A stretch of DNA of 57,156 nucleotides from Deltaproteobacteria bacterium (GTDB lineage Bacteria; Desulfobacterota; Syntrophia; Syntrophales; UBA8958): NCBI GenBank assembly GCA_029553375.1, contig JAKPCH010000048.1, positions 5,001 through 62,156 on the forward strand. Direction: 5' to 3'. Positions 1 through 57,156 of the stretch are shown here, piece after piece. How positions within the stretch are numbered: position 1 is the stretch's first letter; every line of letters begins with the position of its first letter. The notes under the pieces are model-generated. The model saw nothing but the letters and a program-made list of their open reading frames with translations, was not told where the DNA came from and made no database searches. The translations under genes and the position numbers were made by a program.

Positions 1-818
1 TCCACGGGCAGAAAGGTGAAGAGGAGGAGGAACCGCTCCACGTCCTCGTCCTCCGTGTTTACCCAATACTGGTAGTAGTCGTACGGCGACGTCAGGGCGG
101 CGTCGAGCCATACGGTGCCCTTCTCCGTCTTGCCCATCTTGTGGCCCGCCGAGGTGGTGATGAGGGGGAAGGTGACGCTGTAGGCGTCTTTACCCTCCAG
201 GCGGCGGATGAGATCGCTGCCGGCGAGCATGTTGCCCCACTGGTCGTTGCCCCCCATCTGCATGACACAGTCGTAGTGGCGGAAGAGGTAGAGAAAGTCA
301 TAGGCCTGGAGGAGCATATAGTTGAATTCTATGAAGTTCAGCCCCTTCTCGAGGCGCATCCGGTAGCTCTCCGCCGCCAGCATCTTGTTGACGCTGAAGT
401 GGCGGCCGATATCCCTCAAGAACTCGATGTAGTTGAGCTTCGTGAGCCAATCGGCGTTGTTGAGCATCAGGGCCCCGTCCGGCCCGAAATCGAGATAGCG
501 GGAGAGCTGGATCTGGAGACACCGGGCGTTGTGATCGATCTGCTCTCGCGTCATGATCTGGCGCATCTCGGTCTTCCCGCTGGGATCGCCGATGAGGCCC
601 GTCCCGCCGCCGATGAGGGCGATGGGGCGGTGGCCGTGGCGCTGCATGTGACACAGGGCCATGATGGGCACGAGGGATCCTATGTGGAGGCTCGCCGCCG
701 TGGGGTCGAAACCGATATAACAGGTGATCTTCCTCGACCCCAGGAGGTGTCTGACCTCGGCCTCCTCCGTCACCTGCTGGAGGAAGCCCCTCTCTTCCAA
801 GACATCGAAAACGTTCAT
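1..818 (-). CDS. tyrS: Tyrosyl-tRNA synthetase, 3'-truncated by window edge
   Basis: Class I aminoacyl-tRNA synthetase that charges tRNA-Tyr in the cytoplasm. About 272 codons are visible, starting from ATG at 818; the C-terminal anticodon/S4-type part lies beyond position 1. The protein begins [13 protein letters not shown], has the ATP-binding HIGH-type motif as HIGS at about residues 45-48, the [13 protein letters not shown] segment typical of TyrS, the tyrosine-pocket region [10 protein letters not shown], and a KMSKS-type loop as KMGKT. It is the last visible gene of a minus-strand run with the ymdB-like gene and rny upstream, 31 bases after the previous stop. Recognition is firm; only the end is unknown. 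Confidence 0.96.
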
Positions 819-849
819 CGGCACCTCGCAAACACCGAAGGTTCTTCTC

Positions 850-1629
850 CTAAAGTCCCAGGCTGACGCGCCTGATGGACAGGGCGCGGCCGCTCTTCGC
901 GTCGGCCTCGATGACGACACCCTGAAGGCGGACATCCCCCTTGGCGACCTCGAACTTGTTGGGGATATGGGTGAGAAACCTCTCCAAGATGATCTCCTTG
1001 CGCGTCCCGATGACGGAATCGAAGGGGCCCGTCATCCCCGAGTCGGTGATGTAGGCCGTCCCCTGAGGCAGGACCCTCTCGTCCGCCGTCTGGACGTGGG
1101 TGTGGGTCCCGATGACGGCCGTCACGCGCCCGTCGAGATACCACCCCATGGCCATCTTCTCCGAGGTGGTCTCGGCGTGGAGATCCACGACGACCAGGGG
1201 CGTCCGGCCGCCGATCCTGCTCAGCTCCCGTTCCACCGTCCGGAAGGGGCAATCCGTCTGGGGCATGAAAACCCGCCCCATGACGTTGACGACGGCCACA
1301 CGCGCCCCCCCGGGGGCGGGCATGATCACCGTCCCCCTCCCCGGCACCCCGTCGGGGTAGTTGGCGGGGCGGAGGAGGGACTCGTAGTCGCCTATGAAAT
1401 CAAGGGTCTCCTTCTTGTCCCAGACATGGTTGCCCGTGGTGAGGACATGGACACCGTAGCCGAAGAGGTCCTCCACGATCTCCCGGGTGATTCCGAAGCC
1501 CCCGGCGGCGTTCTCGGCGTTGGCGATGACGAGGTCAACGGCCTCCCGGGCCGTCAATTCCGGCAGGAGCTCCCTCACGGCCCGGCGCCCCGGCTTGCCC
1601 ACGATGTCGCCCAAAAACAGGATCTTCAT
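850..1629 (-). CDS. ymdB: YmdB-family metallophosphoesterase (TIGR00282)
   Basis: Calcineurin-like phosphoesterase of 259 residues, the usual family length. Metal-binding residues expected in the family are visible: D8 in the GDIVGK motif, E39 and N40 in NAEN, N67-H68 in TTGNHVWD, and the later DLHAE and GTHTHV motifs. In Bacillus the homologue is a cyclic-nucleotide phosphodiesterase that partners with RNase Y. Here the gene lies 10 bases downstream of rny on the same strand, so the two are very likely co-transcribed. Substrate in this organism is not shown by the sequence. Confidence 0.93.
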
Positions 1630-1639
1630 CGGCGCGGGC

Positions 1640-3202
1640 CTAACGGGCGTAATCGGAGACCCTCGTCTCCCGAATGACGGTCACCTTGATCTGCCCCGGG
1701 TAGGTCATGTCGCTCTCGATCTTCTTCACGATATCCCGGCAGAGCATGACGGCGTCGTTGTCGGAGATCTTCTCGTTCTCGACGAGGATGCGGATCTCCC
1801 GTCCCGCCTGGATGGCGTAACACTTGTCGACGCCGCTGAAGGAATTGGCGATACTCTCCAACTCCTCGAGACGTTTGACGTAGCTCTCGAGCATCTCCCT
1901 TCGGGCCCCGGGGCGGGCCGCCGACAGGGTGTCCGCCGCCTGAACCAGGACGCCGAGGATCGTGTTCGTCCTCCCGTCGTCGTGGTGGGTGGCGATGGCC
2001 TGGACGATCCGGGGTGACTCGCCGAAACGGCGGGCGTATTCCGCCCCGATGGCCGCGTGGGTCCCTTCCACCTCGTGATCCACCGCCTTGCCGATATCGT
2101 GGAGGAGACCGGCCCTTTTCGCCTCCTTGACGTTCATGTTGAGCTCCGCCGCCATCATGCCCGTGAGGTGGGCCACCTCGATGGAGTGCTGGAGGACGTT
2201 CTGGGAAAAGCTCTTGCGGAACTTAAGGCTCCCCAACAGATACAGGAGCTCGGGGTGGATATCATGGACGCCCACGTCGAAGCTCGTCCTTTCCCCCGTC
2301 TCCCTGATGATGGCGTCTACCTCCGTCCGGACCTTCTTGACGATCTCCTCGATACGGCCGGGGTGGATGCGCCCGTCGGAGATGAGCCTCTCGAGGGAGA
2401 TCCGTGCCACCTCCCTCCTGACGGGGTCGAAGCTCGAAAGGACGACCGCCTCGGGCGTGTCGTCCACGATGAGATCGATACCCGTGGCGGCCTCGATGGC
2501 CCGGATGTTGCGGCCTTCCCGACCGATGATCCGCCCCTTCATCTCCTCGTTGGGGAGATTGACGACGGACACCGTGTTCTCCGCCACGTAGTCCCCGGCG
2601 TACCTTTGAATGGCATAGGCGATGATCTCCCGGGCCTTCTTGTCCGCCGTCCTCTTCGCCTCGTCCTCTATCTTCCTGATCGTCGTCGCCGCCTCGACGC
2701 GGGCCTCCGCCTCCAGAGAAGCGATGAGCATACCCTTGGCCTCCTCGGCCGTCATCCCCGCCAGTTGCTCCAATTTCTCGTGCTGTTCCTTGATGACGCG
2801 GTCCAGGACCTCTTGCCTCTCCTGGAGGGACTGCTCCCGGGCGGCCAGGGCCCTTTCCCTGCCCTCGAGGGCCGCCTCCTTCTGGGAGAGGGCGTCCAGC
2901 CTCTTCTCGAGGACCTCCTCCTTACCCCGGAGACGCCTGTCCAGGGCGTCGAGTTCCTGTTTCCTCTCCCTGGTGTCCCGCTCGAATTCCGTCTTGACCT
3001 TGAGGAGATTCTCCTTGGCCTGGAGGAGAGACTCCTTCTTGATGTTCTCCGCCTCCTTCTTGGCCTCCTCGACGATGCGCTGGGCGAGGGTCTCCGTCGT
3101 CGCCTGCCTCTTCCTCTCCAGGGACCGGTGGATGAGGAAACCGGCACCCACCCCGCACAGGACGGACAATATGATCGTTCCTATCAACACCGTTGTCGTC
3201 AA
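1640..3202 (-). CDS. rny: Ribonuclease Y
   Basis: Membrane-anchored endoribonuclease that starts mRNA decay; 520 residues, normal length. Order of parts: one N-terminal membrane segment (about residues 5-22), a long charged coiled coil (about 25-200), a KH RNA-binding domain ([15 protein letters not shown], about 225-240) and an HD phosphohydrolase domain with HSIEVAHL and LLHDIGK. The start is TTG at 3202, preceded by an AGGAGG Shine-Dalgarno about 9 bases upstream. Followed by the ymdB-like phosphoesterase and tyrS on the same strand; preceded by a candidate 6S RNA and zapA, an order common in deltaproteobacteria. Confidence 0.96.
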
Positions 3203-3332
3203 TTCCTGTCACCTCCTTATATATCAAAACACCACGGCTGCGCCCTCGGACGATGCCGTCGGGTGGTGGGACCTGCCGGGGTTGTGAGGGGGTGTGAGGA
3301 TGTCAGGGGGACGAAAGAACCCCCGCGAATGC

Positions 3333-3475
3333 CGTGTCAACCTCTTTTGTGAACCTGCCAGGAAAGTGGGCGCCTTTGCATCCGCTCCTTAGGACTCCTC
3401 TACCTCCCGTTCTCACCCGGTTCGGGCAGACATGCCCGGGGCGAACCGAAGAAAGGCCCCCGAAGAGGTACTGTT
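3333..3475 (-). ncRNA. ssrS: Candidate 6S RNA (ssrS)
   Basis: A non-coding 276-base gap separates zapA from rny. Read on the minus strand it can fold with a closing stem ACCTCTT (rc of 3463-3469) to AAGAGGT (rc of 3340-3346), and an inner strong stem-loop around GGTTCGCCCCGGGCATG...CCCGAACC (about 3415-3445). A G5/C5 hairpin (3306-3324) follows and may end the transcript. Location downstream of zapA is the conserved place for 6S RNA in many proteobacteria, and zapA-6S-rny is a known deltaproteobacterial order. The call rests on synteny and gross fold; ends are approximate and no covariance search was possible. Confidence 0.45.
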
Positions 3476-3478
3476 GGC

Positions 3479-3796
3479 TCAAAAAGATTCCCGGCTAAGC
3501 ACGCGCATCGCAGGGGAAGTCGTAGTCTCGTCGATAAGGTTTATCAATCGCTCCGCGCGGCGCTCCAGGTCCTCGAAGGTCTCCTCGTGACTGGTCCTGC
3601 TCCGGAGGTACTCGTCGGCGATGTTGAGGGCCGTCAGGATCGCGATGGTCAAGGTGTTGAAGGTATTGGTGTTCTTTTTGACCTCCTCCACCTTTCCCTC
3701 GACGAAATCCACGACCTTCGAGACGTGTTCGTCTCCTCCGTCGGCCAGGACCCACAGATCCTGCCCCAAGATATGCACCTGAAAACGCCTCTTCAA
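3479..3796 (-). CDS. zapA: Cell division protein ZapA
   Basis: 105-residue Z-ring-associated protein that bundles FtsZ filaments at midcell. It starts MKRRFQVHILGQDLWV, matching the ZapA beta-hairpin that precedes the helix with VSKVVDFVEGKV, then the long C-terminal coiled coil (NTLTIAILTALNIADEYL onward). The start is TTG at 3796 with AAGGGA seven bases upstream. The zapB-like gene lies 25 bases upstream, so the two are probably translated from one mRNA. The run ZapB-ZapA-6S-RNase Y strongly supports the identity. Confidence 0.92.
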   Translation of the reverse strand: MKRRFQVHILGQDLWVLADGGDEHVSKVVDFVEGKVEEVKKNTNTFNTLTIAILTALNIADEYLRSRTSHEETFEDLERRAERLINLIDETTTSPAMRVLSRESF

Positions 3797-3821
3797 ATGA
3801 TATTCCCTTCCCGCGTCTCCG

Positions 3822-4091
3822 TTAATCTTTGATATCCTTCAGCAATTCCAGCAAGGAATCGACCTTGGCGCGAATGGCCTCTCTCTCCTCGTTCAATCCC
3901 CGGAATTTCTCGTTAACCTCTGTTAATTCCCTCTCCTTCTGCTCGAGGAGCCCCTCCAGCTCCCCGACTTTCCTTTTTAAGACCCCGTTTTCCTGGAGGA
4001 TGGATCGGATCTTGCCCTCCAGCTCATCGAATCTGCCGAATTCCACTCCCTCACCCACCTTCATGTAGTCGAACAAGCTCGGTCCCTTCAT
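3822..4091 (-). CDS. zapB: ZapB-like coiled-coil cell division protein
   Basis: Small, acidic, almost wholly helical protein of 89 residues from ATG 4091, which has GGTGAG six bases upstream. An in-frame TTG at 4136 would add 15 residues but lacks a good ribosome site. Heptad-like segments with LEGKI, LKRKVGELEGLLEQKERELTEV and LLELLKDIKD indicate a coiled-coil dimer, the hallmark of ZapB, which binds ZapA at the division ring. Identity rests mainly on being directly upstream of zapA plus coiled-coil character, because ZapB sequences are poorly conserved. Confidence 0.75.
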   Translation of the reverse strand: MKGPSLFDYMKVGEGVEFGRFDELEGKIRSILQENGVLKRKVGELEGLLEQKERELTEVNEKFRGLNEEREAIRAKVDSLLELLKDIKD

Positions 4092-4156
4092 CGGGATCTC
4101 ACCGACAAGCGCGTCGAATTGTGAAAAATATCGCAAAGCCTCCCGGGAAAGTCAAT

Positions 4157-5146
4157 CTATAATCTCGGCACCAACGACCCCTCGGCGAGACCCGCCAGGA
4201 GCGTCCCCTCGTCCATCCGCCCCAGGGACCGGCGGAGCAGGGCGCCCCCCGGCATCCCCCGGGTGTACCAGAGGAGGTGTTTGCGGAAACCCCGCCGCCC
4301 CCCGGGCCCCCCGTAGGCCTCCACGAGGCGAAAGTGTCGTATTATGATCTCCATCCGGTCCTCCCAACGCCCCCAGGACCGGCCTCCCCCCGTTTCACAC
4401 CCGAGGATCTCCCCGAAGAGCCACGGCGCCCCCAAGGCCCCCCGGCCGATCATGACGGCGTCGCAACCGGTCTCTTTAACCATCCGCTCGGCGTCGACGG
4501 GTCTGATCACATCACCGTTGCCGATGACGGGTATGGAGAGAGCGGCCTTGATCGCGGCGATGAGCCCCCAGTCGGCCCGGCCGCCGAAACCGTCCCGGGC
4601 CGTCCGGGGGTGAACGATGAGGGCATCGGCGCCCTCTTCCTGGGCGAGACGGGCGATCAAGGGGGCGGTGATTTCCCCGGGGCTCCACCCCGAGCGGATC
4701 TTGACGGTGAGGGGCAGACCCGTCGCCCTCCGCACGGCCGCCACGATCCGCGCCGCCCCCTCGGGGTCCCTCAGGAGGGCCGCCCCGGAACCGGTTCGGA
4801 CCACCTTCTTGACGGGGCAGCCCATGTTGATATCGATGAGGTCGGCTCCCCGATCGGCGACGATCCGGGCCGCCTCGGCCATGACCGAGGGCTCCGCCCC
4901 GAAGATCTGGACCCCCAGGGGGCGGTCCTGGTCGTTCGTGTCGAGATAGGAGAAGGTCCGGGGCGCCTCCCTCACGAGGCCCTGGGCGCTGACCATCTCC
5001 GTGAAGGCCAGGGCGCAGCCGAAACCCCGGGCCATGAGCCGGAAGGGGAGGTCCGTCACGCCCGCCATGGGCGCCAGGAGCAGGCGGTTCCGGAGGACGA
5101 GGGGGCCGATCCGGAAAGGCTCCCCCAGGTATTCCACCGGCCTCAT
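4157..5146 (-). CDS. dusB: tRNA-dihydrouridine synthase (DusB type)
   Basis: FMN-dependent TIM-barrel enzyme reducing uridines in tRNA D-loops. From ATG 5146 it is 329 residues, the family's usual length. Seen are the N-terminal LLAPMAGVTDLPFR flavin/substrate motif, the catalytic cysteine C110 in NMGCPVKKVV, KIRSGW, HPRTA and GNGDV, all diagnostic for Dus enzymes. ATG 5146 overlaps the stop of the upstream nucleotidyltransferase gene by four bases (ATGA); a GTG at 5158 would add four residues. The overlap implies translational coupling with that gene. Confidence 0.95.
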   Translation of the reverse strand: MRPVEYLGEPFRIGPLVLRNRLLLAPMAGVTDLPFRLMARGFGCALAFTEMVSAQGLVREAPRTFSYLDTNDQDRPLGVQIFGAEPSVMAEAARIVADRGADLIDINMGCPVKKVVRTGSGAALLRDPEGAARIVAAVRRATGLPLTVKIRSGWSPGEITAPLIARLAQEEGADALIVHPRTARDGFGGRADWGLIAAIKAALSIPVIGNGDVIRPVDAERMVKETGCDAVMIGRGALGAPWLFGEILGCETGGGRSWGRWEDRMEIIIRHFRLVEAYGGPGGRRGFRKHLLWYTRGMPGGALLRRSLGRMDEGTLLAGLAEGSLVPRL

Positions 5147-5889
5147 CCCCCTCCGCACCGGATCCGCTCGGCCTCGGCCAGGTCCTCGGGGGTATTGATC
5201 CCCATGACCTCCCGGGGATCGGGGGCCACGAAGGCCGCGGTCTTCAGGCCCGAAGAGTGGGCGATGGCCATGATATCCGTCAGGTAGTACTCCCCCTGGG
5301 CGTTGTCGTTGCCGATGCGGCCGACGGCGTCGAAGAGAAAGGAGGCGTCGGCGCAGTAGATGCCCGTGTTGATCTCACCGACGGCCAGCTCCCGACCGGT
5401 ACAGTCCCGGGCCTCGACGATGCCGCGGACGGAGCCGTCCGCATCGCGCAACACGCGTCCGTAACTGCCCGGGTCGTCGAGAAAGACGGTCATCACCGTC
5501 ACCGCGGCGCCCTGGCGACGATGGTCATCCAGGAGGGAGCGGAGGGTGGCGGGCCTCAGGAGGGGGACGTCACCGCAGAGGATCAGGACGTCCCCCCGGT
5601 AACCATCGAAGGCCCCCGCCGCCTGGAGGACGGCGTGCCCCGTCCCGAGCTGGCGCTCCTGCTCCACGAAGACGAGATCGTCGTCGGCGAAGGCCCGCCT
5701 GACCTCCTTGGCCTGGTGACCCACGACCACGACGATCCGCTCCACCCCCACTTCCCGGGCGCAATCGAGGACATAGGCCAGCATGGGCCGGCCGCAGACG
5801 GGGTGGAGGACCTTGGCCAGGTCCGATTTCATCCTCGTGCCCTTACCGGCCGCCAGGACAAGGGCGGCCGTCTTGTCGTCCTTGGACAT
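5143..5889 (-). CDS. GlmU-type UDP-GlcNAc pyrophosphorylase domain, no acetyltransferase half
   Basis: Nucleotidyltransferase of 248 residues from ATG 5889 (GGTGAG four bases upstream; a GTG at 5898 is the alternative). It carries the sugar-nucleotide pyrophosphorylase signature LAAGKGTRMKS near the N-terminus, the QLGTGHAV uridine-binding segment, the LCGDVPLL metal motif and NTGIYC, all as in the N-terminal half of GlmU. The left-handed beta-helix acetyltransferase half of normal GlmU (about 455 residues) is absent, and the next gene overlaps the stop, so it is not a cut pseudogene tail. It probably makes UDP-GlcNAc or a related nucleotide sugar; exact substrate is uncertain. Confidence 0.88.
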   Translation of the reverse strand: MSKDDKTAALVLAAGKGTRMKSDLAKVLHPVCGRPMLAYVLDCAREVGVERIVVVVGHQAKEVRRAFADDDLVFVEQERQLGTGHAVLQAAGAFDGYRGDVLILCGDVPLLRPATLRSLLDDHRRQGAAVTVMTVFLDDPGSYGRVLRDADGSVRGIVEARDCTGRELAVGEINTGIYCADASFLFDAVGRIGNDNAQGEYYLTDIMAIAHSSGLKTAAFVAPDPREVMGINTPEDLAEAERIRCGGG

Positions 5890-5901
5890 CTCACTCACCG
5901 T

Positions 5902-5931
5902 TTGACGTGCCGTTGTTTTTTCTGCTACCTA
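5902..5931 (+). promoter_or_regulatory. Possible sigma-70 promoter for purDHE
   Basis: TTGACG (5902-5907), an 18-base spacer and TACCTA (5926-5931) lie about 60 bases upstream of purD in the divergent gap. The -10 match is partial, so this is tentative. Confidence 0.35.
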
Positions 5932-5989
5932 TCACGGCGGGGTATCGACGACAACCCCCCAGTCAGCCACCGCCACGGGAGGTGAACAG

Positions 5990-7321
5990 ATGAAAGGCTC
6001 CATCCTCGTCCTCGGCCACGGCGCCCGGGAACACGCCATCACCGAGACCCTGCACCGTTCCGGCGAGAAACCCCGTCTCCACGCCTACATGAAGGCCAAC
6101 AACCCCGGTATCGCCGGTCTCTGTGAGACGACGTGCCTCGGGAACTACGACGATCTGTCCAAGATCGTCTCCTACGCCCGCTCCCGGGAGGTGGAATTCG
6201 CCGTCATCGGACCGGAAGACCCCCTCAACATGGGTGTCGTCGACGCCCTGGCGGAGGCGGGCATCCCCTCCTTCGGTCCCCTTCGCGACCTGGCCCGCCT
6301 CGAGACCTCCAAATCCTTCACGAGGGACCTTTTGACGAAGTACGGCATCCCCGGCAACCCCTCCTACGGCGTCTTCACGGATCTCAAGGAAATACCGGCC
6401 TTCCTCGACGGTCTGGCGGGGATCGTGGTGAAACCCGACGGCCTCACGGGAGGAAAGGGCGTCATGGTCCAGGGGGACCACTTCGAGACGAAGGGAGAGG
6501 CCCTGGACCTGTGCGCCGCCATCCTCAGGGAACACCCCAGCGTCACCGTGGAGGAGCGGTTGGAGGGGGAGGAGTTCTCCCTCCAGTGCCTCTGCAACGG
6601 CAAGACCGTCGTCCCCACCCCCCCCGTCCAGGATCACAAGCGCCGCTTCGTCGGCGACCGGGGACCCAACACGGGCGGCATGGGTTCTTACTCCTGCGAG
6701 GATCACTCCCTGCCCTTCCTCGGTCCCCGGGACCTCGAGGAGGCCCTGGAGATCACCAGGCGGGTGGCGGAGGCGATCCACCGGGAGACGGGACGCTACT
6801 ACAAGGGGGTCATGTACGGTGGTTTCATAGCGACGGTGGAGGGGGTTCGGCTCCTGGAGTACAACGCCCGCTTCGGGGACCCCGAGGCGATGAACATCCT
6901 GCCGCTGATGGAAACGGATTTCGTCGCCGTCTGCCGGGCCGTCGTCGCCGGCGGTCTCGAGGACCTCAGGGTGTCATTCGCGAGGAAGGCCACGGTCTGC
7001 AAGTACATCGTCCCGAAGGGCTACGGCCTCCCCGCCGACCACCCCGACGCCTCCTCCACGGCGGCCCCCATCGAGGTCGGCGACGTGGGGGCGGCGCGTC
7101 TCTATTACGCCTCCGTTGACAGGAGGCCCGACGGCCTGTATATGTCCACCTCCCGCGCCATCGGCGTCGTGGGGATCGGGGAAGACCTCGAAGAGGCGGA
7201 ACGGATCGCCGAGGCCGCCGTCTCGGCCGTGCGGGGTCCCGTGGACCACCGGCCAGACATCGGCACGGCCGCCCTCATCGCCAGGAGGGTTCAACACATG
7301 AACAGCTTGAGGAGGAAATAA
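5990..7321 (+). CDS. purD: Phosphoribosylamine-glycine ligase
   Basis: ATP-grasp enzyme that joins glycine to phosphoribosylamine in de novo purine synthesis. 443 residues, slightly longer than the usual 420-430. It begins with the N-domain ILVLGHGAREHAI, has the ATP-grasp lid GIVVKPDGLTGGKGVMV, the ligand-binding GPNTGGMGSYS signature and NARFGDPEAM. Start ATG 5990 has GGAGGTGA nine bases upstream. Its TAA stop directly abuts the ATG of purH, and purE follows, forming a purDHE operon. Confidence 0.97.
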   Translation: MKGSILVLGHGAREHAITETLHRSGEKPRLHAYMKANNPGIAGLCETTCLGNYDDLSKIVSYARSREVEFAVIGPEDPLNMGVVDALAEAGIPSFGPLRDLARLETSKSFTRDLLTKYGIPGNPSYGVFTDLKEIPAFLDGLAGIVVKPDGLTGGKGVMVQGDHFETKGEALDLCAAILREHPSVTVEERLEGEEFSLQCLCNGKTVVPTPPVQDHKRRFVGDRGPNTGGMGSYSCEDHSLPFLGPRDLEEALEITRRVAEAIHRETGRYYKGVMYGGFIATVEGVRLLEYNARFGDPEAMNILPLMETDFVAVCRAVVAGGLEDLRVSFARKATVCKYIVPKGYGLPADHPDASSTAAPIEVGDVGAARLYYASVDRRPDGLYMSTSRAIGVVGIGEDLEEAERIAEAAVSAVRGPVDHRPDIGTAALIARRVQHMNSLRRK

Positions 7322-8890
7322 ATGGCGATCAACATCATCAAGCGGGTCCTCGTCAGCGTCACGGACAAGACGGGCGTCCTGGAGTTCGCCAAGGGCCTGG
7401 CGGCCCACGGCGTCGAATTCCTCTCCACGGGAGGGACGGCGGCCCTCTTGCGCAAAGGCGGCCTCCCCGTCACGGAGGTATCGGATTACACGGGCTTTCC
7501 CGAGATGATGGACGGCCGCATCAAGACCCTCCACCCCCTCATCCACGGGGGTCTCCTGGCCGTGAGGGACGACGCGTCCCACATGGAAGCGGCGGCGAGG
7601 CACGGTATCAAACCCATCGACATGGTCGTCGTCAACCTCTACCGTTTCGAGGAGACGGTGAAGAGGGAGGGGGTGACCCTCGCGGAGGCCGTGGAAAACA
7701 TCGACATCGGCGGCCCCTCCATGATCAGGGCGGCGGCGAAGAACTATCGCTACGTGACCGTCGTGACGGACCCGGCGGACTACGAACCCATCCTCAGGGA
7801 GATGGGGGAAACGAAGGGCGGCGTCACGGAGGAAACCAATTTCCGTCTCGCCGTCAAGGCCTTCCAGCTGACGGCCCGCTACGACGGGGCCATCTCCAAC
7901 TACCTGGGACGCCTCACCCCCTCGGGGGAGACCCGCCCCTTCCCGTCGGCCCTCACCCTCCAGGTCACCCTGGCCCAGGAGCTGCGTTACGGCGAGAACC
8001 CCCACCAGCGGGCAGCCTTCTACCGGGAGCACGACCCCTTCCCCGCCTCCGTGGCCAACGCCCGCCAGCTCCAGGGCAAGGAGCTCTCCTACAACAACAT
8101 CATGGATTCCGACGCGGCCTGGCAGGCCGTGTCCGAGTTCGACCGCCCGGCCGTCGTCATCATGAAACACGCCAACCCCTGCGGCGCCGCTGTGTCCGAG
8201 GGGGACATCCTCACGGCCTACCGCCGGGCCCTGGAGACGGACCCCGTCTCGGCCTTCGGGGGCATCGTTGCCCTCAACCGTCCCGTGGACGCCGAAACGG
8301 CCCGGGAGCTCGCCTCCATCTTTCTCGAGGTGATCATCGCCCCCGCCTTCGAACCCGAGGCCCTCGCCATCCTCGGGGACAAGAAGAACGTCCGTCTCCT
8401 CGAGATCCCCGCCGCGTCCTCCGTCTTCCCGCAGGACTATGACCTGCGCCGCGTCGTGGGGGGGATCCTCGTCCAGGAACGGGACACGGACCGTCTCGAC
8501 ATCCGCCAAGCTGCCGTGGTCACGAAACGCGCCCCCACAAAGGAGGAGTACGAGGCGTTGGACTTCGCTTGGCGGGTCGTCAAGCACGTCAAGTCGAACG
8601 CCATCGTCTACGCCACGAAGGATCGTCTGGTGGGCGTGGGGGCAGGCCAGATGAGCCGTGTCGATTCCGTGAAGATCGGGAGGATGAAGGCCGTCCTGCC
8701 CACCGAGGGGACGGTCCTCGCCTCCGACGCCTTCTTCCCCTTCCGGGACGGCGTGGATATGGCCGCCGAGGCGGGAGTGACGGCCATCATCCAACCGGGC
8801 GGCTCCGTCAGGGACAAAGAGGTGATCGAAGCCGCCGACGAACACGGTATGGCCATGATCTTCACGGGGCGGCGGCACTTCAAACACTGA
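7322..8890 (+). CDS. purH: Bifunctional AICAR transformylase / IMP cyclohydrolase
   Basis: Catalyses the last two steps of IMP synthesis. 522 residues, normal length. The N-terminal MGS-like cyclohydrolase domain shows [21 protein letters not shown] and [15 protein letters not shown]; the C-terminal transformylase domain shows [11 protein letters not shown], the catalytic K-H pair in [22 protein letters not shown] and QPGGSVRD. It begins at the base after the purD stop, with AGGAGGAAA inside the purD tail as ribosome site. Recognition is unambiguous. Confidence 0.98.
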
Positions 8891-8943
8891 GGGGAAAGGG
8901 TCCGCGGACCGCCCCTTGTCCCCGCAGTTAAGGGTGGGATTTC

Positions 8944-9456
8944 ATGGAAAAGACACCGCAGGTTTACATCGTCATGGGCAGCGACTCGGACCTGCCCGTC
9001 ATGGGTGAGGCCGTCAAGATCCTCAAGGAATTCGGCGTGCCTTACGAACTCGTCCTCGCCTCGGCCCACCGCTCGCCGGGGCGCACGGCCCGCCTCGCCG
9101 CTGAAGCGGCGGGGAGGGGAGTCCGGGTGATCATCGCCGGGGCCGGGGCGGCCGCCCACCTGGCGGGTGTTATCGCCGCCCACACCTCCTTGCCCGTCAT
9201 CGGCGTCCCCATCGACGCCACCCCCCTCCAGGGGCTCGACGCCCTTCTCTCCACCGTCCAGATGCCGGGCGGCGTCCCCGTGGCCGCCATGGCCGTCGGG
9301 CGGCCCGGGGCGAAAAACGCCGCCCTCTTCGCCGTCAGGATCCTCGCCCTCACCGACGGGGCCCTCAAGGTCCGTCTCGAGTCCTACATCAGGGGCATGG
9401 AAGCGGAGGTGGAGAGGAAGCAGGCTGTTCTCGACCAACAAGAAAAAGTGTCGTAA
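8944..9456 (+). CDS. purE: N5-carboxyaminoimidazole ribonucleotide mutase
   Basis: 170-residue class I PurE. Diagnostic segments are VMGSDSDLPVM near the start, ASAHRSPGRT, and the glycine/alanine-rich AGAGAAAHLAGVIAAHTSLPVIGVP loop that surrounds the CAIR site; QMPGGVPVAAMAVG follows. It is the third gene of purDHE, 53 bases after purH. A partner purK is not in this window. Class I PurE needs PurK in aerobes, so that gene is expected elsewhere. Confidence 0.97.
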   Translation: MEKTPQVYIVMGSDSDLPVMGEAVKILKEFGVPYELVLASAHRSPGRTARLAAEAAGRGVRVIIAGAGAAAHLAGVIAAHTSLPVIGVPIDATPLQGLDALLSTVQMPGGVPVAAMAVGRPGAKNAALFAVRILALTDGALKVRLESYIRGMEAEVERKQAVLDQQEKVS

Positions 9457-9485
9457 AATCGATCAAATGTAAAAATTTTTATTTC

Positions 9486-9514
9486 TTGACATCCCAAGGG
9501 TGATCAAGGAAAAT
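9486..9514 (+). promoter_or_regulatory. Likely sigma-70 promoter of the envelope locus
   Basis: TTGACA at 9486-9491, a 17-base spacer and GAAAAT at 9509-9514 (four of six consensus bases). It sits in AT-rich sequence immediately after purE and about 185 bases before the SPOR-TPR-barrel start, implying a long leader. Confidence 0.5.
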
Positions 9515-9604
9515 CACCAGGGAGAGGGGTCTTCGGGGGTAAACAGACCGTTCGGACCAACCCATTGACGGCCTTGCCCCAAGTCTTCCGCACCGCGGCA
9601 ACGT

Positions 9605-9651
9605 CTTGTTAAAGGGCTTTTGTCGTTGTAACAAGGGGCGGTCCTACCGCC
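9605..9651 (+). promoter_or_regulatory. Structured 5' leader with two hairpins
   Basis: In the 242-base gap before the SPOR-TPR-barrel gene there are two inverted repeats: CTTGTTA (9605-9611) with TAACAAG (9629-9635), then GGCGGT-cct-ACCGCC (9637-9651). Neither is followed by a T tract, so they are not simple terminators. No recognised riboswitch core was seen. They may form a regulatory leader or protein site; function unknown. Confidence 0.35.
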
Positions 9652-9698
9652 GGCTTTGACCAACGGAAGAAATTCATAGGAAAGGATTGATTCCCCTT

Positions 9699-10928
9699 AT
9701 GAGAACCTTTCGCACCCCCTTTCTTGCCGTCCTCCTTTTCTACCTTTTCCTCAAACCCGTCTTCGCCGGCGATTTGGCCTACGCCGTCCAGGTCGGAGCC
9801 TTCGTGAAGGAAAACAACGCCCTGGCCCTGACGGACAAATTGACGAAAGCAGGCTATATGGTCACCGTGCGGGAGGAACCGGCCGCCGAGGGAGAACGGA
9901 CCCTCAGGAAGGTCCTCGTCGGCCCGTACGAGACGAGATCCGAGGCCATGCGGGCGGGGCGGGATCTGAAACAGAAGGGCTTCGCCGCGGGTCACCCGAT
10001 CCTGCGGGTCCTGCCGACGCCGGAGGCGGGGGTGGAGAAACCGCGGGAGCTGGCCCAGGCCAAGACGGCCGCGACGGATGTCTCCCCGGCCGAAACGGTC
10101 AAGGCGGAGCCCAAACCTCCCGCCGCCCCTTCCCCGCCATCCACCGGTGGTATCGAGGCGGCCCTCAAGGAAGGGATCAGGCAGTACCGGGACGAAAACT
10201 ACGAGGAGGCCATCGAGGTCCTCGCCCAGGCCCGCCGCCAAGACCCGAAGAGCTCGACGGCCGCCTTCTTCCTCGGCCTCGCCTACAAGCAGACCAACGA
10301 CTTCACCCAGGCGGCGGCCCAGATGCGCGACGCCGTCACCCTGACCCCGCCGATAAGGGAGGCGGTCATCGAGCTCATCGACCTCCTCAACCAGCTGGAC
10401 CAGGTGGAGGAGGCCATGAAGTGGGTCGCCGTCGCCGAGCGGGACGGGCTGTTCCCCGCCAAGACCGCCTTCCTCAAGGGGCTCCTCCTCACCAAACAGC
10501 GGCGGTTCGATGAGGCCGTCGTCGCCTTCGAAAAGTCGAAGGAGCTGGAGAAGGGTTACACCCAGGCGGCGGACCTCCAGATCGGCCTGGCCTACCTCCA
10601 GAACCGCAAGTTCACCAAGGCCCGGGAACGTTTCCAGGCCTCCATCACCCAGGACCCCCTGTCGGACCTGGCGTCCTACGCCCGGCGCTACCAGGACATC
10701 GTGGAGGAGCAGAGCTTTCTCCAGCGGCCCCTGAGGATCACCTTGGGCGTCAGCGGCCAGTACGACACCAACATGCTCCAGGAACCGGCGACCTTCCCCG
10801 GTCTCCCCGACTCGGGCGAGGAGAGGACGATGCTCCTGAACTCATCCTTACCGTTTGGACTACGTCCCCATCCTCCCGGGGAACTGGCTCTTCAACGCCT
10901 CCGCGGGCGTCGTCAACAAACTTCATGA
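9699..10928 (+). CDS. SPOR-TPR protein, N-terminal part of a frameshifted outer-membrane barrel (Slam-like)
   Basis: From ATG 9699 the protein has a signal peptide ending VFA, then a SPOR-like peptidoglycan-binding domain (about residues 25-95: AYAVQVGAFVKENNA, VLVGPYETRSEA), a proline/alanine linker, and several TPR units (about 150-335, e.g. YRDENYEEAIEVLAQAR, FFLGLAYKQTNDFTQAA). From about residue 345 it enters a beta-barrel (LRITLGVSGQYDTNM). The frame then breaks near 10839-10854 and the last 25 or so residues here are out-of-frame; the barrel continues in the +1 frame as the next entry. TPR plus a roughly 295-residue barrel resembles Slam (DUF560) exporters; polysaccharide porins of PgaA/BcsC type are the alternative. 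Confidence 0.85.
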   Translation: MRTFRTPFLAVLLFYLFLKPVFAGDLAYAVQVGAFVKENNALALTDKLTKAGYMVTVREEPAAEGERTLRKVLVGPYETRSEAMRAGRDLKQKGFAAGHPILRVLPTPEAGVEKPRELAQAKTAATDVSPAETVKAEPKPPAAPSPPSTGGIEAALKEGIRQYRDENYEEAIEVLAQARRQDPKSSTAAFFLGLAYKQTNDFTQAAAQMRDAVTLTPPIREAVIELIDLLNQLDQVEEAMKWVAVAERDGLFPAKTAFLKGLLLTKQRRFDEAVVAFEKSKELEKGYTQAADLQIGLAYLQNRKFTKARERFQASITQDPLSDLASYARRYQDIVEEQSFLQRPLRITLGVSGQYDTNMLQEPATFPGLPDSGEERTMLLNSSLPFGLRPHPPGELALQRLRGRRQQTS

Positions 10929-11619
10929 GAAGAACTCCACCCGCTACGACCTCTTCGCCAACACCTTCTCCGTCGCCCCCGGTTACAACGCCGGCCGTTT
11001 CGCCTTCAACCTCCTGGGGAACTACACCCACGTCCTGAAACGGGGGGACTACGAAAACCAGGGGGGAGGATACCGCCGTTATTCGGAAAATTTCTCCGTG
11101 GGGCCTCAGGTTAGATTCCTCGCCGCCCCCAATCACATCCTCGAGGTCTTCGCGGGTTACCAGAAGAAGAACTACTTCAAGACGACGCCCCCGGGGAGTC
11201 CCCAGGAGGACATGAGCGCCGGCGGTTTCGACGGCTACCTGGGCTGGATGTGGATCTTCGCCAACGGCGGCCTTCTCAACACCCGGGCGGGGATGACGGT
11301 GGACAACGCCGACGGCCTCTACTGGAACGCCAGGAACTACAAGCTCTCCCTCAACCTCTTGCAGCCCCTCTGGCCCAACAAGGTCAATCTCCAGCTCGGG
11401 GGCGAGTACAGCCTCGTGGCCTACACGGCGGAAAACGCCAATTTCAACAGCGTCATCAGGCTCGACCAGATCTACACGGGCATCGTGGGGATCAACTGGA
11501 ACATCAACCGCCACGTCACGGCCCTCCTGCAGTACACGGGCATCGTGGCCAACTCCAACATCTTCATCTACGATTACAGCCGTTCCATCTGGTCGGCGGG
11601 TCTGGAGTTCCGTTTCTGA
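10855..11619 (+). CDS. Beta-barrel C-terminal part of the frameshifted SPOR-TPR-barrel protein
   Basis: Open frame offset by +1 from the preceding gene; it has no Shine-Dalgarno or signal peptide and only a TTG near its beginning, so it is best read as the continuation of that gene. About 254 residues of alternating aromatic/hydrophobic strands (WLFNASAGVV, FNLLGNYTHVL, HILEVFAGYQKKNYF, VNLQLGGEYSLVAY) ending in ...SAGLEFRF, with the terminal phenylalanine that BAM-inserted outer-membrane proteins usually have. The joined barrel would be about 295 residues, matching a 14-strand DUF560/Slam barrel. Real mutation or sequence error cannot be told apart here. Confidence 0.8.
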   Translation: MDYVPILPGNWLFNASAGVVNKLHEKNSTRYDLFANTFSVAPGYNAGRFAFNLLGNYTHVLKRGDYENQGGGYRRYSENFSVGPQVRFLAAPNHILEVFAGYQKKNYFKTTPPGSPQEDMSAGGFDGYLGWMWIFANGGLLNTRAGMTVDNADGLYWNARNYKLSLNLLQPLWPNKVNLQLGGEYSLVAYTAENANFNSVIRLDQIYTGIVGINWNINRHVTALLQYTGIVANSNIFIYDYSRSIWSAGLEFRF

Positions 11620-11653
11620 CGAACGGGGTGAGACAAGAAAAGGAGTGATCACC

Positions 11654-14600
11654 ATGAAGAAAAGTCGCCTTCATCTTTTCGCGTTTGCCTTCGCGATCAT
11701 CCTGGGGGTCCTCTTCTCGGCCGTCCCCGTCGCGGCGGCCCCGGTGGGCAAGGTTACGTCCCTGGAGGGGCGGATCGACATAACACCGGCGGGCGCCAAG
11801 GAGGCCGTGCCCGCGGCGGTGGGCACCACCGTGAACACCGGCGACATCATCCGGGCGAAAAGCAAATCCAAGGCCGAGGTGACCTTCACGGACGGGAACA
11901 TCCTCCGCGTCGGCGAGAACAGCCGGGTCCGCGTCACGAACTACAACCCCGAGGAGGGGCAGAAGAACTACTTCAACCTCTTCCGGGGAAAGACCCAGAC
12001 GGTGGTGAACAATCTCAAGAAGGGCTCCACCCTCGAGGTCCACACGCCGACGGCCATCTGCGGCGTCCGCGGCACCATCTTCGTGAGCATGTACATCAAC
12101 GGCCAGAGCAGTTTCGTCTTCTCCCGCGGCGCCGGTTACGGCTACAACATCAACCGGCCCGACCGGGTCGTGGAGATCCCCACGAAGGTCATGATGATCG
12201 TCCCCCGGCCCGACCGTCTCCCCCTCCTCCGCCCCGCCTCGGAAAGCGAGATCGACCAGCACCTGAAAGACACCACCCCCGCCAAGGAGGGAGAGAAGAA
12301 AGAGGAAGCGAAGGAAGAGGAAAAGAAACAGGCGGACAAGGGTGAGGCCAAGGAGGAGAAGCCGGCCAAGGAAGAGGCGAAAAAAGAGGAGAAGAAAGAA
12401 GAGGCCAAGAAGGAGGAGCCCGCCAAGACGGACCAGGGTCAGCAGGGGGCCAAGCAGGAACAGACGACCACCCCGCAGGCCACCGGCGCCGAAGGCCAGC
12501 AGCAACAACAGCAGACCGGCTCAACCACGGAAACAACGGCGACGTCTCCCGCCGCCCCTCCGCCCACGGATCCGGCCATGCTCGAGCAGCAGCTCGCCCA
12601 GCTTCAGCAGGAACAGACGACCCAGCAGCAACAACAACAAAAACAACAGGAACAGGTGATCGAACCCCAGAAGGACACGACGCCACCGACGATCACCTTT
12701 ACGTCCACGCCCCCCGCCCAGTCGGATGACGACAGCGCAACGATCGCCTACAGCGCCAACGAGAAGAGCGACTTCCAGTACCGGATCGACAACGGCCCCT
12801 GGCAGGCCGGCCCCACCTCGGCCACGGAGGGGAGCACCAAAATCGCGGATCTAACAGAGGGGGACCACACCTTCACCGTCAAGGCGGCCGACGCCCTCGG
12901 TAACACCTCGGAGAAGAGCTACAGCTGGAAGACGGACTACAGCACGGGTCCTGAGGTGACGATCACTCCCCAGTCCGCCGTCCCCGCCGGCAAGGGCGTC
13001 ACGGACGTCACGGTGAACCTCGCCAGCACAGATACCACCTACCGCTACAAGCTCGACGACGGGGCCTATCAGGAGACGACGGACGAGAAGATCACCCTGA
13101 CGGGTCTCGGTGCAGGCGACCACACCCTCAGTGTCTTCGGCAGGAACGACGCCGGCAAGAGGGGCAGGGAGACGCAGCAGGCCTTCCGCATCAACCGTTA
13201 CGACTCCTTGCCCGGTAAGATCTGGCTGTCGAACGACATCACCAGTCAAGAGGTGAAGGCCGATATCGCCGGCATCGCCGACGCCGACTGGGGGAGCTGG
13301 GCACTCCAGGCATCGGGCTCCGGCACGCCGACCTCTACCTGGAATTCCCACGCCGGCAGCAGTCACAGCGGAGATGATACTCAAACCTACTGGTTGATCC
13401 GCGCCGATGGCCAGGCCGCTGACGGAAGCATCACCGGTACCTCCACGGCGGATCTCCTCAAACTGGCCAAAGGCAGCGATGGCAAGACCCTCTGGAACGA
13501 TTCCTTCCTGGGTCGTACCAACGAACCCCAGCATGGTTCTGTTACGGGCACATACGGTAATTCCACCTGGAGTATCGAGGATAAGGGCACGGGCATCTAC
13601 ATTGAAGAGGCCCTCAAGTGGTACATCGAGACCCTGGCCAGCGAGTCGCCCGATTACTTCCGCCGGTGGAACAACACAGAGAAGAAGATGGATCGGGACC
13701 AGAACAGCAATCTCTATGGCCTTGTCGGCAGTACGGATGGTCCCTGGTCATCGCCTGCCTTCTTGGGCTTGGGTGGCTATAAGAACGACAACAACTGGCG
13801 TCTCTGGGTTGTGGATGTGGCTGGAGACGGCTCCGACGGCTCCCGTTTCCGGGGCGGCATAGGAGGAGTTTTATCCAGCGGCACCGCCACCGAGGACCGT
13901 TATCCCCTCGAGGGCCTGGGGCGGGTGATCTACATCCGTGAGGTCGATGGTAAATATATGACCGGATATCTCAACCTCGAGGACCTCGCCGGTGACGCCT
14001 ACGGAGCCATCGGCATGTGGCGTTTCACGGGCAGCCTTAAAGGTCCGGGGGACGAGGGGGAGACACAGTACAAACCCTCCGAGCTCGACGGCCATCTCGT
14101 CGAGTCCGCCCCCCTGAAGAGGACCATCGCGGCCCAAGGCGGATCACTTCAGGGCCGGGCCTGGACAAGGACGGTTCACCTGGAGGACCAGACGTGGAAG
14201 CTATACAGGAGTGAGATGGGGGGCACCTACAACGGGCCGCCTGTCGGTGTCAACACCGGAGGCATCGACATGAACAACGGGCGGGAGGTGAACTACTCCT
14301 TAGGGACGATCGACTTCCAAAAGTGGGAGGACGAGACGGGCCTGATCAAGGGCACGATGGAGAGTAAACAGCTGTCGTGGAAATACCAGGGGACCGCCAG
14401 TGGCAGCCTCATCGGCGACCGTAATGACTCCGGCGGATGGGAGGCCCTCGCCAGCGGCGTCCAAAGGTCGGAGAAACTTGCCTTCGCTTCTCTCATCGGC
14501 CAATGGGGCCAGGACGGCTCCATAAAGAGGCGGCCCCTGGTCTATTCCCGTCAGCCCATCTATACCCAGACAAAGGTGGCCGACGTGACGGCCCCCATAC

Positions 14601-17600
14601 GGATCGAGGTTTCTCCCGCCTCCGGGTATGAGAGCCATACCTGGATTGCCCCGTCGACGGGCGGCGACAAGACCCAGTACTTCCCCGTTTTCCCCAACAA
14701 CACGGGCCTGAAGACGTATGTCAAAACACCGTATCCCTCCGCCCGCTACGAAAAGGGCGACTCCTACGAGCGGATCCGTTACTTCCTCTTCCGAAAGGGG
14801 GACAACTACTTCAGCGTCAAGGCCCCCGGCGACACGGGCGGTTTTGACGTGACGGTTTACGACGCCGACAACAATAAAATCGACCAGCGCACCGTCTCCT
14901 CCCAGAGCGGCGTGTCATGGTACAACCTCTACCGTCTCGAGGTGCCTTCGGACCCGGCGGATCCGACCTCCTTGTGGTTGTATGTCGACGAGAGTGGCAA
15001 CTACACCGCCTTGGGCGACAGGCCCATCATCGATTACGAGGTCGTCACCGAAGACGGCGGCATCCAGGGGATCCTCGGGGGGACCCAGAGCCTCTTTGCG
15101 GGTGACGGCAAGGACATCCCCGTGCGCCTCATGGGTTCCTACACGGGCGGCCTCGAGTTCAACCGCACCTGGTCCCAGACCTTGGCTGCTTACGACAGTG
15201 ACAGCGCCCGCTATGTCACCTACGACCAGAACCCCGGGACCTATTTCGGCGTCCTGGGCGGCACCCTGAGGCCTGAGGCGGAAAAAACGGAGGGGGTCTT
15301 CCACGCCCTCATCATCGGCGCCGACGGCAAAGCGGGCCTCTTCCGCGGTTCCTTCGGCAAGGACGGGACGGGCGCCATCTACCCCCACCTCCTCATCCAG
15401 GAAGAGGGTCAGCCCGACAGGCGCCTCTGGGAGGCCGACGGCTCCCTCAGCCGCTACGACCTCGGCGTGGCCTCGGGGATCGACCCGGCGGACCTGACGG
15501 GGCCCTGGTTCCAGATTCAGGATGAACCGTCCGGCGACAGCTACGACTTCTGGGAGGGGGAGAACAGCTACCTCGGCCGCATCCACGCCTCCACTTGGGA
15601 TGCCTCACGGCAGATGCATGCCCACTCGGGAGGATTCCTCCTCGAGGGTCCTTCCTACCGGGACTCCATGTGGGCCCGCCAGGACTACTTTGACCTGTGG
15701 CACCTCGTAAAAGATGCGGGGGCGAACCTGGGGGTGTTCTCGTGGCGGAGCCTCGGGGCCTACACCCGGCAGAGCTCGGCCGACCGGTGGATCTTCGACG
15801 CCGAGTTCGAGGAGAGTCACAAGGGAAACAGCTCCTTCAGCGCCCATCTCTTCTCCTTCGGCACTTTCGGTGACGAGCCGAGCCTCTTGAAAGGCCGGGC
15901 CCTCGGCTACTTCGGTTCGGGCCAAGGCGGGCTGACGGCCATCGCTGCGGGTGACACCGTGGGGACCTACAACGAAGGCAGCGACGACCACTACCGCTAT
16001 GACACCTTCACGGCCGTGACGACGGGTACCTGGCTCAATACCCAAAAATACCTCGAGCTGATGGGTTCCGAGGCCGGGCGGGCGATCCTGGACGGCCTGG
16101 GCTATCCCACCCAGGAGGTCGCCCTCGACGCGGACTCCCGAGACCTGACGGGGGCGTTGGCCAGCAAGCCGGACCAGGCGGTCACGGTCAACGGCTTCCG
16201 CATCTTCTCGCCGAAAGACAACGACCTAATAAAAGTCTTTGCCTCCCAAGGCCTCACCTCGCAGGCGACCTATGCCACGGATGCCCTCTACCCCGTGACG
16301 GGCCAGAGCCCAGACTATCCCGTTTTCGGTGTCATGAGGAGTCAGTACAAGAATACGGAAGATTCACGCTGGCTTGGTTCCCTGGAAGGTTTCGGGGTGT
16401 TTAAAAAAGGTGACGGCACCATCTTCCAGGGCAATTTCAACGGCGTCGCGGCGGGCACCTACGGGACGGGCTTCTCCGGCACCGCCCAGGGCGAGGTCTT
16501 CGAATCGACCCTCCTCAGTCGCTTCGACACCCAGCTCAAATACTATCAATACGCGAGCGGCAACTGGAGTGTTGTAGAGACGGGAAAGATCGACGGTCTT
16601 ATGGGGTCATCCAACCCCACCATTTGGCGGGAGAACGGTTATTATCCTACCTCTTTGGACATCTCCATGTTCGGCGTTTGGCATGGAGGCGACAACCCCG
16701 TCCACAGGGGCCACATCTTCCGTACGGAGAGCTACCCCACCAACTACACCGACGGCACCACAACGACGACGACGGGCCACTCCTACTGGGGCTACCTGAC
16801 GGGCATTCACCAGGTCACGGACGGTACCCAGGACGGCATCGAGGCGCTCCTGACGGGGATTTTCCTGGACAAGGAGAAGAAGGTGGGCTTCGTGATGGGC
16901 CAGATCGGCGGCCCCGAGGCGTGGAGCGACCCATACGGCTGGGGTTTCGACTGGTCACGCCAGACCTTTGTGGCCTATCCCAAAGAAACGGGCACCCTCC
17001 TTACCGAGATCGCCTCCGCCACCACCGTGACGGCCCCGTCTCTCAAGGACAGCATCCTACAGACGGATTACACCTATCGCGGTGGTGTGATGGCGCCGTC
17101 CGAAGAGGGGGTCATCGGCCGCTTCTTTGACGCCAACAACCAGGTCGTCGGTGATCCCATCACCATGGCGGCCGTCGGCACGGCGACGGTGTCGACGGTA
17201 GACGACGAAAACATCAAGAACAAACTCGGGGTCTGGTCCACGGAGCTCTACGGTTACGGCGGCGGCCTCCCGACACACGACCTCTGGATCGGCATGGTTC
17301 AGACCCCCGCCTCCGACGAACCACCGACCAAGCTCACGGGGGCCAACATCTACGGCGAACCCTGGCAGAACGGCCGGGTCGCGGGCCATGTCCTGGGTCA
17401 CTGGGCGAGCCTGGAGGGTGCCTCTGGTATCACCTTCGGCAGACTCCTCGGGACCTTCGACCCGTCCAACTACACCTACCAGGCCGTCATGGCCGGGGGA
17501 TTCCTCGAGACGTCCCTCTACCTCTCCCTGGCCGTCAGCGCTGAAGGGCGACAGACCCTGAGGGACATCAACATCCCCTGCGTCCAGGTCGGCAATGTCA

Positions 17601-17977
17601 ACCTCGCCGGACAAAACGAGTCTCTGCAGGTAACGATGAATGACGTCAAGTTCTTCGCCTTCTCCACGGGCCAGACCCCCCACCTATGGGCGACGAACTC
17701 CGTCGCAGGCCAAGCCAAGGTAAGCAATCCGACAGGTGCGACCGTAGACTTGTCGGGCAACAGCGGGCAGCTTAGCGCCACCTTCACCATGAAGAACTGG
17801 GATACGAACAACAATAAGTGGCTTGGTTCCGTGACGAACGGCCAGGGCAGGATCGACACGCCTGTGATCCCCAACCCCAACCTCCAGAATCTCCGGTTCC
17901 GGGGCGCCGCGGCGGGCACGATCAACGGTAACAGCTTCAGCGGTACCGCCGCCGGCGTGGTCCACAAGGCCCAGTGA
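11654..17977 (+). CDS. Giant exported FecR-domain protein with repeated beta-rich C-terminal modules
   Basis: About 2,107 residues from ATG 11654 (AGGAG eight bases upstream; GTG 11645 is an alternative). Order: Sec signal peptide ending VAAA; FecR domain (about 35-150, GDIIRAKSKSKAEVTFTDG, LRVGENSRVRV); a Lys/Glu-rich low-complexity linker (about 205-260); a Gln/Thr-rich linker (about 260-340); two Ig-like units opening TPPTITFTSTP and PEVTITPQ; then about 1,600 residues of Trp/Gly/Tyr/Asp-rich beta modules. Two copies of WLGS...FxGxAAGT...FSGTAxG occur near residues 1570 and 2055-2107. There is no lipobox. It lies 34 bases after the barrel gene, so co-expression and export through that barrel are plausible. 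I do not recognise a characterised full-length homologue. Confidence 0.93.
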   Translation: MKKSRLHLFAFAFAIILGVLFSAVPVAAAPVGKVTSLEGRIDITPAGAKEAVPAAVGTTVNTGDIIRAKSKSKAEVTFTDGNILRVGENSRVRVTNYNPEEGQKNYFNLFRGKTQTVVNNLKKGSTLEVHTPTAICGVRGTIFVSMYINGQSSFVFSRGAGYGYNINRPDRVVEIPTKVMMIVPRPDRLPLLRPASESEIDQHLKDTTPAKEGEKKEEAKEEEKKQADKGEAKEEKPAKEEAKKEEKKEEAKKEEPAKTDQGQQGAKQEQTTTPQATGAEGQQQQQQTGSTTETTATSPAAPPPTDPAMLEQQLAQLQQEQTTQQQQQQKQQEQVIEPQKDTTPPTITFTSTPPAQSDDDSATIAYSANEKSDFQYRIDNGPWQAGPTSATEGSTKIADLTEGDHTFTVKAADALGNTSEKSYSWKTDYSTGPEVTITPQSAVPAGKGVTDVTVNLASTDTTYRYKLDDGAYQETTDEKITLTGLGAGDHTLSVFGRNDAGKRGRETQQAFRINRYDSLPGKIWLSNDITSQEVKADIAGIADADWGSWALQASGSGTPTSTWNSHAGSSHSGDDTQTYWLIRADGQAADGSITGTSTADLLKLAKGSDGKTLWNDSFLGRTNEPQHGSVTGTYGNSTWSIEDKGTGIYIEEALKWYIETLASESPDYFRRWNNTEKKMDRDQNSNLYGLVGSTDGPWSSPAFLGLGGYKNDNNWRLWVVDVAGDGSDGSRFRGGIGGVLSSGTATEDRYPLEGLGRVIYIREVDGKYMTGYLNLEDLAGDAYGAIGMWRFTGSLKGPGDEGETQYKPSELDGHLVESAPLKRTIAAQGGSLQGRAWTRTVHLEDQTWKLYRSEMGGTYNGPPVGVNTGGIDMNNGREVNYSLGTIDFQKWEDETGLIKGTMESKQLSWKYQGTASGSLIGDRNDSGGWEALASGVQRSEKLAFASLIGQWGQDGSIKRRPLVYSRQPIYTQTKVADVTAPIRIEVSPASGYESHTWIAPSTGGDKTQYFPVFPNNTGLKTYVKTPYPSARYEKGDSYERIRYFLFRKGDNYFSVKAPGDTGGFDVTVYDADNNKIDQRTVSSQSGVSWYNLYRLEVPSDPADPTSLWLYVDESGNYTALGDRPIIDYEVVTEDGGIQGILGGTQSLFAGDGKDIPVRLMGSYTGGLEFNRTWSQTLAAYDSDSARYVTYDQNPGTYFGVLGGTLRPEAEKTEGVFHALIIGADGKAGLFRGSFGKDGTGAIYPHLLIQEEGQPDRRLWEADGSLSRYDLGVASGIDPADLTGPWFQIQDEPSGDSYDFWEGENSYLGRIHASTWDASRQMHAHSGGFLLEGPSYRDSMWARQDYFDLWHLVKDAGANLGVFSWRSLGAYTRQSSADRWIFDAEFEESHKGNSSFSAHLFSFGTFGDEPSLLKGRALGYFGSGQGGLTAIAAGDTVGTYNEGSDDHYRYDTFTAVTTGTWLNTQKYLELMGSEAGRAILDGLGYPTQEVALDADSRDLTGALASKPDQAVTVNGFRIFSPKDNDLIKVFASQGLTSQATYATDALYPVTGQSPDYPVFGVMRSQYKNTEDSRWLGSLEGFGVFKKGDGTIFQGNFNGVAAGTYGTGFSGTAQGEVFESTLLSRFDTQLKYYQYASGNWSVVETGKIDGLMGSSNPTIWRENGYYPTSLDISMFGVWHGGDNPVHRGHIFRTESYPTNYTDGTTTTTTGHSYWGYLTGIHQVTDGTQDGIEALLTGIFLDKEKKVGFVMGQIGGPEAWSDPYGWGFDWSRQTFVAYPKETGTLLTEIASATTVTAPSLKDSILQTDYTYRGGVMAPSEEGVIGRFFDANNQVVGDPITMAAVGTATVSTVDDENIKNKLGVWSTELYGYGGGLPTHDLWIGMVQTPASDEPPTKLTGANIYGEPWQNGRVAGHVLGHWASLEGASGITFGRLLGTFDPSNYTYQAVMAGGFLETSLYLSLAVSAEGRQTLRDINIPCVQVGNVNLAGQNESLQVTMNDVKFFAFSTGQTPHLWATNSVAGQAKVSNPTGATVDLSGNSGQLSATFTMKNWDTNNNKWLGSVTNGQGRIDTPVIPNPNLQNLRFRGAAAGTINGNSFSGTAAGVVHKAQ

Positions 17978-18019
17978 CGAGGTGCTGGGGAAATTTTAGT
18001 TGTCACTATTATTAATAAT

Positions 18020-18062
18020 CACCCTGGCCCGCCGTCACCGACGAGGGGTCAGGGTGGTTCTA
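18020..18062 (+). terminator. Probable terminator after the giant FecR-domain gene
   Basis: CACCCTG (18020-18026) pairs with CAGGGTG (18050-18056), strengthened by CCC/GGG inside. Only a short T-rich tail (GTTCTAT) follows, so strength is uncertain. Confidence 0.5.
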
Positions 18063-18245
18063 TCGGGGATGAGAAAAAGATTAGTCACTAATCAAAGTTA
18101 AATCCTTGATATCAAAAGAAAAACGGCTTTGAGTCGCAACTATTCGTAATTATTTGCGATTTGTAAACAATCAATTTTGCTGAGTATTTTGGGGGAATAT
18201 GTCTTGATGAGGTTAATGGGATCTTGGCACCGGGAGGGGAGATAA
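18063..18245. other. AT-rich non-coding gap before the first Skp-like gene
   Basis: Markedly AT-richer than the flanking genes. It contains the small palindrome ATTAGTCACTAAT near 18081-18093 and ends with the GGGAGGGGAG Shine-Dalgarno of the next gene. It probably carries that gene's promoter, but no convincing -35/-10 pair was fixed. Confidence 0.4.
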
Positions 18246-18767
18246 ACGAATAGAGTATCAGTTTTTTTATGGATATTGATCGGGGCTGTTTTTTCCCTGA
18301 CCCCGGCCGTCGGCGGGGCGGCGGGGCCGCGGATCGGGGTGGTGGACGTCCAGCGGGTCCTCAAGGAGTCCCGGGAGGTCCAGAAGGTGCGGGACAACCT
18401 CCTCCAGGACATGAAGGCGAAGCGGGAGACCCTCGCCGCCAAGGAGAGGGAGGTAAGGAATAAGGAGGAGGAGTTCAGGAAGCTGCCCCCCAAGACCCCG
18501 GCGAAACAGCGGGCCGCCAAGGCGGACGAGCTGAAGAACGCCCTGCGGGATCTCCAGTACCTCCGTCAGGACCTCGAGGCGGAGTGGAAGAGGAAGGAGA
18601 ACGACGCCATGAGGACGATCCTGGGGGAGGTCCTCCAGCTGATCAGGAAATACGCCCGCGACGAAGGATACACGACCGTCCTGGACTCGTCGGCCGTCCT
18701 GGCCTCCGACGAGGGCGTGGACATCACCAACAGGATCATCAGGCTCTACGACGAAAGCAAGAGATGA
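18246..18767 (+). CDS. Skp/OmpH-family periplasmic chaperone, copy 1 (apparent ACG start)
   Basis: Holdase that keeps unfolded outer-membrane and exported proteins soluble in the periplasm. The mature part begins PRIGVVDVQRVLKES, the Skp/OmpH opening strand, followed by a long charged helical-hairpin arm (KVRDNLLQDMKAKRETLAAKE onward) and the closing EGVDITNRIIRLYDES. The frame opens right after a TAA (18243-18245). The first codon, ACG at 18246, has GGGAGGGGAG just upstream and gives NRVSVFLWILIGAVFSL, a proper signal peptide. The first standard start, TTG 18276, would cut that peptide in half and has no ribosome site. 173 residues from ACG. A paralogue follows 97 bases downstream. Confidence 0.88.
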   Translation, partial: TNRVSVFLWILIGAVFSLTPAVGGAAGPRIGVVDVQRVLKESREVQKVRDNLLQDMKAKRETLAAKEREVRNKEEEFRKLPPKTPAKQRAAKADELKNALRDLQYLRQDLEAEWKRKENDAMRTILGEVLQLIRKYARDEGYTTVLDSSAVLASDEGVDITNRIIRLYDESKR

Positions 18768-18864
18768 GGGGCAAACCCGACCCTTATCTCCTTGTCCCCT
18801 CCCCCTTTTTCTGCTACAAGGCAGGCGTCCCCAGAAAAAATACCCCCGGGAGGTAGTGAAGATC

Positions 18865-19407
18865 ATGCCCAGGCTCTCAGGTATCCTTTTCATCGCGGCC
18901 CTTTTCTCCCTTGTCCTCACCTCGGCCCACGCCGCCCCCCCCAGATCGGCGGCGGCGACGACGGGTGTCAAGATCGGGATCGTGGACATGCAGAAGGTCC
19001 TGCGGGAGGCCAAGGCGGCCAAGGCGGCCCGGGCGGCCTTCGAGAAGGAACTGGAGGCGAAGAGGATCCAGATCGCCAACAAGGAGAAAGAGGCCCGGGA
19101 CCTCGAGGGGGAGATCAACCGCCTCGACCCCACCGCCTCCCTCGAGGTCCGTCGTCAGAAGGCCGACAAGCTGAAGCACGTCATGAGGGAGCTCAACAAC
19201 CTCAAACAGGACACGGAAGAGGAATTGAAACGCAAGGAGATGGAGATGGCCCAGAAGATCCTCGGTGAGATCATGGCCGTGGTGCGCAACTACGCCAGGA
19301 ACGAGCGCCTCGTCGCCGTCTTCGAGCGCGGCGCCGTCATGGTCGCCGACGAGGCCATCGACATCACCGACCGGATCCTCAAGATCTACGACGGCCAGAA
19401 ACGCTGA
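18865..19407 (+). CDS. Skp/OmpH-family periplasmic chaperone, copy 2
   Basis: 180 residues from ATG 18865 (GGAGG eleven bases upstream; GTG 18856 is only two bases from that site). Signal peptide MPRLSGILFIAALFSLVLTSAHA, then VKIGIVDMQKVLREAKAAKAA, a long helical arm and the ending DITDRILKIYDGQKR. Same fold and ending as the preceding gene, so the two arose by duplication. bamA, lpxD and fabZ, the usual neighbours of skp, are not here; instead the pair follows a giant exported protein and its barrel, suggesting dedicated holdases. Confidence 0.92.
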   Translation: MPRLSGILFIAALFSLVLTSAHAAPPRSAAATTGVKIGIVDMQKVLREAKAAKAARAAFEKELEAKRIQIANKEKEARDLEGEINRLDPTASLEVRRQKADKLKHVMRELNNLKQDTEEELKRKEMEMAQKILGEIMAVVRNYARNERLVAVFERGAVMVADEAIDITDRILKIYDGQKR

Positions 19408-19414
19408 GGTACCC

Positions 19415-20191
19415 TCAGGGGAGCACCCGCTCCGCCTGGAGGGGGTAGACGAGGGTCTTGACCACGCCGGGGGGTTCCAGGAAGAAGACGATCATGAAGG
19501 GGACGGCGGCCCCGGCGTTCACCCGTTCGGCGTTGACGTCCGTGCCCTGGGGAACGGCCAGCTCCCGCAGGATCTGCTCCTCCGTCATGGTCTGGAGCTC
19601 TTCGTCCGAAAGAAGGTTCCCGCAGTAGGCCACCGCCTCCCTCACCCGCGTGTCCACGGCGTCGTAAAGCTCCGCCGCCACCTTGATCCTCGTGAGGGGG
19701 ACGTCCGCGGTGTTGACCGCCATCCCCTCGACGACGCGGATGGTGCCCATGACGGGGTTGTTCACGAGGCGCTGGCGGAGGTCCCTCACGACGACCGACG
19801 CCTTTTCCCCGGGAAGCTGCTTTTCACCGGAGACGGGGGTTTGGAGGGCCTTGAACCCCCTTAGGGCCTCCTCTACCAGGGGGGGGTTGAGAAAGGCCAC
19901 GGCCCCCGCGAAGAGGAACAGGGCCAGCAGTACCGCCGCCCCCACCCTCCAGGGCGAAAGACGCCTCTTAAGGGGCCCCTTCGCCTCGGGCAGGGGATCC
20001 CCGGACGGGGGAGGCCCTTCAGGGGCGGCCGGTCCTAGACCCTGCCGTCCCTCCGCCCCCGGAGGCGCCAAGGTCCGGTAGAAGACGTGGCGGCACCGAC
20101 TGCAGCGGAGCCAGATCCCCTCTCTGCCGCCTTCCACCGCCGTCACGTCGAAGCGGAACCTGGTGCCGCAGGACTCACAAGTGATGATCAT
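19415..20191 (-). CDS. Zinc-ribbon and DUF3426 membrane protein
   Basis: 258 residues. The N-terminus MIITCESCGTRFRFDV...WLRCSRCRHVFY is an MJ0042-type zinc ribbon (two CxxC pairs, residues about 5-36). A proline-rich linker follows, then a single membrane helix (VGAAVLLALFLFAGAVAF, about 86-103) and a DUF3426-type extracytoplasmic domain. Such proteins are widespread in proteobacteria, but their role is not established. Its stop faces the second Skp-like gene eight bases away, and hpt lies 24 bases upstream on the same strand, so it is probably cotranscribed with hpt. Confidence 0.85.
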   Translation of the reverse strand: MIITCESCGTRFRFDVTAVEGGREGIWLRCSRCRHVFYRTLAPPGAEGRQGLGPAAPEGPPPSGDPLPEAKGPLKRRLSPWRVGAAVLLALFLFAGAVAFLNPPLVEEALRGFKALQTPVSGEKQLPGEKASVVVRDLRQRLVNNPVMGTIRVVEGMAVNTADVPLTRIKVAAELYDAVDTRVREAVAYCGNLLSDEELQTMTEEQILRELAVPQGTDVNAERVNAGAAVPFMIVFFLEPPGVVKTLVYPLQAERVLP

Positions 20192-20215
20192 GCCCCCCCT
20201 CCCGCGCCCCCGACC

Positions 20216-20743
20216 TCACAGGTCCCTGACGATGAAGACGTCCGGGAGGAATCGCCCCTGCTCGTTGAAATCGAGACCGTAACCGATGACGAAACCGTCG
20301 TCCATGGTGAAACCCACGTAGTCCGCCTCGAAGGGGACCTCGCGGCGCAGGCGCTTGTCTATGAAGGCGCAGACCTTCAGAGACGCCGGTTTCCGGGCCC
20401 GCATGACCTCCACGAGATACGTGAGGGTCAGACCCGTGTCCACGATGTCCTCGACGATGAGGACGTCCCGCCCCGCCACGTCCGTCTCGACATCCTTGGT
20501 GAGCTCGATCCTCCCGGACGACACGGACGAGGAGCCGTAGCTCCGGAGGCGGACGAAATCCACCACGCAGGGGATGTCGAGGCGGCGGATCAGATCGGCC
20601 ATGAAGATGAAGGCCCCTTTCATGACCCCGACGACCACCGGCTCCCGGCCGCGGTAATCCCTCGAGATCTGCGCCGCCAGCTCTTCCACCCTCTTGGCGA
20701 TGAGGTCCCTCCCGAAGAGGACCTCCTTTTTCATCTCCTCCAT
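20216..20743 (-). CDS. hpt: Hypoxanthine phosphoribosyltransferase
   Basis: Purine salvage enzyme making IMP/GMP from hypoxanthine/guanine and PRPP. 175 residues, normal length. The PRPP-binding signature is VLIVEDIVDTGLTLTYL, preceded by the flexible-loop segment LRSYGSSS; VVGVMKGAFIFMADL and VDYVGFTMDDGFVIGYGLDF are also canonical. It lies between the DUF3426 gene and the cysteine-rich unknown on the minus strand. Confidence 0.96.
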   Translation of the reverse strand: MEEMKKEVLFGRDLIAKRVEELAAQISRDYRGREPVVVGVMKGAFIFMADLIRRLDIPCVVDFVRLRSYGSSSVSSGRIELTKDVETDVAGRDVLIVEDIVDTGLTLTYLVEVMRARKPASLKVCAFIDKRLRREVPFEADYVGFTMDDGFVIGYGLDFNEQGRFLPDVFIVRDL

Positions 20744-20770
20744 GTCTCTCCCCCCTTTCGCCGCTCCATT

Positions 20771-21619
20771 TCAAGAACAAGAAGCCGGAGCTGTCAAGGG
20801 TTTTTCCCTCCACCGCTCGTAGGCCTCCCGGAAGGAGGCGATATGGGCCCGGATGAGGTCCTCGGCCCTTTGGATCTCCTCCCGGGACCGGAACTCGGAG
20901 GTGAGGCTCTTGAATATGCCGTCGAAGGGCGAGGGGTCGCAATGGAGGCGGTCGTAGGGGATGGGCCGGATCATGTACTGGGAACCGTCGAAGTAGTATT
21001 TCCCGAACCTCCGGACGTCGTCGGAGCGGTAGGGCCAGTTCAGTTTCAAGGCGAAGAAGTCCCCGGCGCGTCCCCTTACCTCCCGATCAGAGAAGGCGGC
21101 CGGTTTGGGCATCTCGGAGACGGCCTCGGCGGCGAGGCGGAAATAGGCCTTGACGAGATCGATGTCCGTGACGACGAGGCCCCATAGGTACCAGTCGTCG
21201 ATGATCATAAGGAGGGCCAGTTTCTCCTCCCGGGAGAGGTAATGGTAGCTCGGGCAGAAATGGCCGTCGCAGAGTTCCCGCCCGTAAAAGGACACGCCCC
21301 TCAGGTCCCGGCCCCCGTTCTGGCAGGGGTGCAACAGACACCCCACCCTCCTCTCCTCCCTGTCGAGGAAGCCGAGATACTCGCAGCAGTATATCACCTC
21401 GTAACGTTTCGTCCCGTCCTCCCGGCGGCGGATCTCGGCGGCGAAGGCCTCGAGGTCCTCGGGGGTCCTGCCCCAGGCGCCGTAGAGGGCCGTGCGCCCC
21501 CTGAGCCTCGCGGCGAGGGACTCCCGGGAACTGTCGGCGTAGTTGTAGAGGCCGCAACAGGCCCCGCAGGACATTTCCGCCCCGGGCTGGCAGAGATGTA
21601 TCTCGGGGGGAGACACCAT
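20771..21619 (-). CDS. Cysteine-rich protein of unknown function
   Basis: 282 residues from ATG 21619; the frame stays open upstream but that part is antisense-frame shadow of purU. It opens with a cysteine cluster (HLCQPGAEMSCGACCGLYNY), followed by CCEYLGF, GCLLHPCQNGGRDLRG and CDGHFCPSYHYLS, so nine or more cysteines in four groups in the first half, then a helical second half. The pattern suggests Fe-S or zinc binding, distantly like the YkgJ cysteine-cluster proteins. I cannot assign a function. The stop lies 28 bases upstream of hpt and the start 15 bases after purU. Confidence 0.8.
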   Translation of the reverse strand: MVSPPEIHLCQPGAEMSCGACCGLYNYADSSRESLAARLRGRTALYGAWGRTPEDLEAFAAEIRRREDGTKRYEVIYCCEYLGFLDREERRVGCLLHPCQNGGRDLRGVSFYGRELCDGHFCPSYHYLSREEKLALLMIIDDWYLWGLVVTDIDLVKAYFRLAAEAVSEMPKPAAFSDREVRGRAGDFFALKLNWPYRSDDVRRFGKYYFDGSQYMIRPIPYDRLHCDPSPFDGIFKSLTSEFRSREEIQRAEDLIRAHIASFREAYERWREKPLTAPASCS

Positions 21620-21633
21620 GGCGCGGGGGACCC

Positions 21634-22506
21634 TCACTCGAAGACGACGGTCTTCGTCCCGTAGGGGAGGATACGGTTCTCCAGGTGGAGGCGCACCGCC
21701 CGGGCCAGGACCATCCGCTCCAGGTCCTTGCCCTTGAGCTTGATGTCCTCCACGGAATCGCGATGGCTGATCTTGATGACATCCTGGGCGATGATGGGGC
21801 CGTCGTCGAGGTTTTCCGTGACGTAATGGCTCGTGGCCCCGATGACCTTGACGCCCCGGTCGTAGGCCTGCTGGTAAGGTTTCGGGCCGACGAACGCGGG
21901 CAGGAAGGAGTGGTGGATGTTGATGATCCTGTTGGGGTAGCGGGCCACGAACCGGTCGCTGAGGATCTGCATGTACCTCGCCAGGACGATGAGATCGACG
22001 CCGTTCCTCTCGAGGAGTTCCAGCTCCCTCTCCTCCTGCTCGGCCTTGTTCTCCGGGGTGATGGGGAAACACTCGTAGCGGAGACCGAACTGGGTCACCA
22101 TGGGTTCCAGGTCGGGGTGGTTGCTGATGACGAGGGGGATCTCCGCCCGGAACTCCCCCATGCGATGGCGGAGGATGAGGTCGTAGAGGCAGTGGGGGTG
22201 ACGGGAGACGAAGATGGCCATCCTCTTCACCTCGTCGGTGAAATGGAGCTCCCAGGACATGTCGAACTGTTTCGCCACGTGCCTGAAGACCATCCCGATC
22301 TCCTCCCGGGGGATGACGAAGCCCTTCAGCTCCCACTCGATGCGCATGAAGAAGATCTTGCGGGTCATGGAGGTGTGCTGGGCCGCGTGGACGATGTTGC
22401 CGTTGTGACGGTAGATGAAGTTGGAGATGTTGTAGACGAGCCCCTTCTGATCGGGACACGACAGAAGGAGGATGGCGTTGGCTTCTTCACCCTTCGGGGA
22501 CTCCAT
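21634..22506 (-). CDS. purU: Formyltetrahydrofolate deformylase
   Basis: Hydrolyses 10-formyl-THF to THF and formate, balancing one-carbon pools. 290 residues from ATG 22506. N-terminal ACT domain (ILLLSCPDQKGLVYNISNFIYRHNG has the signature), then the formyltransferase fold with NIHHSFLPAFVGPKPY and the catalytic Asp in ENLDDGPIIAQD; NH...D triad present. An in-frame start further upstream (22572) would add 22 residues that do not resemble the family. Divergent from the 22619 gene. Formate release fits with the neighbouring purine genes. Confidence 0.95.
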   Translation of the reverse strand: MESPKGEEANAILLLSCPDQKGLVYNISNFIYRHNGNIVHAAQHTSMTRKIFFMRIEWELKGFVIPREEIGMVFRHVAKQFDMSWELHFTDEVKRMAIFVSRHPHCLYDLILRHRMGEFRAEIPLVISNHPDLEPMVTQFGLRYECFPITPENKAEQEERELELLERNGVDLIVLARYMQILSDRFVARYPNRIINIHHSFLPAFVGPKPYQQAYDRGVKVIGATSHYVTENLDDGPIIAQDVIKISHRDSVEDIKLKGKDLERMVLARAVRLHLENRILPYGTKTVVFE

Positions 22507-22618
22507 GGAACAAAAACCCCCACCAGAATAGGCGCCATATATAGAGGCAACGCCGTTGCAGGTCAAGGGCAAAGATGCTAAAGGGCTTCGAACCTATCCC
22601 GATCAAGGAGTTCGGCCC

Positions 22619-23017
22619 ATGACCCTCTACGAGAAGATACCCCTGCCCAACGGACTCACCCTCGAGATCTGGGACGCCTCGCGGAAGATCGCCGAGGACA
22701 CGACGAAGGTCGAGATGGTGGCCCGGATCGAGGTCGTCTTCCGCCCCGAACACTTCCTTCAGGAGGAACACTTCGCCAAGACCGTCTCCACCCTGGGGCC
22801 GTCGGACTTCTACGAGTACCGCAAGGAGCGGACCTTCGTGCGGAACGAGGACCGGGAGGCGGTCTTTCGGGAACTCCTTGGGTCCTTCAAGGAGGACGTC
22901 CTGCCCTACCTGAGACGCGACGACTTCCCCGGCCGCTTCTCCCGTTCGCGGCACCGCTACATAGAACAGCACTGGTACCGCTTTCTCCCCCCTCAGGAAG
23001 ACACGGATGACGAGTGA
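22619..23017 (+). CDS. Conserved-looking hypothetical protein
   Basis: 132 residues from ATG 22619 with AAGGAG eight bases upstream. Soluble, rich in charged and aromatic residues: begins MTLYEKIPLPNGLTLEIWD, mixed alpha/beta in appearance, ends with an acidic tail. No recognised domain or catalytic motif. Its last 11 bases overlap the start of the radical-SAM gene, so the two are translationally coupled, which may link it to that protein's unknown modification function. Confidence 0.8.
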   Translation: MTLYEKIPLPNGLTLEIWDASRKIAEDTTKVEMVARIEVVFRPEHFLQEEHFAKTVSTLGPSDFYEYRKERTFVRNEDREAVFRELLGSFKEDVLPYLRRDDFPGRFSRSRHRYIEQHWYRFLPPQEDTDDE

Positions 23018-25478
23018 TAATGTGATCCCCCCGACGGTGGAGAAACCGGCCCGCTACACGGGCGCCGAGGCGAACGCCGTGCGCAAAGACCCCGGGGCGT
23101 GCCGCCTGTCCGTGGCCCTCTGCTTTCCCGACACCTACGAGGTGGGGATGTCCCACCTGGGCCTGCAGATCCTCTACGCCCTCCTGAACGGGGAGAGGGA
23201 AGTGGCGGCGGAGCGTTGTTACGCCCCCTGGCCGGACATGGAGGGATACCTGCGCCGCCGGGGTCTGCCCCTGACCACCCTCGAGTCGGGGACCCCCCTC
23301 AAAAAATTCGATCTCGTCGGCTTTTCCCTCCAGTACGAGCTCTCCTACACCAACTGCCTGGCCATGCTCGACCTGGGAGGGGTGCCGCCGAGGAGGCAGG
23401 ACCGGCGGGAGGGGGACCCCATCGTCATCGCCGGGGGTCCCTGCGTCTTCAATCCCCTGCCCATGTCCCCCTTCATCGACGCCTTCGTCGTCGGGGAGGG
23501 GGAGGAGGTCATCCTCGAAATCGCCCGGCGATTGATGAGGGCCAAGGAGAGGGGCCTCAGCCGGGAGGAGGCGATCGGGGAGCTGTCTCACCTGGAGGGC
23601 GTCTACTGCCCCGCCTTCCACCGGGGGGAGGGGAGGATCAGGAAGCGGGTCGTGGGGGACCTCAACGCCTTCCTCGAGCCCGCCGCGCCCGTCGTGCCCC
23701 TCATCAAGACCGTCCACGACCGCGTCGTCCTCGAGATCGCCCGGGGCTGCACCAGGGGATGCCGTTTCTGTCAGGCCGGCATGGTGTGGCGCCCCGTGCG
23801 GGAGAGGGACCCGGCGATCCTCCTGGCCATGGCCGAGAAGGCCCTGGCCGTCACGGGCCACGACGAGATCTCCCTCCTGTCCCTCAGCGCGGGGGACTAC
23901 AGCCACATCGAGGAGCTCCTGGGGGCCCTCATGGACCGCTACCACCACCGCCGCGTCGCCCTCGCCCTCCCCTCTCTCCGCGTGGAGACCCTCTCCGCGG
24001 CCATGATCGAGAACATCAAGCGGGTGAGAAAGACGAGTTTCACCCTGGCCCCGGAGGCCGGCACGGAACGGCTGCGGAAGATGATCAACAAGGGGAACAC
24101 GGAGGGGGAACTCCTGGCGACCCTCGAGAAGGTCTACGAGGCGGGCTGGCTCGCGGCGAAGCTGTACTTCATGATCGGTCTCCCCCACGAGGAGGGGGCC
24201 GATCTGGAGGGGATCTGCGACCTCGCCTTCAAGGCCCTGGAGAGGGCGAAACGGCGGGGGGAGGTGACGGTGAACCTCTCCACCTTCGTCCCCAAGCCCC
24301 ATACCCCCTTCCAGTGGGAGAGGCAGATCTCCCCCGAGGAGACGAGGGAGAAACAGGAGTTCTTCAAGAAGAGGCTCCGCCACCGCCGCCTGCGGGTGAA
24401 ATGGCACGACCCGGAGATGAGCGGCCTCGAGGGCGTCTTCTCACGGGGAGACGAACGCCTGGGGGAGGTGATCGAAAAGGCCTTCCTCCTGGGCTGCCGC
24501 TTCGACGGCTGGGGGGAGAGGTTCGATAAGACCCTCTGGGAGCGGGCCTGGCGGGAATGCGGGATCGACCCGGCGCCCTACCTCGCCCCCCGGCGTCTCG
24601 AAGCCCCCCTTCCCTGGGACTTCATCGACGCGGGCGTCCACAAGGCCTTTCTCCGCGAGGAGGCCGCAAGGGCCGCCGAAGGCCTCCCCACGGCCGACTG
24701 CCGCCGGGGGCCATGCGGGGACTGCGGGGCCTGTGATTTCCAGACGATCACCGTGAGGGAGGCCGCCCCCTTCCCCCAAGAGGAACGAGAAAGGCCCCGG
24801 CGGGTCGAAAAAGGCGGTCAGGGGGCGTCATACCGCATCGTCTTCGCCAAGACGGGGCCTTCCCGTCACCTCTCCCACCTGGATTGCGCCGCCGCCCTCT
24901 TCCGGGCCTTCTGCCGCGCCGGGGTCATTTTCTCCTTCTCGGAGGGTTTCCATCCCCACCCGAAGATGTCCTTCCCCTTCGCCACGGCCGTGGGGATGGA
25001 GAGCCTCGGGGAATACGGGGACATCCGCCTCGCCGAGGCCCTGCCGGACCCGGAGGCCCTCAGGGAAAAAGTCAACTCCTGCCTCCCCCGGGGGCTGGAG
25101 GTCAAAAAGATCGACCCCCTGCCCGCCGATCCCGTTCCCCTTTCGGCCCTCATCAAGGGATTCGTCTACGAGACTTATCTCCCCGCCGATCACCCGGCCG
25201 ACGAACGGGAAGCCCTGGCCGCCAGGTGCCGGGACTTTCTCGAGACCACTTCCTTCACCGTCACGCGGGACCATCATGGCAAGACGCGCCACACGGACCT
25301 CCGCCCCCTCGTCAGGGCCCTTCAGCTGGATCCCGGCACGGGCCGGATCGTCATGACCCTCGCCTTCGGTCCCCGGGGCACGGCCCGGCCCGGGGAGGTC
25401 CTCACGGCCGTCCTCGGGATCCCGAGGGAGACGGCCGCCGGGATGGTGATCGTGAAGAAGGAGACACTTTTTGCGTAA
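23007..25478 (+). CDS. TIGR03960-type B12-binding-like radical SAM protein fused to TIGR03936/DUF2344
   Basis: 823 residues. N-terminal B12-binding-like half without a clear cobalamin DxHxxG motif (VGMSHLGLQILYALLN, IVIAGGPCVFNPLPM), then a radical-SAM barrel whose Fe-S cysteines C248, C252 and C255 lie in GCTRGCRFCQAG, with TLAPEAGTERLRKMINKG typical of the family. A cysteine group CRRGPCGDCGACDF (about residues 566-577) separates it from a DUF2344 domain (about 607-823, LSHLDCAAALFRAF, FSEGFHPHPKMSF). The two-domain fusion is common in deltaproteobacteria and Firmicutes next to rplU/rpmA, as here. Reaction unknown; an RNA or ribosome modification role is often guessed from this context. Confidence 0.92.
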   Translation: MTSDNVIPPTVEKPARYTGAEANAVRKDPGACRLSVALCFPDTYEVGMSHLGLQILYALLNGEREVAAERCYAPWPDMEGYLRRRGLPLTTLESGTPLKKFDLVGFSLQYELSYTNCLAMLDLGGVPPRRQDRREGDPIVIAGGPCVFNPLPMSPFIDAFVVGEGEEVILEIARRLMRAKERGLSREEAIGELSHLEGVYCPAFHRGEGRIRKRVVGDLNAFLEPAAPVVPLIKTVHDRVVLEIARGCTRGCRFCQAGMVWRPVRERDPAILLAMAEKALAVTGHDEISLLSLSAGDYSHIEELLGALMDRYHHRRVALALPSLRVETLSAAMIENIKRVRKTSFTLAPEAGTERLRKMINKGNTEGELLATLEKVYEAGWLAAKLYFMIGLPHEEGADLEGICDLAFKALERAKRRGEVTVNLSTFVPKPHTPFQWERQISPEETREKQEFFKKRLRHRRLRVKWHDPEMSGLEGVFSRGDERLGEVIEKAFLLGCRFDGWGERFDKTLWERAWRECGIDPAPYLAPRRLEAPLPWDFIDAGVHKAFLREEAARAAEGLPTADCRRGPCGDCGACDFQTITVREAAPFPQEERERPRRVEKGGQGASYRIVFAKTGPSRHLSHLDCAAALFRAFCRAGVIFSFSEGFHPHPKMSFPFATAVGMESLGEYGDIRLAEALPDPEALREKVNSCLPRGLEVKKIDPLPADPVPLSALIKGFVYETYLPADHPADEREALAARCRDFLETTSFTVTRDHHGKTRHTDLRPLVRALQLDPGTGRIVMTLAFGPRGTARPGEVLTAVLGIPRETAAGMVIVKKETLFA

Positions 25479-25484
25479 ATCCTA

Positions 25485-25513
25485 TTGACAAACCCCCTTC
25501 GTTCTGGTTAGAT
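25485..25513 (+). promoter_or_regulatory. Promoter of the rplU operon
   Basis: TTGACA (25485-25490), 17-base spacer, TTAGAT (25508-25513), 35 bases before rplU ATG, in a short non-coding gap. Confidence 0.55.
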
Positions 25514-25547
25514 CGCAACTTCAAAATTTTTTGAGGATCATGGAGAA

Positions 25548-25862
25548 ATGACCTACGCCGTTATCAAGACAGGGGGCAAGCAGCTCCGCGTGGCCGAGGG
25601 GGACGTGATCGCCGTGGAGAAACTGCCCGGCGAGAAAGGCGACCGGATCGTCTTCGATGAGGTCCTCCTCGTGGCCCGGGAGGGGGAGGTCGTGATCGGC
25701 ACCCCCGTCGTCGCCGGGGCGAAGGTGACGGGGGAAATCACGGCCCAGACCAAGGACAGGAAGATCGTCGTCTTCCGCATGAAGCGCCGCAAGGGCTACC
25801 GTAAGAAGACGGGACACAGGCAAAGGATCACCCGTCTCAAGGTGAAGGAAATCTCTCTATAA
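25548..25862 (+). CDS. rplU: Ribosomal protein L21
   Basis: 104-residue large-subunit protein, normal length. [21 protein letters not shown] at the start and the basic C-terminus [14 protein letters not shown] (the L21 23S-binding signature) make this certain. First gene of rplU-rpmA; ribosome site is weak (GAGGATCATGGAG region upstream). L27 begins 15 bases later. Confidence 0.98.
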
Positions 25863-25877
25863 CGGAGGAAAGAAGCG

Positions 25878-26135
25878 ATGGCCCACAAGAAAGGACAGGG
25901 CAGTTCCCGCAACGGCAGGGACAGTAACGCCCAGCGCCGGGGCGTGAAGGTCTTCGGCGGGGAGAGGATCAGTGCCGGGGCCATCCTGGTGCGCCAGCTC
26001 GGCACGAAGATCCACCCCGGCAAGAACGTGGGGATGGGTAAGGACTACACCCTCTACGCCCGGATCGACGGTGTCGTCAGGTACGAGAGAATGGACAAGA
26101 CGAGAAAAAAGGTCAGCGTCTACGCCGAGGCGTAG
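25878..26135 (+). CDS. rpmA: Ribosomal protein L27
   Basis: 85-residue L27, whose N-terminus reaches the peptidyl-transferase centre. [17 protein letters not shown] and [22 protein letters not shown] are diagnostic. There is no Firmicutes-type N-terminal cleavage extension. GGAGGAAAG lies upstream of the ATG. Confidence 0.98.
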
Positions 26136-26162
26136 AACCGGCCGGAGGGGAAAGAGACAGAG

Positions 26163-26372
26163 ATGAGCGAGAAGCAGACGGGCACCGTCAAGTGGTTCAA
26201 CGACAAGAAGGGTTACGGGTTCATCTCCCGTGACTCGGGGAAGGATCTCTTCGTCCATCACTCTTCCATCATTGCCCAGGGGTTCCGCACCCTCAAGGAA
26301 GGGGACCGGGTGGAGTTCTCCATCAAGCAGGACCAGAAGGGGGAGTCGGCCGTAGAGGTCCGCAAGATCTAA
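26163..26372 (+). CDS. Cold shock domain protein
   Basis: 69-residue single OB-fold CspA-type RNA chaperone: TGTVKWFNDKKGYGFISRD (RNP1) and DLFVHHSSI (RNP2) are complete. ATG 26163 follows rpmA by 27 bases with GGGGAAAGAGA upstream. It is inserted between rpmA and obgE, which are usually adjacent, and is followed by an intrinsic terminator. Confidence 0.97.
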   Translation: MSEKQTGTVKWFNDKKGYGFISRDSGKDLFVHHSSIIAQGFRTLKEGDRVEFSIKQDQKGESAVEVRKI

Positions 26373-26412
26373 ACCTCGGGGTCCCCGAGCCCAGGGGGTT
26401 CATAAAAAGCAC

Positions 26413-26444
26413 AAGAGGCACCACGTGGGTGAGTGCCTTTTTTT
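26413..26444 (+). terminator. Intrinsic terminator abutting the obgE start
   Basis: AAGAGGCAC (26413-26421) pairs with GTGCCTTTT (26433-26441, one G-U), followed by a T tract that runs directly into the obgE ATG at 26445. The loop contains GGGTGA, a possible obgE Shine-Dalgarno, so the same sequence may serve both as terminator and as start-site control. Confidence 0.7.
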
Positions 26445-27470
26445 ATGAGGTTCATCGACGAGGCGAGGGTCTGGGTCAAGGCGGGTGACGGCGGCCGGGG
26501 GTGCGTCAGTTTCCGCCGCGAGCGTTTCGTCCCCCGCGGCGGCCCCGACGGCGGTGACGGCGGCAAGGGGGGGGATATCGTCATCAGGGCCGTCTCGTCC
26601 CGTACCACCCTCCTCGATCTCAAGTATAGGCAACATTTCCGGGCCCGTCACGGCGGCCACGGCGAGGGGAGCAACCGCACGGGGCGTGACGCCGAGGACG
26701 TGGAGATCCTGGTCCCCACGGGGACCGTCGTCAAGGACGGGGAAACGGGGGAGGTCCTGGCGGATCTCGTCGCCGACGGACAACGCTTCATCGCCGCCCG
26801 GGGCGGCAGGGGCGGGAAGGGAAACGCCCATTTCGCGACGTCCGTCAACCGGGCGCCCCGCTTCGCCCAGCCGGGGGAAAGGGGGGAGGAACGGACCCTG
26901 TTGTTCGAGCTCAAGCTCCTGGCGGACGTGGGGATCGTGGGACTGCCGAACGTGGGCAAGTCCACCTTCCTCTCCCGCGTCTCCGCCGCCCGACCCAAGA
27001 TCGCCGACTACCCCTTCACGACCCTGACGCCCCAGTTGGGCGTCGTTACGGACGGCACCGACAGGAGCCTCGTCTTCGCCGACATCCCCGGCCTCATCGC
27101 CGGCGCCCACGAGGGGGCCGGGATGGGGACCCGCTTCCTGCGCCACGTGGAGCGAACGGACCTCATCCTGCACCTCATCGACATCTCGCGGGAGGACGGA
27201 TCGGATCCTGCCCTGGACTACGAGACCGTCCGGTCGGAGCTGAGGCAATTCAGCCCCGCCCTCGCCGACAAGCCCCAGATCGTCGCCGTCAGCAAGTTGG
27301 ACCTACCGGCGACGCGGGATAACCTTCAAAGGGCCGTTGAGGCCTTCAAAAAAAAATCCATTGAGATATCCGCATTCTCGGCCGTTACCGGCGAGGGTCT
27401 CGACCCCCTCTTGGGCAAAATCTTCAGCTCCATGGACGAAATGCGGAGAGACAGGGGTAAGACCTCATGA
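26445..27470 (+). CDS. obgE: Obg family GTPase
   Basis: Ribosome-assembly GTPase. 341 residues from ATG 26445. Glycine-rich Obg domain (VWVKAGDGGRGCVSFRRERF, GGNGG-type repeats, to about residue 155) then the G domain with GLPNVGKSTFLSRVS (G1), TTLTPQLGV (G2), DIPGLI (G3) and SKLD (G4). A C-terminal extension beyond the G domain is short. A GTG at 26433 would add four residues from inside the terminator stem. Overlaps proB by four bases (ATGA). Confidence 0.97.
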   Translation: MRFIDEARVWVKAGDGGRGCVSFRRERFVPRGGPDGGDGGKGGDIVIRAVSSRTTLLDLKYRQHFRARHGGHGEGSNRTGRDAEDVEILVPTGTVVKDGETGEVLADLVADGQRFIAARGGRGGKGNAHFATSVNRAPRFAQPGERGEERTLLFELKLLADVGIVGLPNVGKSTFLSRVSAARPKIADYPFTTLTPQLGVVTDGTDRSLVFADIPGLIAGAHEGAGMGTRFLRHVERTDLILHLIDISREDGSDPALDYETVRSELRQFSPALADKPQIVAVSKLDLPATRDNLQRAVEAFKKKSIEISAFSAVTGEGLDPLLGKIFSSMDEMRRDRGKTS

Positions 27471-28603
27471 ACACGAGAAAAGAGATCTTCGGAAAGGTGA
27501 AGAAGGTCCTCATCAAGATCGGCAGCGCCGTCCTGACGGGGGAAAACGGTCTCGACCTGAACATCATCGAGCACCTCGTGGACCAGATGGTGGATCTGAA
27601 GAAGAGGGGATGCCACGTCGTCATCGTCACCTCGGGCGCCATCGCCTCGGGGAAGCATCGCATGGGCATCACGGCCCCCCTCAAGAGCATGCCCCAGAAA
27701 CAGGCCGCGGCGGCCATCGGCCAGAGCCGCCTCATGCGGGTCTATTCCAACGCCTTCGGCAAGCACGGGATCTACGTGGCCCAGATCCTCCTCACCATGA
27801 GCGATCTAACGGACCGCCGCCGGTTCCTGAACATCCGCAACACCCTCTTCACCCTCCTGGATTGGGGCGTCGTCCCCATCATCAACGAGAACGACACGGT
27901 GGCCACGGACGAGATCAAGTTCGGCGACAACGACCAGCTGGCGGCCATGATCGCCAACATCATCGAGGCCCACCTCCTCATCAACCTCACGAGCACCGAG
28001 GGTCTTTACGACCGCAACCCCGCCCGTTCTAAAAAGGCCCGGGTCATTCCCCTGGTGCGTCACATCTCCGACGACATCGAGGCCGTGGCCACAAGCGAGG
28101 CCACGGACGTGGGCACGGGGGGCATGCGGAGCAAGGTCCTCGCCGCCAAGAAGGTGGTGGCCTTCGGTATCCCCTACATCATCGCCTCCGGCAAGGATCC
28201 CTGCATCCTCAAGGATCTCTTCGCGGGCAAGGAAAAGGGGACCCTTTTCCTCCCCATGGCGGAGCATCTCACGAGCCGCAAGCACTGGATCGCCTACACC
28301 CTCCGTTCCCGGGGCAAGATCATCCTCGACGAGGGGGCCAAAAAGGCCCTTATCGAACAGGGCAAGAGCCTCCTCCCCTCGGGCATCGTAGGGGTGGAGG
28401 GGGACTTCGGGGTGGGAGACCCCGTCCTGTGCGTGGACACGGAGGGCAACATCCTCGCCAAGGGGATCGTCAACTACGGCGCCGCCGAATGCCGGAAGAT
28501 CATGGGCCTCAAATCCTCCAAGATCGCCCAGGTCCTGGGATACAAGGACTACGACGAGGTGATCCACCGGGACAACATGGCGGTGGCGAAGAAAACCTCC
28601 TGA
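27467..28603 (+). CDS. proB: Glutamate 5-kinase
   Basis: First step of proline synthesis. 378 residues: amino-acid-kinase domain (VLIKIGSAVLTGENG, VTSGAIASGKHRMG, INENDTVATDEIKFGDND, GTGGMRSKVLAAK) and a C-terminal PUA domain (from about residue 285, GKIILDEGAKKAL...GVEGDFGVGDPV). ATG 27467 overlaps obgE's stop; obgE-proB is a widespread gene pair. proA is not in the window. Confidence 0.97.
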   Translation: MNTRKEIFGKVKKVLIKIGSAVLTGENGLDLNIIEHLVDQMVDLKKRGCHVVIVTSGAIASGKHRMGITAPLKSMPQKQAAAAIGQSRLMRVYSNAFGKHGIYVAQILLTMSDLTDRRRFLNIRNTLFTLLDWGVVPIINENDTVATDEIKFGDNDQLAAMIANIIEAHLLINLTSTEGLYDRNPARSKKARVIPLVRHISDDIEAVATSEATDVGTGGMRSKVLAAKKVVAFGIPYIIASGKDPCILKDLFAGKEKGTLFLPMAEHLTSRKHWIAYTLRSRGKIILDEGAKKALIEQGKSLLPSGIVGVEGDFGVGDPVLCVDTEGNILAKGIVNYGAAECRKIMGLKSSKIAQVLGYKDYDEVIHRDNMAVAKKTS

Positions 28604-28630
28604 GGTCCCCAAGGCCCCCTGGGCCTCAGG
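28600..28630. terminator. Possible bidirectional terminator hairpin between proB and mntP
   Basis: CTGAGG and CCTCAG with CCC/GGG inside form a stem that spans both convergent stop codons. No T tract on either side, so this is tentative. Confidence 0.35.
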
Positions 28631-29186
28631 CGAGGTGGGTCCACAGGATCCTAAGACCGATGGCGATAAGGATGCCGCCCCCCACGACCCCCACCCGCTC
28701 GCCGAACAGGCGGCCCACCCTCTCACCCAAAAGGACGCCCGCCGCCGTCATCGTGAAGGCCACGACCCCGATGACGACACTGGGGATAAAGACGGGTGTC
28801 TTTAGAAAGGCCAGGCTCATCCCCACCGCGAGGGCATCGATGCTCGTGGCCACGGAGAGGATCAAAAGGGTGACGCCCCGGGTGGGGTCGTTTAACCGCT
28901 CGTGGGCCTCGCCCCGGAGGCCCTCGTGAATCATCTTCCCGCCGACGATGACGAGGAGACCGAAGGCGACCCAATGATCGTACTCACCCACCAGGTCGGA
29001 GACGGTCGCCCCTCCCGCCCAGCCCAGGAGGGGCATGAAGAACTGGAAGAGGCCGAAGGAGAAGGAGAGGCGCAAAAGGGCTCCCGGGGACACGTCCCGG
29101 CGCGTGGCCCCCACGCCCACGGCCACGGAAAAGGCATCCATGGCCAGGGCGAGGGCGAGGACGAAGATCTCGAGGAGGGTCATCAT
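28626..29186 (-). CDS. mntP: Manganese efflux pump MntP
   Basis: Six-helix inner-membrane Mn2+ exporter; 186 residues from ATG 29186. The two repeats carry the acidic transport motifs: ALAMDAFSVAVGVG in helix 1 and SVATSIDALAVGMSLAF in the second half, both conserved in MntP. Alternative starts are GTG 29189 and ATG 29183. The start lies on the uvrC stop, so it is translated from the uvrBC mRNA; no yybP-ykoY riboswitch can fit here, unlike many mntP genes. Confidence 0.94.
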   Translation of the reverse strand: MMTLLEIFVLALALAMDAFSVAVGVGATRRDVSPGALLRLSFSFGLFQFFMPLLGWAGGATVSDLVGEYDHWVAFGLLVIVGGKMIHEGLRGEAHERLNDPTRGVTLLILSVATSIDALAVGMSLAFLKTPVFIPSVVIGVVAFTMTAAGVLLGERVGRLFGERVGVVGGGILIAIGLRILWTHLA

Positions 29187-31018
29187 CACCTCTTGGACCC
29201 GGCCAATCGTTCCAGGACGGCCGCCGCCGTCTTTCTGCCCATGCGGGCCGCCTTCGCCAGGCCTTCCACGCCCGCCTTCAGCATCTCCTCGGGGCCGCTG
29301 AAAGCCCTAAGGAGGGCCCTCTTGCGGGCCTCCCCGATCCCCGGCACACCGTCGAGGAAGGACCCCATGCCCTCCCTCTCCCTCAGGCGGCGGTGATAGG
29401 AGACGGCGAAGCGATGGGCCTCGTCCCTTATGTGCTGGAAGAGATGGAGAACGGAGGGGTGTCTGCGTAGGGAGACGGCGTCCCTGCGGCCCGGCAGATA
29501 GACCCGGTCCGTCTCCGTCGCGTCCCACGCCCCGGGGCCCTTGGCGATGGCGACCACGGCCTGGCCCTTGACGCCCAGTTCTCTCATCACCGCCAAGGCG
29601 CAGCGGAGATGACCCTTTCCCCCGTCCACGATAACCAGGTCCGGGTGGGGCTCCTCCCGGGAGAAACGACGCCTCAGGACCTCGGAGATCATGGCGTAGT
29701 CGTCCCCCTCCGTGACGGCGTGGACACGCCAGCGCCGGTAGCTCCCCTTTTCGGGCGCCCCGTCGACGAAGACGGCCCGGGCGCCGACGGCCTGGCGCCC
29801 ACCCAGGTCGGAGATGTCGAAACACTCCATCCGACGGGGGATGACCTTGAGGTCCAACAGAGCCGCCGCCTCCTCCAGGGTCCTCTCCATCTCCCCGGCC
29901 GAGGCGAGGCGCGCGGCCAAGAGCTCCTCGGCGTTGCGGCAGGCCATCTCCAGAAGGGCCTTCCCCTCCCCCCTCTTGGGAACGGAGAGCGTGACCTTTC
30001 CCCCCCGGCGGTCCCGGAGCCAATCCGACAGGACCTCACGGCCCTCCGGCGCGACGGGCAGGATGATCCGGGGGGGGATAGACACCCCTTCGTCGTAGCG
30101 GCGCTGAAGGACCGCCGCCATGACGGCGGCCGGTTCCATATCCAGGCGGATCAGGGGTAGGTCCGCCCGCCCCGTCAGTCTCCCGCCGCGTACCGTGAGG
30201 AGGCAGACCTGGGTGACCCCCTCGCGACGGTTCATCCCGTAGACGTCACCGTCGCCGAAGGCCAGGGAGGTGACCCGCTGTCTCTCTATTACCCCCCGCA
30301 GGGCCTTGAGACGATCCCGAAGGACGGCGGCCTCCTCGAAACGCTCCGCCGCCGCCGCGATTCTCATCTCCTCCTCGAGGGCGGCGATGAGGCGCCCCTC
30401 CCGCCCCTCGAGAAAGGCGACGGCGTCAGCCACCGCCCGACGGTAATCCTCCTCCCTCACGAGACCGCGACAGGGGCCGCGGCACCGGCCGATCTCGAAC
30501 TCCAGGCAGGGTCTTTTCCTGGCCCTCAGTTCCCGGTCGCTGCAGACCCGGAGGCCGAAGGCCTGCTGGAGAAAATCGAGGGCCTCCTTGGCCGCGGCGC
30601 TCGAAGGGTAGGGGCCGAAGTACCGGGCCCCGTCCTTTTTGGGACGCCTCTGGAGGCGGAGGGAGGGGACAGGGGAGGAGGGGTCGATGCGGATGTGGAA
30701 ATAGGCCCGGTCGTCCCGGAAGTCGATGTTGTAACGAGGCCGGTGCTCCTTGATGAGGTTGTTCTCCAGGATCAGGGCCTCCTTTTCCGTGGCCGTGACG
30801 ATGAAATCGACGTCCCTTACCCGGGAGACGAGGAAGGGGATCATGGGACGGGTGTCGGCGCCGAGATAGGAGCGGAGGCGCGCCCTCAAGTCCTTCGCCT
30901 TCCCCACGTAAAGGACCTTTCCCTCCCCGTCCCGCATGAGGTAAACACCCGGCCCCCGGGGTGCCTCCGCCACCTTGCCCCGCAGGAGAGAGAGTTTGTC
31001 CTTCCCTTCCCCCTTCAC
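29186..31018 (-). CDS. uvrC: Excinuclease ABC subunit C
   Basis: Makes both incisions in nucleotide excision repair. 610 residues: GIY-YIG nuclease ([20 protein letters not shown], residues about 22-95), UVR motif (about 205-240), RNase H-like endonuclease ([28 protein letters not shown]) and C-terminal helix-hairpin-helix ([17 protein letters not shown]). Starts with GTG 31018, overlapping uvrB's TGA by four bases. Confidence 0.97.
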
Positions 31019-33033
31019 AAGTCCTCGGGATCCCCCCCGAAATCAATAAGGATCTTCGTCAGTTCCTTGATCTTGTCCCTGAGTTCCGCCGCCCGCTCGA
31101 ACTCCAGGTCCCGGGCGGCGGCCTTCATCTCCTCCCGGAGGCGCCGGATCGTCTCCCCCAGATCGTCACCGACCCCCCAGGGCCGCGCCTCCTCCTCCAC
31201 GACGGGGACGGTCACGTAATCCGCCTCGTAGATCGAGGCGAGGATGGAGGAGATCTCCTTGCGGATCGACTCGGGGGTGATGCCGTGCTCGCGGTTGTAC
31301 CTCTCCTGAAGCTCCCTCCGCCGCCTCGTCTCTTCGAGACAGGCCGCGATGGCCGGGGTCGTTTCCTGGGCGTACATGATGACGGTGCCCTCGAGGTGAC
31401 GGGCCGCCCGACCGCTCGTCTGCATCAGGGAACGTTCCGAGCGGAGGAAGCCTTCCCGGTCCGCGTCGAGGATGGCCACGAGGGACACCTCGGGGATGTC
31501 GAGGCCCTCCCGGAGGAGGTTGACGCCCACGAGGACATCGAACCGGCCGAGGCGGAGGTCCCGGATGATCTCGACCCGCTCGAGGGTCTTGACGTCGGAG
31601 TGGAGATACCGGACGCGCACACCCAAACCCTCGTAGTAGTCCGTCAATTTTTCCGCCATCCGCTTCGTGAGGGTCGTAACGAGGACCCTGTGGCCCCTCT
31701 TCACCCGGTCCCTGATCTCCCCGAGGAGATCGTCCACCTGAGACGTTACGGGCTTGACGATCACCTCGGGGTCCATAAGGCCCGTGGGTCGGATGATCTG
31801 TTCCACCACGGCCCCGGCGGCCTTACCGAGCTCGTAGGGCGCGGGGGTGGCGGAACAGTAGAGGCGCTGCTGGGGGAAGGCCTCGTACTCCTCGAACCTC
31901 AGGGGCCGGTTGTCAAGGGCGGAGGGCAAACGAAAACCAAAGTGGACGAGGGTCTCCTTCCGGGACCGGTCCCCCCGGTACATCCCCATGAGCTGGGGGA
32001 TGGTGGCGTGACTCTCGTCGATGATGATGAGGGCGTCCCGGGGCAGGTACTCGAGGAGGGTCGGCGGCGGTTGCCCGGGCCGGCGTCCCGTGAGGTGGCG
32101 GGAGTAGTTCTCTATGCCCTGGCAGTAACCCATCTCCTCCATCATCTCCAGGTCGAAAAGGGTCCTTTGCTTGAGACGCTGGGCCTCGAGGATCCTGCCC
32201 TCCCCCTCCAGCTCCGCGAGGCGCTCCCTCAGTTCCTCCCGGATGTGGGCGATGGCCCGCCTGAGGTTCACCTCCGTCGTCACGTAATGACTGCCGGGAT
32301 AGACGGCCGCCTTGCTCAGGGTCTCGATCCGCCTGCCCCTGAGGGGGTCCACGAGGGTGATCCGCTCCAGGGTGTCACCGAAGAACTCGAGGCGGAGGGC
32401 ATGTTCCTCCTCGTAGATGGGGAAGATCTCCACGATGTCCCCCCGGACACGGAAGGTGCCCCGGTGGAAGTCCAGATCGTTGCGGGTGTACTGGATCTCC
32501 ACGAGGCGGCGGAGGACCGCCTCCCTCGAGACCTCCATCCCCTCCTCGAGATAGAGGAGCATCCCCGCATAGGCCTCGGGCGAACCGAGGCCGTAGATGC
32601 AAGAGACGCTGGCGACGATGATGACGTCCCTCCTCTCGAAGAGAGACCGGGTGGCGCTGTGGCGGAGCTTGTCTATCTCCTCGTTGATGGCGGAGTCCTT
32701 CTCGATGTAGGTATCCGTGGCGGGGATATAGGCCTCTGGCTGGTAGTAGTCGTAATAGCTGACGAAATACTCGACGGCGTTTTCGGGGAAGAGGGCCTTG
32801 AACTCGCCGTAGAGCTGGGCGGCAAGGGTCTTGTTGTGGGCGATGATGAGGGCCGGCCGGCCGAGCTGGGCGATGACATGGGCCATGGTGAAGGTTTTCC
32901 CCGATCCCGTCACGCCCAGAAGGACCTGATGGGGCAAACCCCGCCGAAAACCCTTGACCAGCTCGGCAATGGCGCGGGGTTGATCGCCCCGGGGCTGGAA
33001 ATCGGAGACGAGTTTGAAAGGCCCTTCCTCCAT
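31015..33033 (-). CDS. uvrB: Excinuclease ABC subunit B
   Basis: DNA-damage verification helicase, 672 residues. Walker [10 protein letters not shown], the beta-hairpin region [21 protein letters not shown], Walker B IIDESH, SGRAARH motif VI and the C-terminal UVR motif that binds UvrC (ELRDKIKEL) are all present. First gene of uvrB-uvrC-mntP, divergent from rpmH. Confidence 0.98.
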
Positions 33034-33106
33034 GGCCCCCTACATGACATTTCCGGCGTAAAATCTCAAAGGGAAACCCATCCGAGACCCGCGGGGCTTT
33101 TCTTCC

Positions 33107-33135
33107 TTGACAACATACCCCCCTTGTGTTTAGGA
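33107..33135 (+). promoter_or_regulatory. Promoter of the rpmH operon
   Basis: TTGACA (33107-33112), 17-base spacer and TTAGGA (33130-33135), about 50 bases before rpmH. No DnaA boxes were seen in this gap, so this is not an obvious oriC. Confidence 0.5.
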
Positions 33136-33185
33136 AAGTCGCTTATCGTCTCATTCAAACATCGAGAGAAGGTGAATAGAGGACC

Positions 33186-33323
33186 ATGAAGAAAACATTG
33201 AAACCCGTAAGCAATCTCAAACGGAAGAGAACCCACGGCTTTCTCGTGCGCATGTCAACCCGGGGGGGTCGTCTGGTCCTCAGCAGACGGCGCGCCAAGG
33301 GTAGAAAGAGGTTGACCGTCTGA
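33186..33323 (+). CDS. rpmH: Ribosomal protein L34
   Basis: 45-residue, highly basic protein. [19 protein letters not shown] then [20 protein letters not shown] matches the L34 pattern (KRxxxHGFxxRMxTxxGRxVLxxRRxKGR). It begins the rpmH-rnpA-yidD-yidC-jag-mnmE cluster. ATG 33186 follows GGTGAATAGAGGACC. Normal length for L34. Confidence 0.97.
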
Positions 33324-33351
33324 TTACGGATCGGGGCCGCGGCGGGGCACG

Positions 33352-33699
33352 ATGGGGGGAGCGAGGTTCTGCAGGCGGGAACGGATCAGGAAAAAACAAG
33401 ACTTCTTGAGGATATACAGAGAGGGCGTCCGGGGTGGGACACGGCATTTCCGTTGGGTCCTCTGCAGGAATCCCGAGGGGATGCGCCGTCTGGGTATCAC
33501 GGCGGGAAGGAAAACGGGCAACGCCGTGCGCAGGAACAGGATCAAACGCCTCCTCCGGGAGTTCTTCCGTCTGAACAAGGCCAGGCTCCCGGAAGGCATG
33601 GATATCGTCATCACCGTCCGGGAACGGGTCCCCTACCTGACCTACGCGGATGTCTTCCGGGAACTGGAAGGGCTGTTGGAACCCCGTGCGGATGATTGA
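33352..33699 (+). CDS. rnpA: Ribonuclease P protein component
   Basis: 115-residue basic protein subunit that assists RNase P RNA in tRNA 5' maturation. [17 protein letters not shown] and [28 protein letters not shown] (the RNR-containing helix) are diagnostic. Starts 28 bases after rpmH and overlaps yidD by eight bases. Confidence 0.97.
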
Positions 33700-33904
33700 G
33701 AAAATCCTCCTCCTGATCATCAGGATATATCAAGTCTGTCTGTCACCCCTATTCCCCCCCAGTTGCCGCTTCACCCCCACGTGCTCGGAATACGCCCGGG
33801 AGGCCATCTCCAGGTATGGTCCCTGGAAGGGCTCCTTCATGGGTCTGCGGCGGGTGCTGCGCTGCCACCCCTTCCACCCGGGGGGATACGATCCCGTGGG
33901 GTGA
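33692..33904 (+). CDS. yidD: Membrane protein insertion efficiency factor
   Basis: 70-residue Yid[21 protein letters not shown] amphipathic/hydrophobic start, then [17 protein letters not shown] and the ending [13 protein letters not shown], all conserved. ATG 33692 overlaps the rnpA stop. It helps YidC-dependent insertion and precedes yidC. Confidence 0.97.
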
Positions 33905-33925
33905 CATAGTAAACGGAGGTTTCCC

Positions 33926-35557
33926 ATGGACAAAAGAACGATCCTCGCCATCGTCCTATCGATGATGGTCATCATCATATATCAGGTCTTCTTCTTAAAA
34001 CCGCCCCCGAAACAGCCCCCCCCGCAGGGGAAGGTCCAGGAGGCGGTGAAGGAGGCGACACCGCCTGCGACGGCGGTCCAGACACCGGTCAAGGCCTCCG
34101 CCCCGGCCGGGGCCGTGAAGGTCCAGACGCCGGCGGCGGTGCAAACCGTCGCCCCGGAGAGGGAGGTAGTGGTCGAGACCCCCCTGTACCGGGCCGTCTT
34201 CACCACCAGGGGCGGGGCCCTCAAATCCCTGGTCCTGAAGCATTACCGCAAGACCCTGGCCGAGAACTCCGACCCCGTGGAGATGGTCGATATCCCGGCG
34301 GGGATGCCCCACCCCTTACAGGTGTCCTTCCCCGCCTCCTCCGTGGACGTGCCGCCAGGTCTCCCCTTCGAGACCAAGACGAGGGCCCTCAACCTGGCGG
34401 CCGACGCCGACAAGGCCGCCCTCACCTTCACGGGGGTGGTACCCGGGGTCATGGAGATCGAAAAGGTCTTCACCTTCCATCCCTCTCAGTATGTCTTCGA
34501 ACTGGAGGTGCGTCTCCGCAACCTCTCCGAGACCCCCCTCAACCAGAATCTCAGCCTCAACTGGTTCCACTTCGCCGATCCCAAGGCCGAGACGGACAGC
34601 TACGCCAACGAGGGGCCGGTGGTCCACCTGAACAAGGATATGGAGCGTTTCCAGGCGAAAAAGGTGGAGACGGAAAAGGTCCTGGGCCCCGGTGTCCTCT
34701 GGGGGGGATATGAAAACAAGTATTTCATCGTCGCCATGATCCCCCAGAACCCCTCCCTGACGACGACCGTCCTCGCTAAAGACCAGGCGAACCTCGTGTC
34801 CGTGGGGCTCCGGGGGGCCAAGAGCATCATCCCACCGGCCCAGACGGGGACCTTTTCGTACAGTCTCTTCATCGGCCCCAAGGATTACACCATCCTCAAG
34901 GCCCAGGGTCTCAAGCTGGAGGAGGCCATCGACTTCGGCTCGTGGCTCAAGTGGCTCGCCATCCCCCTCCTCGTGGCCCTGAAATTCCTCTATGGCTACG
35001 TCCACAACTACGGGCTGGCCATCATCATCCTGACGATCATCATCAAGATCATCTTCTGGCCCCTGGGCAACAAGAGCTATGAATCCATGAAGGAGATGCA
35101 GAAGATTCAACCCAAGATCCAGGAGCTCAGGGAGAAATACAAGAACGACCGGCAGCGCCTCTCCCAGGAGACCATGGCCCTCTACCGGGCCCACAAGGTC
35201 AACCCCATGGGGGGCTGTCTGCCCATGCTCATTCAGATACCTGTCTTCTTCGGTCTCTACAAGACCCTCCTGTACGCCATCGAACTGCGTCATTCACCGT
35301 TCATCTGGTGGATCCGGGACCTTTCCGACAAGGACCCCTACTACATCACCCCCATCGTCATGGGGGGGACCATGTGGCTCCAGCAGAAGATGACCCCCAC
35401 GGGGGGCGACCCGATGCAGCAGAAGGTGATGCTCTGGATGCCCGTGATCTTCACCTTCCTTTTCCTCAACTTCCCCTCGGGCCTGGTCATCTATTGGCTC
35501 TTCAACAATATCATCAGTATCGGCCAGCAATACTACATCAACAAGAGGTACAATTGA
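33926..35557 (+). CDS. yidC: Membrane protein insertase YidC
   Basis: 543 residues. First membrane helix (TILAIVLSMMVIIIYQVFF), a Pro/Ala/Val-rich linker, the large periplasmic beta-domain of Gram-negative YidC (about 75-345), then the 60KD_IMP core with LYGYVHNYGLAIIILTIIIKIIFWPL, the MKEMQKIQPKIQELREKYKND cytoplasmic hairpin and NPMGGCLPMLIQIPVFFGLYK. The periplasmic domain supports a Gram-negative host. Confidence 0.98.
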   Translation: MDKRTILAIVLSMMVIIIYQVFFLKPPPKQPPPQGKVQEAVKEATPPATAVQTPVKASAPAGAVKVQTPAAVQTVAPEREVVVETPLYRAVFTTRGGALKSLVLKHYRKTLAENSDPVEMVDIPAGMPHPLQVSFPASSVDVPPGLPFETKTRALNLAADADKAALTFTGVVPGVMEIEKVFTFHPSQYVFELEVRLRNLSETPLNQNLSLNWFHFADPKAETDSYANEGPVVHLNKDMERFQAKKVETEKVLGPGVLWGGYENKYFIVAMIPQNPSLTTTVLAKDQANLVSVGLRGAKSIIPPAQTGTFSYSLFIGPKDYTILKAQGLKLEEAIDFGSWLKWLAIPLLVALKFLYGYVHNYGLAIIILTIIIKIIFWPLGNKSYESMKEMQKIQPKIQELREKYKNDRQRLSQETMALYRAHKVNPMGGCLPMLIQIPVFFGLYKTLLYAIELRHSPFIWWIRDLSDKDPYYITPIVMGGTMWLQQKMTPTGGDPMQQKVMLWMPVIFTFLFLNFPSGLVIYWLFNNIISIGQQYYINKRYN

Positions 35558-35569
35558 GAGGCACAACCC

Positions 35570-36340
35570 ATGAAGGACGACAGGATTGAAGTGGAAGGCA
35601 AGACCATCGACGAGGCCATCACCAAGGCCTGCGAGACCTTCGGCGTCCCCCGGGAGAAGCTCCACATCGAAATCCTCGCCGAAGGGACCCCCGGTTTCTT
35701 CGGTCTGGGCTCGAAGAAGGCCAGGATCAGGGCGGGCCTCCTCAAGATCGACGTGACGTCCATCATCGACGAAGGGGACGGACTTCCCGCCAGACCCGTC
35801 CCTCCCCCGGAAACCGATGGGTCCTTGACGACCCAGGAGGGGGCGGATGCCCTCAGGGCGAAGGAGATCCTCGAGGGGATCCTGGAGAGGATGCAGATCC
35901 CCTGCCCCGTGTCGGTGGAGGAAAACGAAGAGATCATCTTCCTGAACATCCAAGGGGACGGGGGAGGCCTCCTGATCGGCAAGAAAGGTCAGAACCTCGA
36001 CGCCCTCCAGCACATCCTCAACAAGGCGGTGCACCGCGGCGGCAACGGCGGCAAGATGATCGTCGTCGACACGGAGACCTACCGGAAACGCCGGGAGGAG
36101 ATGCTCGTCAACCTGGCGGCGCGTCTCGGCGAAAAGGTCAAAAAGACCCAAAAGGCCGTGACGGTGGGAAACATGAACGCCCACGAACGGCGCATCATCC
36201 ACCTGGCCCTGAAGAACGACACCGAAGTCGTCACCAAGAGCCGCGGAGAGGGGGACCTGAGGAAGATCCTCATCATGCCCGCCAAAAGGGAAAAGGCGCG
36301 GGAGAGGCGATCACATAACCAAGAGGCCACCGCCAAATAG
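35570..36340 (+). CDS. jag: Jag/KhpB-type RNA-binding protein
   Basis: 256 residues. Jag_N domain (RIEVEGKTIDEAITKACE...GFFGLGSKKARI), an acidic linker, KH domain (GLLIGKKGQNLDALQHILN) and R3H domain (NAHERRIIHLALKNDTEV). Position between yidC and mnmE is conserved across bacteria. Binds RNA; cell-shape effects are known in Firmicutes, role here inferred only from family. Confidence 0.96.
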   Translation: MKDDRIEVEGKTIDEAITKACETFGVPREKLHIEILAEGTPGFFGLGSKKARIRAGLLKIDVTSIIDEGDGLPARPVPPPETDGSLTTQEGADALRAKEILEGILERMQIPCPVSVEENEEIIFLNIQGDGGGLLIGKKGQNLDALQHILNKAVHRGGNGGKMIVVDTETYRKRREEMLVNLAARLGEKVKKTQKAVTVGNMNAHERRIIHLALKNDTEVVTKSRGEGDLRKILIMPAKREKARERRSHNQEATAK

Positions 36341-36346
36341 AGGACC

Positions 36347-37723
36347 ATGGGGGACACCATCGCCGCCATTGCCACACCCCCCGGCCTGGGAGGGATCGCC
36401 GTGATCCGGGTCAGCGGCCCGGAGGCGGAGACGATCGCCGGGCGTATCTTCCGGCCCAAGGGGGCGATATCCCGTTTGCGGAGTCACACCCTCCACGCCG
36501 GTACCATCGTCTCACCCTCCACGGGTGAGATCGTCGACGAGGTCCTGGCGGTGATCATGCGCAAGCCCCGTTCCTACACCGGGGAAGATGTCCTGGAGAT
36601 CCACTGCCACGGGGGTTACGTCGTACCCCGGGCGGTCCTCGAGGCGGTCCTCCAAGCCGGCGCCCGGCCGGCCGAGGCGGGGGAATTCACTCGCCGCGCC
36701 TTCCTCAACGACCGCATGGACCTGAGCCAGGCGGAGGCCGTGGGGGAGTTGATCACGGCCGCCACATCCGAAGGGGCCCGTCTGGCCCTCTCCCACCTGG
36801 GGGGTGCCGTCGGTGCCAGGATCGCCGCCGCGGAGGAGCGACTCATGGACCTCCTGGCCCGTCTGGAGGCCTCCCTGGACTTCGGCGAAGACGAGGGGAT
36901 CCCGGCCCGGGAGGGCATAGCCGACCGTATCCAGGAGGAGGTCCGCCTCCTCAACGACCTCGCCGACACCTACAGGACGGGACGTCTCTATCGTCAGGGG
37001 GCGGGTGTGGTGATCATGGGACGGACCAACGTCGGCAAATCGAGCCTCCTCAACCGCCTCCTCGGGGAGACGAGGGCCATCGTCACCCCCCTGCCCGGCA
37101 CGACCCGCGACTTCATCGAGGAGGCCGTGGACGTGGTGGGGCTTCCCGTACGCCTCACGGACACGGCGGGCATCCGCCCTACGGACGACATGATCGAGCA
37201 GGCGGGTATCGACCTGGTCTGGGAACGGGTGGGGAAGGCCGACGCCGTCATCCTCCTCTTCGACGGCTCGGAACCCATCACCGCCGAGGATCGGGATATC
37301 GCCGAGCGCCTCGCCGGGAAAAAGGTCCTTTACGTGATCAACAAATCCGATCTCGCCCCCGCCTTCGCCGAGAAGGATCTCCCCCTTGCCCACGCGGATG
37401 CGACGCCCCTGAGGGTCTCCGCCAAGACCGGTGAGGGGATGGAGACCCTGAAGGAGGCCCTCTACCGTCTCCTCACCGCCTCAGAGAAAGGGGAGGGGGA
37501 GCATGACGGCTGTGTCCTGACGGTCCTGCGCCACCGTCTTGCCGTGGAAAAGGCCGTCTTTCACCTCTGCCAGGCCTCGGGGGCCGCCGTCGCCGGGGCT
37601 TACCCCGAATTGATCGCCGAGGACCTCCGTGACGCCCTGGACGCCCTGGGGGAGATCTCGGGCCGGACGGTCAACGACGCCGTCCTCGACCGCATCTTCG
37701 CCCACTTCTGTATAGGCAAATAG
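36347..37723 (+). CDS. mnmE: tRNA modification GTPase MnmE
   Basis: 458 residues. With MnmG it makes 5-carboxymethylaminomethyl-uridine at the wobble base. N-terminal folate-binding domain (TIAAIATPPGLGGIAVIRVSG), helical domain, inserted G domain (GRTNVGKSSLLNRLL; DTAGIR; NKSD) and the invariant C-terminal CIGK. Starts six bases after jag. Confidence 0.98.
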   Translation: MGDTIAAIATPPGLGGIAVIRVSGPEAETIAGRIFRPKGAISRLRSHTLHAGTIVSPSTGEIVDEVLAVIMRKPRSYTGEDVLEIHCHGGYVVPRAVLEAVLQAGARPAEAGEFTRRAFLNDRMDLSQAEAVGELITAATSEGARLALSHLGGAVGARIAAAEERLMDLLARLEASLDFGEDEGIPAREGIADRIQEEVRLLNDLADTYRTGRLYRQGAGVVIMGRTNVGKSSLLNRLLGETRAIVTPLPGTTRDFIEEAVDVVGLPVRLTDTAGIRPTDDMIEQAGIDLVWERVGKADAVILLFDGSEPITAEDRDIAERLAGKKVLYVINKSDLAPAFAEKDLPLAHADATPLRVSAKTGEGMETLKEALYRLLTASEKGEGEHDGCVLTVLRHRLAVEKAVFHLCQASGAAVAGAYPELIAEDLRDALDALGEISGRTVNDAVLDRIFAHFCIGK

Positions 37724-37740
37724 ACCTTTCGCCGACGGCA

Positions 37741-37757
37741 CTTCTTTACAAAAGAAG
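37741..37757. repeat. Short inverted repeat after mnmE
   Basis: CTTCTTT-aca-AAAGAAG, a 7-bp stem with a 3-base loop in the gap between mnmE and the FlgT-like gene. No T tract follows; it could be an operator or RNA-processing hairpin. Confidence 0.4.
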
Positions 37758-37798
37758 AACTCCATGCTACTGAAGGCCTAAAAAAGGGGGTGGTAGCC

Positions 37799-38941
37799 AT
37801 GAAAAAGATCTCGACCCTCCTGGGGGTCCTGCTGTTTGTGTCGACCCTCGCCGCTTTCGACGCCGCCGCCCAGGTGAGCTGCGTCGACGCAGAGGGGGAG
37901 GCCATCATCGCCAACAACGATCTCCCCTCGGCCCGTCTGGAGGCCGTCGCCAGGGCCAAATGGCACGCCATCGAAAAGACCGTGGGGGTGGATGTCAAGG
38001 CGGGGAGCCTCGTATCCAACTTCGCCATCGTCGAGGACGTCATGAAGACCCAGGTGGGGGGATCCGTCAAGAGCTTCACGAAGAGGTACGAAAAACAGAA
38101 AGACGGCACCTTGGTGGTGGGCATCAACGCCTGCGTGGAACCCAAAAAGGCCAGGGAGGCCATCGCCTCCGACCTCACCCTCAACAGCGGCATCGCCGTC
38201 TTCATCCCCGCCCGTAAACCGGGGAAGGGGGGCGGGGATGATGAGTACGAGGAAACGAACGTCCTTTCCGAGAATCTCATCGCCAAACTGAGGGAACAGA
38301 ACTATACCGTGGTGGACGTCGTCCCGACCCAGACCGTGGACGCCGCCGCCATCGAGAGGGCCGTCAGGGGGGGCAGCACCGTCGCCCTGCGGGGGATGAT
38401 GTACCGCTTCCTCTCGAGTGTCGTCATCATCGGCCGGACGGACTACACCATCTCCACCAAGAAGGGCGAGGACATCGGTTACGGCCTCTCCATGCCCTTC
38501 AACAACGTCACCGTCCGCCTCACCTACCGCATCGTGGCCCGCAACAACAAGACGGGCAACATGGAGATCCTCCATGCCGGCGCGGAACAGGGCCGCGGCC
38601 TGAGACCGAGCGTGGAGGACGCGGCCCACGAGGCCTTGAGAAACGTGGCGGAGAAGGTGACGCCGGTGATCCTAGATAAAGTCGCCGCCTATCTCCAGGG
38701 CAACGTGAAGAAGATCAGGGTGAAGGTGGAGGGGGTCACGGACCTCGACACGAACATGGAGGTCAAGGGGATCCTCCAGAACGTCGTTTGGGTGACGGAG
38801 GTGGAGGAGAAGGAACTGGGTTCCTTCCTCGTGAGCTACCCGGAAAACACCCTCTACCTGGCCAATTCTCTGCAGCAGCGGGGGGGGTTCACCTTGAAGA
38901 ACTTCACCCCTTATTCTTTGACCATGGTCTATCAAAAATAA
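37799..38941 (+). CDS. Exported protein with FlgT/LPP20-like N-terminal domain
   Basis: 380 residues from ATG 37799 (GGGGG tract upstream; GTG 37790 is alternative). Signal peptide MKKISTLLGVLLFVSTLAAFDAAA. Then VSCVDAEGEAIIANNDLPSARLEAVARAKWHAIEK and a V.sGSLVSNF-like stretch, the pattern of FlgT N-terminal / LPP20 domains, followed by two further alpha/beta regions (about 130-250 and 250-380). FlgT stabilises flagellar basal rings in Vibrio, but related domains occur outside flagella. Eleven bases before a CsgG-like lipoprotein, so the pair may assemble one envelope complex. No other flagellar genes nearby. Confidence 0.8.
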   Translation: MKKISTLLGVLLFVSTLAAFDAAAQVSCVDAEGEAIIANNDLPSARLEAVARAKWHAIEKTVGVDVKAGSLVSNFAIVEDVMKTQVGGSVKSFTKRYEKQKDGTLVVGINACVEPKKAREAIASDLTLNSGIAVFIPARKPGKGGGDDEYEETNVLSENLIAKLREQNYTVVDVVPTQTVDAAAIERAVRGGSTVALRGMMYRFLSSVVIIGRTDYTISTKKGEDIGYGLSMPFNNVTVRLTYRIVARNNKTGNMEILHAGAEQGRGLRPSVEDAAHEALRNVAEKVTPVILDKVAAYLQGNVKKIRVKVEGVTDLDTNMEVKGILQNVVWVTEVEEKELGSFLVSYPENTLYLANSLQQRGGFTLKNFTPYSLTMVYQK

Positions 38942-38951
38942 GGAGGTTCTC

Positions 38952-40142
38952 ATAAAAAGGTCTCTTCCCTTGTGCCTGATGGTCCTTTTCCTCATCGCCG
39001 GCTGCGCCACGGCCCCGAAGATCGATCTGACCACCTTCGTGCCCGACCGGACGCAGAAGATAAACATACCGCCCATCTGCAAGCCCAAGTACGACGCCCC
39101 CCTGCCCCTCGTCGCCGTGGCTAACTTCACCAACAACACCACCTTCGACTTCGCCAGCGTCGTCCAGAGCCAGGTCCAGGGATCCGGTGAAAGGACCGCC
39201 GTGGGCGGTGCCGCCGTGGGCGTCGCTCCCGGGGCGGCCGGCGTCGTGTGGGGGGCGAGGGAAAGGAGCCGTTTCCAGACGGACGCCCAGACGATCTCCC
39301 GCCAGGTCAACGCCCGCCTCTCGGAGAGCATCGAGGACGGGGTCACGGACGAGATCGTCAACATGGGGGGTGCCAAGGTCTACACCCGCAAGGAGATGGG
39401 CAAGATCTTCTCCGAGCAGAAGTTCCAGCAGTCCGGCATGGTGGACGACGCCACCCTGGTCAGCCTCGGGAGGCTCAGGGGCGTCAAGTACATCATCACC
39501 GGCTCGGTGAACAACGTGGACCTGAAATGGGTCAGCCATGAGTCGGCCCGCAAGGGCCTCACGAGGGGCGGGAGCGGCAGCTTCGCCCTCGACCTCATTG
39601 GGGTGGCCGTGGCCGCCGGTCTGGAAACCCAGGAGGGTTGGAACATCGGGACGGAACTGACCCTGAGGGTCCTGGACGTGGAGAGCGGCGAGGTCTTGTT
39701 CTCGAAGCGCATGACGGGGAAACACATCATCGGCAAGACCCCCTACCCCAATTACGACGCCCTCATCGGAGGGATCAAGAAGGCGGCGGGAAACAGTCTC
39801 CAGCAGGCCCGCCCCGAGTTGTCCAAGTATTTCCCCATCAAGGGCTACATCACCATGCTGAAACAGAGCCCCGACGGAAAGCAGAAGGCCGCCCGGGTCA
39901 GCATGGGGGAAAAGCAGGGGATCAAGGCCGGGAACGTGCTCTATGTCTATAATTTCGAGGAGGTCGAAGATCCCATGTCGGGCAAGAAGGAGTGCGACGT
40001 CCAGCGCCTCCCCGTGACCCTCGTCGTGTCGTCGGACCAGTTGCAACCCAACGCCTCCTGGGCCATGGTGGAGGCGCCGAGCCCCGCCCATCTCCAGATG
40101 ATCAAGGTCGGCCAGCTCGTGGAAAGGAAACCGTTGCCGTAA
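38952..40142 (+). CDS. CsgG-like outer-membrane lipoprotein (apparent AUA start)
   Basis: 396 residues from ATA 38952, which sits five bases after a perfect AGGAGG and gives MKRSLPLCLMVLFLIAGC, a normal lipoprotein signal with lipobox cysteine C18. The first usual start, TTG 38970, would remove both positive residues of the signal. Mature part resembles CsgG/curli-type secretion proteins: VAVANFTNNT near the start, VTDEIVNMGGAKVYTRKEMGKI, LRGVKYIITGSV, WNIGTELTLRVLDVESGEVLFSKRMTGK. Likely an outer-membrane-associated lipoprotein acting with the preceding gene; whether it forms a CsgG-type pore is unproven. Confidence 0.87.
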   Translation: MKRSLPLCLMVLFLIAGCATAPKIDLTTFVPDRTQKINIPPICKPKYDAPLPLVAVANFTNNTTFDFASVVQSQVQGSGERTAVGGAAVGVAPGAAGVVWGARERSRFQTDAQTISRQVNARLSESIEDGVTDEIVNMGGAKVYTRKEMGKIFSEQKFQQSGMVDDATLVSLGRLRGVKYIITGSVNNVDLKWVSHESARKGLTRGGSGSFALDLIGVAVAAGLETQEGWNIGTELTLRVLDVESGEVLFSKRMTGKHIIGKTPYPNYDALIGGIKKAAGNSLQQARPELSKYFPIKGYITMLKQSPDGKQKAARVSMGEKQGIKAGNVLYVYNFEEVEDPMSGKKECDVQRLPVTLVVSSDQLQPNASWAMVEAPSPAHLQMIKVGQLVERKPLP

Positions 40143-40147
40143 AAACA

Positions 40148-40182
40148 AAACGGCGGGAGGCGAACCAACGCCCCCGCCGTTT
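40148..40182. terminator. Bidirectional terminator between CsgG-like and deacetylase genes
   Basis: AAACGGCGGG (40148-40157) pairs with CCCGCCGTTT (centred 40173-40182). On the plus strand TTTCTTT follows; on the minus strand TTTTGTTTTT follows, so it can stop both convergent transcripts. Confidence 0.75.
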
Positions 40183-40198
40183 CTTTATGGTCCCTACG

Positions 40199-40229
40199 CG
40201 CCCGGGGGCAAAGGCCCGGGTGTTTTTTT
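40199..40229 (+). terminator. Second plus-strand terminator
   Basis: CCCGGG-based 8-bp stem (40199-40206 with 40215-40222) followed by seven T residues. The T tract touches the stop codon of the convergent deacetylase gene. Confidence 0.65.
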
Positions 40230-40972
40230 CAGCTCTCCAGCCCCTCGAGAAAGGCCATGACGTTGCGGCCGAGGACCCGGTGGTTGTAACCGCCCTCAAG
40301 GATGCCGAAATACCCCCCCTTGTTCTTCCTCGCCGCCTCCCGGACCATCCGGCCCATCTCCTTGTAGTCCTCCGTGGCCAACAAACCTCCCCAGTCCTCC
40401 TGGTGGTTGTCGAAACCCGCCGAGACGCCGATGAGGTCCACCTGCCGCTGTCCGAGGAAAGACTCGACCCCCGCGAGGTAATCCCGCCGGCTGGACGAGG
40501 AGGGGTTGTAGATGGAGACGTATTTCTTACCCCCCAGGATGTTCACCGTCCCGTCACCGAAGTGGAGGTCGAAATCGAGGACGAGGGCCGTCTGTATGGC
40601 GCCCTCCCTCTTCAGCTTCTCCAGGGCGATGGCCATGTTGTTGAAATAGCAGAAACCCCAGGCGCTGCCCGCCGAGGCGTGATGACCCGGCGGTCGTATG
40701 AGACCGAAGCAGGGTTCCGTCAGACCGACGCGGGCGGCCTGCACGGCGCCCCCCGCCGCGAGGGCGGCGATGTCGTAAAGGCCCTCCCGGCGGACCATCT
40801 CGATATGGGACTCCGTGTGGACGGCGGCGATGTCCTGCCGGGAGGCGGGAACGGCCTCGATCATCTCCACCTTGTCCCTGATCACCGCGAGGACCGCCTC
40901 TACCCTCCCCGTCGCCGCGGCGGGGTCGGAACAGTATGAGACCTCAAACGATTTGGAATAGACGACCTTCAT
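40229..40972 (-). CDS. Histone deacetylase family (zinc-dependent) amidohydrolase
   Basis: Class I/II HDAC-like fold, 247 residues from ATG 40972 (GGGAGG upstream). Catalytic His pair in LIRPPGHHASAG, zinc ligands in LDFDLHFGDGT, and GVSAGFDNHQEDWGG; ILEGGYN at the end carries the conserved glycine-tyrosine. Bacterial members deacetylate polyamines, acetoin-related or protein substrates; substrate here unknown. Somewhat shorter than the usual 300-370 residues, lacking loops. Last gene of a sirtuin-TANGO2-NUDIX-HDAC run. Confidence 0.92.
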   Translation of the reverse strand: MKVVYSKSFEVSYCSDPAAATGRVEAVLAVIRDKVEMIEAVPASRQDIAAVHTESHIEMVRREGLYDIAALAAGGAVQAARVGLTEPCFGLIRPPGHHASAGSAWGFCYFNNMAIALEKLKREGAIQTALVLDFDLHFGDGTVNILGGKKYVSIYNPSSSSRRDYLAGVESFLGQRQVDLIGVSAGFDNHQEDWGGLLATEDYKEMGRMVREAARKNKGGYFGILEGGYNHRVLGRNVMAFLEGLES

Positions 40973-40997
40973 ATCCCCACCTCCCAAAACAATGGAT

Positions 40998-41438
40998 TCA
41001 AGGCAGAAAACCCCTCGCCCTGAGGAGCTTCACCGTGTTGGCCGACATGGGCAGGAGCAGGCATTCCTCGGGGGATACCCAGCGGGCCTCGAGGGCGTCA
41101 TCCGCCCCCTTCGCCTCCCCGTCCACGTACTCGGCCTCGAGGTCCACAACGACGAAGTGAAAACGGCTCCGCCCCTCTTCGTCCTTCTCGATGAGGTCGA
41201 AGACATAGATCACCTCCCCCGCCTTGACCCTCACGCCCGTTTCCTCGTAGGTCTCCCTTTCGGCGCCCTCGGACAGGGTCTCCCCCAGCCTCAGGGTTCC
41301 GCCCGGGACGGCCCACAACCCCCGACGGGGCTCGACACCCCGTTTCACCAACAACACCCTCCCCTCCCGAAGGACGACGGCCCCCACGCCCACCACGGGA
41401 TGGTCGGGGTACTCCCTCTTCTTCCCCCCCCGACTCAT
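40998..41438 (-). CDS. NUDIX hydrolase
   Basis: 146 residues from ATG 41438, chosen because it overlaps the TANGO2-like stop by four bases. The NUDIX box GETLSEGAERETYEETGV (REXXEEXG core) follows GGTLRLG; strand VVGVGAVVLREGRVLLVKRG precedes it. Cleaves a nucleoside-diphosphate-linked compound; closest in look to ADP-ribose/ (d)NTP-type clean-up enzymes. Between a sirtuin and an HDAC-like gene, so ADP-ribose or O-acetyl-ADP-ribose is an attractive but unproven substrate. Confidence 0.93.
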   Translation of the reverse strand: MSRGGKKREYPDHPVVGVGAVVLREGRVLLVKRGVEPRRGLWAVPGGTLRLGETLSEGAERETYEETGVRVKAGEVIYVFDLIEKDEEGRSRFHFVVVDLEAEYVDGEAKGADDALEARWVSPEECLLLPMSANTVKLLRARGFLP

Positions 41439-42199
41439 CGGAACCGCAGACGAAAAACGGCGGTCTGCCATGCCTCGCTCCCCCCGTTGTAGGATCTCTC
41501 GGTAAAGACGGCCCGCCCTTCGCCGTCGATCATGATCACCGTGGAGGAGCGGGTTCCGTAGACGGGACTGGTGATGAAGATGGGAGAAAGGATCCTCTCC
41601 CACTCGCGGCCAACTCCCGTGTTGGGCAGTTCCTCGTCACCCGCCGGTGTCCGATCGGCGAGGATCCTGAAGAGGGCCTCCACCTCGGGCCGCTCCGCCG
41701 CGGCAAGGTATGAGGCAAGGGCCTCCCTCCCCCGGGCGACCTTAGGCCAGGGGACGTCGAGGAGGGAGTTGCTCAGGCCGTGGAACCCTTCCGTGAGACG
41801 CCCCCCCACACCCCGGTTGGAGTAATGATAGAGATCCTCCACCGTCCCGAAGATGATGCTGAAACCGTTGTACCGTGGCCCTTCCCTCTCCAGGAGCCCC
41901 AGGTAGTCCCGGGGGGACTCGATGCCTTCGAGGAAGCGCCGGACCAGCCAGCCCCGGGAAGGGGCCCCCTCCCGGTGGGAGAGAGGATCGCGGTAGTTCG
42001 TCAGGGCGGCGATGCGGCCTCCCCTGGTGACGCCGCACCATGTCCCGCCTTCCTTGAGGTCCCGGCCCGCCAAAACATCCGGGTTCTCCTCCCAGAAATC
42101 GGCGCAGGCCGCGGGCCGCTCGTAAAACTCGTCGCGGTTGGCCGCCAGGACGAAAGGGTAGCGTGGATGGACGCCGTAGGCGAGAAGGATGAGACACAT
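41435..42199 (-). CDS. NRDE/TANGO2 family protein
   Basis: 254 residues with the family signature AANRDEFYERPA near the N-terminus, preceded by MCLILLAYGVHPRYPFVLA (Cys2 could be an N-terminal nucleophile after Met removal), and GGTWCGVTRGGRIAALTNYR. TANGO2 proteins have been linked to haem handling and to NTN-hydrolase-like folds; bacterial role unsettled. Start is one base after the sirtuin stop; end overlaps the NUDIX start. Confidence 0.93.
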   Translation of the reverse strand: MCLILLAYGVHPRYPFVLAANRDEFYERPAACADFWEENPDVLAGRDLKEGGTWCGVTRGGRIAALTNYRDPLSHREGAPSRGWLVRRFLEGIESPRDYLGLLEREGPRYNGFSIIFGTVEDLYHYSNRGVGGRLTEGFHGLSNSLLDVPWPKVARGREALASYLAAAERPEVEALFRILADRTPAGDEELPNTGVGREWERILSPIFITSPVYGTRSSTVIMIDGEGRAVFTERSYNGGSEAWQTAVFRLRFR

Positions 42200-42200
42200 C

Positions 42201-42986
42201 TCAATGGAGGCGCTTCCTCAAGGCCTCGACCACGGCCGACATGGTCGCCCCCGCGGGGGCGTGGATGACGATGTCGGCGTTGGCGTCATAGGGTGTCTCG
42301 GAGAGGTTGATGATGACCAGCTTCGCCCCCCCGCCCTTGGCGTAGATGGGGATATAGGCCGCGGGATAGACGACGAGGGAAGAACCGATGACGATGAGGA
42401 GATCGCACGTGGCGGCGTGCCGATTGGCCTCCCTCAGGGTCTGCTCCGGCAGGGCCTCGCCGAAGAAGATCACGTCCGGTTTCAACAGCCCCCGGCAATG
42501 GGGGCAGGAGGGGACCTCATCACTCTCCCGACCCGTCTGTAGGATGCTGCCGAGGGTGAAACGCTCGTAACAGCCGAGGCACTTGATCCACCGCATGTTG
42601 CCGTGGAGCTCGTAGACCCGGGACGGGTCGTTCCCCGCCCGCTGGTGGAGGTCGTCCACGTTCTGGGTGATGACGCATTGGAGCTTGCCGATGGATTCGA
42701 GCCAAGCCACGGCCCGGTGGGCCTCGTTCGGTTCCGCCTGGTCGAAGAGGCCGCTGTTGAGGAGGAAGCGCCACTGCTTCCGGCGACACTCGGGGTCGTA
42801 GAGGAACTTGTCGATGGTGAAGTCGTCGGGATCGAAGCGGGACCAGATCCCCCCGGGGCTCCGGAAATCGGGGATGCCTGACTCGGTGCTGACACCGGCG
42901 CCCGTGAATACCACCACCCTGTTGCTCTCGGCGATCAGGGCCGCCACGGCCTCGATCTTGTCGAGGGGCAAAGGCCGGTCGTTCAT
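42201..42986 (-). CDS. cobB: Sirtuin NAD-dependent protein deacylase
   Basis: 261 residues. Rossmann/NAD motif VVFTGAGVSTESGIPDFRSPGG, TQNVDDLHQRAG, catalytic His in ELHGNM, zinc cysteines in KCLGCYERF and PSCPHCRGLLKPDVIFFGE. Removes acyl groups from lysine using NAD+. It contains no Y/R pair obvious for desuccinylase (AxxYxxR) specificity, so deacetylation is likelier. First gene of a four-gene minus-strand run. Confidence 0.95.
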   Translation of the reverse strand: MNDRPLPLDKIEAVAALIAESNRVVVFTGAGVSTESGIPDFRSPGGIWSRFDPDDFTIDKFLYDPECRRKQWRFLLNSGLFDQAEPNEAHRAVAWLESIGKLQCVITQNVDDLHQRAGNDPSRVYELHGNMRWIKCLGCYERFTLGSILQTGRESDEVPSCPHCRGLLKPDVIFFGEALPEQTLREANRHAATCDLLIVIGSSLVVYPAAYIPIYAKGGGAKLVIINLSETPYDANADIVIHAPAGATMSAVVEALRKRLH

Positions 42987-43016
42987 GACCTCATCCTTCC
43001 GTCATCCAAAGTGGAA

Positions 43017-43048
43017 GGGGGCCGCCCTCCTGGGGGCGGCCCCCCTTT
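43017..43048. terminator. Strong GC terminator after the OmpA-Fn3 gene
   Basis: GGGGGCCGCCC (43017-43027) pairs perfectly with GGGCGGCCCCC (43034-43044), an 11-bp stem with a six-base loop. It immediately follows the minus-strand OmpA gene; T tracts are short on both sides. Confidence 0.7.
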
Positions 43049-43051
43049 ATG

Positions 43052-44578
43052 TCACTTCTTAACCGTGTAGTCCACCACGGCCTCGACACGGCGGTTCTTC
43101 TGCCTGCCCGCCGCCGTCTTGTTGGTGGCGATGGGTTTCGTCATCCCGTAGCCCTTGGAGGTCAAGCGGTTGGCCTCGATGCCGAAGTGCTTGATCAGGT
43201 AGGCCCGGACGCTCTCCGCCCGGCGCAGGGAGAGCTGCTGGTTGTACTCCTTCCCGCCGATGTTGTCCGTGTGTCCCTCGATGACGACGTTAAGCTCGGG
43301 ATGGGCCTTCATGACGTCGGCGAACTTTTTGAGCTCCTTGTGATACTTCGCCTTGACGACGGCCTTGTCAAAGTCGAACTCGACATTGATCCGCGCCCGG
43401 CCCTTTTCCATCATCTCCTTGTGGACCGCCGCGGCCGCCGCGGCTTCCTTCTTCTGCTCCTCCGTCTGGAGGACCAAGGTGGTGGCGCAGGCCTGGTCGC
43501 TCCGGTCGGATTCCTGACCGCCCTCCGAAACGGCGGTGACATTGTAGCAGTAATTCGTGTCGGCCTTGAGGCCCTTGTCGGCCAGGGCGGGAACCGTGGC
43601 CGTGGTCAGGTAAAGACCGTCCCGGTAGACCTTGTAACCCGCGGCCCCTTCGACCTTCTGCCAGGCCACGTCGATCTCCTGGTCGGATACGGCCTTGGCG
43701 GTGATGCCCGCCGGGGCGGCCACGGCCTTTCCAAGGGTGGTGGCGCAGGCCTGCTGGCTCTTCTCCGATTCCTCACCGGCGGGGGCCACGGCGGTGACGT
43801 TGTAGCAGTAACGGGTCCCGGCGTTGAGACCGCTGTCGGCCAGAGCGGGGGCGGTGGTGGAAGTCAGGTAGGCACCGTCACGATAGACCTGATAACCCGT
43901 GGCGCCTGCCGACTCCTTCCAGGCGACATTGATCTGGGCCTCCGAGACGGGCGTCGCCGTAATGCCCGTGGGGGCGTAGATGACGGCCTTCGGTTTCTCC
44001 GCCTCGGGGGCTGCCTCCCGCACCGGGGGTTTCTTTTCTCCCCCGAAGAGGAAGCTGAAGCCCAGGTTGTAGGACCAGTTCTTCTTGGAATCGTCGAAGA
44101 TGAACATGTGGCGGACATCGGCGCGCAGGGCGAACCAGTCCGTCAGGAAGAACTTCAGTCCCCCGCCGTAATCGGCGGCGGTGGCGCTTTTATTGGCCAT
44201 CCCCTTGGGGTAGTCGATACTCTGGCCCCCGAAACCGGCCGCCAGGAAGGGCACGACCCGCCACTGGGGGAAGAGGTGGAGGATCCCCTCGAGGCGGTAG
44301 TTACCCACGCTGCTCGTGTCGTCGACATTTATGGCCCGGTCGTATTTCGTCCGGATGAAATCCCCCGAGGCCTCGAGGCCGAAGTACCGTGTGAAGTCGT
44401 AACCCAGCCGCAGGCCGTAGGCGGGGGCGCTGTTGAGATGCTGATCCCCGTCGAAGACATGTCCCCCGACGTAGGGGGTGACGGAAAAGGTCCCGGATCG
44501 GACCTGGGCGTACCCCGCCACGGTGGTGAAAACGAGGGATACCGCTACCAAAACCGCCATCAATAATACCCTCTTCAT
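43052..44578 (-). CDS. OmpA-family protein with barrel, two Fn3-like domains and peptidoglycan-binding domain
   Basis: 508 residues. Signal peptide MKRVLLMAVLVAVSLVFTTVAGYA; eight-strand OmpA-like barrel (about 27-180: FSVTPYVGGHVF, YGLRLGYDFT, NLGFSFLFG); linker; two near-identical fibronectin-III-like repeats (about 203-290 and 292-380, each with APTGITA/APAGITA, YQVYRDGAYLTS/YKVYRDGLYLTT, RYCYNVTAV/NYCYNVTAV and QQACATTL/DQACATTL); C-terminal OmpA domain (about 400-508: FDFDKAVVKAKY, VIEGHTDNIGGKEYNQQLSLRRAESVRAYL, RRVE). Links outer membrane to peptidoglycan. The Fn3 pair presumably spans the periplasm. Confidence 0.95.
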   Translation of the reverse strand: MKRVLLMAVLVAVSLVFTTVAGYAQVRSGTFSVTPYVGGHVFDGDQHLNSAPAYGLRLGYDFTRYFGLEASGDFIRTKYDRAINVDDTSSVGNYRLEGILHLFPQWRVVPFLAAGFGGQSIDYPKGMANKSATAADYGGGLKFFLTDWFALRADVRHMFIFDDSKKNWSYNLGFSFLFGGEKKPPVREAAPEAEKPKAVIYAPTGITATPVSEAQINVAWKESAGATGYQVYRDGAYLTSTTAPALADSGLNAGTRYCYNVTAVAPAGEESEKSQQACATTLGKAVAAPAGITAKAVSDQEIDVAWQKVEGAAGYKVYRDGLYLTTATVPALADKGLKADTNYCYNVTAVSEGGQESDRSDQACATTLVLQTEEQKKEAAAAAAVHKEMMEKGRARINVEFDFDKAVVKAKYHKELKKFADVMKAHPELNVVIEGHTDNIGGKEYNQQLSLRRAESVRAYLIKHFGIEANRLTSKGYGMTKPIATNKTAAGRQKNRRVEAVVDYTVKK

Positions 44579-44613
44579 AACCCCACTCCTTTCCTTGAGG
44601 ATTTAATTTGTAG

Positions 44614-44642
44614 TTTATAGGAGAGTCCCCCGAGAAAATCAA
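44614..44642 (-). promoter_or_regulatory. Sigma-70 promoter of the OmpA-Fn3 gene
   Basis: On the minus strand TTGATT (rc of 44637-44642), a 17-base spacer and TATAAA (rc of 44614-44619), about 35 bases before the start codon. Close to consensus. Confidence 0.65.
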
Positions 44643-44693
44643 CCCCTAAACACCCCCGTTGACAATTCGATCCTTTCCTGCTGAGGTGGCACC

Positions 44694-45206
44694 ATGGTTT
44701 CAGACGAGGCGATGATGACCCTGGCCCTTCGAGAGGCGGCCCGGGGTCTCGAGAGGGGTGAGGTGCCCGTGGGGGCCGTCCTGGTCAAAGACGGGAGGAT
44801 CCTGGCGCGGGCCCACAACGCCTGCCTGACCATGAACGACCCCACGGCCCACGCCGAGGTTCTGGCCCTCCGGGAGGGCGGCCGGATCCTGGGCAACTAC
44901 CGCCTCATGGACACGACCCTGTACGTGACCCTCGAGCCCTGCATCATGTGTACAGGTGCCCTCGTCCACGCCCGGGTCTCCCGCCTCGTTTACGGCGCCG
45001 CCGATCCCAAGGGGGGTGCCGTGGCATCCCTTCACCGCCTCCTGGCGGATGAGCGCCTCAACCATCGCGTCCTGGTCACGGCGGGTATCCTGGAGGGACC
45101 GTGCGGAGAAATTTTGAGTGGATTTTTCCGAAAAAAGAGGCTATCATCACCACTCCGTTCGGATCCAGAAGACGAACGAAGCGGAGAGATACCGAAGTGG
45201 TCGTAA
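44694..45206 (+). CDS. tadA: tRNA-specific adenosine deaminase
   Basis: 170 residues. Converts A34 to inosine in tRNA-Arg(ACG). Zinc-site motifs HAEVLAL (with catalytic Glu) and PCIMCTGALVHARV are complete; VPVGAVLV and HNACLTMNDPTAHAE also match. The last eight codons overlap the 5' half of the following tRNA-Ser gene, so the extreme C-terminal tail is probably non-essential. TTGACA at 44659 may be its -35. Confidence 0.96.
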   Translation: MVSDEAMMTLALREAARGLERGEVPVGAVLVKDGRILARAHNACLTMNDPTAHAEVLALREGGRILGNYRLMDTTLYVTLEPCIMCTGALVHARVSRLVYGAADPKGGAVASLHRLLADERLNHRVLVTAGILEGPCGEILSGFFRKKRLSSPLRSDPEDERSGEIPKWS

Positions 45207-45276
45207 CGGGATCGACTCGAAATCGATTTGGGGGCCAAAAGCTCTCACGGGGGTTCGAATCCCCCTCTCTCCGCCA
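45183..45276 (+). tRNA. tRNA-Ser(CGA)
   Basis: Acceptor GGAGAGA pairs with TCTCTCC; discriminator G then encoded CCA. Anticodon stem ATCGA/TCGAT encloses loop CTCGAAA, anticodon CGA at 45218-45220. The long variable arm (about 45228-45247) is typical of class II serine tRNA; T-loop GTTCGAATC present. Its first 24 bases overlap the end of tadA. Confidence 0.97.
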
Positions 45277-45290
45277 TTTTGGAAAATCCC

Positions 45291-45384
45291 GGAGAGATGC
45301 CTGAGAGGCCGAAAGGGCACGACTGGAAATCGTGTGTATGCCCTAAAAGGTGTACCGCGGGTTCGAATCCCGCTCTCTCCGCCA
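45291..45384 (+). tRNA. tRNA-Ser(GGA)
   Basis: Acceptor GGAGAGA/TCTCTCC, anticodon stem CACGA/TCGTG around CTGGAAA, anticodon GGA; long variable arm; GTTCGAATC T-loop; encoded CCA. Fourteen bases after the previous serine tRNA, sharing acceptor and T-arm sequence, so a tandem duplicate with changed anticodon. Confidence 0.97.
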
Positions 45385-45428
45385 TGAGAAAATAGGGGGG
45401 CCGAAGGAATCCGGCCCCTTCACGGCTC

Positions 45429-45530
45429 GATAGCCGGGTCCCGTGCAACGAAGGATTGTGAACCCCGTCAGGTCCGGAAGGAAGCAGCGGTAGCAATAAC
45501 CGACGTGTGCTGCGGGGTAGCCTGGCTATT
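45429..45530 (+). ncRNA. ffs: Signal recognition particle RNA, small bacterial type
   Basis: The conserved Ffh-binding tip GTCAGGTCCGGAAGGAAGCAGC (reported here as position 45467-45488) with its GGAA tetraloop is exact. The ends pair: ATAGCC near 45430 with GGCTAT near 45524-45529. About 100 bases, the 4.5S-like form lacking an Alu domain. Lies between tRNA-Ser and dnaX, as in many bacteria. Confidence 0.96.
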
Positions 45531-45542
45531 CTTATATGACCT

Positions 45543-47228
45543 ATGTCCGATTATCTCGTCATCGCCCGTAAATGGCGGCCCCAGACCTTCGAGGAGGTCG
45601 TCGGTCAGGAAGCGGTGGTAAGGACCCTCATGAACGCCATCGCCCTGGGGAGGGTGGCCCACGCCTTCCTCTTCAGCGGCCCCCGGGGCGTCGGCAAGAC
45701 CTCCGTGGCCCGCATCCTCTCCAAGGCCCTGAACTGCGCCGCCGGTCCCACCCCGTCACCCTGCGGGGTCTGCGTCAATTGCCGGGAGATCACCGACGGC
45801 ACCTCCCTCGACGTCCGGGAGATCGACGGGGCGTCGAACCGGGGCATCGACGAGATCCGGGAACTGAGGGAGAACGTGAGATTCGTCCCCGCCTCGTGCC
45901 GCTACAAGATCTATATCGTCGACGAGGTCCACATGCTGACCCGGGAGGCCTTCAACGCCCTCCTCAAGACCCTCGAGGAGCCGCCTCCCCACGTCATCTT
46001 CATCTTTGCCACTACGGAGACCCAGAAGATCCCCGCCACCATTCTTTCCCGCTGCCAGAACTACGATTTCCAGAGGATCCCGCCGCGCCTGATCCGGGAC
46101 AACCTCATGAGGATCGCCGCGGCGGAGGGGATCAGGATCAGCGACAAGGCCCTTCTCTGGATCGCCGAGGCCGGCGACGGCAGCATGAGGGACGCCCAGA
46201 GCGTCTTCGACCAGGTCATTTCCTACGCCGGCGAGGAGATCGCCGACGAGCAGGTGGAGGAACTCCTGGGGAGACGTGACCTCCGTTTCGTCAACCGCAT
46301 CGCCGAGGGGATCCTCGCCCGGGATGCCGCCGCCTGCCTCAAGGCCGTGGATGAGGCCTACTTCGCCGGCATGGACATGACGGTCCTCCACACCCTTCTC
46401 CTGAACCATTTCCGCAACCTCCTCGTCATCAAGGTCGTGGACGGGGCGGAAGGGGTCCTGAACCTGGGCCGGGAAGAGACCGAACAGTTGAAGGCCCAGG
46501 CCGCCAAGGCCGACCGGGATCATCTCCAGCGCCTCGTGGACATCCTCCTCGAGGCGGAGCAGGCGGTGAAGAGGAGCCTCCAACCCCGGATAAACGTGGA
46601 GTTGACCCTCATCGAGATGGCCACCCTCCCCCCCCTCATCCCCCTCGACGACGTGATGAGACGCATGGAGGAACTGGAGCGGCGTCTGAGACAAGGGGGA
46701 GACGGGGAGGTGAAGCGGGCGGAGAGGAGACACGTCGCCGAGACCCCGCCGTCCGTCCCTTCCACCCCTTCTCCGCCCCCTCAGCCTCCCGATGCGGGAG
46801 AGACCGAACCGTCCGCGGGCCCGGTGGTTTCATGGGAGGCCTTCAGGGCCCTTGTCGTCAAGGCCGATCCCGTCCTCGGTGCCAAGTTGGAGGGGGGGCG
46901 GTTTCTGGAGGAAGGCGAGGGGGAACCGGCCCTTGCCTTCCCCAAGGGCCACCTCTTCCTCGAGGATATAGAGAGAAGCGCCGAGACCCTCCGGGGACTG
47001 GCGGCGAGGTTCTTCAACCGTGAAGGTTTCGCCCTGCGGATCGTCCGCCTCGAGGAAAACGGGACGGAGAAGAAGGGGGTGGAAGGTTCGGGAGGGGGAA
47101 GCAACTTCGTCGAGGAACGGCGTGAGGCCCTTAATTCACCGGCCGTCCAAAAGGTCCTGGACATCTTCGCCTCCGCCCGGGTAAGGGAGGTCAGGCCCAT
47201 AAATTCGCGCAAGGAGGTAACGTCTTGA
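45543..47228 (+). CDS. dnaX: DNA polymerase III subunits gamma/tau
   Basis: Clamp-loader ATPase, 561 residues. YLVIARKWRPQTFEEVVGQ, Walker A SGPRGVGKTSVARIL, zinc-binding cysteines (CAAGPTPSPCGVCVNC), DEVHMLT and SRCQNYDF (sensor/arginine finger region) are present. After about residue 365 a short Pro-rich linker (PSVPSTPSPPPQPPD) and a tau-like C-terminal domain follow. Twelve bases after the SRP RNA 3' end region; overlaps ybaB by four bases. Confidence 0.97.
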   Translation: MSDYLVIARKWRPQTFEEVVGQEAVVRTLMNAIALGRVAHAFLFSGPRGVGKTSVARILSKALNCAAGPTPSPCGVCVNCREITDGTSLDVREIDGASNRGIDEIRELRENVRFVPASCRYKIYIVDEVHMLTREAFNALLKTLEEPPPHVIFIFATTETQKIPATILSRCQNYDFQRIPPRLIRDNLMRIAAAEGIRISDKALLWIAEAGDGSMRDAQSVFDQVISYAGEEIADEQVEELLGRRDLRFVNRIAEGILARDAAACLKAVDEAYFAGMDMTVLHTLLLNHFRNLLVIKVVDGAEGVLNLGREETEQLKAQAAKADRDHLQRLVDILLEAEQAVKRSLQPRINVELTLIEMATLPPLIPLDDVMRRMEELERRLRQGGDGEVKRAERRHVAETPPSVPSTPSPPPQPPDAGETEPSAGPVVSWEAFRALVVKADPVLGAKLEGGRFLEEGEGEPALAFPKGHLFLEDIERSAETLRGLAARFFNREGFALRIVRLEENGTEKKGVEGSGGGSNFVEERREALNSPAVQKVLDIFASARVREVRPINSRKEVTS

Positions 47229-47536
47229 CCAACTTCGGCAACATCATGAAACAGGCGAAGAAGCTCCAAGAGAGGATGGCGAGGCTCCAAGAGGAGCTGG
47301 CGACGAAGACCGTCGAGGCCTCGGCGGGCGGGGGTATGGTCTCGGTAACCGTCAACGGCAAATTCGAGGTGGTCTCCCTCAGGATCGAGAGGGACGTGGT
47401 CAACGCCGACGACGTGGAGATGCTCCAGGATCTCGTCATGGCCGCCGTCAATGAGGGTATCCGCAAGGCCCAGGAAATGGCCCAGACGGAGATGGCCAAG
47501 ATCACGGGCGGCCTCGCCATCCCCGGCCTTTCCTGA
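47225..47536 (+). CDS. ybaB: YbaB/EbfC nucleoid-associated protein
   Basis: 103 residues: FGNIMKQAKKLQERMARLQEELA, then SAGGGMVSVTVNGKFEVVSLRI, the usual YbaB pattern. TTG start at 47225 lies six bases after AAGGAGG and overlaps dnaX's stop (TTGA). dnaX-ybaB-recR is a near-universal order, confirming the assignment. Confidence 0.96.
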   Translation: MTNFGNIMKQAKKLQERMARLQEELATKTVEASAGGGMVSVTVNGKFEVVSLRIERDVVNADDVEMLQDLVMAAVNEGIRKAQEMAQTEMAKITGGLAIPGLS

Positions 47537-47545
47537 GGGGGGTCC

Positions 47546-48145
47546 GTGTCTCGTTACGCTCCTCCCCTGGCCCGCCTCATCAAGGAACTGGCCCGTTTCC
47601 CCGGCATCGGCGAGAAGACGGCGGCCCGCCTGGCGAACTTCATCCTCCACGAGTCCGCGGAGGACGCCCGGCGCCTTGCCGAGAGCATCCTGGAGGTGAA
47701 GGAGAAGATCCGCCTCTGCCGCGTCTGCTTCAATCTGAGCGAGGGGGACGTCTGCCCCGTCTGTTCCGATCCCGACCGGGACGGGACGGTGATCTGCGTC
47801 GTCGAGGACCCCGACGCCCTCATCGCCCTCGAGGAATCGGGGACCTACCGGGGTCTCTACCACGTCCTCCACGGTGTCCTCTCCCCCCTCGACGGCGTCG
47901 GGCCGGAGAAGATCCGGGTCCGGGAGCTCATCGAGCGGGTCCGCGGCGGCGCCGTGAAGGAGGTCATCCTGGCCACCAACCCCTCCGTCCAGGGCGAGGC
48001 CACGGCGGTCTTCCTCATGAGGTCCCTCGCCGAAAAGACGGTGCGGGTCTCCCGGATCGCCACGGGTGTCCCCGTGGGGGGTGATCTGAAATACGCCGAC
48101 CGGATGACCCTCGCCAAGGCCCTCGAAGGCCGCCGGGTCATGTAG
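47546..48145 (+). CDS. recR: Recombination protein RecR
   Basis: 199 residues. Helix-hairpin-helix ([19 protein letters not shown]), C4 zinc finger ([16 protein letters not shown]), Toprim domain ([28 protein letters not shown]) and Walker-B-like C-terminal region. Works with RecO/RecF in gap repair. Starts with GTG 47546, ten bases after ybaB. Confidence 0.97.
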
Positions 48146-48150
48146 AAACC

Positions 48151-48996
48151 ATGGCCGCCCGGGAGATTCGCTCCGAGGAGATTACCGCCGCCGTGAAACG
48201 CCTCTTTCTCGAGGCCAACACCTCCCTCGGCGACGATGTGCGCCGGGCCGTCGAGGCCGCCCTTCCCCTGGAGACCTCCCCCCTGGGCCGTCACGCCCTG
48301 GAGATGATCCTGGAAAACGACGACGTCGCCAAAGGGTGTTTCCTTCCCCTCTGTCAGGACACGGGGCTGGCCATCGTCTTCGCCGAGGTGGGCCAGGACG
48401 TCCGCCTCGTAGGCGCCCCCTTTCGTGACGCCGTGGAGGAAGGGGTCAGACAGGCCTATCGGGACGGCCATTTCCGCCCCTCCGTGTGCCATCCCCTGAC
48501 GCGGGAGAACACGAAGGACAACACCCCGGCCGTCGTCCACGTGGAGATCGTCCCGGGCGACCGGGTTCGTCTCGCCGCCATGGCGAAGGGAGGGGGCAGC
48601 GAGAACGCCGGTTCCGTGACCATGATGCTCCCCACGGCGGGACTCAAGGGCGTGAAGGATCACGTGGTGGACGTCGTGAGGAGGGCCGGCCCCAACCCCT
48701 GCCCCCCCGTGACGGTCGGCGTCGGTATCGGCGGGGCCGTGGAGGAGGCGGCCCTGATGGCGAAGAAGGCCCTCCTGCGCCCCGTCGGTTCCGTCAACCC
48801 CGACCCTTCCCTGGCCGCCCTCGAAGGGGAGCTCCTGGCGGAGATCAACGCCCTCGGCATCGGTCCCCAGGGATTCGGCGGCCGAACCACGTGCCTGGCC
48901 GTCTTTTTGGCCGTCAAACCATGTCACATCGCCTCCCTCCCCGTGGCGGTCTGTATCCAATGCCATGCCGCCCGGCACCGAGAGGTCGTCCTGTGA
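48151..48996 (+). CDS. Class I fumarate hydratase, alpha subunit
   Basis: Oxygen-sensitive 4Fe-4S hydro-lyase subunit, 281 residues. Fe-S ligand cysteines appear in LCQDTG, near IQCHAAR and in TTCLAV; GGGSEN and KDNTPAVVH are typical. Could act on fumarate or tartrate (TtdA type); fumarase is likelier in an anaerobe lacking other tartrate genes. Overlaps beta subunit by four bases. Confidence 0.94.
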   Translation: MAAREIRSEEITAAVKRLFLEANTSLGDDVRRAVEAALPLETSPLGRHALEMILENDDVAKGCFLPLCQDTGLAIVFAEVGQDVRLVGAPFRDAVEEGVRQAYRDGHFRPSVCHPLTRENTKDNTPAVVHVEIVPGDRVRLAAMAKGGGSENAGSVTMMLPTAGLKGVKDHVVDVVRRAGPNPCPPVTVGVGIGGAVEEAALMAKKALLRPVGSVNPDPSLAALEGELLAEINALGIGPQGFGGRTTCLAVFLAVKPCHIASLPVAVCIQCHAARHREVVL

Positions 48997-49538
48997 GGCC
49001 AGTCATCGAGATCGCCACTCCCCTCACCGCCGCCGCGTGCCGCTCCCTCAGGGCCGGTGACAGGGTGAGCCTCTCGGGCGACGTCATCACCGCCCGCGAC
49101 ACGGCCCACCGCCTTCTGTGCGAGGCCCTCGCCCGGGGGGAGGGCCTCCCCTTCCCCGCCGAGGGGGCGGTGATCTTCTACGCCGGCCCCTGCCCCGCCC
49201 CGCCGGGGTTCATCATCGGGGCCGTGGGCCCGACGACGAGCTATCGCATGGACCCCTTCACCGTACCACTCCTGAAGGCGGGCGTCCGGGGCATGATCGG
49301 CAAGGGGAAGAGGTCGGCGGCGGTGCGGGAGGCCATCAAGGAGCACTCCGCCGTCTATCTCGCCGCCTTAGGCGGGATCGCCGCCCTCCTGTCCCGTTGC
49401 GTGACTCAAAACGAGATCCTCGCCTATCCCGACCTCGGACCCGAGGCGGTCAGGCGGCTGACGGTGCGAAACCTGCCCCTCGTCGTCGTCAACGACCCCT
49501 GGGGCAACGACCTCTATGAACAGGTGCTTTCGAGATGA
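48993..49538 (+). CDS. Class I fumarate hydratase, beta subunit
   Basis: 181 residues from GTG 48993, which overlaps the alpha-subunit TGA (GTGA). LRAGDRVSLSGDVITARDTAHRL and GPTTSYRMDPFT, MIGKGK and DPWGNDLY are family motifs. Completes a two-subunit fumarase that interconverts malate and fumarate. Its TGA is overlapped by the next ATG. Confidence 0.95.
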   Translation: MRPVIEIATPLTAAACRSLRAGDRVSLSGDVITARDTAHRLLCEALARGEGLPFPAEGAVIFYAGPCPAPPGFIIGAVGPTTSYRMDPFTVPLLKAGVRGMIGKGKRSAAVREAIKEHSAVYLAALGGIAALLSRCVTQNEILAYPDLGPEAVRRLTVRNLPLVVVNDPWGNDLYEQVLSR

Positions 49539-50191
49539 TCAAGCCTCGGTCGACCATCGCGAAACTGAAAGAGGGCAAACAGGTCATCATCGCCGCCCTG
49601 GGCGATTCCCTCACCCAGGGCTGGATGGTGAGGATGGGTTACATCGACTATCTCAAGGAGATGCTGCGGGAGCAATACCCCCAGGCCCACCTCACCATCG
49701 TCAGGAGGGGCATCCCCGGAGACACGGCGGACAACGGTCTCTACCGCCTCCGCCGGGACGTCCTGAATCACAACCCCGACTGCGTCTTCGTCCAGTACGC
49801 CATCAACGACGCCTACCTGGGCTTTACGCCCAAACAGTTTCGGGACTACATCGAGGAGATCATCGAGGAGATCCAGGCGGATTCGGAGGCGGACATCGTC
49901 CTCATCACCTCGAGCTACCTGGAGGACGCCAGGGAGTATGCCTACATCCTCAAGTACTACGACCAGCTCGTTGAGTTGGCGGAGAAACACCGCCTCCCCA
50001 TCGCCCGGACCGATCTGTACTGGAAGGCGGCCGTGGAGGGGGGTGTCGACTTCGGCACCCTCGTCCAGTACGATCTCGTCCACCCCACGGCCCTGGGTTA
50101 CCGCTACATGGCCCAGGCCGTCATGGACCTATTCCGCGAGGACGACAAGGGCGTCCACGGCGGCGATCTTCCCGTCCGGTCTGATCTTTAG
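49535..50191 (+). CDS. SGNH/GDSL-family hydrolase
   Basis: 218 residues. Block I GDSLTQG (nucleophile Ser), block II glycine in GIPGDTADN, block III YAINDAY (Asn) and block V DLVHPTALGY (catalytic Asp-His). No signal peptide, so a cytoplasmic esterase or lysophospholipase-like enzyme. ATG overlaps the fumarase beta stop. The final 21 codons overlap, antisense, the 3' end of the acetyl-CoA synthetase gene; the tail after the DLVHP block is probably not needed. Confidence 0.9.
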   Translation: MIKPRSTIAKLKEGKQVIIAALGDSLTQGWMVRMGYIDYLKEMLREQYPQAHLTIVRRGIPGDTADNGLYRLRRDVLNHNPDCVFVQYAINDAYLGFTPKQFRDYIEEIIEEIQADSEADIVLITSSYLEDAREYAYILKYYDQLVELAEKHRLPIARTDLYWKAAVEGGVDFGTLVQYDLVHPTALGYRYMAQAVMDLFREDDKGVHGGDLPVRSDL

Positions 50192-50818
50192 GGGATTGAT
50201 ATCGATCTCGGCGATCTCGGGGAAGCGGATCCCTACCTCCCCCAGGGCCGTCAGGATCCCGCAGAGGGTCTCCCGGTCCACCGCCGCCTCGCCGCGGAAG
50301 GGTTCGAGGACGGCCCTTCCCCGGATGTCTTCCATCATGGCCGACGCCTCCTCCCTCGTGAGGGGGGCGACGCGGAAGGTATTGTCCCGGAGGATCTCCG
50401 TCAGGATACCGCCCAGGCCGAACATGACGCAGGGCCCGAAATGGGGGTCCCGCAGGAGACCGCAGACGAGTTCCCTGAGGCCTTTAACCATCTCCTGGAC
50501 GAGGAGGGCCTCGCAGCCATCGATCTTCAGGATCCGTCCCGCCTCCGCCCTCACGGCGGCGGCGTCGGCGAGGTGCAAGGAGACGGCCCCCAGCTCCGTC
50601 TTGTGGGTCAGCCTCTCCCCCAGACCCTTGAGGACCACGGGGTAACCGAGGCCCCGGGCGGCCTCCACGGCCTCTTCCCCGTCCCTCGCCACGACCTCGC
50701 GGCACACGGGGATGCCGAAGGCGCCCAGAAAGGCCTTGGCATCATATTCGCTCAGGACCCGTCTTCCCCTGTCCCTTGCCTCCTTCAAGATCCTCGCCGC
50801 TTCTTCATGACCCGCCAT
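50129..50818 (-). CDS. ADP-forming acetyl-CoA synthetase beta chain (ATP-grasp)
   Basis: 229 residues matching the beta subunit of ADP-forming acyl-CoA synthetase: VLSEYDAKAFLGAFGIPV, YPVVLKGLGERLTHKTELG, MFGLGGILTEILRDNTFRVAPL and the ending EIAEIDINPL. It makes ATP from acetyl-CoA with its alpha chain, which is not in this window. Convergent with the SGNH gene, sharing 63 bases; divergent from porG 151 bases away, next to pyruvate oxidoreductase, so pyruvate-to-acetate flow is likely. Confidence 0.92.
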   Translation of the reverse strand: MAGHEEAARILKEARDRGRRVLSEYDAKAFLGAFGIPVCREVVARDGEEAVEAARGLGYPVVLKGLGERLTHKTELGAVSLHLADAAAVRAEAGRILKIDGCEALLVQEMVKGLRELVCGLLRDPHFGPCVMFGLGGILTEILRDNTFRVAPLTREEASAMMEDIRGRAVLEPFRGEAAVDRETLCGILTALGEVGIRFPEIAEIDINPLKIRPDGKIAAVDALVVLAE

Positions 50819-50969
50819 GATCGTTACCTCCGTCTAAAGCCCGCCCTCTCCTATCGGTCAGGCCGGGACGTTGTCAACGTTTTTGTGGCCCTCCACCTAT
50901 TTATCGTTGACAGCTCTACTCATTTTTAGTACGGGGGAACATCTTTTTTCACCGGGGAGATACATCAAC

Positions 50970-51518
50970 ATGATCGAGATTCGTTGGCACGGAAGGGGCG
51001 GCCAGGGCGCCGTCACATCGGTGGAACTCCTGGCCCTGGCGGCGATCGAAGAGGGGAAGTACGCCCAGGGCTTCCCGGCCTTCGGCCCGGAGCGCCGGGG
51101 CGCGCCCGTCATGGCGTACAACCGGGTTTCCGACAAGCCGATCAAGATCAGGTCGGGCATCTACCACCCCGACGTGGTCGTGGTCTTGGATCCGAGCCTC
51201 GTGGGCTTGGTCAACGTAACGGACGGCCTCAAAGAAAACGGCCTCCTGATCGTCAACACCTCCAAGCCCCCGGCGACCCTCAGGGAACAGCTCAAGTATA
51301 AGGGCAGGATGGCGGTCGTGGACGCCACCGCCATCGCCAGGGAGGAACTGGGGGTGCCCATCGCCAACACCACCATGCTGGGGGCGGTCCTGAAGGCCAC
51401 GGGAGTCCTGAAGATGGAGTCCCTCGAAGGCCCCATCGAGGAACGGTTCGGCAAGATCGCGGACAAGAACAAGCGGGCCATGAAAAGGGCCTATGAAGGC
51501 GTCAAGATGGTCAAGTAA
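50970..51518 (+). CDS. porG: Pyruvate:ferredoxin oxidoreductase, gamma subunit
   Basis: 182 residues from ATG 50970 (GGGGAGA upstream; longer frame from 50871 does not match the family). MIEIRWHGRGGQGAVTSVELLALAAIEEGKYAQGFPAFGPERRGAP is the classic gamma-subunit opening. First of four por genes in G-D-A-B order. A TTGACA at 50907 lies in the gap, but its -10 is weak. Confidence 0.96.
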   Translation: MIEIRWHGRGGQGAVTSVELLALAAIEEGKYAQGFPAFGPERRGAPVMAYNRVSDKPIKIRSGIYHPDVVVVLDPSLVGLVNVTDGLKENGLLIVNTSKPPATLREQLKYKGRMAVVDATAIAREELGVPIANTTMLGAVLKATGVLKMESLEGPIEERFGKIADKNKRAMKRAYEGVKMVK

Positions 51519-51542
51519 CAACACCAAATGTCGAGGTGATCA

Positions 51543-51836
51543 ATGAAACAGAAGAAATGGCCGGAAGCCTGGCACGAAGTGAACCCCGGGTGCATGGTCT
51601 TTGAGCCGGGGAACGCCCGGGTTTACAAGACGGGGAGTTGGCGGGCCCAGCGCCCCGTATGGGACGACAGGAAATGTATTAAATGTGGCATCTGCTACAT
51701 CTTCTGCCCCGAGGGCTGCATCTCCGAACAGGAGGACGGCTTCTTCCGGGCGGACTTGGATTACTGCAAGGGCTGCGGCATCTGCGCCCACGAGTGCTGG
51801 CCGCAGGCCATCGCCATGGTCGAGGAGGAGGTGTGA
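51543..51836 (+). CDS. porD: Pyruvate:ferredoxin oxidoreductase, delta (ferredoxin) subunit
   Basis: 97-residue 2x[4Fe-4S] ferredoxin-like subunit: CIKCGICYIFCPEGC and CKGCGICAHECWPQA give eight cysteine ligands. N-terminal WRAQRPVW is usual for PorD. Ends two bases before porA's ATG (TGA a ATG). Confidence 0.97.
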   Translation: MKQKKWPEAWHEVNPGCMVFEPGNARVYKTGSWRAQRPVWDDRKCIKCGICYIFCPEGCISEQEDGFFRADLDYCKGCGICAHECWPQAIAMVEEEV

Positions 51837-51837
51837 A

Positions 51838-53001
51838 ATGGGTAAACGAACGGGAATGGAAGTAGCGATCGCCGCCGCCGAGGCCGTCGCCCTTTGCAGA
51901 ATCGACGTGGCCGCCGTCTATCCCATCACCCCCCAGTCCCACATGGCGGAGCACCTCGCCGACATCATCCATGACGGTCGCATCGACGCCGAGTTCATAA
52001 CCGTCGAGTCGGAACACTCCTCCATCAGCGCCTGTGCCGGGGCCTCCGCCACGGGGGCCAGGGTCTACACCGCCACGAGTTCCCAGGGACTCATGCTCAT
52101 GCACGAGATCCTGCCCATCGTGTCGGCCATGCGCCTGCCCGTCGTCATGGGCAACGCCAACCGCGCCGTCTCGGGCCCCCTCAACATCTGGAACGACCAC
52201 ACGGACATCATGCCCCAACGGGACAACGGCTGGATCGTCATGCACGCCGAAAACGGCCAGGAGGTCATCGACATGACCATCCAGTCCTTCAAGATCGCCG
52301 AGCACCCCGACGTGATGCTCCCCGTGGTCCTCAACATCGACGGGTTCCAGCTGACCCACATGATCGAGCCCCTCGAGTTTCCGACCCAGGAAGAGGTGGA
52401 CCGTTTCCTTCCCCCCCGGGTCCCCTTCGCGACCCTCCACCCCGACCGGCCGATCTCCATGGGCTGCTTCAACATGCCCGACATCTTCATGGAGACCATG
52501 AAGGCCAAGGACCAGGCCCTCATCAATTCCAAGAAGACCATCGTCAAGATCTGGAACGAGTGGGGAAAGATGTTCGGCCGGTCCTACAAGCCCATCGAGA
52601 CCTACAAGGCCCGCGGCGCCGAGACCCTGATCCTCACCATGGGTTCCATGGGCGAGACGGCCTCCGTGGCCGTGGACGAGATGAAGGCCAAGGGACGTTC
52701 CGTGGGCCTCGTGAAGATGAGGCTGTGGAGGCCCTTCCCCCTCGACGAGCTGAGGGCGGCCATCAAGGGCTGCAAGACCCTAATCGTCATGGACCGGGCC
52801 GTCTCCTTCGGCGGCGCCGGGGGGCCCCTGGGGACGGAGATCAAGTCCCTCCTCTACCACGACGATCCCCGGCCGCGGATCGTGAACATGATCATGGGTC
52901 TGGGCGGCCGGGACGTGCAGGTCGAGGACTTCATCGCCATGGTGGACCGGGCGGAGAGAAAGGAAGACGACGGATACGAATACTACGGGGTGAGGGAATG
53001 A
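51838..53001 (+). CDS. porA: Pyruvate:ferredoxin oxidoreductase, alpha subunit
   Basis: 387 residues from ATG 51838. VAAVYPITPQSHMAEHLAD, ESEHSSISACAGASATGARVYTATSSQGL and GFQLTHMIEPLEFP are PorA motifs (substrate/thiamin-binding part). Pyruvate is the likely 2-oxoacid, on the basis of these motifs and four-subunit layout. Its stop overlaps the porB start (ATGATG). Confidence 0.96.
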   Translation: MGKRTGMEVAIAAAEAVALCRIDVAAVYPITPQSHMAEHLADIIHDGRIDAEFITVESEHSSISACAGASATGARVYTATSSQGLMLMHEILPIVSAMRLPVVMGNANRAVSGPLNIWNDHTDIMPQRDNGWIVMHAENGQEVIDMTIQSFKIAEHPDVMLPVVLNIDGFQLTHMIEPLEFPTQEEVDRFLPPRVPFATLHPDRPISMGCFNMPDIFMETMKAKDQALINSKKTIVKIWNEWGKMFGRSYKPIETYKARGAETLILTMGSMGETASVAVDEMKAKGRSVGLVKMRLWRPFPLDELRAAIKGCKTLIVMDRAVSFGGAGGPLGTEIKSLLYHDDPRPRIVNMIMGLGGRDVQVEDFIAMVDRAERKEDDGYEYYGVRE

Positions 53002-53951
53002 TGAACACGATTACGAACTTCGAGATATACGCGCCGAAGCTGGTAGAGAAGAGGGAGTTTTTCAGCGCCGGTCACCGGGCGTGCCAGGGATGCGCCGAGG
53101 CGTTGGCCCTGCGGCTCATCCTCAAGGCCCTCGGGGAGGACATCATCGTGGCCAACGCCACGGGCTGCATGGAGATCATCTCCTCCGCCTATCCCCATAC
53201 GGCCTGGGAGGTGCCTTACATCCACGTGGCCTTCGAGAACGCCGCCGCCGTCGCCTCGGGCGTGGAGGCGGGTCTGAAGGCCCTGCGCCGCAAGGGGAGG
53301 ATCCCCGACCGCTACGTGAAGGTCGTGGCCGTCGCCGGTGACGGCGGGACGGCCGACATCGGCCTCCAGGCCCTCTCGGGCGCCATGGAGAGGGGCCACG
53401 ACATGATCTTTTTCTGTCTCGACAACGAGGCCTACATGAACACGGGCATCCAGAGGTCGAGCGCGACGCCCTTCATGGCCGCCACCACCACCTCACCCGC
53501 CGGCAAGGCCATCAAGGGCCAGCGGACGGGAAAGAAGAACGTGGCGGAGATCATGGTGGCCCATGGGATACCCTACGTCGCCACGGCCAGCCCGAGCTAT
53601 CCCCTGGACCTCATGCAGAAGGTCAAGAAGGCCAGGGCGATCCAGGGCCCCTCTTACATCCACGTCCTGTCCGTCTGCCCCACGGGCTGGCGCGCCGCCT
53701 CCCACGAAGCCGTCAAGCTCGGCCGCCTGGCCGTGGAGACGGGTTTCTTCCCCCTCTACGAGGTCGAAAACGGCAAGTACCGCCTCACGGTGGAACTGCC
53801 CGCCAAGAGGAGGCCCATCGGGGACTATCTGAAGCTCCAGGGCCGCTTCCGCCACCTGGACCCGGCGGACGTGGAGAAGGTCCAGGCCCTCGTGGACAAG
53901 GAATTCCGCAAGCTGATGCACAAAGTGGAAACCTCCGTGCCGTGGTCGTGA
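53001..53951 (+). CDS. porB: Pyruvate:ferredoxin oxidoreductase, beta subunit
   Basis: 316 residues from ATG 53001 (an ATG at 52998 is adjacent). Fe-S/ThDP subunit: GHRACQGCAEALALRLIL, ANATGCMEIISSAYPHTAWEVPYIH, AGDGGTADIGLQALSGAMERG (ThDP motif) and DNEAYMNTGIQRSSATPF. Completes the four-subunit enzyme oxidising pyruvate to acetyl-CoA while reducing ferredoxin. Confidence 0.97.
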   Translation: MNTITNFEIYAPKLVEKREFFSAGHRACQGCAEALALRLILKALGEDIIVANATGCMEIISSAYPHTAWEVPYIHVAFENAAAVASGVEAGLKALRRKGRIPDRYVKVVAVAGDGGTADIGLQALSGAMERGHDMIFFCLDNEAYMNTGIQRSSATPFMAATTTSPAGKAIKGQRTGKKNVAEIMVAHGIPYVATASPSYPLDLMQKVKKARAIQGPSYIHVLSVCPTGWRAASHEAVKLGRLAVETGFFPLYEVENGKYRLTVELPAKRRPIGDYLKLQGRFRHLDPADVEKVQALVDKEFRKLMHKVETSVPWS

Positions 53952-53994
53952 GCAGAGGAACCTTTTTAACCATGAAGACAAGGTGGTAAAAAGC

Positions 53995-55905
53995 ATGAAT
54001 AGAGTGGCATTTAGCAGCTGGAACGGCAAGATAGTGGACAACAGGAAGGGAGGGGGCGCCAAGGCCAAGGAGGTCAAACCCCTCAACCTCGACGGGATCG
54101 CCTACCGGGCCCTCATGGGCTGGAACGGCGTCATCCTGGCGGATCCGAAGGCCGATGTCCCGGCCCTGGCGGTCGCCTACCTGAAGGAGGCGCGGAAACT
54201 CTCCTGCGGCGAGTGCGCCGTGTGCATGATCGGCATCGACCGAGTCCTGGCCATCCTGGAGGGACCGGAAGGCGGCAAGATCACGCCCGCCGACCTCGAC
54301 GAGATAGAGGCCATCGCCAAGAACGTGGCCCTGACGGCGAAGTGCAACTTCGGCCGCGGCGCCGCCATGACCCCCGTGGCGGACGCGGTGCGTCACTTCC
54401 GCAAGGAGTTCCTCGCCGCGGGCAAGAGGGCCCCGGCAGGGGGCAAAACTTACGGCTCCGCCGTCACGGCGCCCTGCATGGAGGCCTGCCCCGCCCACCT
54501 CGACGTCCCCGGCTATATCGAACTGATCAAGAACAACCGTTTCCGTGACTCCCTGGATCTCATCCGCCGGGGATGCATCCTCCCCGGTGTCATCGGCCGG
54601 GCCTGCACCCACCCCTGCGAGGCCGCCTGCGTCCGCAACGATATCGACGCCCCCGTGGCCATCCGCCTCTTGAAGAGGGCGGCGGCCGACCGGGACCTCG
54701 CCGAGGGGGCGGGGGCCCTCCCGGGTCCCAAGGAGGAGAAGAAGGAGAGGATCGCCGTCATCGGCGCCGGTCCCGCCGGCCTGTCGGCGGCCTATAACCT
54801 CCGCCGCCTGGGTTACGAGGTCACGGTGTTCGAGGCCCTCCCCAAGGCGGGGGGCATGGCGGCCGTCGGCATCCCCGACTACCGCCTCCCCAAGGACATC
54901 CTCAACCACGAAATCGACCTCATCAAGAGGACGGGGGTGAACATCAAGCTCAACACCCCGGTTGACAAGCTCGACTGGTCCGCCTTCGCCGAGGCGGGTT
55001 TCGCCGCCGTATTCCTCGCCGTGGGGGCCCACGTGGGCACCAAGATCGGCTGCAAGGGCGAGGACGTGGAGGACGGAGGCGTGGTCCAGGGGGCGGAGTT
55101 CCTCCGCCATGTCAACCTGGGCCGCAAGATCGAACCCAAGAAGAAGGTGGTCATCATCGGCGGCGGCAACGTGGCCCTTGACTGCGCCAGGAGCTGCCTC
55201 CGTCTCGGGTTCGAGGAGGTGGAGATCGTCTATCGCCGCTCCCGGGCCGAGATGCCGGGCAGTCGCGAGGAGATCGAGGAGGCCCTCCACGAGGGCGTCA
55301 AGATCACTTACCTGGCGGCCCCCGTGGGGATCGTGAGGAAAGGCGGCAAGGTGACGGCCGTCGAATGCGTGAAGATGAAGCTCGGCGAGCCCGACGAGAG
55401 CGGCCGGCGGCGGCCCATACCGATCGAGGGTTCGGAGTTCACCGTCAAGACCGACATGGTCATCGCCGCCACGGGCCAGAAGCCTGACCTCTCCCTCCTG
55501 AGCGGCAAGGACAAGGGCTCCGTCGCCACCCCCTGGGGGACGATCAAGGCCGACGCCGTCAGTTGCTCCACCCAGGTACCCCGCATCTTCGCCGGCGGTG
55601 ACTGCGTGAGCGGCCCGGCGACCCTCATCGAGGCCCTGGAGATGGGCAACAGGGCCGCCCGGAGCATCGACGCCTATCTCAGGGGGACGACCTTCCCGAA
55701 GGATCTCTCCTTCGAGGGGATCGACCTGAAGGAACAGAGGGACAAGGGCTTCGTCCAGAAGACCCCGGCTCAGACGCCCCCCATGCTCCCCGTGGCGGAT
55801 CGTCTGAAGGATTTCGCCGAGGTCGAGGGTGGTTTCAACGCCGACGAGGCCGTCAAGGAGGCGGGTCGCTGCCTGAGGTGCTACCGTCTCATGGTGTGGG
55901 AATAG
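53995..55905 (+). CDS. Flavin/Fe-S NAD(P)H oxidoreductase with NuoF-type Fe-S and GltD-like domains
   Basis: 636 residues from ATG 53995 (AGGTGG eight bases upstream). N-terminal NuoF-like [4Fe-4S] segment with C71, C74, C77 in SCGECAVC and a later CNFGRG; then a Fer4_20/dihydropyrimidine-dehydrogenase-type Fe-S region (CMEACPAHLDVPGY...ACTHPCEAACVRNDID, about 157-215); then FAD (VIGAGPAGLSAAYNL) and NAD(P) (VVIIGGGNVALDCARS) Rossmann folds as in GltD/NfnB; a C-terminal CLRCY. Directly follows the por genes, so it probably passes electrons between the oxidoreductase's ferredoxin and NAD(P). Confidence 0.94.
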   Translation: MNRVAFSSWNGKIVDNRKGGGAKAKEVKPLNLDGIAYRALMGWNGVILADPKADVPALAVAYLKEARKLSCGECAVCMIGIDRVLAILEGPEGGKITPADLDEIEAIAKNVALTAKCNFGRGAAMTPVADAVRHFRKEFLAAGKRAPAGGKTYGSAVTAPCMEACPAHLDVPGYIELIKNNRFRDSLDLIRRGCILPGVIGRACTHPCEAACVRNDIDAPVAIRLLKRAAADRDLAEGAGALPGPKEEKKERIAVIGAGPAGLSAAYNLRRLGYEVTVFEALPKAGGMAAVGIPDYRLPKDILNHEIDLIKRTGVNIKLNTPVDKLDWSAFAEAGFAAVFLAVGAHVGTKIGCKGEDVEDGGVVQGAEFLRHVNLGRKIEPKKKVVIIGGGNVALDCARSCLRLGFEEVEIVYRRSRAEMPGSREEIEEALHEGVKITYLAAPVGIVRKGGKVTAVECVKMKLGEPDESGRRRPIPIEGSEFTVKTDMVIAATGQKPDLSLLSGKDKGSVATPWGTIKADAVSCSTQVPRIFAGGDCVSGPATLIEALEMGNRAARSIDAYLRGTTFPKDLSFEGIDLKEQRDKGFVQKTPAQTPPMLPVADRLKDFAEVEGGFNADEAVKEAGRCLRCYRLMVWE

Positions 55906-55922
55906 GAGGAGGAAAGATAGAG

Positions 55923-56630
55923 ATGATAACGATCAAGATCGACGGGCGTTCGGTGGAGGCCAAAGAGGGCACGACGGTCCTCGAGAACGCCAGGGCTCTG
56001 AAGATAGACATCCCGACGCTTTGTTACCACAAGGATCTGAGCCCCTTCGGGGCCTGCCGTCTCTGCACAGTGGAGGTCAAGGCGAACGGCAAATGGGGCC
56101 TCGCCGCCTCCTGCCAGACGGTGGTGTCCGAGGGCATGGAGATCAGGACCGATTCGGAAGCGGTCCGGGAAAGCCGCCGACAGGCCGCCGCCCTCCTCTA
56201 CTACCGGTACCCCCGGACGGAGGCCGTCCGCGAGGCGGCCCGCCGGTGCGGCGTCCCCGTCGCCGAGGCGGAGACGGACGGTAAGGACTGCATCCTCTGC
56301 GGCCTGTGCGTGAGGACCTGTCGTGAGGTCGTGGGGGTCAGCGCCCTGAGGTTCATCGACCGCGGCCTCGGCCGGGACGTGGAGGAACCGAGAATCGAGT
56401 TCCTCCCCGACGCCTGCATCGGCTGCGGATCCTGCGCCTTCGTGTGCCCCACGGGTTACGTCGGGATGGAGTCCCTGGACGGCAAGCGGGTGATCTGGAA
56501 CAAGGTGTTCAAGATGGCCGCCTGCAATGTCTGCGGGCGCTACTTCGCCCCCGTGGAGCAGTTGGAGCGCATCAGCGCCATGACGGGCGTACCCGTCAGC
56601 GCCCTGATGACCTGTGTCAGCTGCCGCTGA
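55923..56630 (+). CDS. NuoG/HydA-like Fe-S electron-transfer protein
   Basis: 235 residues. [2Fe-2S] domain (C34, C45, C48, C64 in LCYHKD, GACRLCTVEV, ASCQTV), a NuoG-like middle and two [4Fe-4S] motifs, CILCGLCVRTC and CIGCGSCAFVC. An extra CNVC...CVSC pair closes the C-terminus and may bind another metal. No catalytic H-cluster or molybdopterin part, so it is a stand-alone electron carrier subunit. Seventeen bases after the flavoprotein, hence almost surely its partner. Confidence 0.93.
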   Translation: MITIKIDGRSVEAKEGTTVLENARALKIDIPTLCYHKDLSPFGACRLCTVEVKANGKWGLAASCQTVVSEGMEIRTDSEAVRESRRQAAALLYYRYPRTEAVREAARRCGVPVAEAETDGKDCILCGLCVRTCREVVGVSALRFIDRGLGRDVEEPRIEFLPDACIGCGSCAFVCPTGYVGMESLDGKRVIWNKVFKMAACNVCGRYFAPVEQLERISAMTGVPVSALMTCVSCR

Positions 56631-56701
56631 GGCCCAAAAAAGGATTTGACAACAAGACCGCTTTGCATTAAATGGTGGTCTTGCTTTTGCAAGCCCCTCG
56701 T

Positions 56702-56777
56702 TCCTCAGTAGCTCAGTCGGTAGAGCAGCTGGCTGTTAACCAGCGGGTCCGTGGTTCGAGTCCGCGCTGAGGAGCCA
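56702..56777 (+). tRNA. tRNA-Asn(GTT)
   Basis: Acceptor TCCTCAG/CTGAGGA, anticodon stem GCTGG/CCAGC with loop CTGTTAA (anticodon GTT), T-loop GGTTCGAGTCC, discriminator G and encoded CCA. 76 bases. Not read as a serine or other species; the anticodon is clear. Confidence 0.98.
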
Positions 56778-56785
56778 GAATAAAC

Positions 56786-56829
56786 AAAAGGCAGAACTTC
56801 TTTTGTGAGTGGTTCTGCCTTTTTTGTTT
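56786..56829 (+). terminator. Terminator of tRNA-Asn
   Basis: AAAAGGCAGAAC (56786-56797) pairs with GTTCTGCCTTTT (56812-56823), a perfect 12-bp stem followed by TTGTTT. Confidence 0.85.
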
Positions 56830-56951
56830 CCAAGGGGATAGTGTAGTCAATGACCACATGGGGCGGGTTCACCTCGACGCGCTTCACGACTGCAAGATTA
56901 GGGCATCGACGCCTTCTCGCCTTGAAGTCGGCCGATCCGGCGGCCTTGGTC
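56830..56951. other. Non-coding stretch, possible decayed recombinase tail on the minus strand
   Basis: On the minus strand the codons around 56887-56820 read KRVEVNPPHVVIDYTIPLE, which looks like the C-terminal end of a serine-recombinase-type protein. The frame runs on into the tRNA antisense, and no catalytic part or start is present. It may be a relic of an element once inserted at the tRNA; otherwise no gene here. Confidence 0.25.
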
Positions 56952-56988
56952 TGGAAAAAGAACCCCCCGGGGGTGACCGCCGGGGGGT
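56952..56988 (-). terminator. Terminator of the AtpZ/AtpI-like gene
   Basis: ACCCCCCGG (56962-56970) pairs with CCGGGGGGT (56980-56988); read on the minus strand it is followed by TTCTTTTT. It lies 31 bases past the stop codon of the minus-strand gene. Confidence 0.8.
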
Positions 56989-57018
56989 GGGGGAGATTCT
57001 CCGGGCCTGTACGGACCG

Positions 57019-57156
57019 TCAGACTTCCTTCCTCTTGGACCAGGCCTCCTGGTAGAGACGGCCGATGGAGAGGAAGAGGGCCAGGAAGAACAGGCCGAAC
57101 ATGAAGTTGGGGGCCGTGCCGAAGTACTCGTCGATCTTGAAACCGATGTAGAGGAA
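57019..57156 (-). CDS. AtpZ/AtpI-family protein, C-terminal part only
   Basis: 45 codons and stop; 5' part beyond the window. Reading from the edge: FLYIGFKIDEYFGTAPNFM, a glycine/aspartate turn, then one hydrophobic helix (FGLFFLALFLSIGRLYQ) and basic tail. Matches the last third of the two-helix AtpZ/AtpI proteins that sit upstream of ATP synthase genes; atp genes would be expected beyond the window. Based on a short piece, so moderately sure. Confidence 0.65.
   Translation of the reverse strand, partial: FLYIGFKIDEYFGTAPNFMFGLFFLALFLSIGRLYQEAWSKRKEV

Follow-up and report, generated by a model that had tools for sequence, protein, structure and literature searches.

Does the cassette at 9699-19407 encode a dedicated export system for a giant surface protein? 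The window analysed here is the whole stretch of 57,156 nucleotides, from a bacterium of an oxygen-free habitat. The cassette within it carries, in this order, a SPOR-TPR-barrel gene, a giant FecR gene and two Skp/OmpH genes. A first, sequence-only reading had proposed a Slam-like exporter with its own cargo, chaperones and wall anchor. Our analysis indicates that the cassette is probably a divergent branch of type XI secretion (Slam, DUF560) with a FecR cargo, for which export is predicted.

Gene content of the cassette

Flanking the cassette are purE (8944-9456) and, on the other strand, a zinc-ribbon gene (19415-20191). The following features were identified.

9486-9514, + strand: candidate sigma-70-like promoter (TTGACA-17-GAAAAT), 5' of the cassette; consensus match only
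9699-11619, + strand: SPOR-TPR-barrel gene with a single frameshift near 10848; from ORFs, Pfam and intact orthologs
9780-9983, + strand: SPOR domain of the peptidoglycan-binding type; Pfam PF05036, 2.9e-12, residues 28-95
10164-10658, + strand: TPR region; Pfam TPR_2 (3.3e-16) and TPR_16, helical in the ortholog model
10731-11619, + strand: 14-strand outer-membrane barrel related to Slam/DUF560, with the frameshift inside; ortholog AF2 model and family overlap with PF04575 matches
11654-17977, + strand: giant FecR-domain protein of 2,107 residues from ATG (GTG at 11645 possible), with a Sec signal peptide and no lipobox
11744-12295, + strand: conserved N-terminal FecR module; Pfam FecR 4.3e-11, own HMM 3.2e-83, PDB 5ix9 1.4e-5
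12290-12664, + strand: low-complexity linker rich in Q, E, K and A; composition
12677-13204, + strand: Ig-like region; weak Pfam matches to Ig_J, Big_13 and PKD, kept in some relatives
15887-16495, + strand: internal copy of the C-terminal beta domain; own HMM 5.1e-30, residues 1415-1617
17354-17965, + strand: C-terminal beta domain, ending ...GAAAGT..FSGTAAG; own HMM 4.5e-72, residues 1904-2107, AF2 model
18276-18767, + strand: Skp/OmpH paralogue 1, start codon uncertain; Pfam OmpH 3.6e-26
18856-19407, + strand: Skp/OmpH paralogue 2; Pfam OmpH 3.5e-23

The product of the first gene has a signal peptide, the SPOR domain and TPRs, and its C-terminal half is rich in beta structure. The gene's frame runs from 9699 to a stop at 10928, the same protein resumes in the frame 10849-11619, and the frameshift falls within the first barrel strands; the split SPOR, TPR and barrel protein described from the sequence is confirmed, with one frameshift. 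In relatives the gene is one uninterrupted ORF of about 500-560 residues that spans both halves. Nearly all of the relatives examined are intact, the exception being a distant one (L110) that is likewise split. The SPOR domain was not found in the four longest relatives tested and was seen only in the window protein; the wall anchor proposed earlier was rejected as a general part of the system.

The giant's reading frame is open from 11645 to 17977. Its likely start is the ATG at 11654, 34 bases past the barrel stop and with AAGGAG upstream. The N-terminus has the features of a Sec signal peptide but no lipobox cysteine; cysteine occurs only at residues 139 and 1979. Both the Sec-exported FecR protein placed directly after the barrel gene and its non-lipidated nature are borne out.

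The third and only other OmpH gene of the genome lies on another contig (C50), directly after an Omp85/POTRA (BamA) gene. The claim of a Skp pair away from bamA therefore holds in the window, but not as a general trait: Skp adjoins the cassette in 11 of 46 judgeable loci, about a quarter, and is absent in 35, the remaining loci ending at contig ends. The first Skp gene shows no clear in-frame ATG or GTG start (18230-18280), and the first candidate, a TTG at 18276, lies inside the signal peptide; a poly-T run is found just upstream, so the start site or the sequence may be in error.

Five neighbour genes were checked, encoding PurH, PurE, the zinc-ribbon protein, a phosphoribosyltransferase and a formyl transferase. 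The purine genes purH and purE (7322-9456) and the formyl transferase gene (21634-22572) stand on either side of the cassette, and purE/purH also adjoin several related cassettes. Purine and one-carbon genes have been reported near T11SS in a survey of these systems (PMC12282271).

Kinship of the barrel with type XI exporters

Strand number separates type XI exporters, which have 14 strands, from PgaA, which has 16 (PMC8406197). An intact ortholog (L056) was modelled to stand in for the broken window copy, and its AF2 model (pLDDT 92) contains TPR helices and exactly 14 strands. In the Foldseek search with the whole architecture, the cellulose exporter BcsC came first, followed by OmpG, itself a 14-strand barrel, and other barrels; no Slam structure is among the 50 matches listed. 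At the level of sequence families, the best barrel match of the modelled ortholog is BBP2_2 (PF10082), over its last 58 residues only, and the close orthologs also match BBP2_2 over the last strands.

The DUF560 family itself (SlipAM, PF04575) gave no match to the window barrel fragment in the Pfam search, nor in its own genome. When 297 genomes of the phylum were scanned, SlipAM and our family model A2 matched the same genes at the same coordinates. Seven family genes with A2 E-values of 1e-155 to 1e-198 (family E<1e-150) exceed the curated SlipAM cut-off, with E-values of 9.9e-8 to 1.2e-11 (G269, G196, G208, G154, G232, G278 and G338), and the profile is covered essentially over its full length in all except G196. 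The barrel at L175 reaches 43.4 bits (cut-off 22, positions 2-288), SlipAM being its best barrel family, and this locus holds a complete window-type set: SlipAM barrel, FecR partner with the window-type C-terminus, and Skp. TPR_Slam (PF24575) touches 14 of 14 orthologs, with scores mostly below cut-off. The notion of a Slam-like barrel largely stands for the family, through the SlipAM matches of close relatives and the 14 strands of the ortholog, but not for the window fragment, which does not match DUF560.

The FecR partner

A search with the giant against 60 relatives revealed that the N- and C-terminal parts are conserved and the middle is variable, and an intact TPR-barrel ORF adjoins in most of the giant-protein loci opened. 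Using the barrel alignment to scan public genomes, we recovered 51 loci, mostly from Syntrophales as well as other Desulfobacterota, Nitrospirota and Geobacteraceae MAGs. A FecR protein lies 3' of the barrel in 41 of the 42 loci with room downstream in one scan, and downstream of it in 70 of 78 loci in a larger non-redundant set from Desulfobacterota and Nitrospirota, where gaps are mostly below 100 bases; with such proportions the adjacency is not due to chance. No FecR gene was found beside TolC in 30 control loci from relatives, whose flanks of about 1.5 kb are shorter than those of the other loci. Of the neighbourhood that the sequence-only reading wished to see surveyed, the barrel-FecR adjacency is conserved. 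None of the open-access papers found names FecR alongside DUF560 or T11SS.

The FecR module is the sole part of the partner that is always present. Partners range from 187 to 2,818 residues, so the giant size noted in the window (2,107 residues) holds there but not for the group. About 15 of them are short and lack the C-terminal beta domain; at L087, L089, L097, L098 and L100 the partner has only about 250-340 residues and no exported-looking domain. As judged from sequence, the constant unit is the barrel plus the FecR module, and the exported-looking C-terminus is optional. FecR neighbours also occur at three or four of 12 BBP2_2 barrels, and the pairing is for this reason not specific to type XI exporters. 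A second pairing of this kind is seen at L244 (853-3613), L245 (471-2940) and L247 (471-2907), where a BBP2_2 barrel precedes a short FecR protein whose tail is rich in Thr/Ser. The BBP2_2/EpsL barrels resemble the barrel family in their C-terminal strands, which match PF10082, and in the FecR neighbours of some members; they differ in that no TPR domain is apparent in L244 and that the family match covers the last strands only.

In the alignment of relatives, about 200 residues at the cargo C-terminus form a conserved domain, and the TAAG-like motifs of the cargo are confined to its extreme C-terminus. The AF2 model, made for the C-terminus only, as MAFFT misaligned the combined N and C parts, has high confidence over most of the last 200 residues. 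A TbpB-like barrel, suggested for this end by the sequence-only reading, was not detected: the domain matches no Pfam family, no PDB chain by sequence and none by fold among the Foldseek matches listed, and HHalign gave a probability of 0.2% between window-type and TbpB-type termini. On these four comparisons a TbpB-like C-terminus was rejected for the window cargo.

In distant SlipAM loci the partner combines FecR at one terminus with Pfam TbpB_B_D (PF01298) at the other, with scores of 35.5 bits in L170, 28.3 in L179 and 26.1 in L172 (cut-off 26); similarity of these cargoes to NCBIfam slam_lipo (2.2e-15) is below its cut-off. SlipAM barrels with FecR proteins that have a TbpB_B_D-like C-terminus are found at L170, L172, L179, L180, L183 and L107, three of them over the cut-off. 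From their domain composition, these partners are a candidate T11SS cargo type that is not named in the open-access literature found. In the barrel tree (FastTree), one change divides 32 window-type from seven TbpB-type loci, an agreement between barrel and cargo C-terminus that fits a matched exporter and export domain and that rests on one split.

At the other end of the cargo, the FecR-module profile has its best PDB match, which covers the first part of the module, in 5ix9 (E 1.4e-5), an entry labelled antifreeze protein. 5ix9 is the retention region of the RTX ice-binding adhesin MpAFP. NCBIfam retention_LapA matches weakly, below cut-off, in distant cargoes and is not listed for the window cargo, and the L170 cargo alone has weak matches to both 5ix9 and TbpB. 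The retention modules of LapA-type adhesins are periplasmic and tether the adhesin to the outer-membrane protein that exports it (PMC13090378). Taken together, this location, the likeness to 5ix9 and the occurrence of FecR beside BBP2_2 barrels suggest that the FecR module may dock at the outer-membrane barrel and retain the cargo. The system shares with LapA-type RTX adhesins and MpAFP a candidate giant, non-lipidated surface protein and a FecR module that resembles 5ix9. In contrast to them, the exporter is a TPR-barrel protein and not TolC/ABC, a Sec signal peptide heads the cargo, and there is no match to the LapG protease (PF06035) in the genome. LapG-controlled release was rejected on the missing protease and on the confinement of the TAAG-like motifs to the extreme C-terminus.

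Proposed mechanism, alternatives and significance

On the preferred reading, a divergent type XI branch, the TPR and 14-strand barrel protein would be the exporter. The Sec signal peptide would take the FecR protein into the periplasm, where the adjacent Skp copies would keep it from folding; Slam-dependent display of TbpB needs Skp (PMC9090332). The C-terminal beta domain would guide the protein through the barrel to the surface, and the N-terminal FecR module would stay periplasmic at the exporter, keeping the non-lipidated giant on the cell. The added SPOR domain of the window exporter would tie it to peptidoglycan. The family relation of the exporter, its 14 strands (in the model of an ortholog), the FecR adjacency in two phyla, the lipobox-less signal peptide and the extra Skp genes are the parts of this picture read from sequence. 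A broader version, in which a type XI branch widespread in Desulfobacterota and Nitrospirota combines Slam export with LapA-type retention, the cargo being anchored by a periplasmic FecR module at a Slam-type barrel instead of by a lipid and a new C-terminal export domain replacing the TbpB barrel, is tentative and somewhat doubtful as a whole.

Known Slam/type XI systems (SlipAM, PF04575; Slam1-TbpB, HrpB-HrpC, NilB-NilC) have in common with the cassette a TPR plus 14-strand barrel, an adjacent cargo gene, a conserved C-terminal beta domain in the cargo and a link to Skp, and SlipAM matches occur in its close relatives. The branch differs in that its partner starts with a FecR module and is non-lipidated, in that the window-type C-terminus is not recognisably TbpB-like, and in its occurrence in Desulfobacterota and Nitrospirota, with its own Skp genes and, in the window, SPOR on the exporter.

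Alternatively, the barrel could be an outer-membrane docking partner and not an exporter, with the FecR module bound to its periplasmic TPR side and the long C-terminal extensions either periplasmic or surface-bound by another route. The constancy of the FecR module, the partners of as few as 187 residues and the short FecR proteins beside BBP2_2 barrels all agree with such docking, which we nevertheless consider unlikely: the SlipAM link, the TbpB barrels on distant partners, the partners above 2,000 residues with a conserved extreme C-terminus, and the matching barrel and C-terminus types fit export better.

The interruption of the barrel gene in the assembly means that the system is possibly damaged here, or that the break is a sequencing error. 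That the cassette is decayed, the frameshift within the first barrel strands making a pseudogene and nothing being exported in the source organism, seems quite improbable to us, as the family model A2 continues to match both halves of the barrel strongly (4.6e-105 and 5.6e-82), the reading frames of the giant and of the two Skp genes are open, and single-base errors are possible in assembled metagenome contigs.

The BcsC and PgaA porins likewise consist of TPRs plus a barrel. That the barrel is a polysaccharide porin like BcsC, PgaA or EpsL, to which the FecR protein would be an accessory, has in its favour the BcsC fold match and weak EpsL and BBP2_2 similarity, but is very improbable given 14 strands instead of the 16 of BcsC/PgaA, an EpsL score of 19 bits against a cut-off of 275, and five checked neighbours of which none is a polysaccharide-synthesis gene.

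Of the ten DUF560 clusters, nine contained no characterised protein and have unknown cargo (PMC8406197). If the cassette is a type XI branch, FecR-domain proteins would offer a concrete, conserved cargo candidate for exporters beyond the pathogens in which Slam was studied. The cargo C-terminus would be a candidate for a new export domain, and FecR retention provides a testable idea of how a non-lipidated cargo may be held on the cell.

What the first reader, a model, noticed from the sequence alone, without database searches (positions are those of the whole stretch)
18232..18290. ACG as apparent start codon of a Skp-like chaperone
The frame is closed by TAA at 18243-18245, and the very next codon is ACG, with GGGAGGGGAG in place as ribosome site. 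Using ACG restores NRVSVFLWILIGAVFSL, a full signal peptide; TTG 18276 would leave an incomplete one with no ribosome site. ACG is a known rare near-cognate start. A second case occurs at 38952, also for an exported protein, so it may be a biological feature (weak starts limiting expression) and not chance.
Basis: partly seen in the sequence, partly recalled or inferred. Interest (0 to 1): 0.6.

Follow-up and report, generated by a model that had tools for sequence, protein, structure and literature searches.

The report
Skp-like gene with ACG start codon
One of two neighbouring Skp-like chaperone genes in an uncultured bacterium seems to start at the very weak codon ACG, most likely a private, perhaps accidental feature of a fast-evolving spare copy; following it up showed that another gene, hflX, starts at an equally odd codon in nearly every related genome examined.

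Summary
Observation confirmed: TAA 18243-18245, then ACG 18246-18248, with a strong Shine-Dalgarno (SD) match at 18232-18241. In the sequence as given, ACG is the only start that gives a complete signal peptide of normal length; TTG 18276 leaves 18 codons before the conserved motif, where 28 homologues have 25-40. The gene is the fast-evolving member of a tandem pair of OmpH/Skp-family paralogues (end branch 0.71, neighbour 0.19). No orthologue keeps the ACG and the genus holds one genome, so a base-call error cannot be excluded.

The 'second case' at 38952 is ATA, not ACG; 8 of 8 relatives have ATG at exactly that codon. I found no trend of weak starts for exported proteins.

The survey for other cases led outside the window: hflX (ribosome-splitting GTPase) starts with ATC/ATT/ATA in 69 of 71 examined genomes of the order and 27 of 40 from the rest of the phylum. 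infC, the textbook case, gave ATA/ATC in 30 of 30 loci. A conserved, perhaps IF3-gated start of hflX is the novel lead; the ACG itself is a modest, unproven new member of a known kind.

The parts
18207..18245 (+). possible 12-codon leader ORF (ATG ... TAA) whose stop abuts the ACG
   Evidence: sequence; SD energy -8.4 before its ATG; no sign of conservation
18232..18241 (+). Shine-Dalgarno match GGGAGGGGAG
   Evidence: energy -10.8 at the ACG
18246..18248 (+). ACG, apparent start codon
18246..18323 (+). signal peptide if started at ACG (end approximate, judged by eye)
   Evidence: translation; homologue comparison
18246..18767 (+). Skp/OmpH-family paralogue 1 (the ACG gene)
   Evidence: Pfam PF03938 E 4.4e-26; NCBIfam Skp model below its cut-off
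18276..18278 (+). TTG, first canonical in-frame start; no SD, truncated signal peptide
18865..19407 (+). Skp/OmpH-family paralogue 2, ATG start with SD -11.2
   Evidence: closer than paralogue 1 to the relatives' single copy in 14 of 14 loci
11645..17977 (+). 2110-aa FecR/Ig-like protein upstream of the pair; C-terminal part conserved upstream of the Skp-like gene in 5 of 14 relative loci
38940..38946 (+). SD AAGGAGG of the second case
38952..40142 (+).
   Evidence: ATG at the aligned codon in 8 of 8 relatives

Best explanation
The gene at 18246-18767 is the fast-evolving extra member of a tandem pair of Skp/OmpH-family periplasmic chaperones. Translation most likely starts, weakly, at ACG 18246: a strong SD places the 30S subunit there and the initiator tRNA pairs with two of the three bases, giving fMet-NRVSVFLW..., which is exported through its signal peptide. 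The likeliest origin is a start-codon change tolerated because a normal paralogue begins 97 bases downstream, so little of this copy is needed. Shown: sequence, SD, open frame, family, tandem pair, long branch, and that the signal peptide is complete only from ACG. Inferred: initiation at ACG, weak expression, export, and relaxed need as the cause.
For: Strong SD at normal spacing. Start 28 codons before the conserved motif, inside the 25-40 of 28 homologues; TTG gives 18 and no K/R in the n-region. SD sits 32 nt before a TGG codon, 37 nt in four orthologues. No rescue in other frames. Intact OmpH domain. Longest end branch in the tree, 0.71 against median 0.16. The lineage does use non-ATG/GTG/TTG starts in infC and hflX. 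No frameshift in 99 conserved genes of this assembly.
Against: No orthologue has ACG; the genus holds one genome. The SD reaches a level that about 3-5% of ordinary positions reach. The conserved odd starts of the lineage are ATH, not ACG. Substitution errors in the assembly are not bounded.
Confidence: 0.5

Rival explanations
1. Base-call error or minority allele in a metagenome-like assembly of 96 contigs: the real codon is ATG, or the TAA before it is wrong and translation starts at ATG 18207.
For: Private to one genome; any single substitution in ATG yields a near-cognate codon; the in-frame ATG 18207 has SD -8.4.
Against: No frameshift-like break in 99 conserved genes, 34,576 aligned residues; the two in-frame stops seen are, by their coordinates, a natural stop and an antisense ORF. 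This bounds indels better than substitutions.
Confidence: 0.25
2. A dying duplicate: the start codon was lost and the gene is hardly translated, or only from TTG 18276 as a non-exported fragment.
For: Fast-evolving copy next to a normal paralogue; TTG is the first canonical start.
Against: The frame and the OmpH domain are intact and the SD is strong; so any decay is recent.
Confidence: 0.15
3. Regulated start: ribosomes that finish the 12-codon leader at TAA 18243 re-initiate at the abutting ACG, and IF3 level sets the output.
For: Leader ATG with SD -8.4 and its stop against the ACG. In E. coli re-initiation falls when IF3 is raised (abstract of PMC2268962). IF3 gating of a natural odd start is documented for sigR GTC (passages of PMC5472188).
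Against: No such leader seen in orthologues (by eye); a chance ATG upstream is not rare; no conservation to test.
Confidence: 0.1

Closest known systems
infC (IF3) with ATT/ATC/ATA start
   Same: non-canonical start behind a strong SD; in this order infC starts with ATA or ATC in 30 of 30 loci read
   Different: infC start is conserved and self-regulating (known, PMC5472188 passages); the ACG is private, has a mismatch in the second base, and the gene is no translation factor
sigR GTC start in Streptomyces (PMC5472188, passages)
   Same: a single gene with a start outside ATG/GTG/TTG, not a translation factor
   Different: GTC, shown by experiment and repressed by IF3; here ACG and no experiment
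Skp/OmpH periplasmic chaperones
   Same: OmpH domain over residues 29-166, signal peptide from ACG
   Different: extra tandem copy beside a FecR/Ig giant protein, below the NCBIfam Skp cut-off (35.8 of 237 bits); a canonical-type copy lies on contig C50

Membership tests
Skp/OmpH family (Pfam PF03938) | OmpH domain above the curated cut-off | tested here: met
   92.2 bits, cut-off 32.4
Skp equivalog (NCBIfam NF008047) | score above the equivalog cut-off | tested here: not met
   35.8 bits, cut-off 237; so 'Skp-like', not Skp
Skp/OmpH family (Pfam PF03938) | N-terminal signal peptide | tested here: inconclusive
   complete by length and charge only if started at ACG; no signal-peptide predictor was run
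Skp/OmpH family (Pfam PF03938) | trimeric chaperone that holds outer-membrane proteins | not testable with these tools
   needs bench work
genes with a near-cognate start codon | SD at working distance and no canonical start that gives the full conserved N-terminus | tested here: met
genes with a near-cognate start codon | odd codon kept, or ATG at the aligned codon, in orthologues | tested here: inconclusive
   first codons cannot be aligned at 31-47% identity; by contrast the ATA of 38952 aligns with ATG in 8 of 8
genes with a near-cognate start codon | initiation with fMet, and repression by IF3 | not testable with these tools
   needs N-terminomics or reporters

The most novel reading that the evidence does not exclude
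Odd start codons are a used control layer in this lineage: infC and hflX carry conserved ATH starts, so IF3 may gate both itself and the ribosome-splitting GTPase HflX, tying ribosome splitting to the supply of free subunits. The ATA of the CsgG-like lipoprotein and the ACG of the Skp paralogue would be later, private additions to that IF3-gated set, the ACG perhaps reached by re-initiation from a 12-codon leader. For hflX alone I hold the odd start at about 0.85 and IF3 gating at about 0.45; the probability given is for the whole statement, ACG included.
Probability: 0.12. Interest if true: 0.75.

Novelty: new member of a known kind. Interest (0 to 1): 0.42.

Why it matters
If real, the ACG would be a natural bacterial ACG start in a gene whose next-door paralogue has a normal one, a tidy comparison of weak and strong starts. 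Of more weight is the by-product: a start codon of the class that IF3 discriminates against, conserved in hflX across an order and common in its phylum. That would be a second translation-related gene with an infC-like start and makes a simple question testable: does IF3 set how much HflX the cell makes? It also means that gene finders limited to ATG, GTG and TTG will misplace the HflX N-terminus in these genomes.

Tried and rejected
Frame rescue by an indel in the T7 run (18261-18267): rejected, neither other frame has a start. TTG 18276 as the main start: rejected on SD and length. RNA element in the leader: no Rfam match there, and the stretch folds less stably than its shuffles.

Genome-wide trend: a first gene survey picked many antisense ORFs and was replaced: 586,364 bases of 2,401,540, 506 genes, 488 with a 5' end; 13 lacked an acceptable canonical start. 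Of the 13, two are taken as odd starts (the ACG here; hflX ATC); one ATC candidate, a PAS-domain gene on L063, was rejected because orthologues code on upstream; ten were left as gene-call artefacts or undecided, judged by eye only. The CsgG-like ATA is not among the 13 because a downstream ATG without SD passed the filter, so the survey undercounts. Against relative G001 (807,406 and 400,000 bases): 190 reciprocal pairs, 135 after dropping antisense or overlapping ones, 129 with both 5' ends; 122 had some canonical start in both (the CsgG pair passes there too), 7 did not, none of them an ACG case. The ACG gene itself is in no pair.

Named relatives of the ACG gene in genome contigs: one distant locus. 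Literature: searches; among the listed papers I saw none that reports a bacterial ACG start in its own gene or an odd start of hflX. I saw listings only, except passages of PMC5472188, PMC10618245 (irrelevant), PMC13245402 and PMC9845219 and the abstract of PMC2268962. The paper that measured initiation from all 64 codons in E. coli is not held; that ACG is far weaker than GTG or TTG there is my recollection.

Full report
What is there. The frame is closed by TAA 18243-18245, the next codon is ACG 18246-18248, and GGGAGGGGAG stands at 18232-18241. From ACG the frame runs 173 codons to the stop ending at 18767. The protein is an OmpH/Skp-family member (Pfam PF03938, E 4.4e-26), though far below the NCBIfam cut-off for Skp proper (35.8 of 237 bits).

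Is ACG the start? I scored each candidate by duplex energy with the 16S tail: ACG -10.8; TTG 18276 -0.9; ATA 18273 +0.8; ATG 18269, out of frame, -2.4. Among 19,774 ordinary codons in 5' regions of this genome 4.8% reach -10 and 2.7% reach -11, so the SD alone is suggestive, not proof. Length is the stronger argument. In 28 homologues (18 like this gene, 10 of the canonical kind) the best canonical start (25 ATG, 3 GTG) lies 25-40 codons before the conserved [KR]-[IVL]-G motif and brings 1-5 K/R in the first residues; ACG gives 28 codons, TTG 18 and no K or R. My choice of start there used SD, codon and a weak preference for about 27 codons, so it is not wholly independent. In four orthologues GGAGG ends 37 nt before a conserved TGG codon; here 32 nt. 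Against: the first codons cannot be aligned base by base at 31-47% identity, and no second genome of the genus is held, so neither 'ATG became ACG' nor its age can be shown.

What gene is it? Paralogue 2 (18865-19407, ATG, SD -11.2) begins after a gap of 97 bases. In 14 relative loci searched, the Skp-like gene is closer to paralogue 2 than to the ACG copy in all 14, and I saw one copy per locus, though flanks are short. In 5 of the 14 the C-terminal part of the 2110-aa FecR/Ig protein lies upstream, and in 7 of the 14 a relative of the ORF at 19265 lies downstream, so the place is conserved. In a 26-row tree the ACG copy has the longest end branch, 0.71, against a median of 0.16 and 0.19 for paralogue 2; paralogue 2 groups with G001, and the place of the ACG copy is unsure. 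It is the fast-evolving extra copy, whether a duplicate of this lineage or an older one lost elsewhere. A third copy, of the canonical kind, lies on contig C50.

The second case. 38952 is ATA, not ACG. SD is -13.4. The protein is a CsgG-domain lipoprotein. In 8 of 8 relatives whose 5' end I read (5, 3) the aligned codon is ATG, 18 codons up to and including the lipobox Cys in each, as here. ATA stands exactly where ATG stands elsewhere: a private change or an error, not a family trait.

Is there a pattern of weak starts for exported proteins? In 586,364 sampled bases (488 genes with a 5' end) and 129 orthologue pairs with G001 I found no third exported protein with an odd start; the survey undercounts, as told under Tried and rejected. 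The assembly shows no frameshift-like break in 99 conserved genes and 34,576 aligned residues, so gross errors are rare; substitution errors are not well bounded.

What the survey did find. One gene without a canonical start, on contig C7 (L038 1686-3341), is hflX (TIGR03156, E 8.9e-132). Its ATC is not private. In the order, 31 of 31 orthologues have ATC (24), ATT (4) or ATA (3) at the aligned codon. In 40 further genomes of the order 36 have ATH there, 2 have ATA one codon upstream, 1 has GTG and 1 has ATG one codon on. Together 69 of 71 examined, out of 118 order genomes with a strong match. Of 40 genomes from the rest of the phylum, picked by me from the listed matches for spread over families, 26 have ATH at the aligned codon and 1 has ATT one codon on; 5 have ATG and 2 TTG at the aligned codon, 5 have ATG within two codons, and 1 is unclear (333 of 394 phylum genomes had a match). 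SD energies before the ATH are mostly between -5 and -13, and many have a stop within ten codons upstream with no canonical start between. Against: some have an in-frame canonical codon upstream with a fair SD (for instance G094, G089, G090 at codon -20, -7.4; G026 and G399).

Controls. The same reading of infC, the textbook odd start, gave ATA in 28 and ATC in 2 of 30 loci read (40 of 41 genomes matched), and ATA in this genome. As negative controls the 8 CsgG-like and 28 Skp-like genes of relatives all read as canonical. So hflX carries an infC-like start conserved across the order. [quoted passage not shown] Three searches of the paper library for hflX with start-codon terms listed nothing that, from title and abstract start, reports this.

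How it bears on the ACG. It shows that initiation outside ATG/GTG/TTG is used in this lineage, which makes a weak start less implausible. But the conserved class keeps A-T in the first two bases, and ACG does not. I hold the ACG start at 0.5, error at 0.25, decay at 0.15 and regulated re-initiation at 0.1.

Scores. The ACG alone I would put near 0.25, the hflX observation near 0.75; the overall figure is a compromise weighted to the finding given.

Noticed in passing
L038 (G000:C7) 1686-3341 +; orthologues L136-L142, L152-L255: hflX has a non-canonical ATC/ATT/ATA start behind an SD in 69 of 71 examined genomes of the order and 27 of 40 of the rest of the phylum; an infC-like, perhaps IF3-gated start that I found in no listed paper.
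   Followed up: yes
L263-L293 (infC loci), G000:C74:17150-17350: infC starts with ATA (28) or ATC (2) in 30 of 30 loci read of the order, and ATA in this genome, directly behind GGAGGTG-type SDs.
   Followed up: yes
window 38952-40142: CsgG-domain lipoprotein with apparent ATA start; ATG at the same codon in 8 of 8 relatives. Base-call error or private odd start.
   Followed up: partly
window 11645-19864: A giant FecR/Ig-like protein, Skp-like chaperone gene(s) and a further ORF form a locus kept in part in relatives (5 and 7 of 14 loci); perhaps a chaperone dedicated to the giant exported protein.
   Followed up: partly
L006, L007, L010, L025 (orthologue 5' ends): Relatives of the Skp-like gene show GGAGGA then ATC/ATA/ATA/ATG directly followed by GTG AAA: the codon before GTG may be a second, odd start.
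   Followed up: no
G000 contig C50, 74998-76024 of the joined stretch: A conserved gene with no start in its frame in either genome and a TGA at the break; looks like prfB with its programmed frameshift (recalled, not tested).
   Followed up: no
window 45183-45273, 45291-45381, 45432-45530: Two 91-nt tRNA genes in tandem followed by the small SRP RNA.
   Followed up: no
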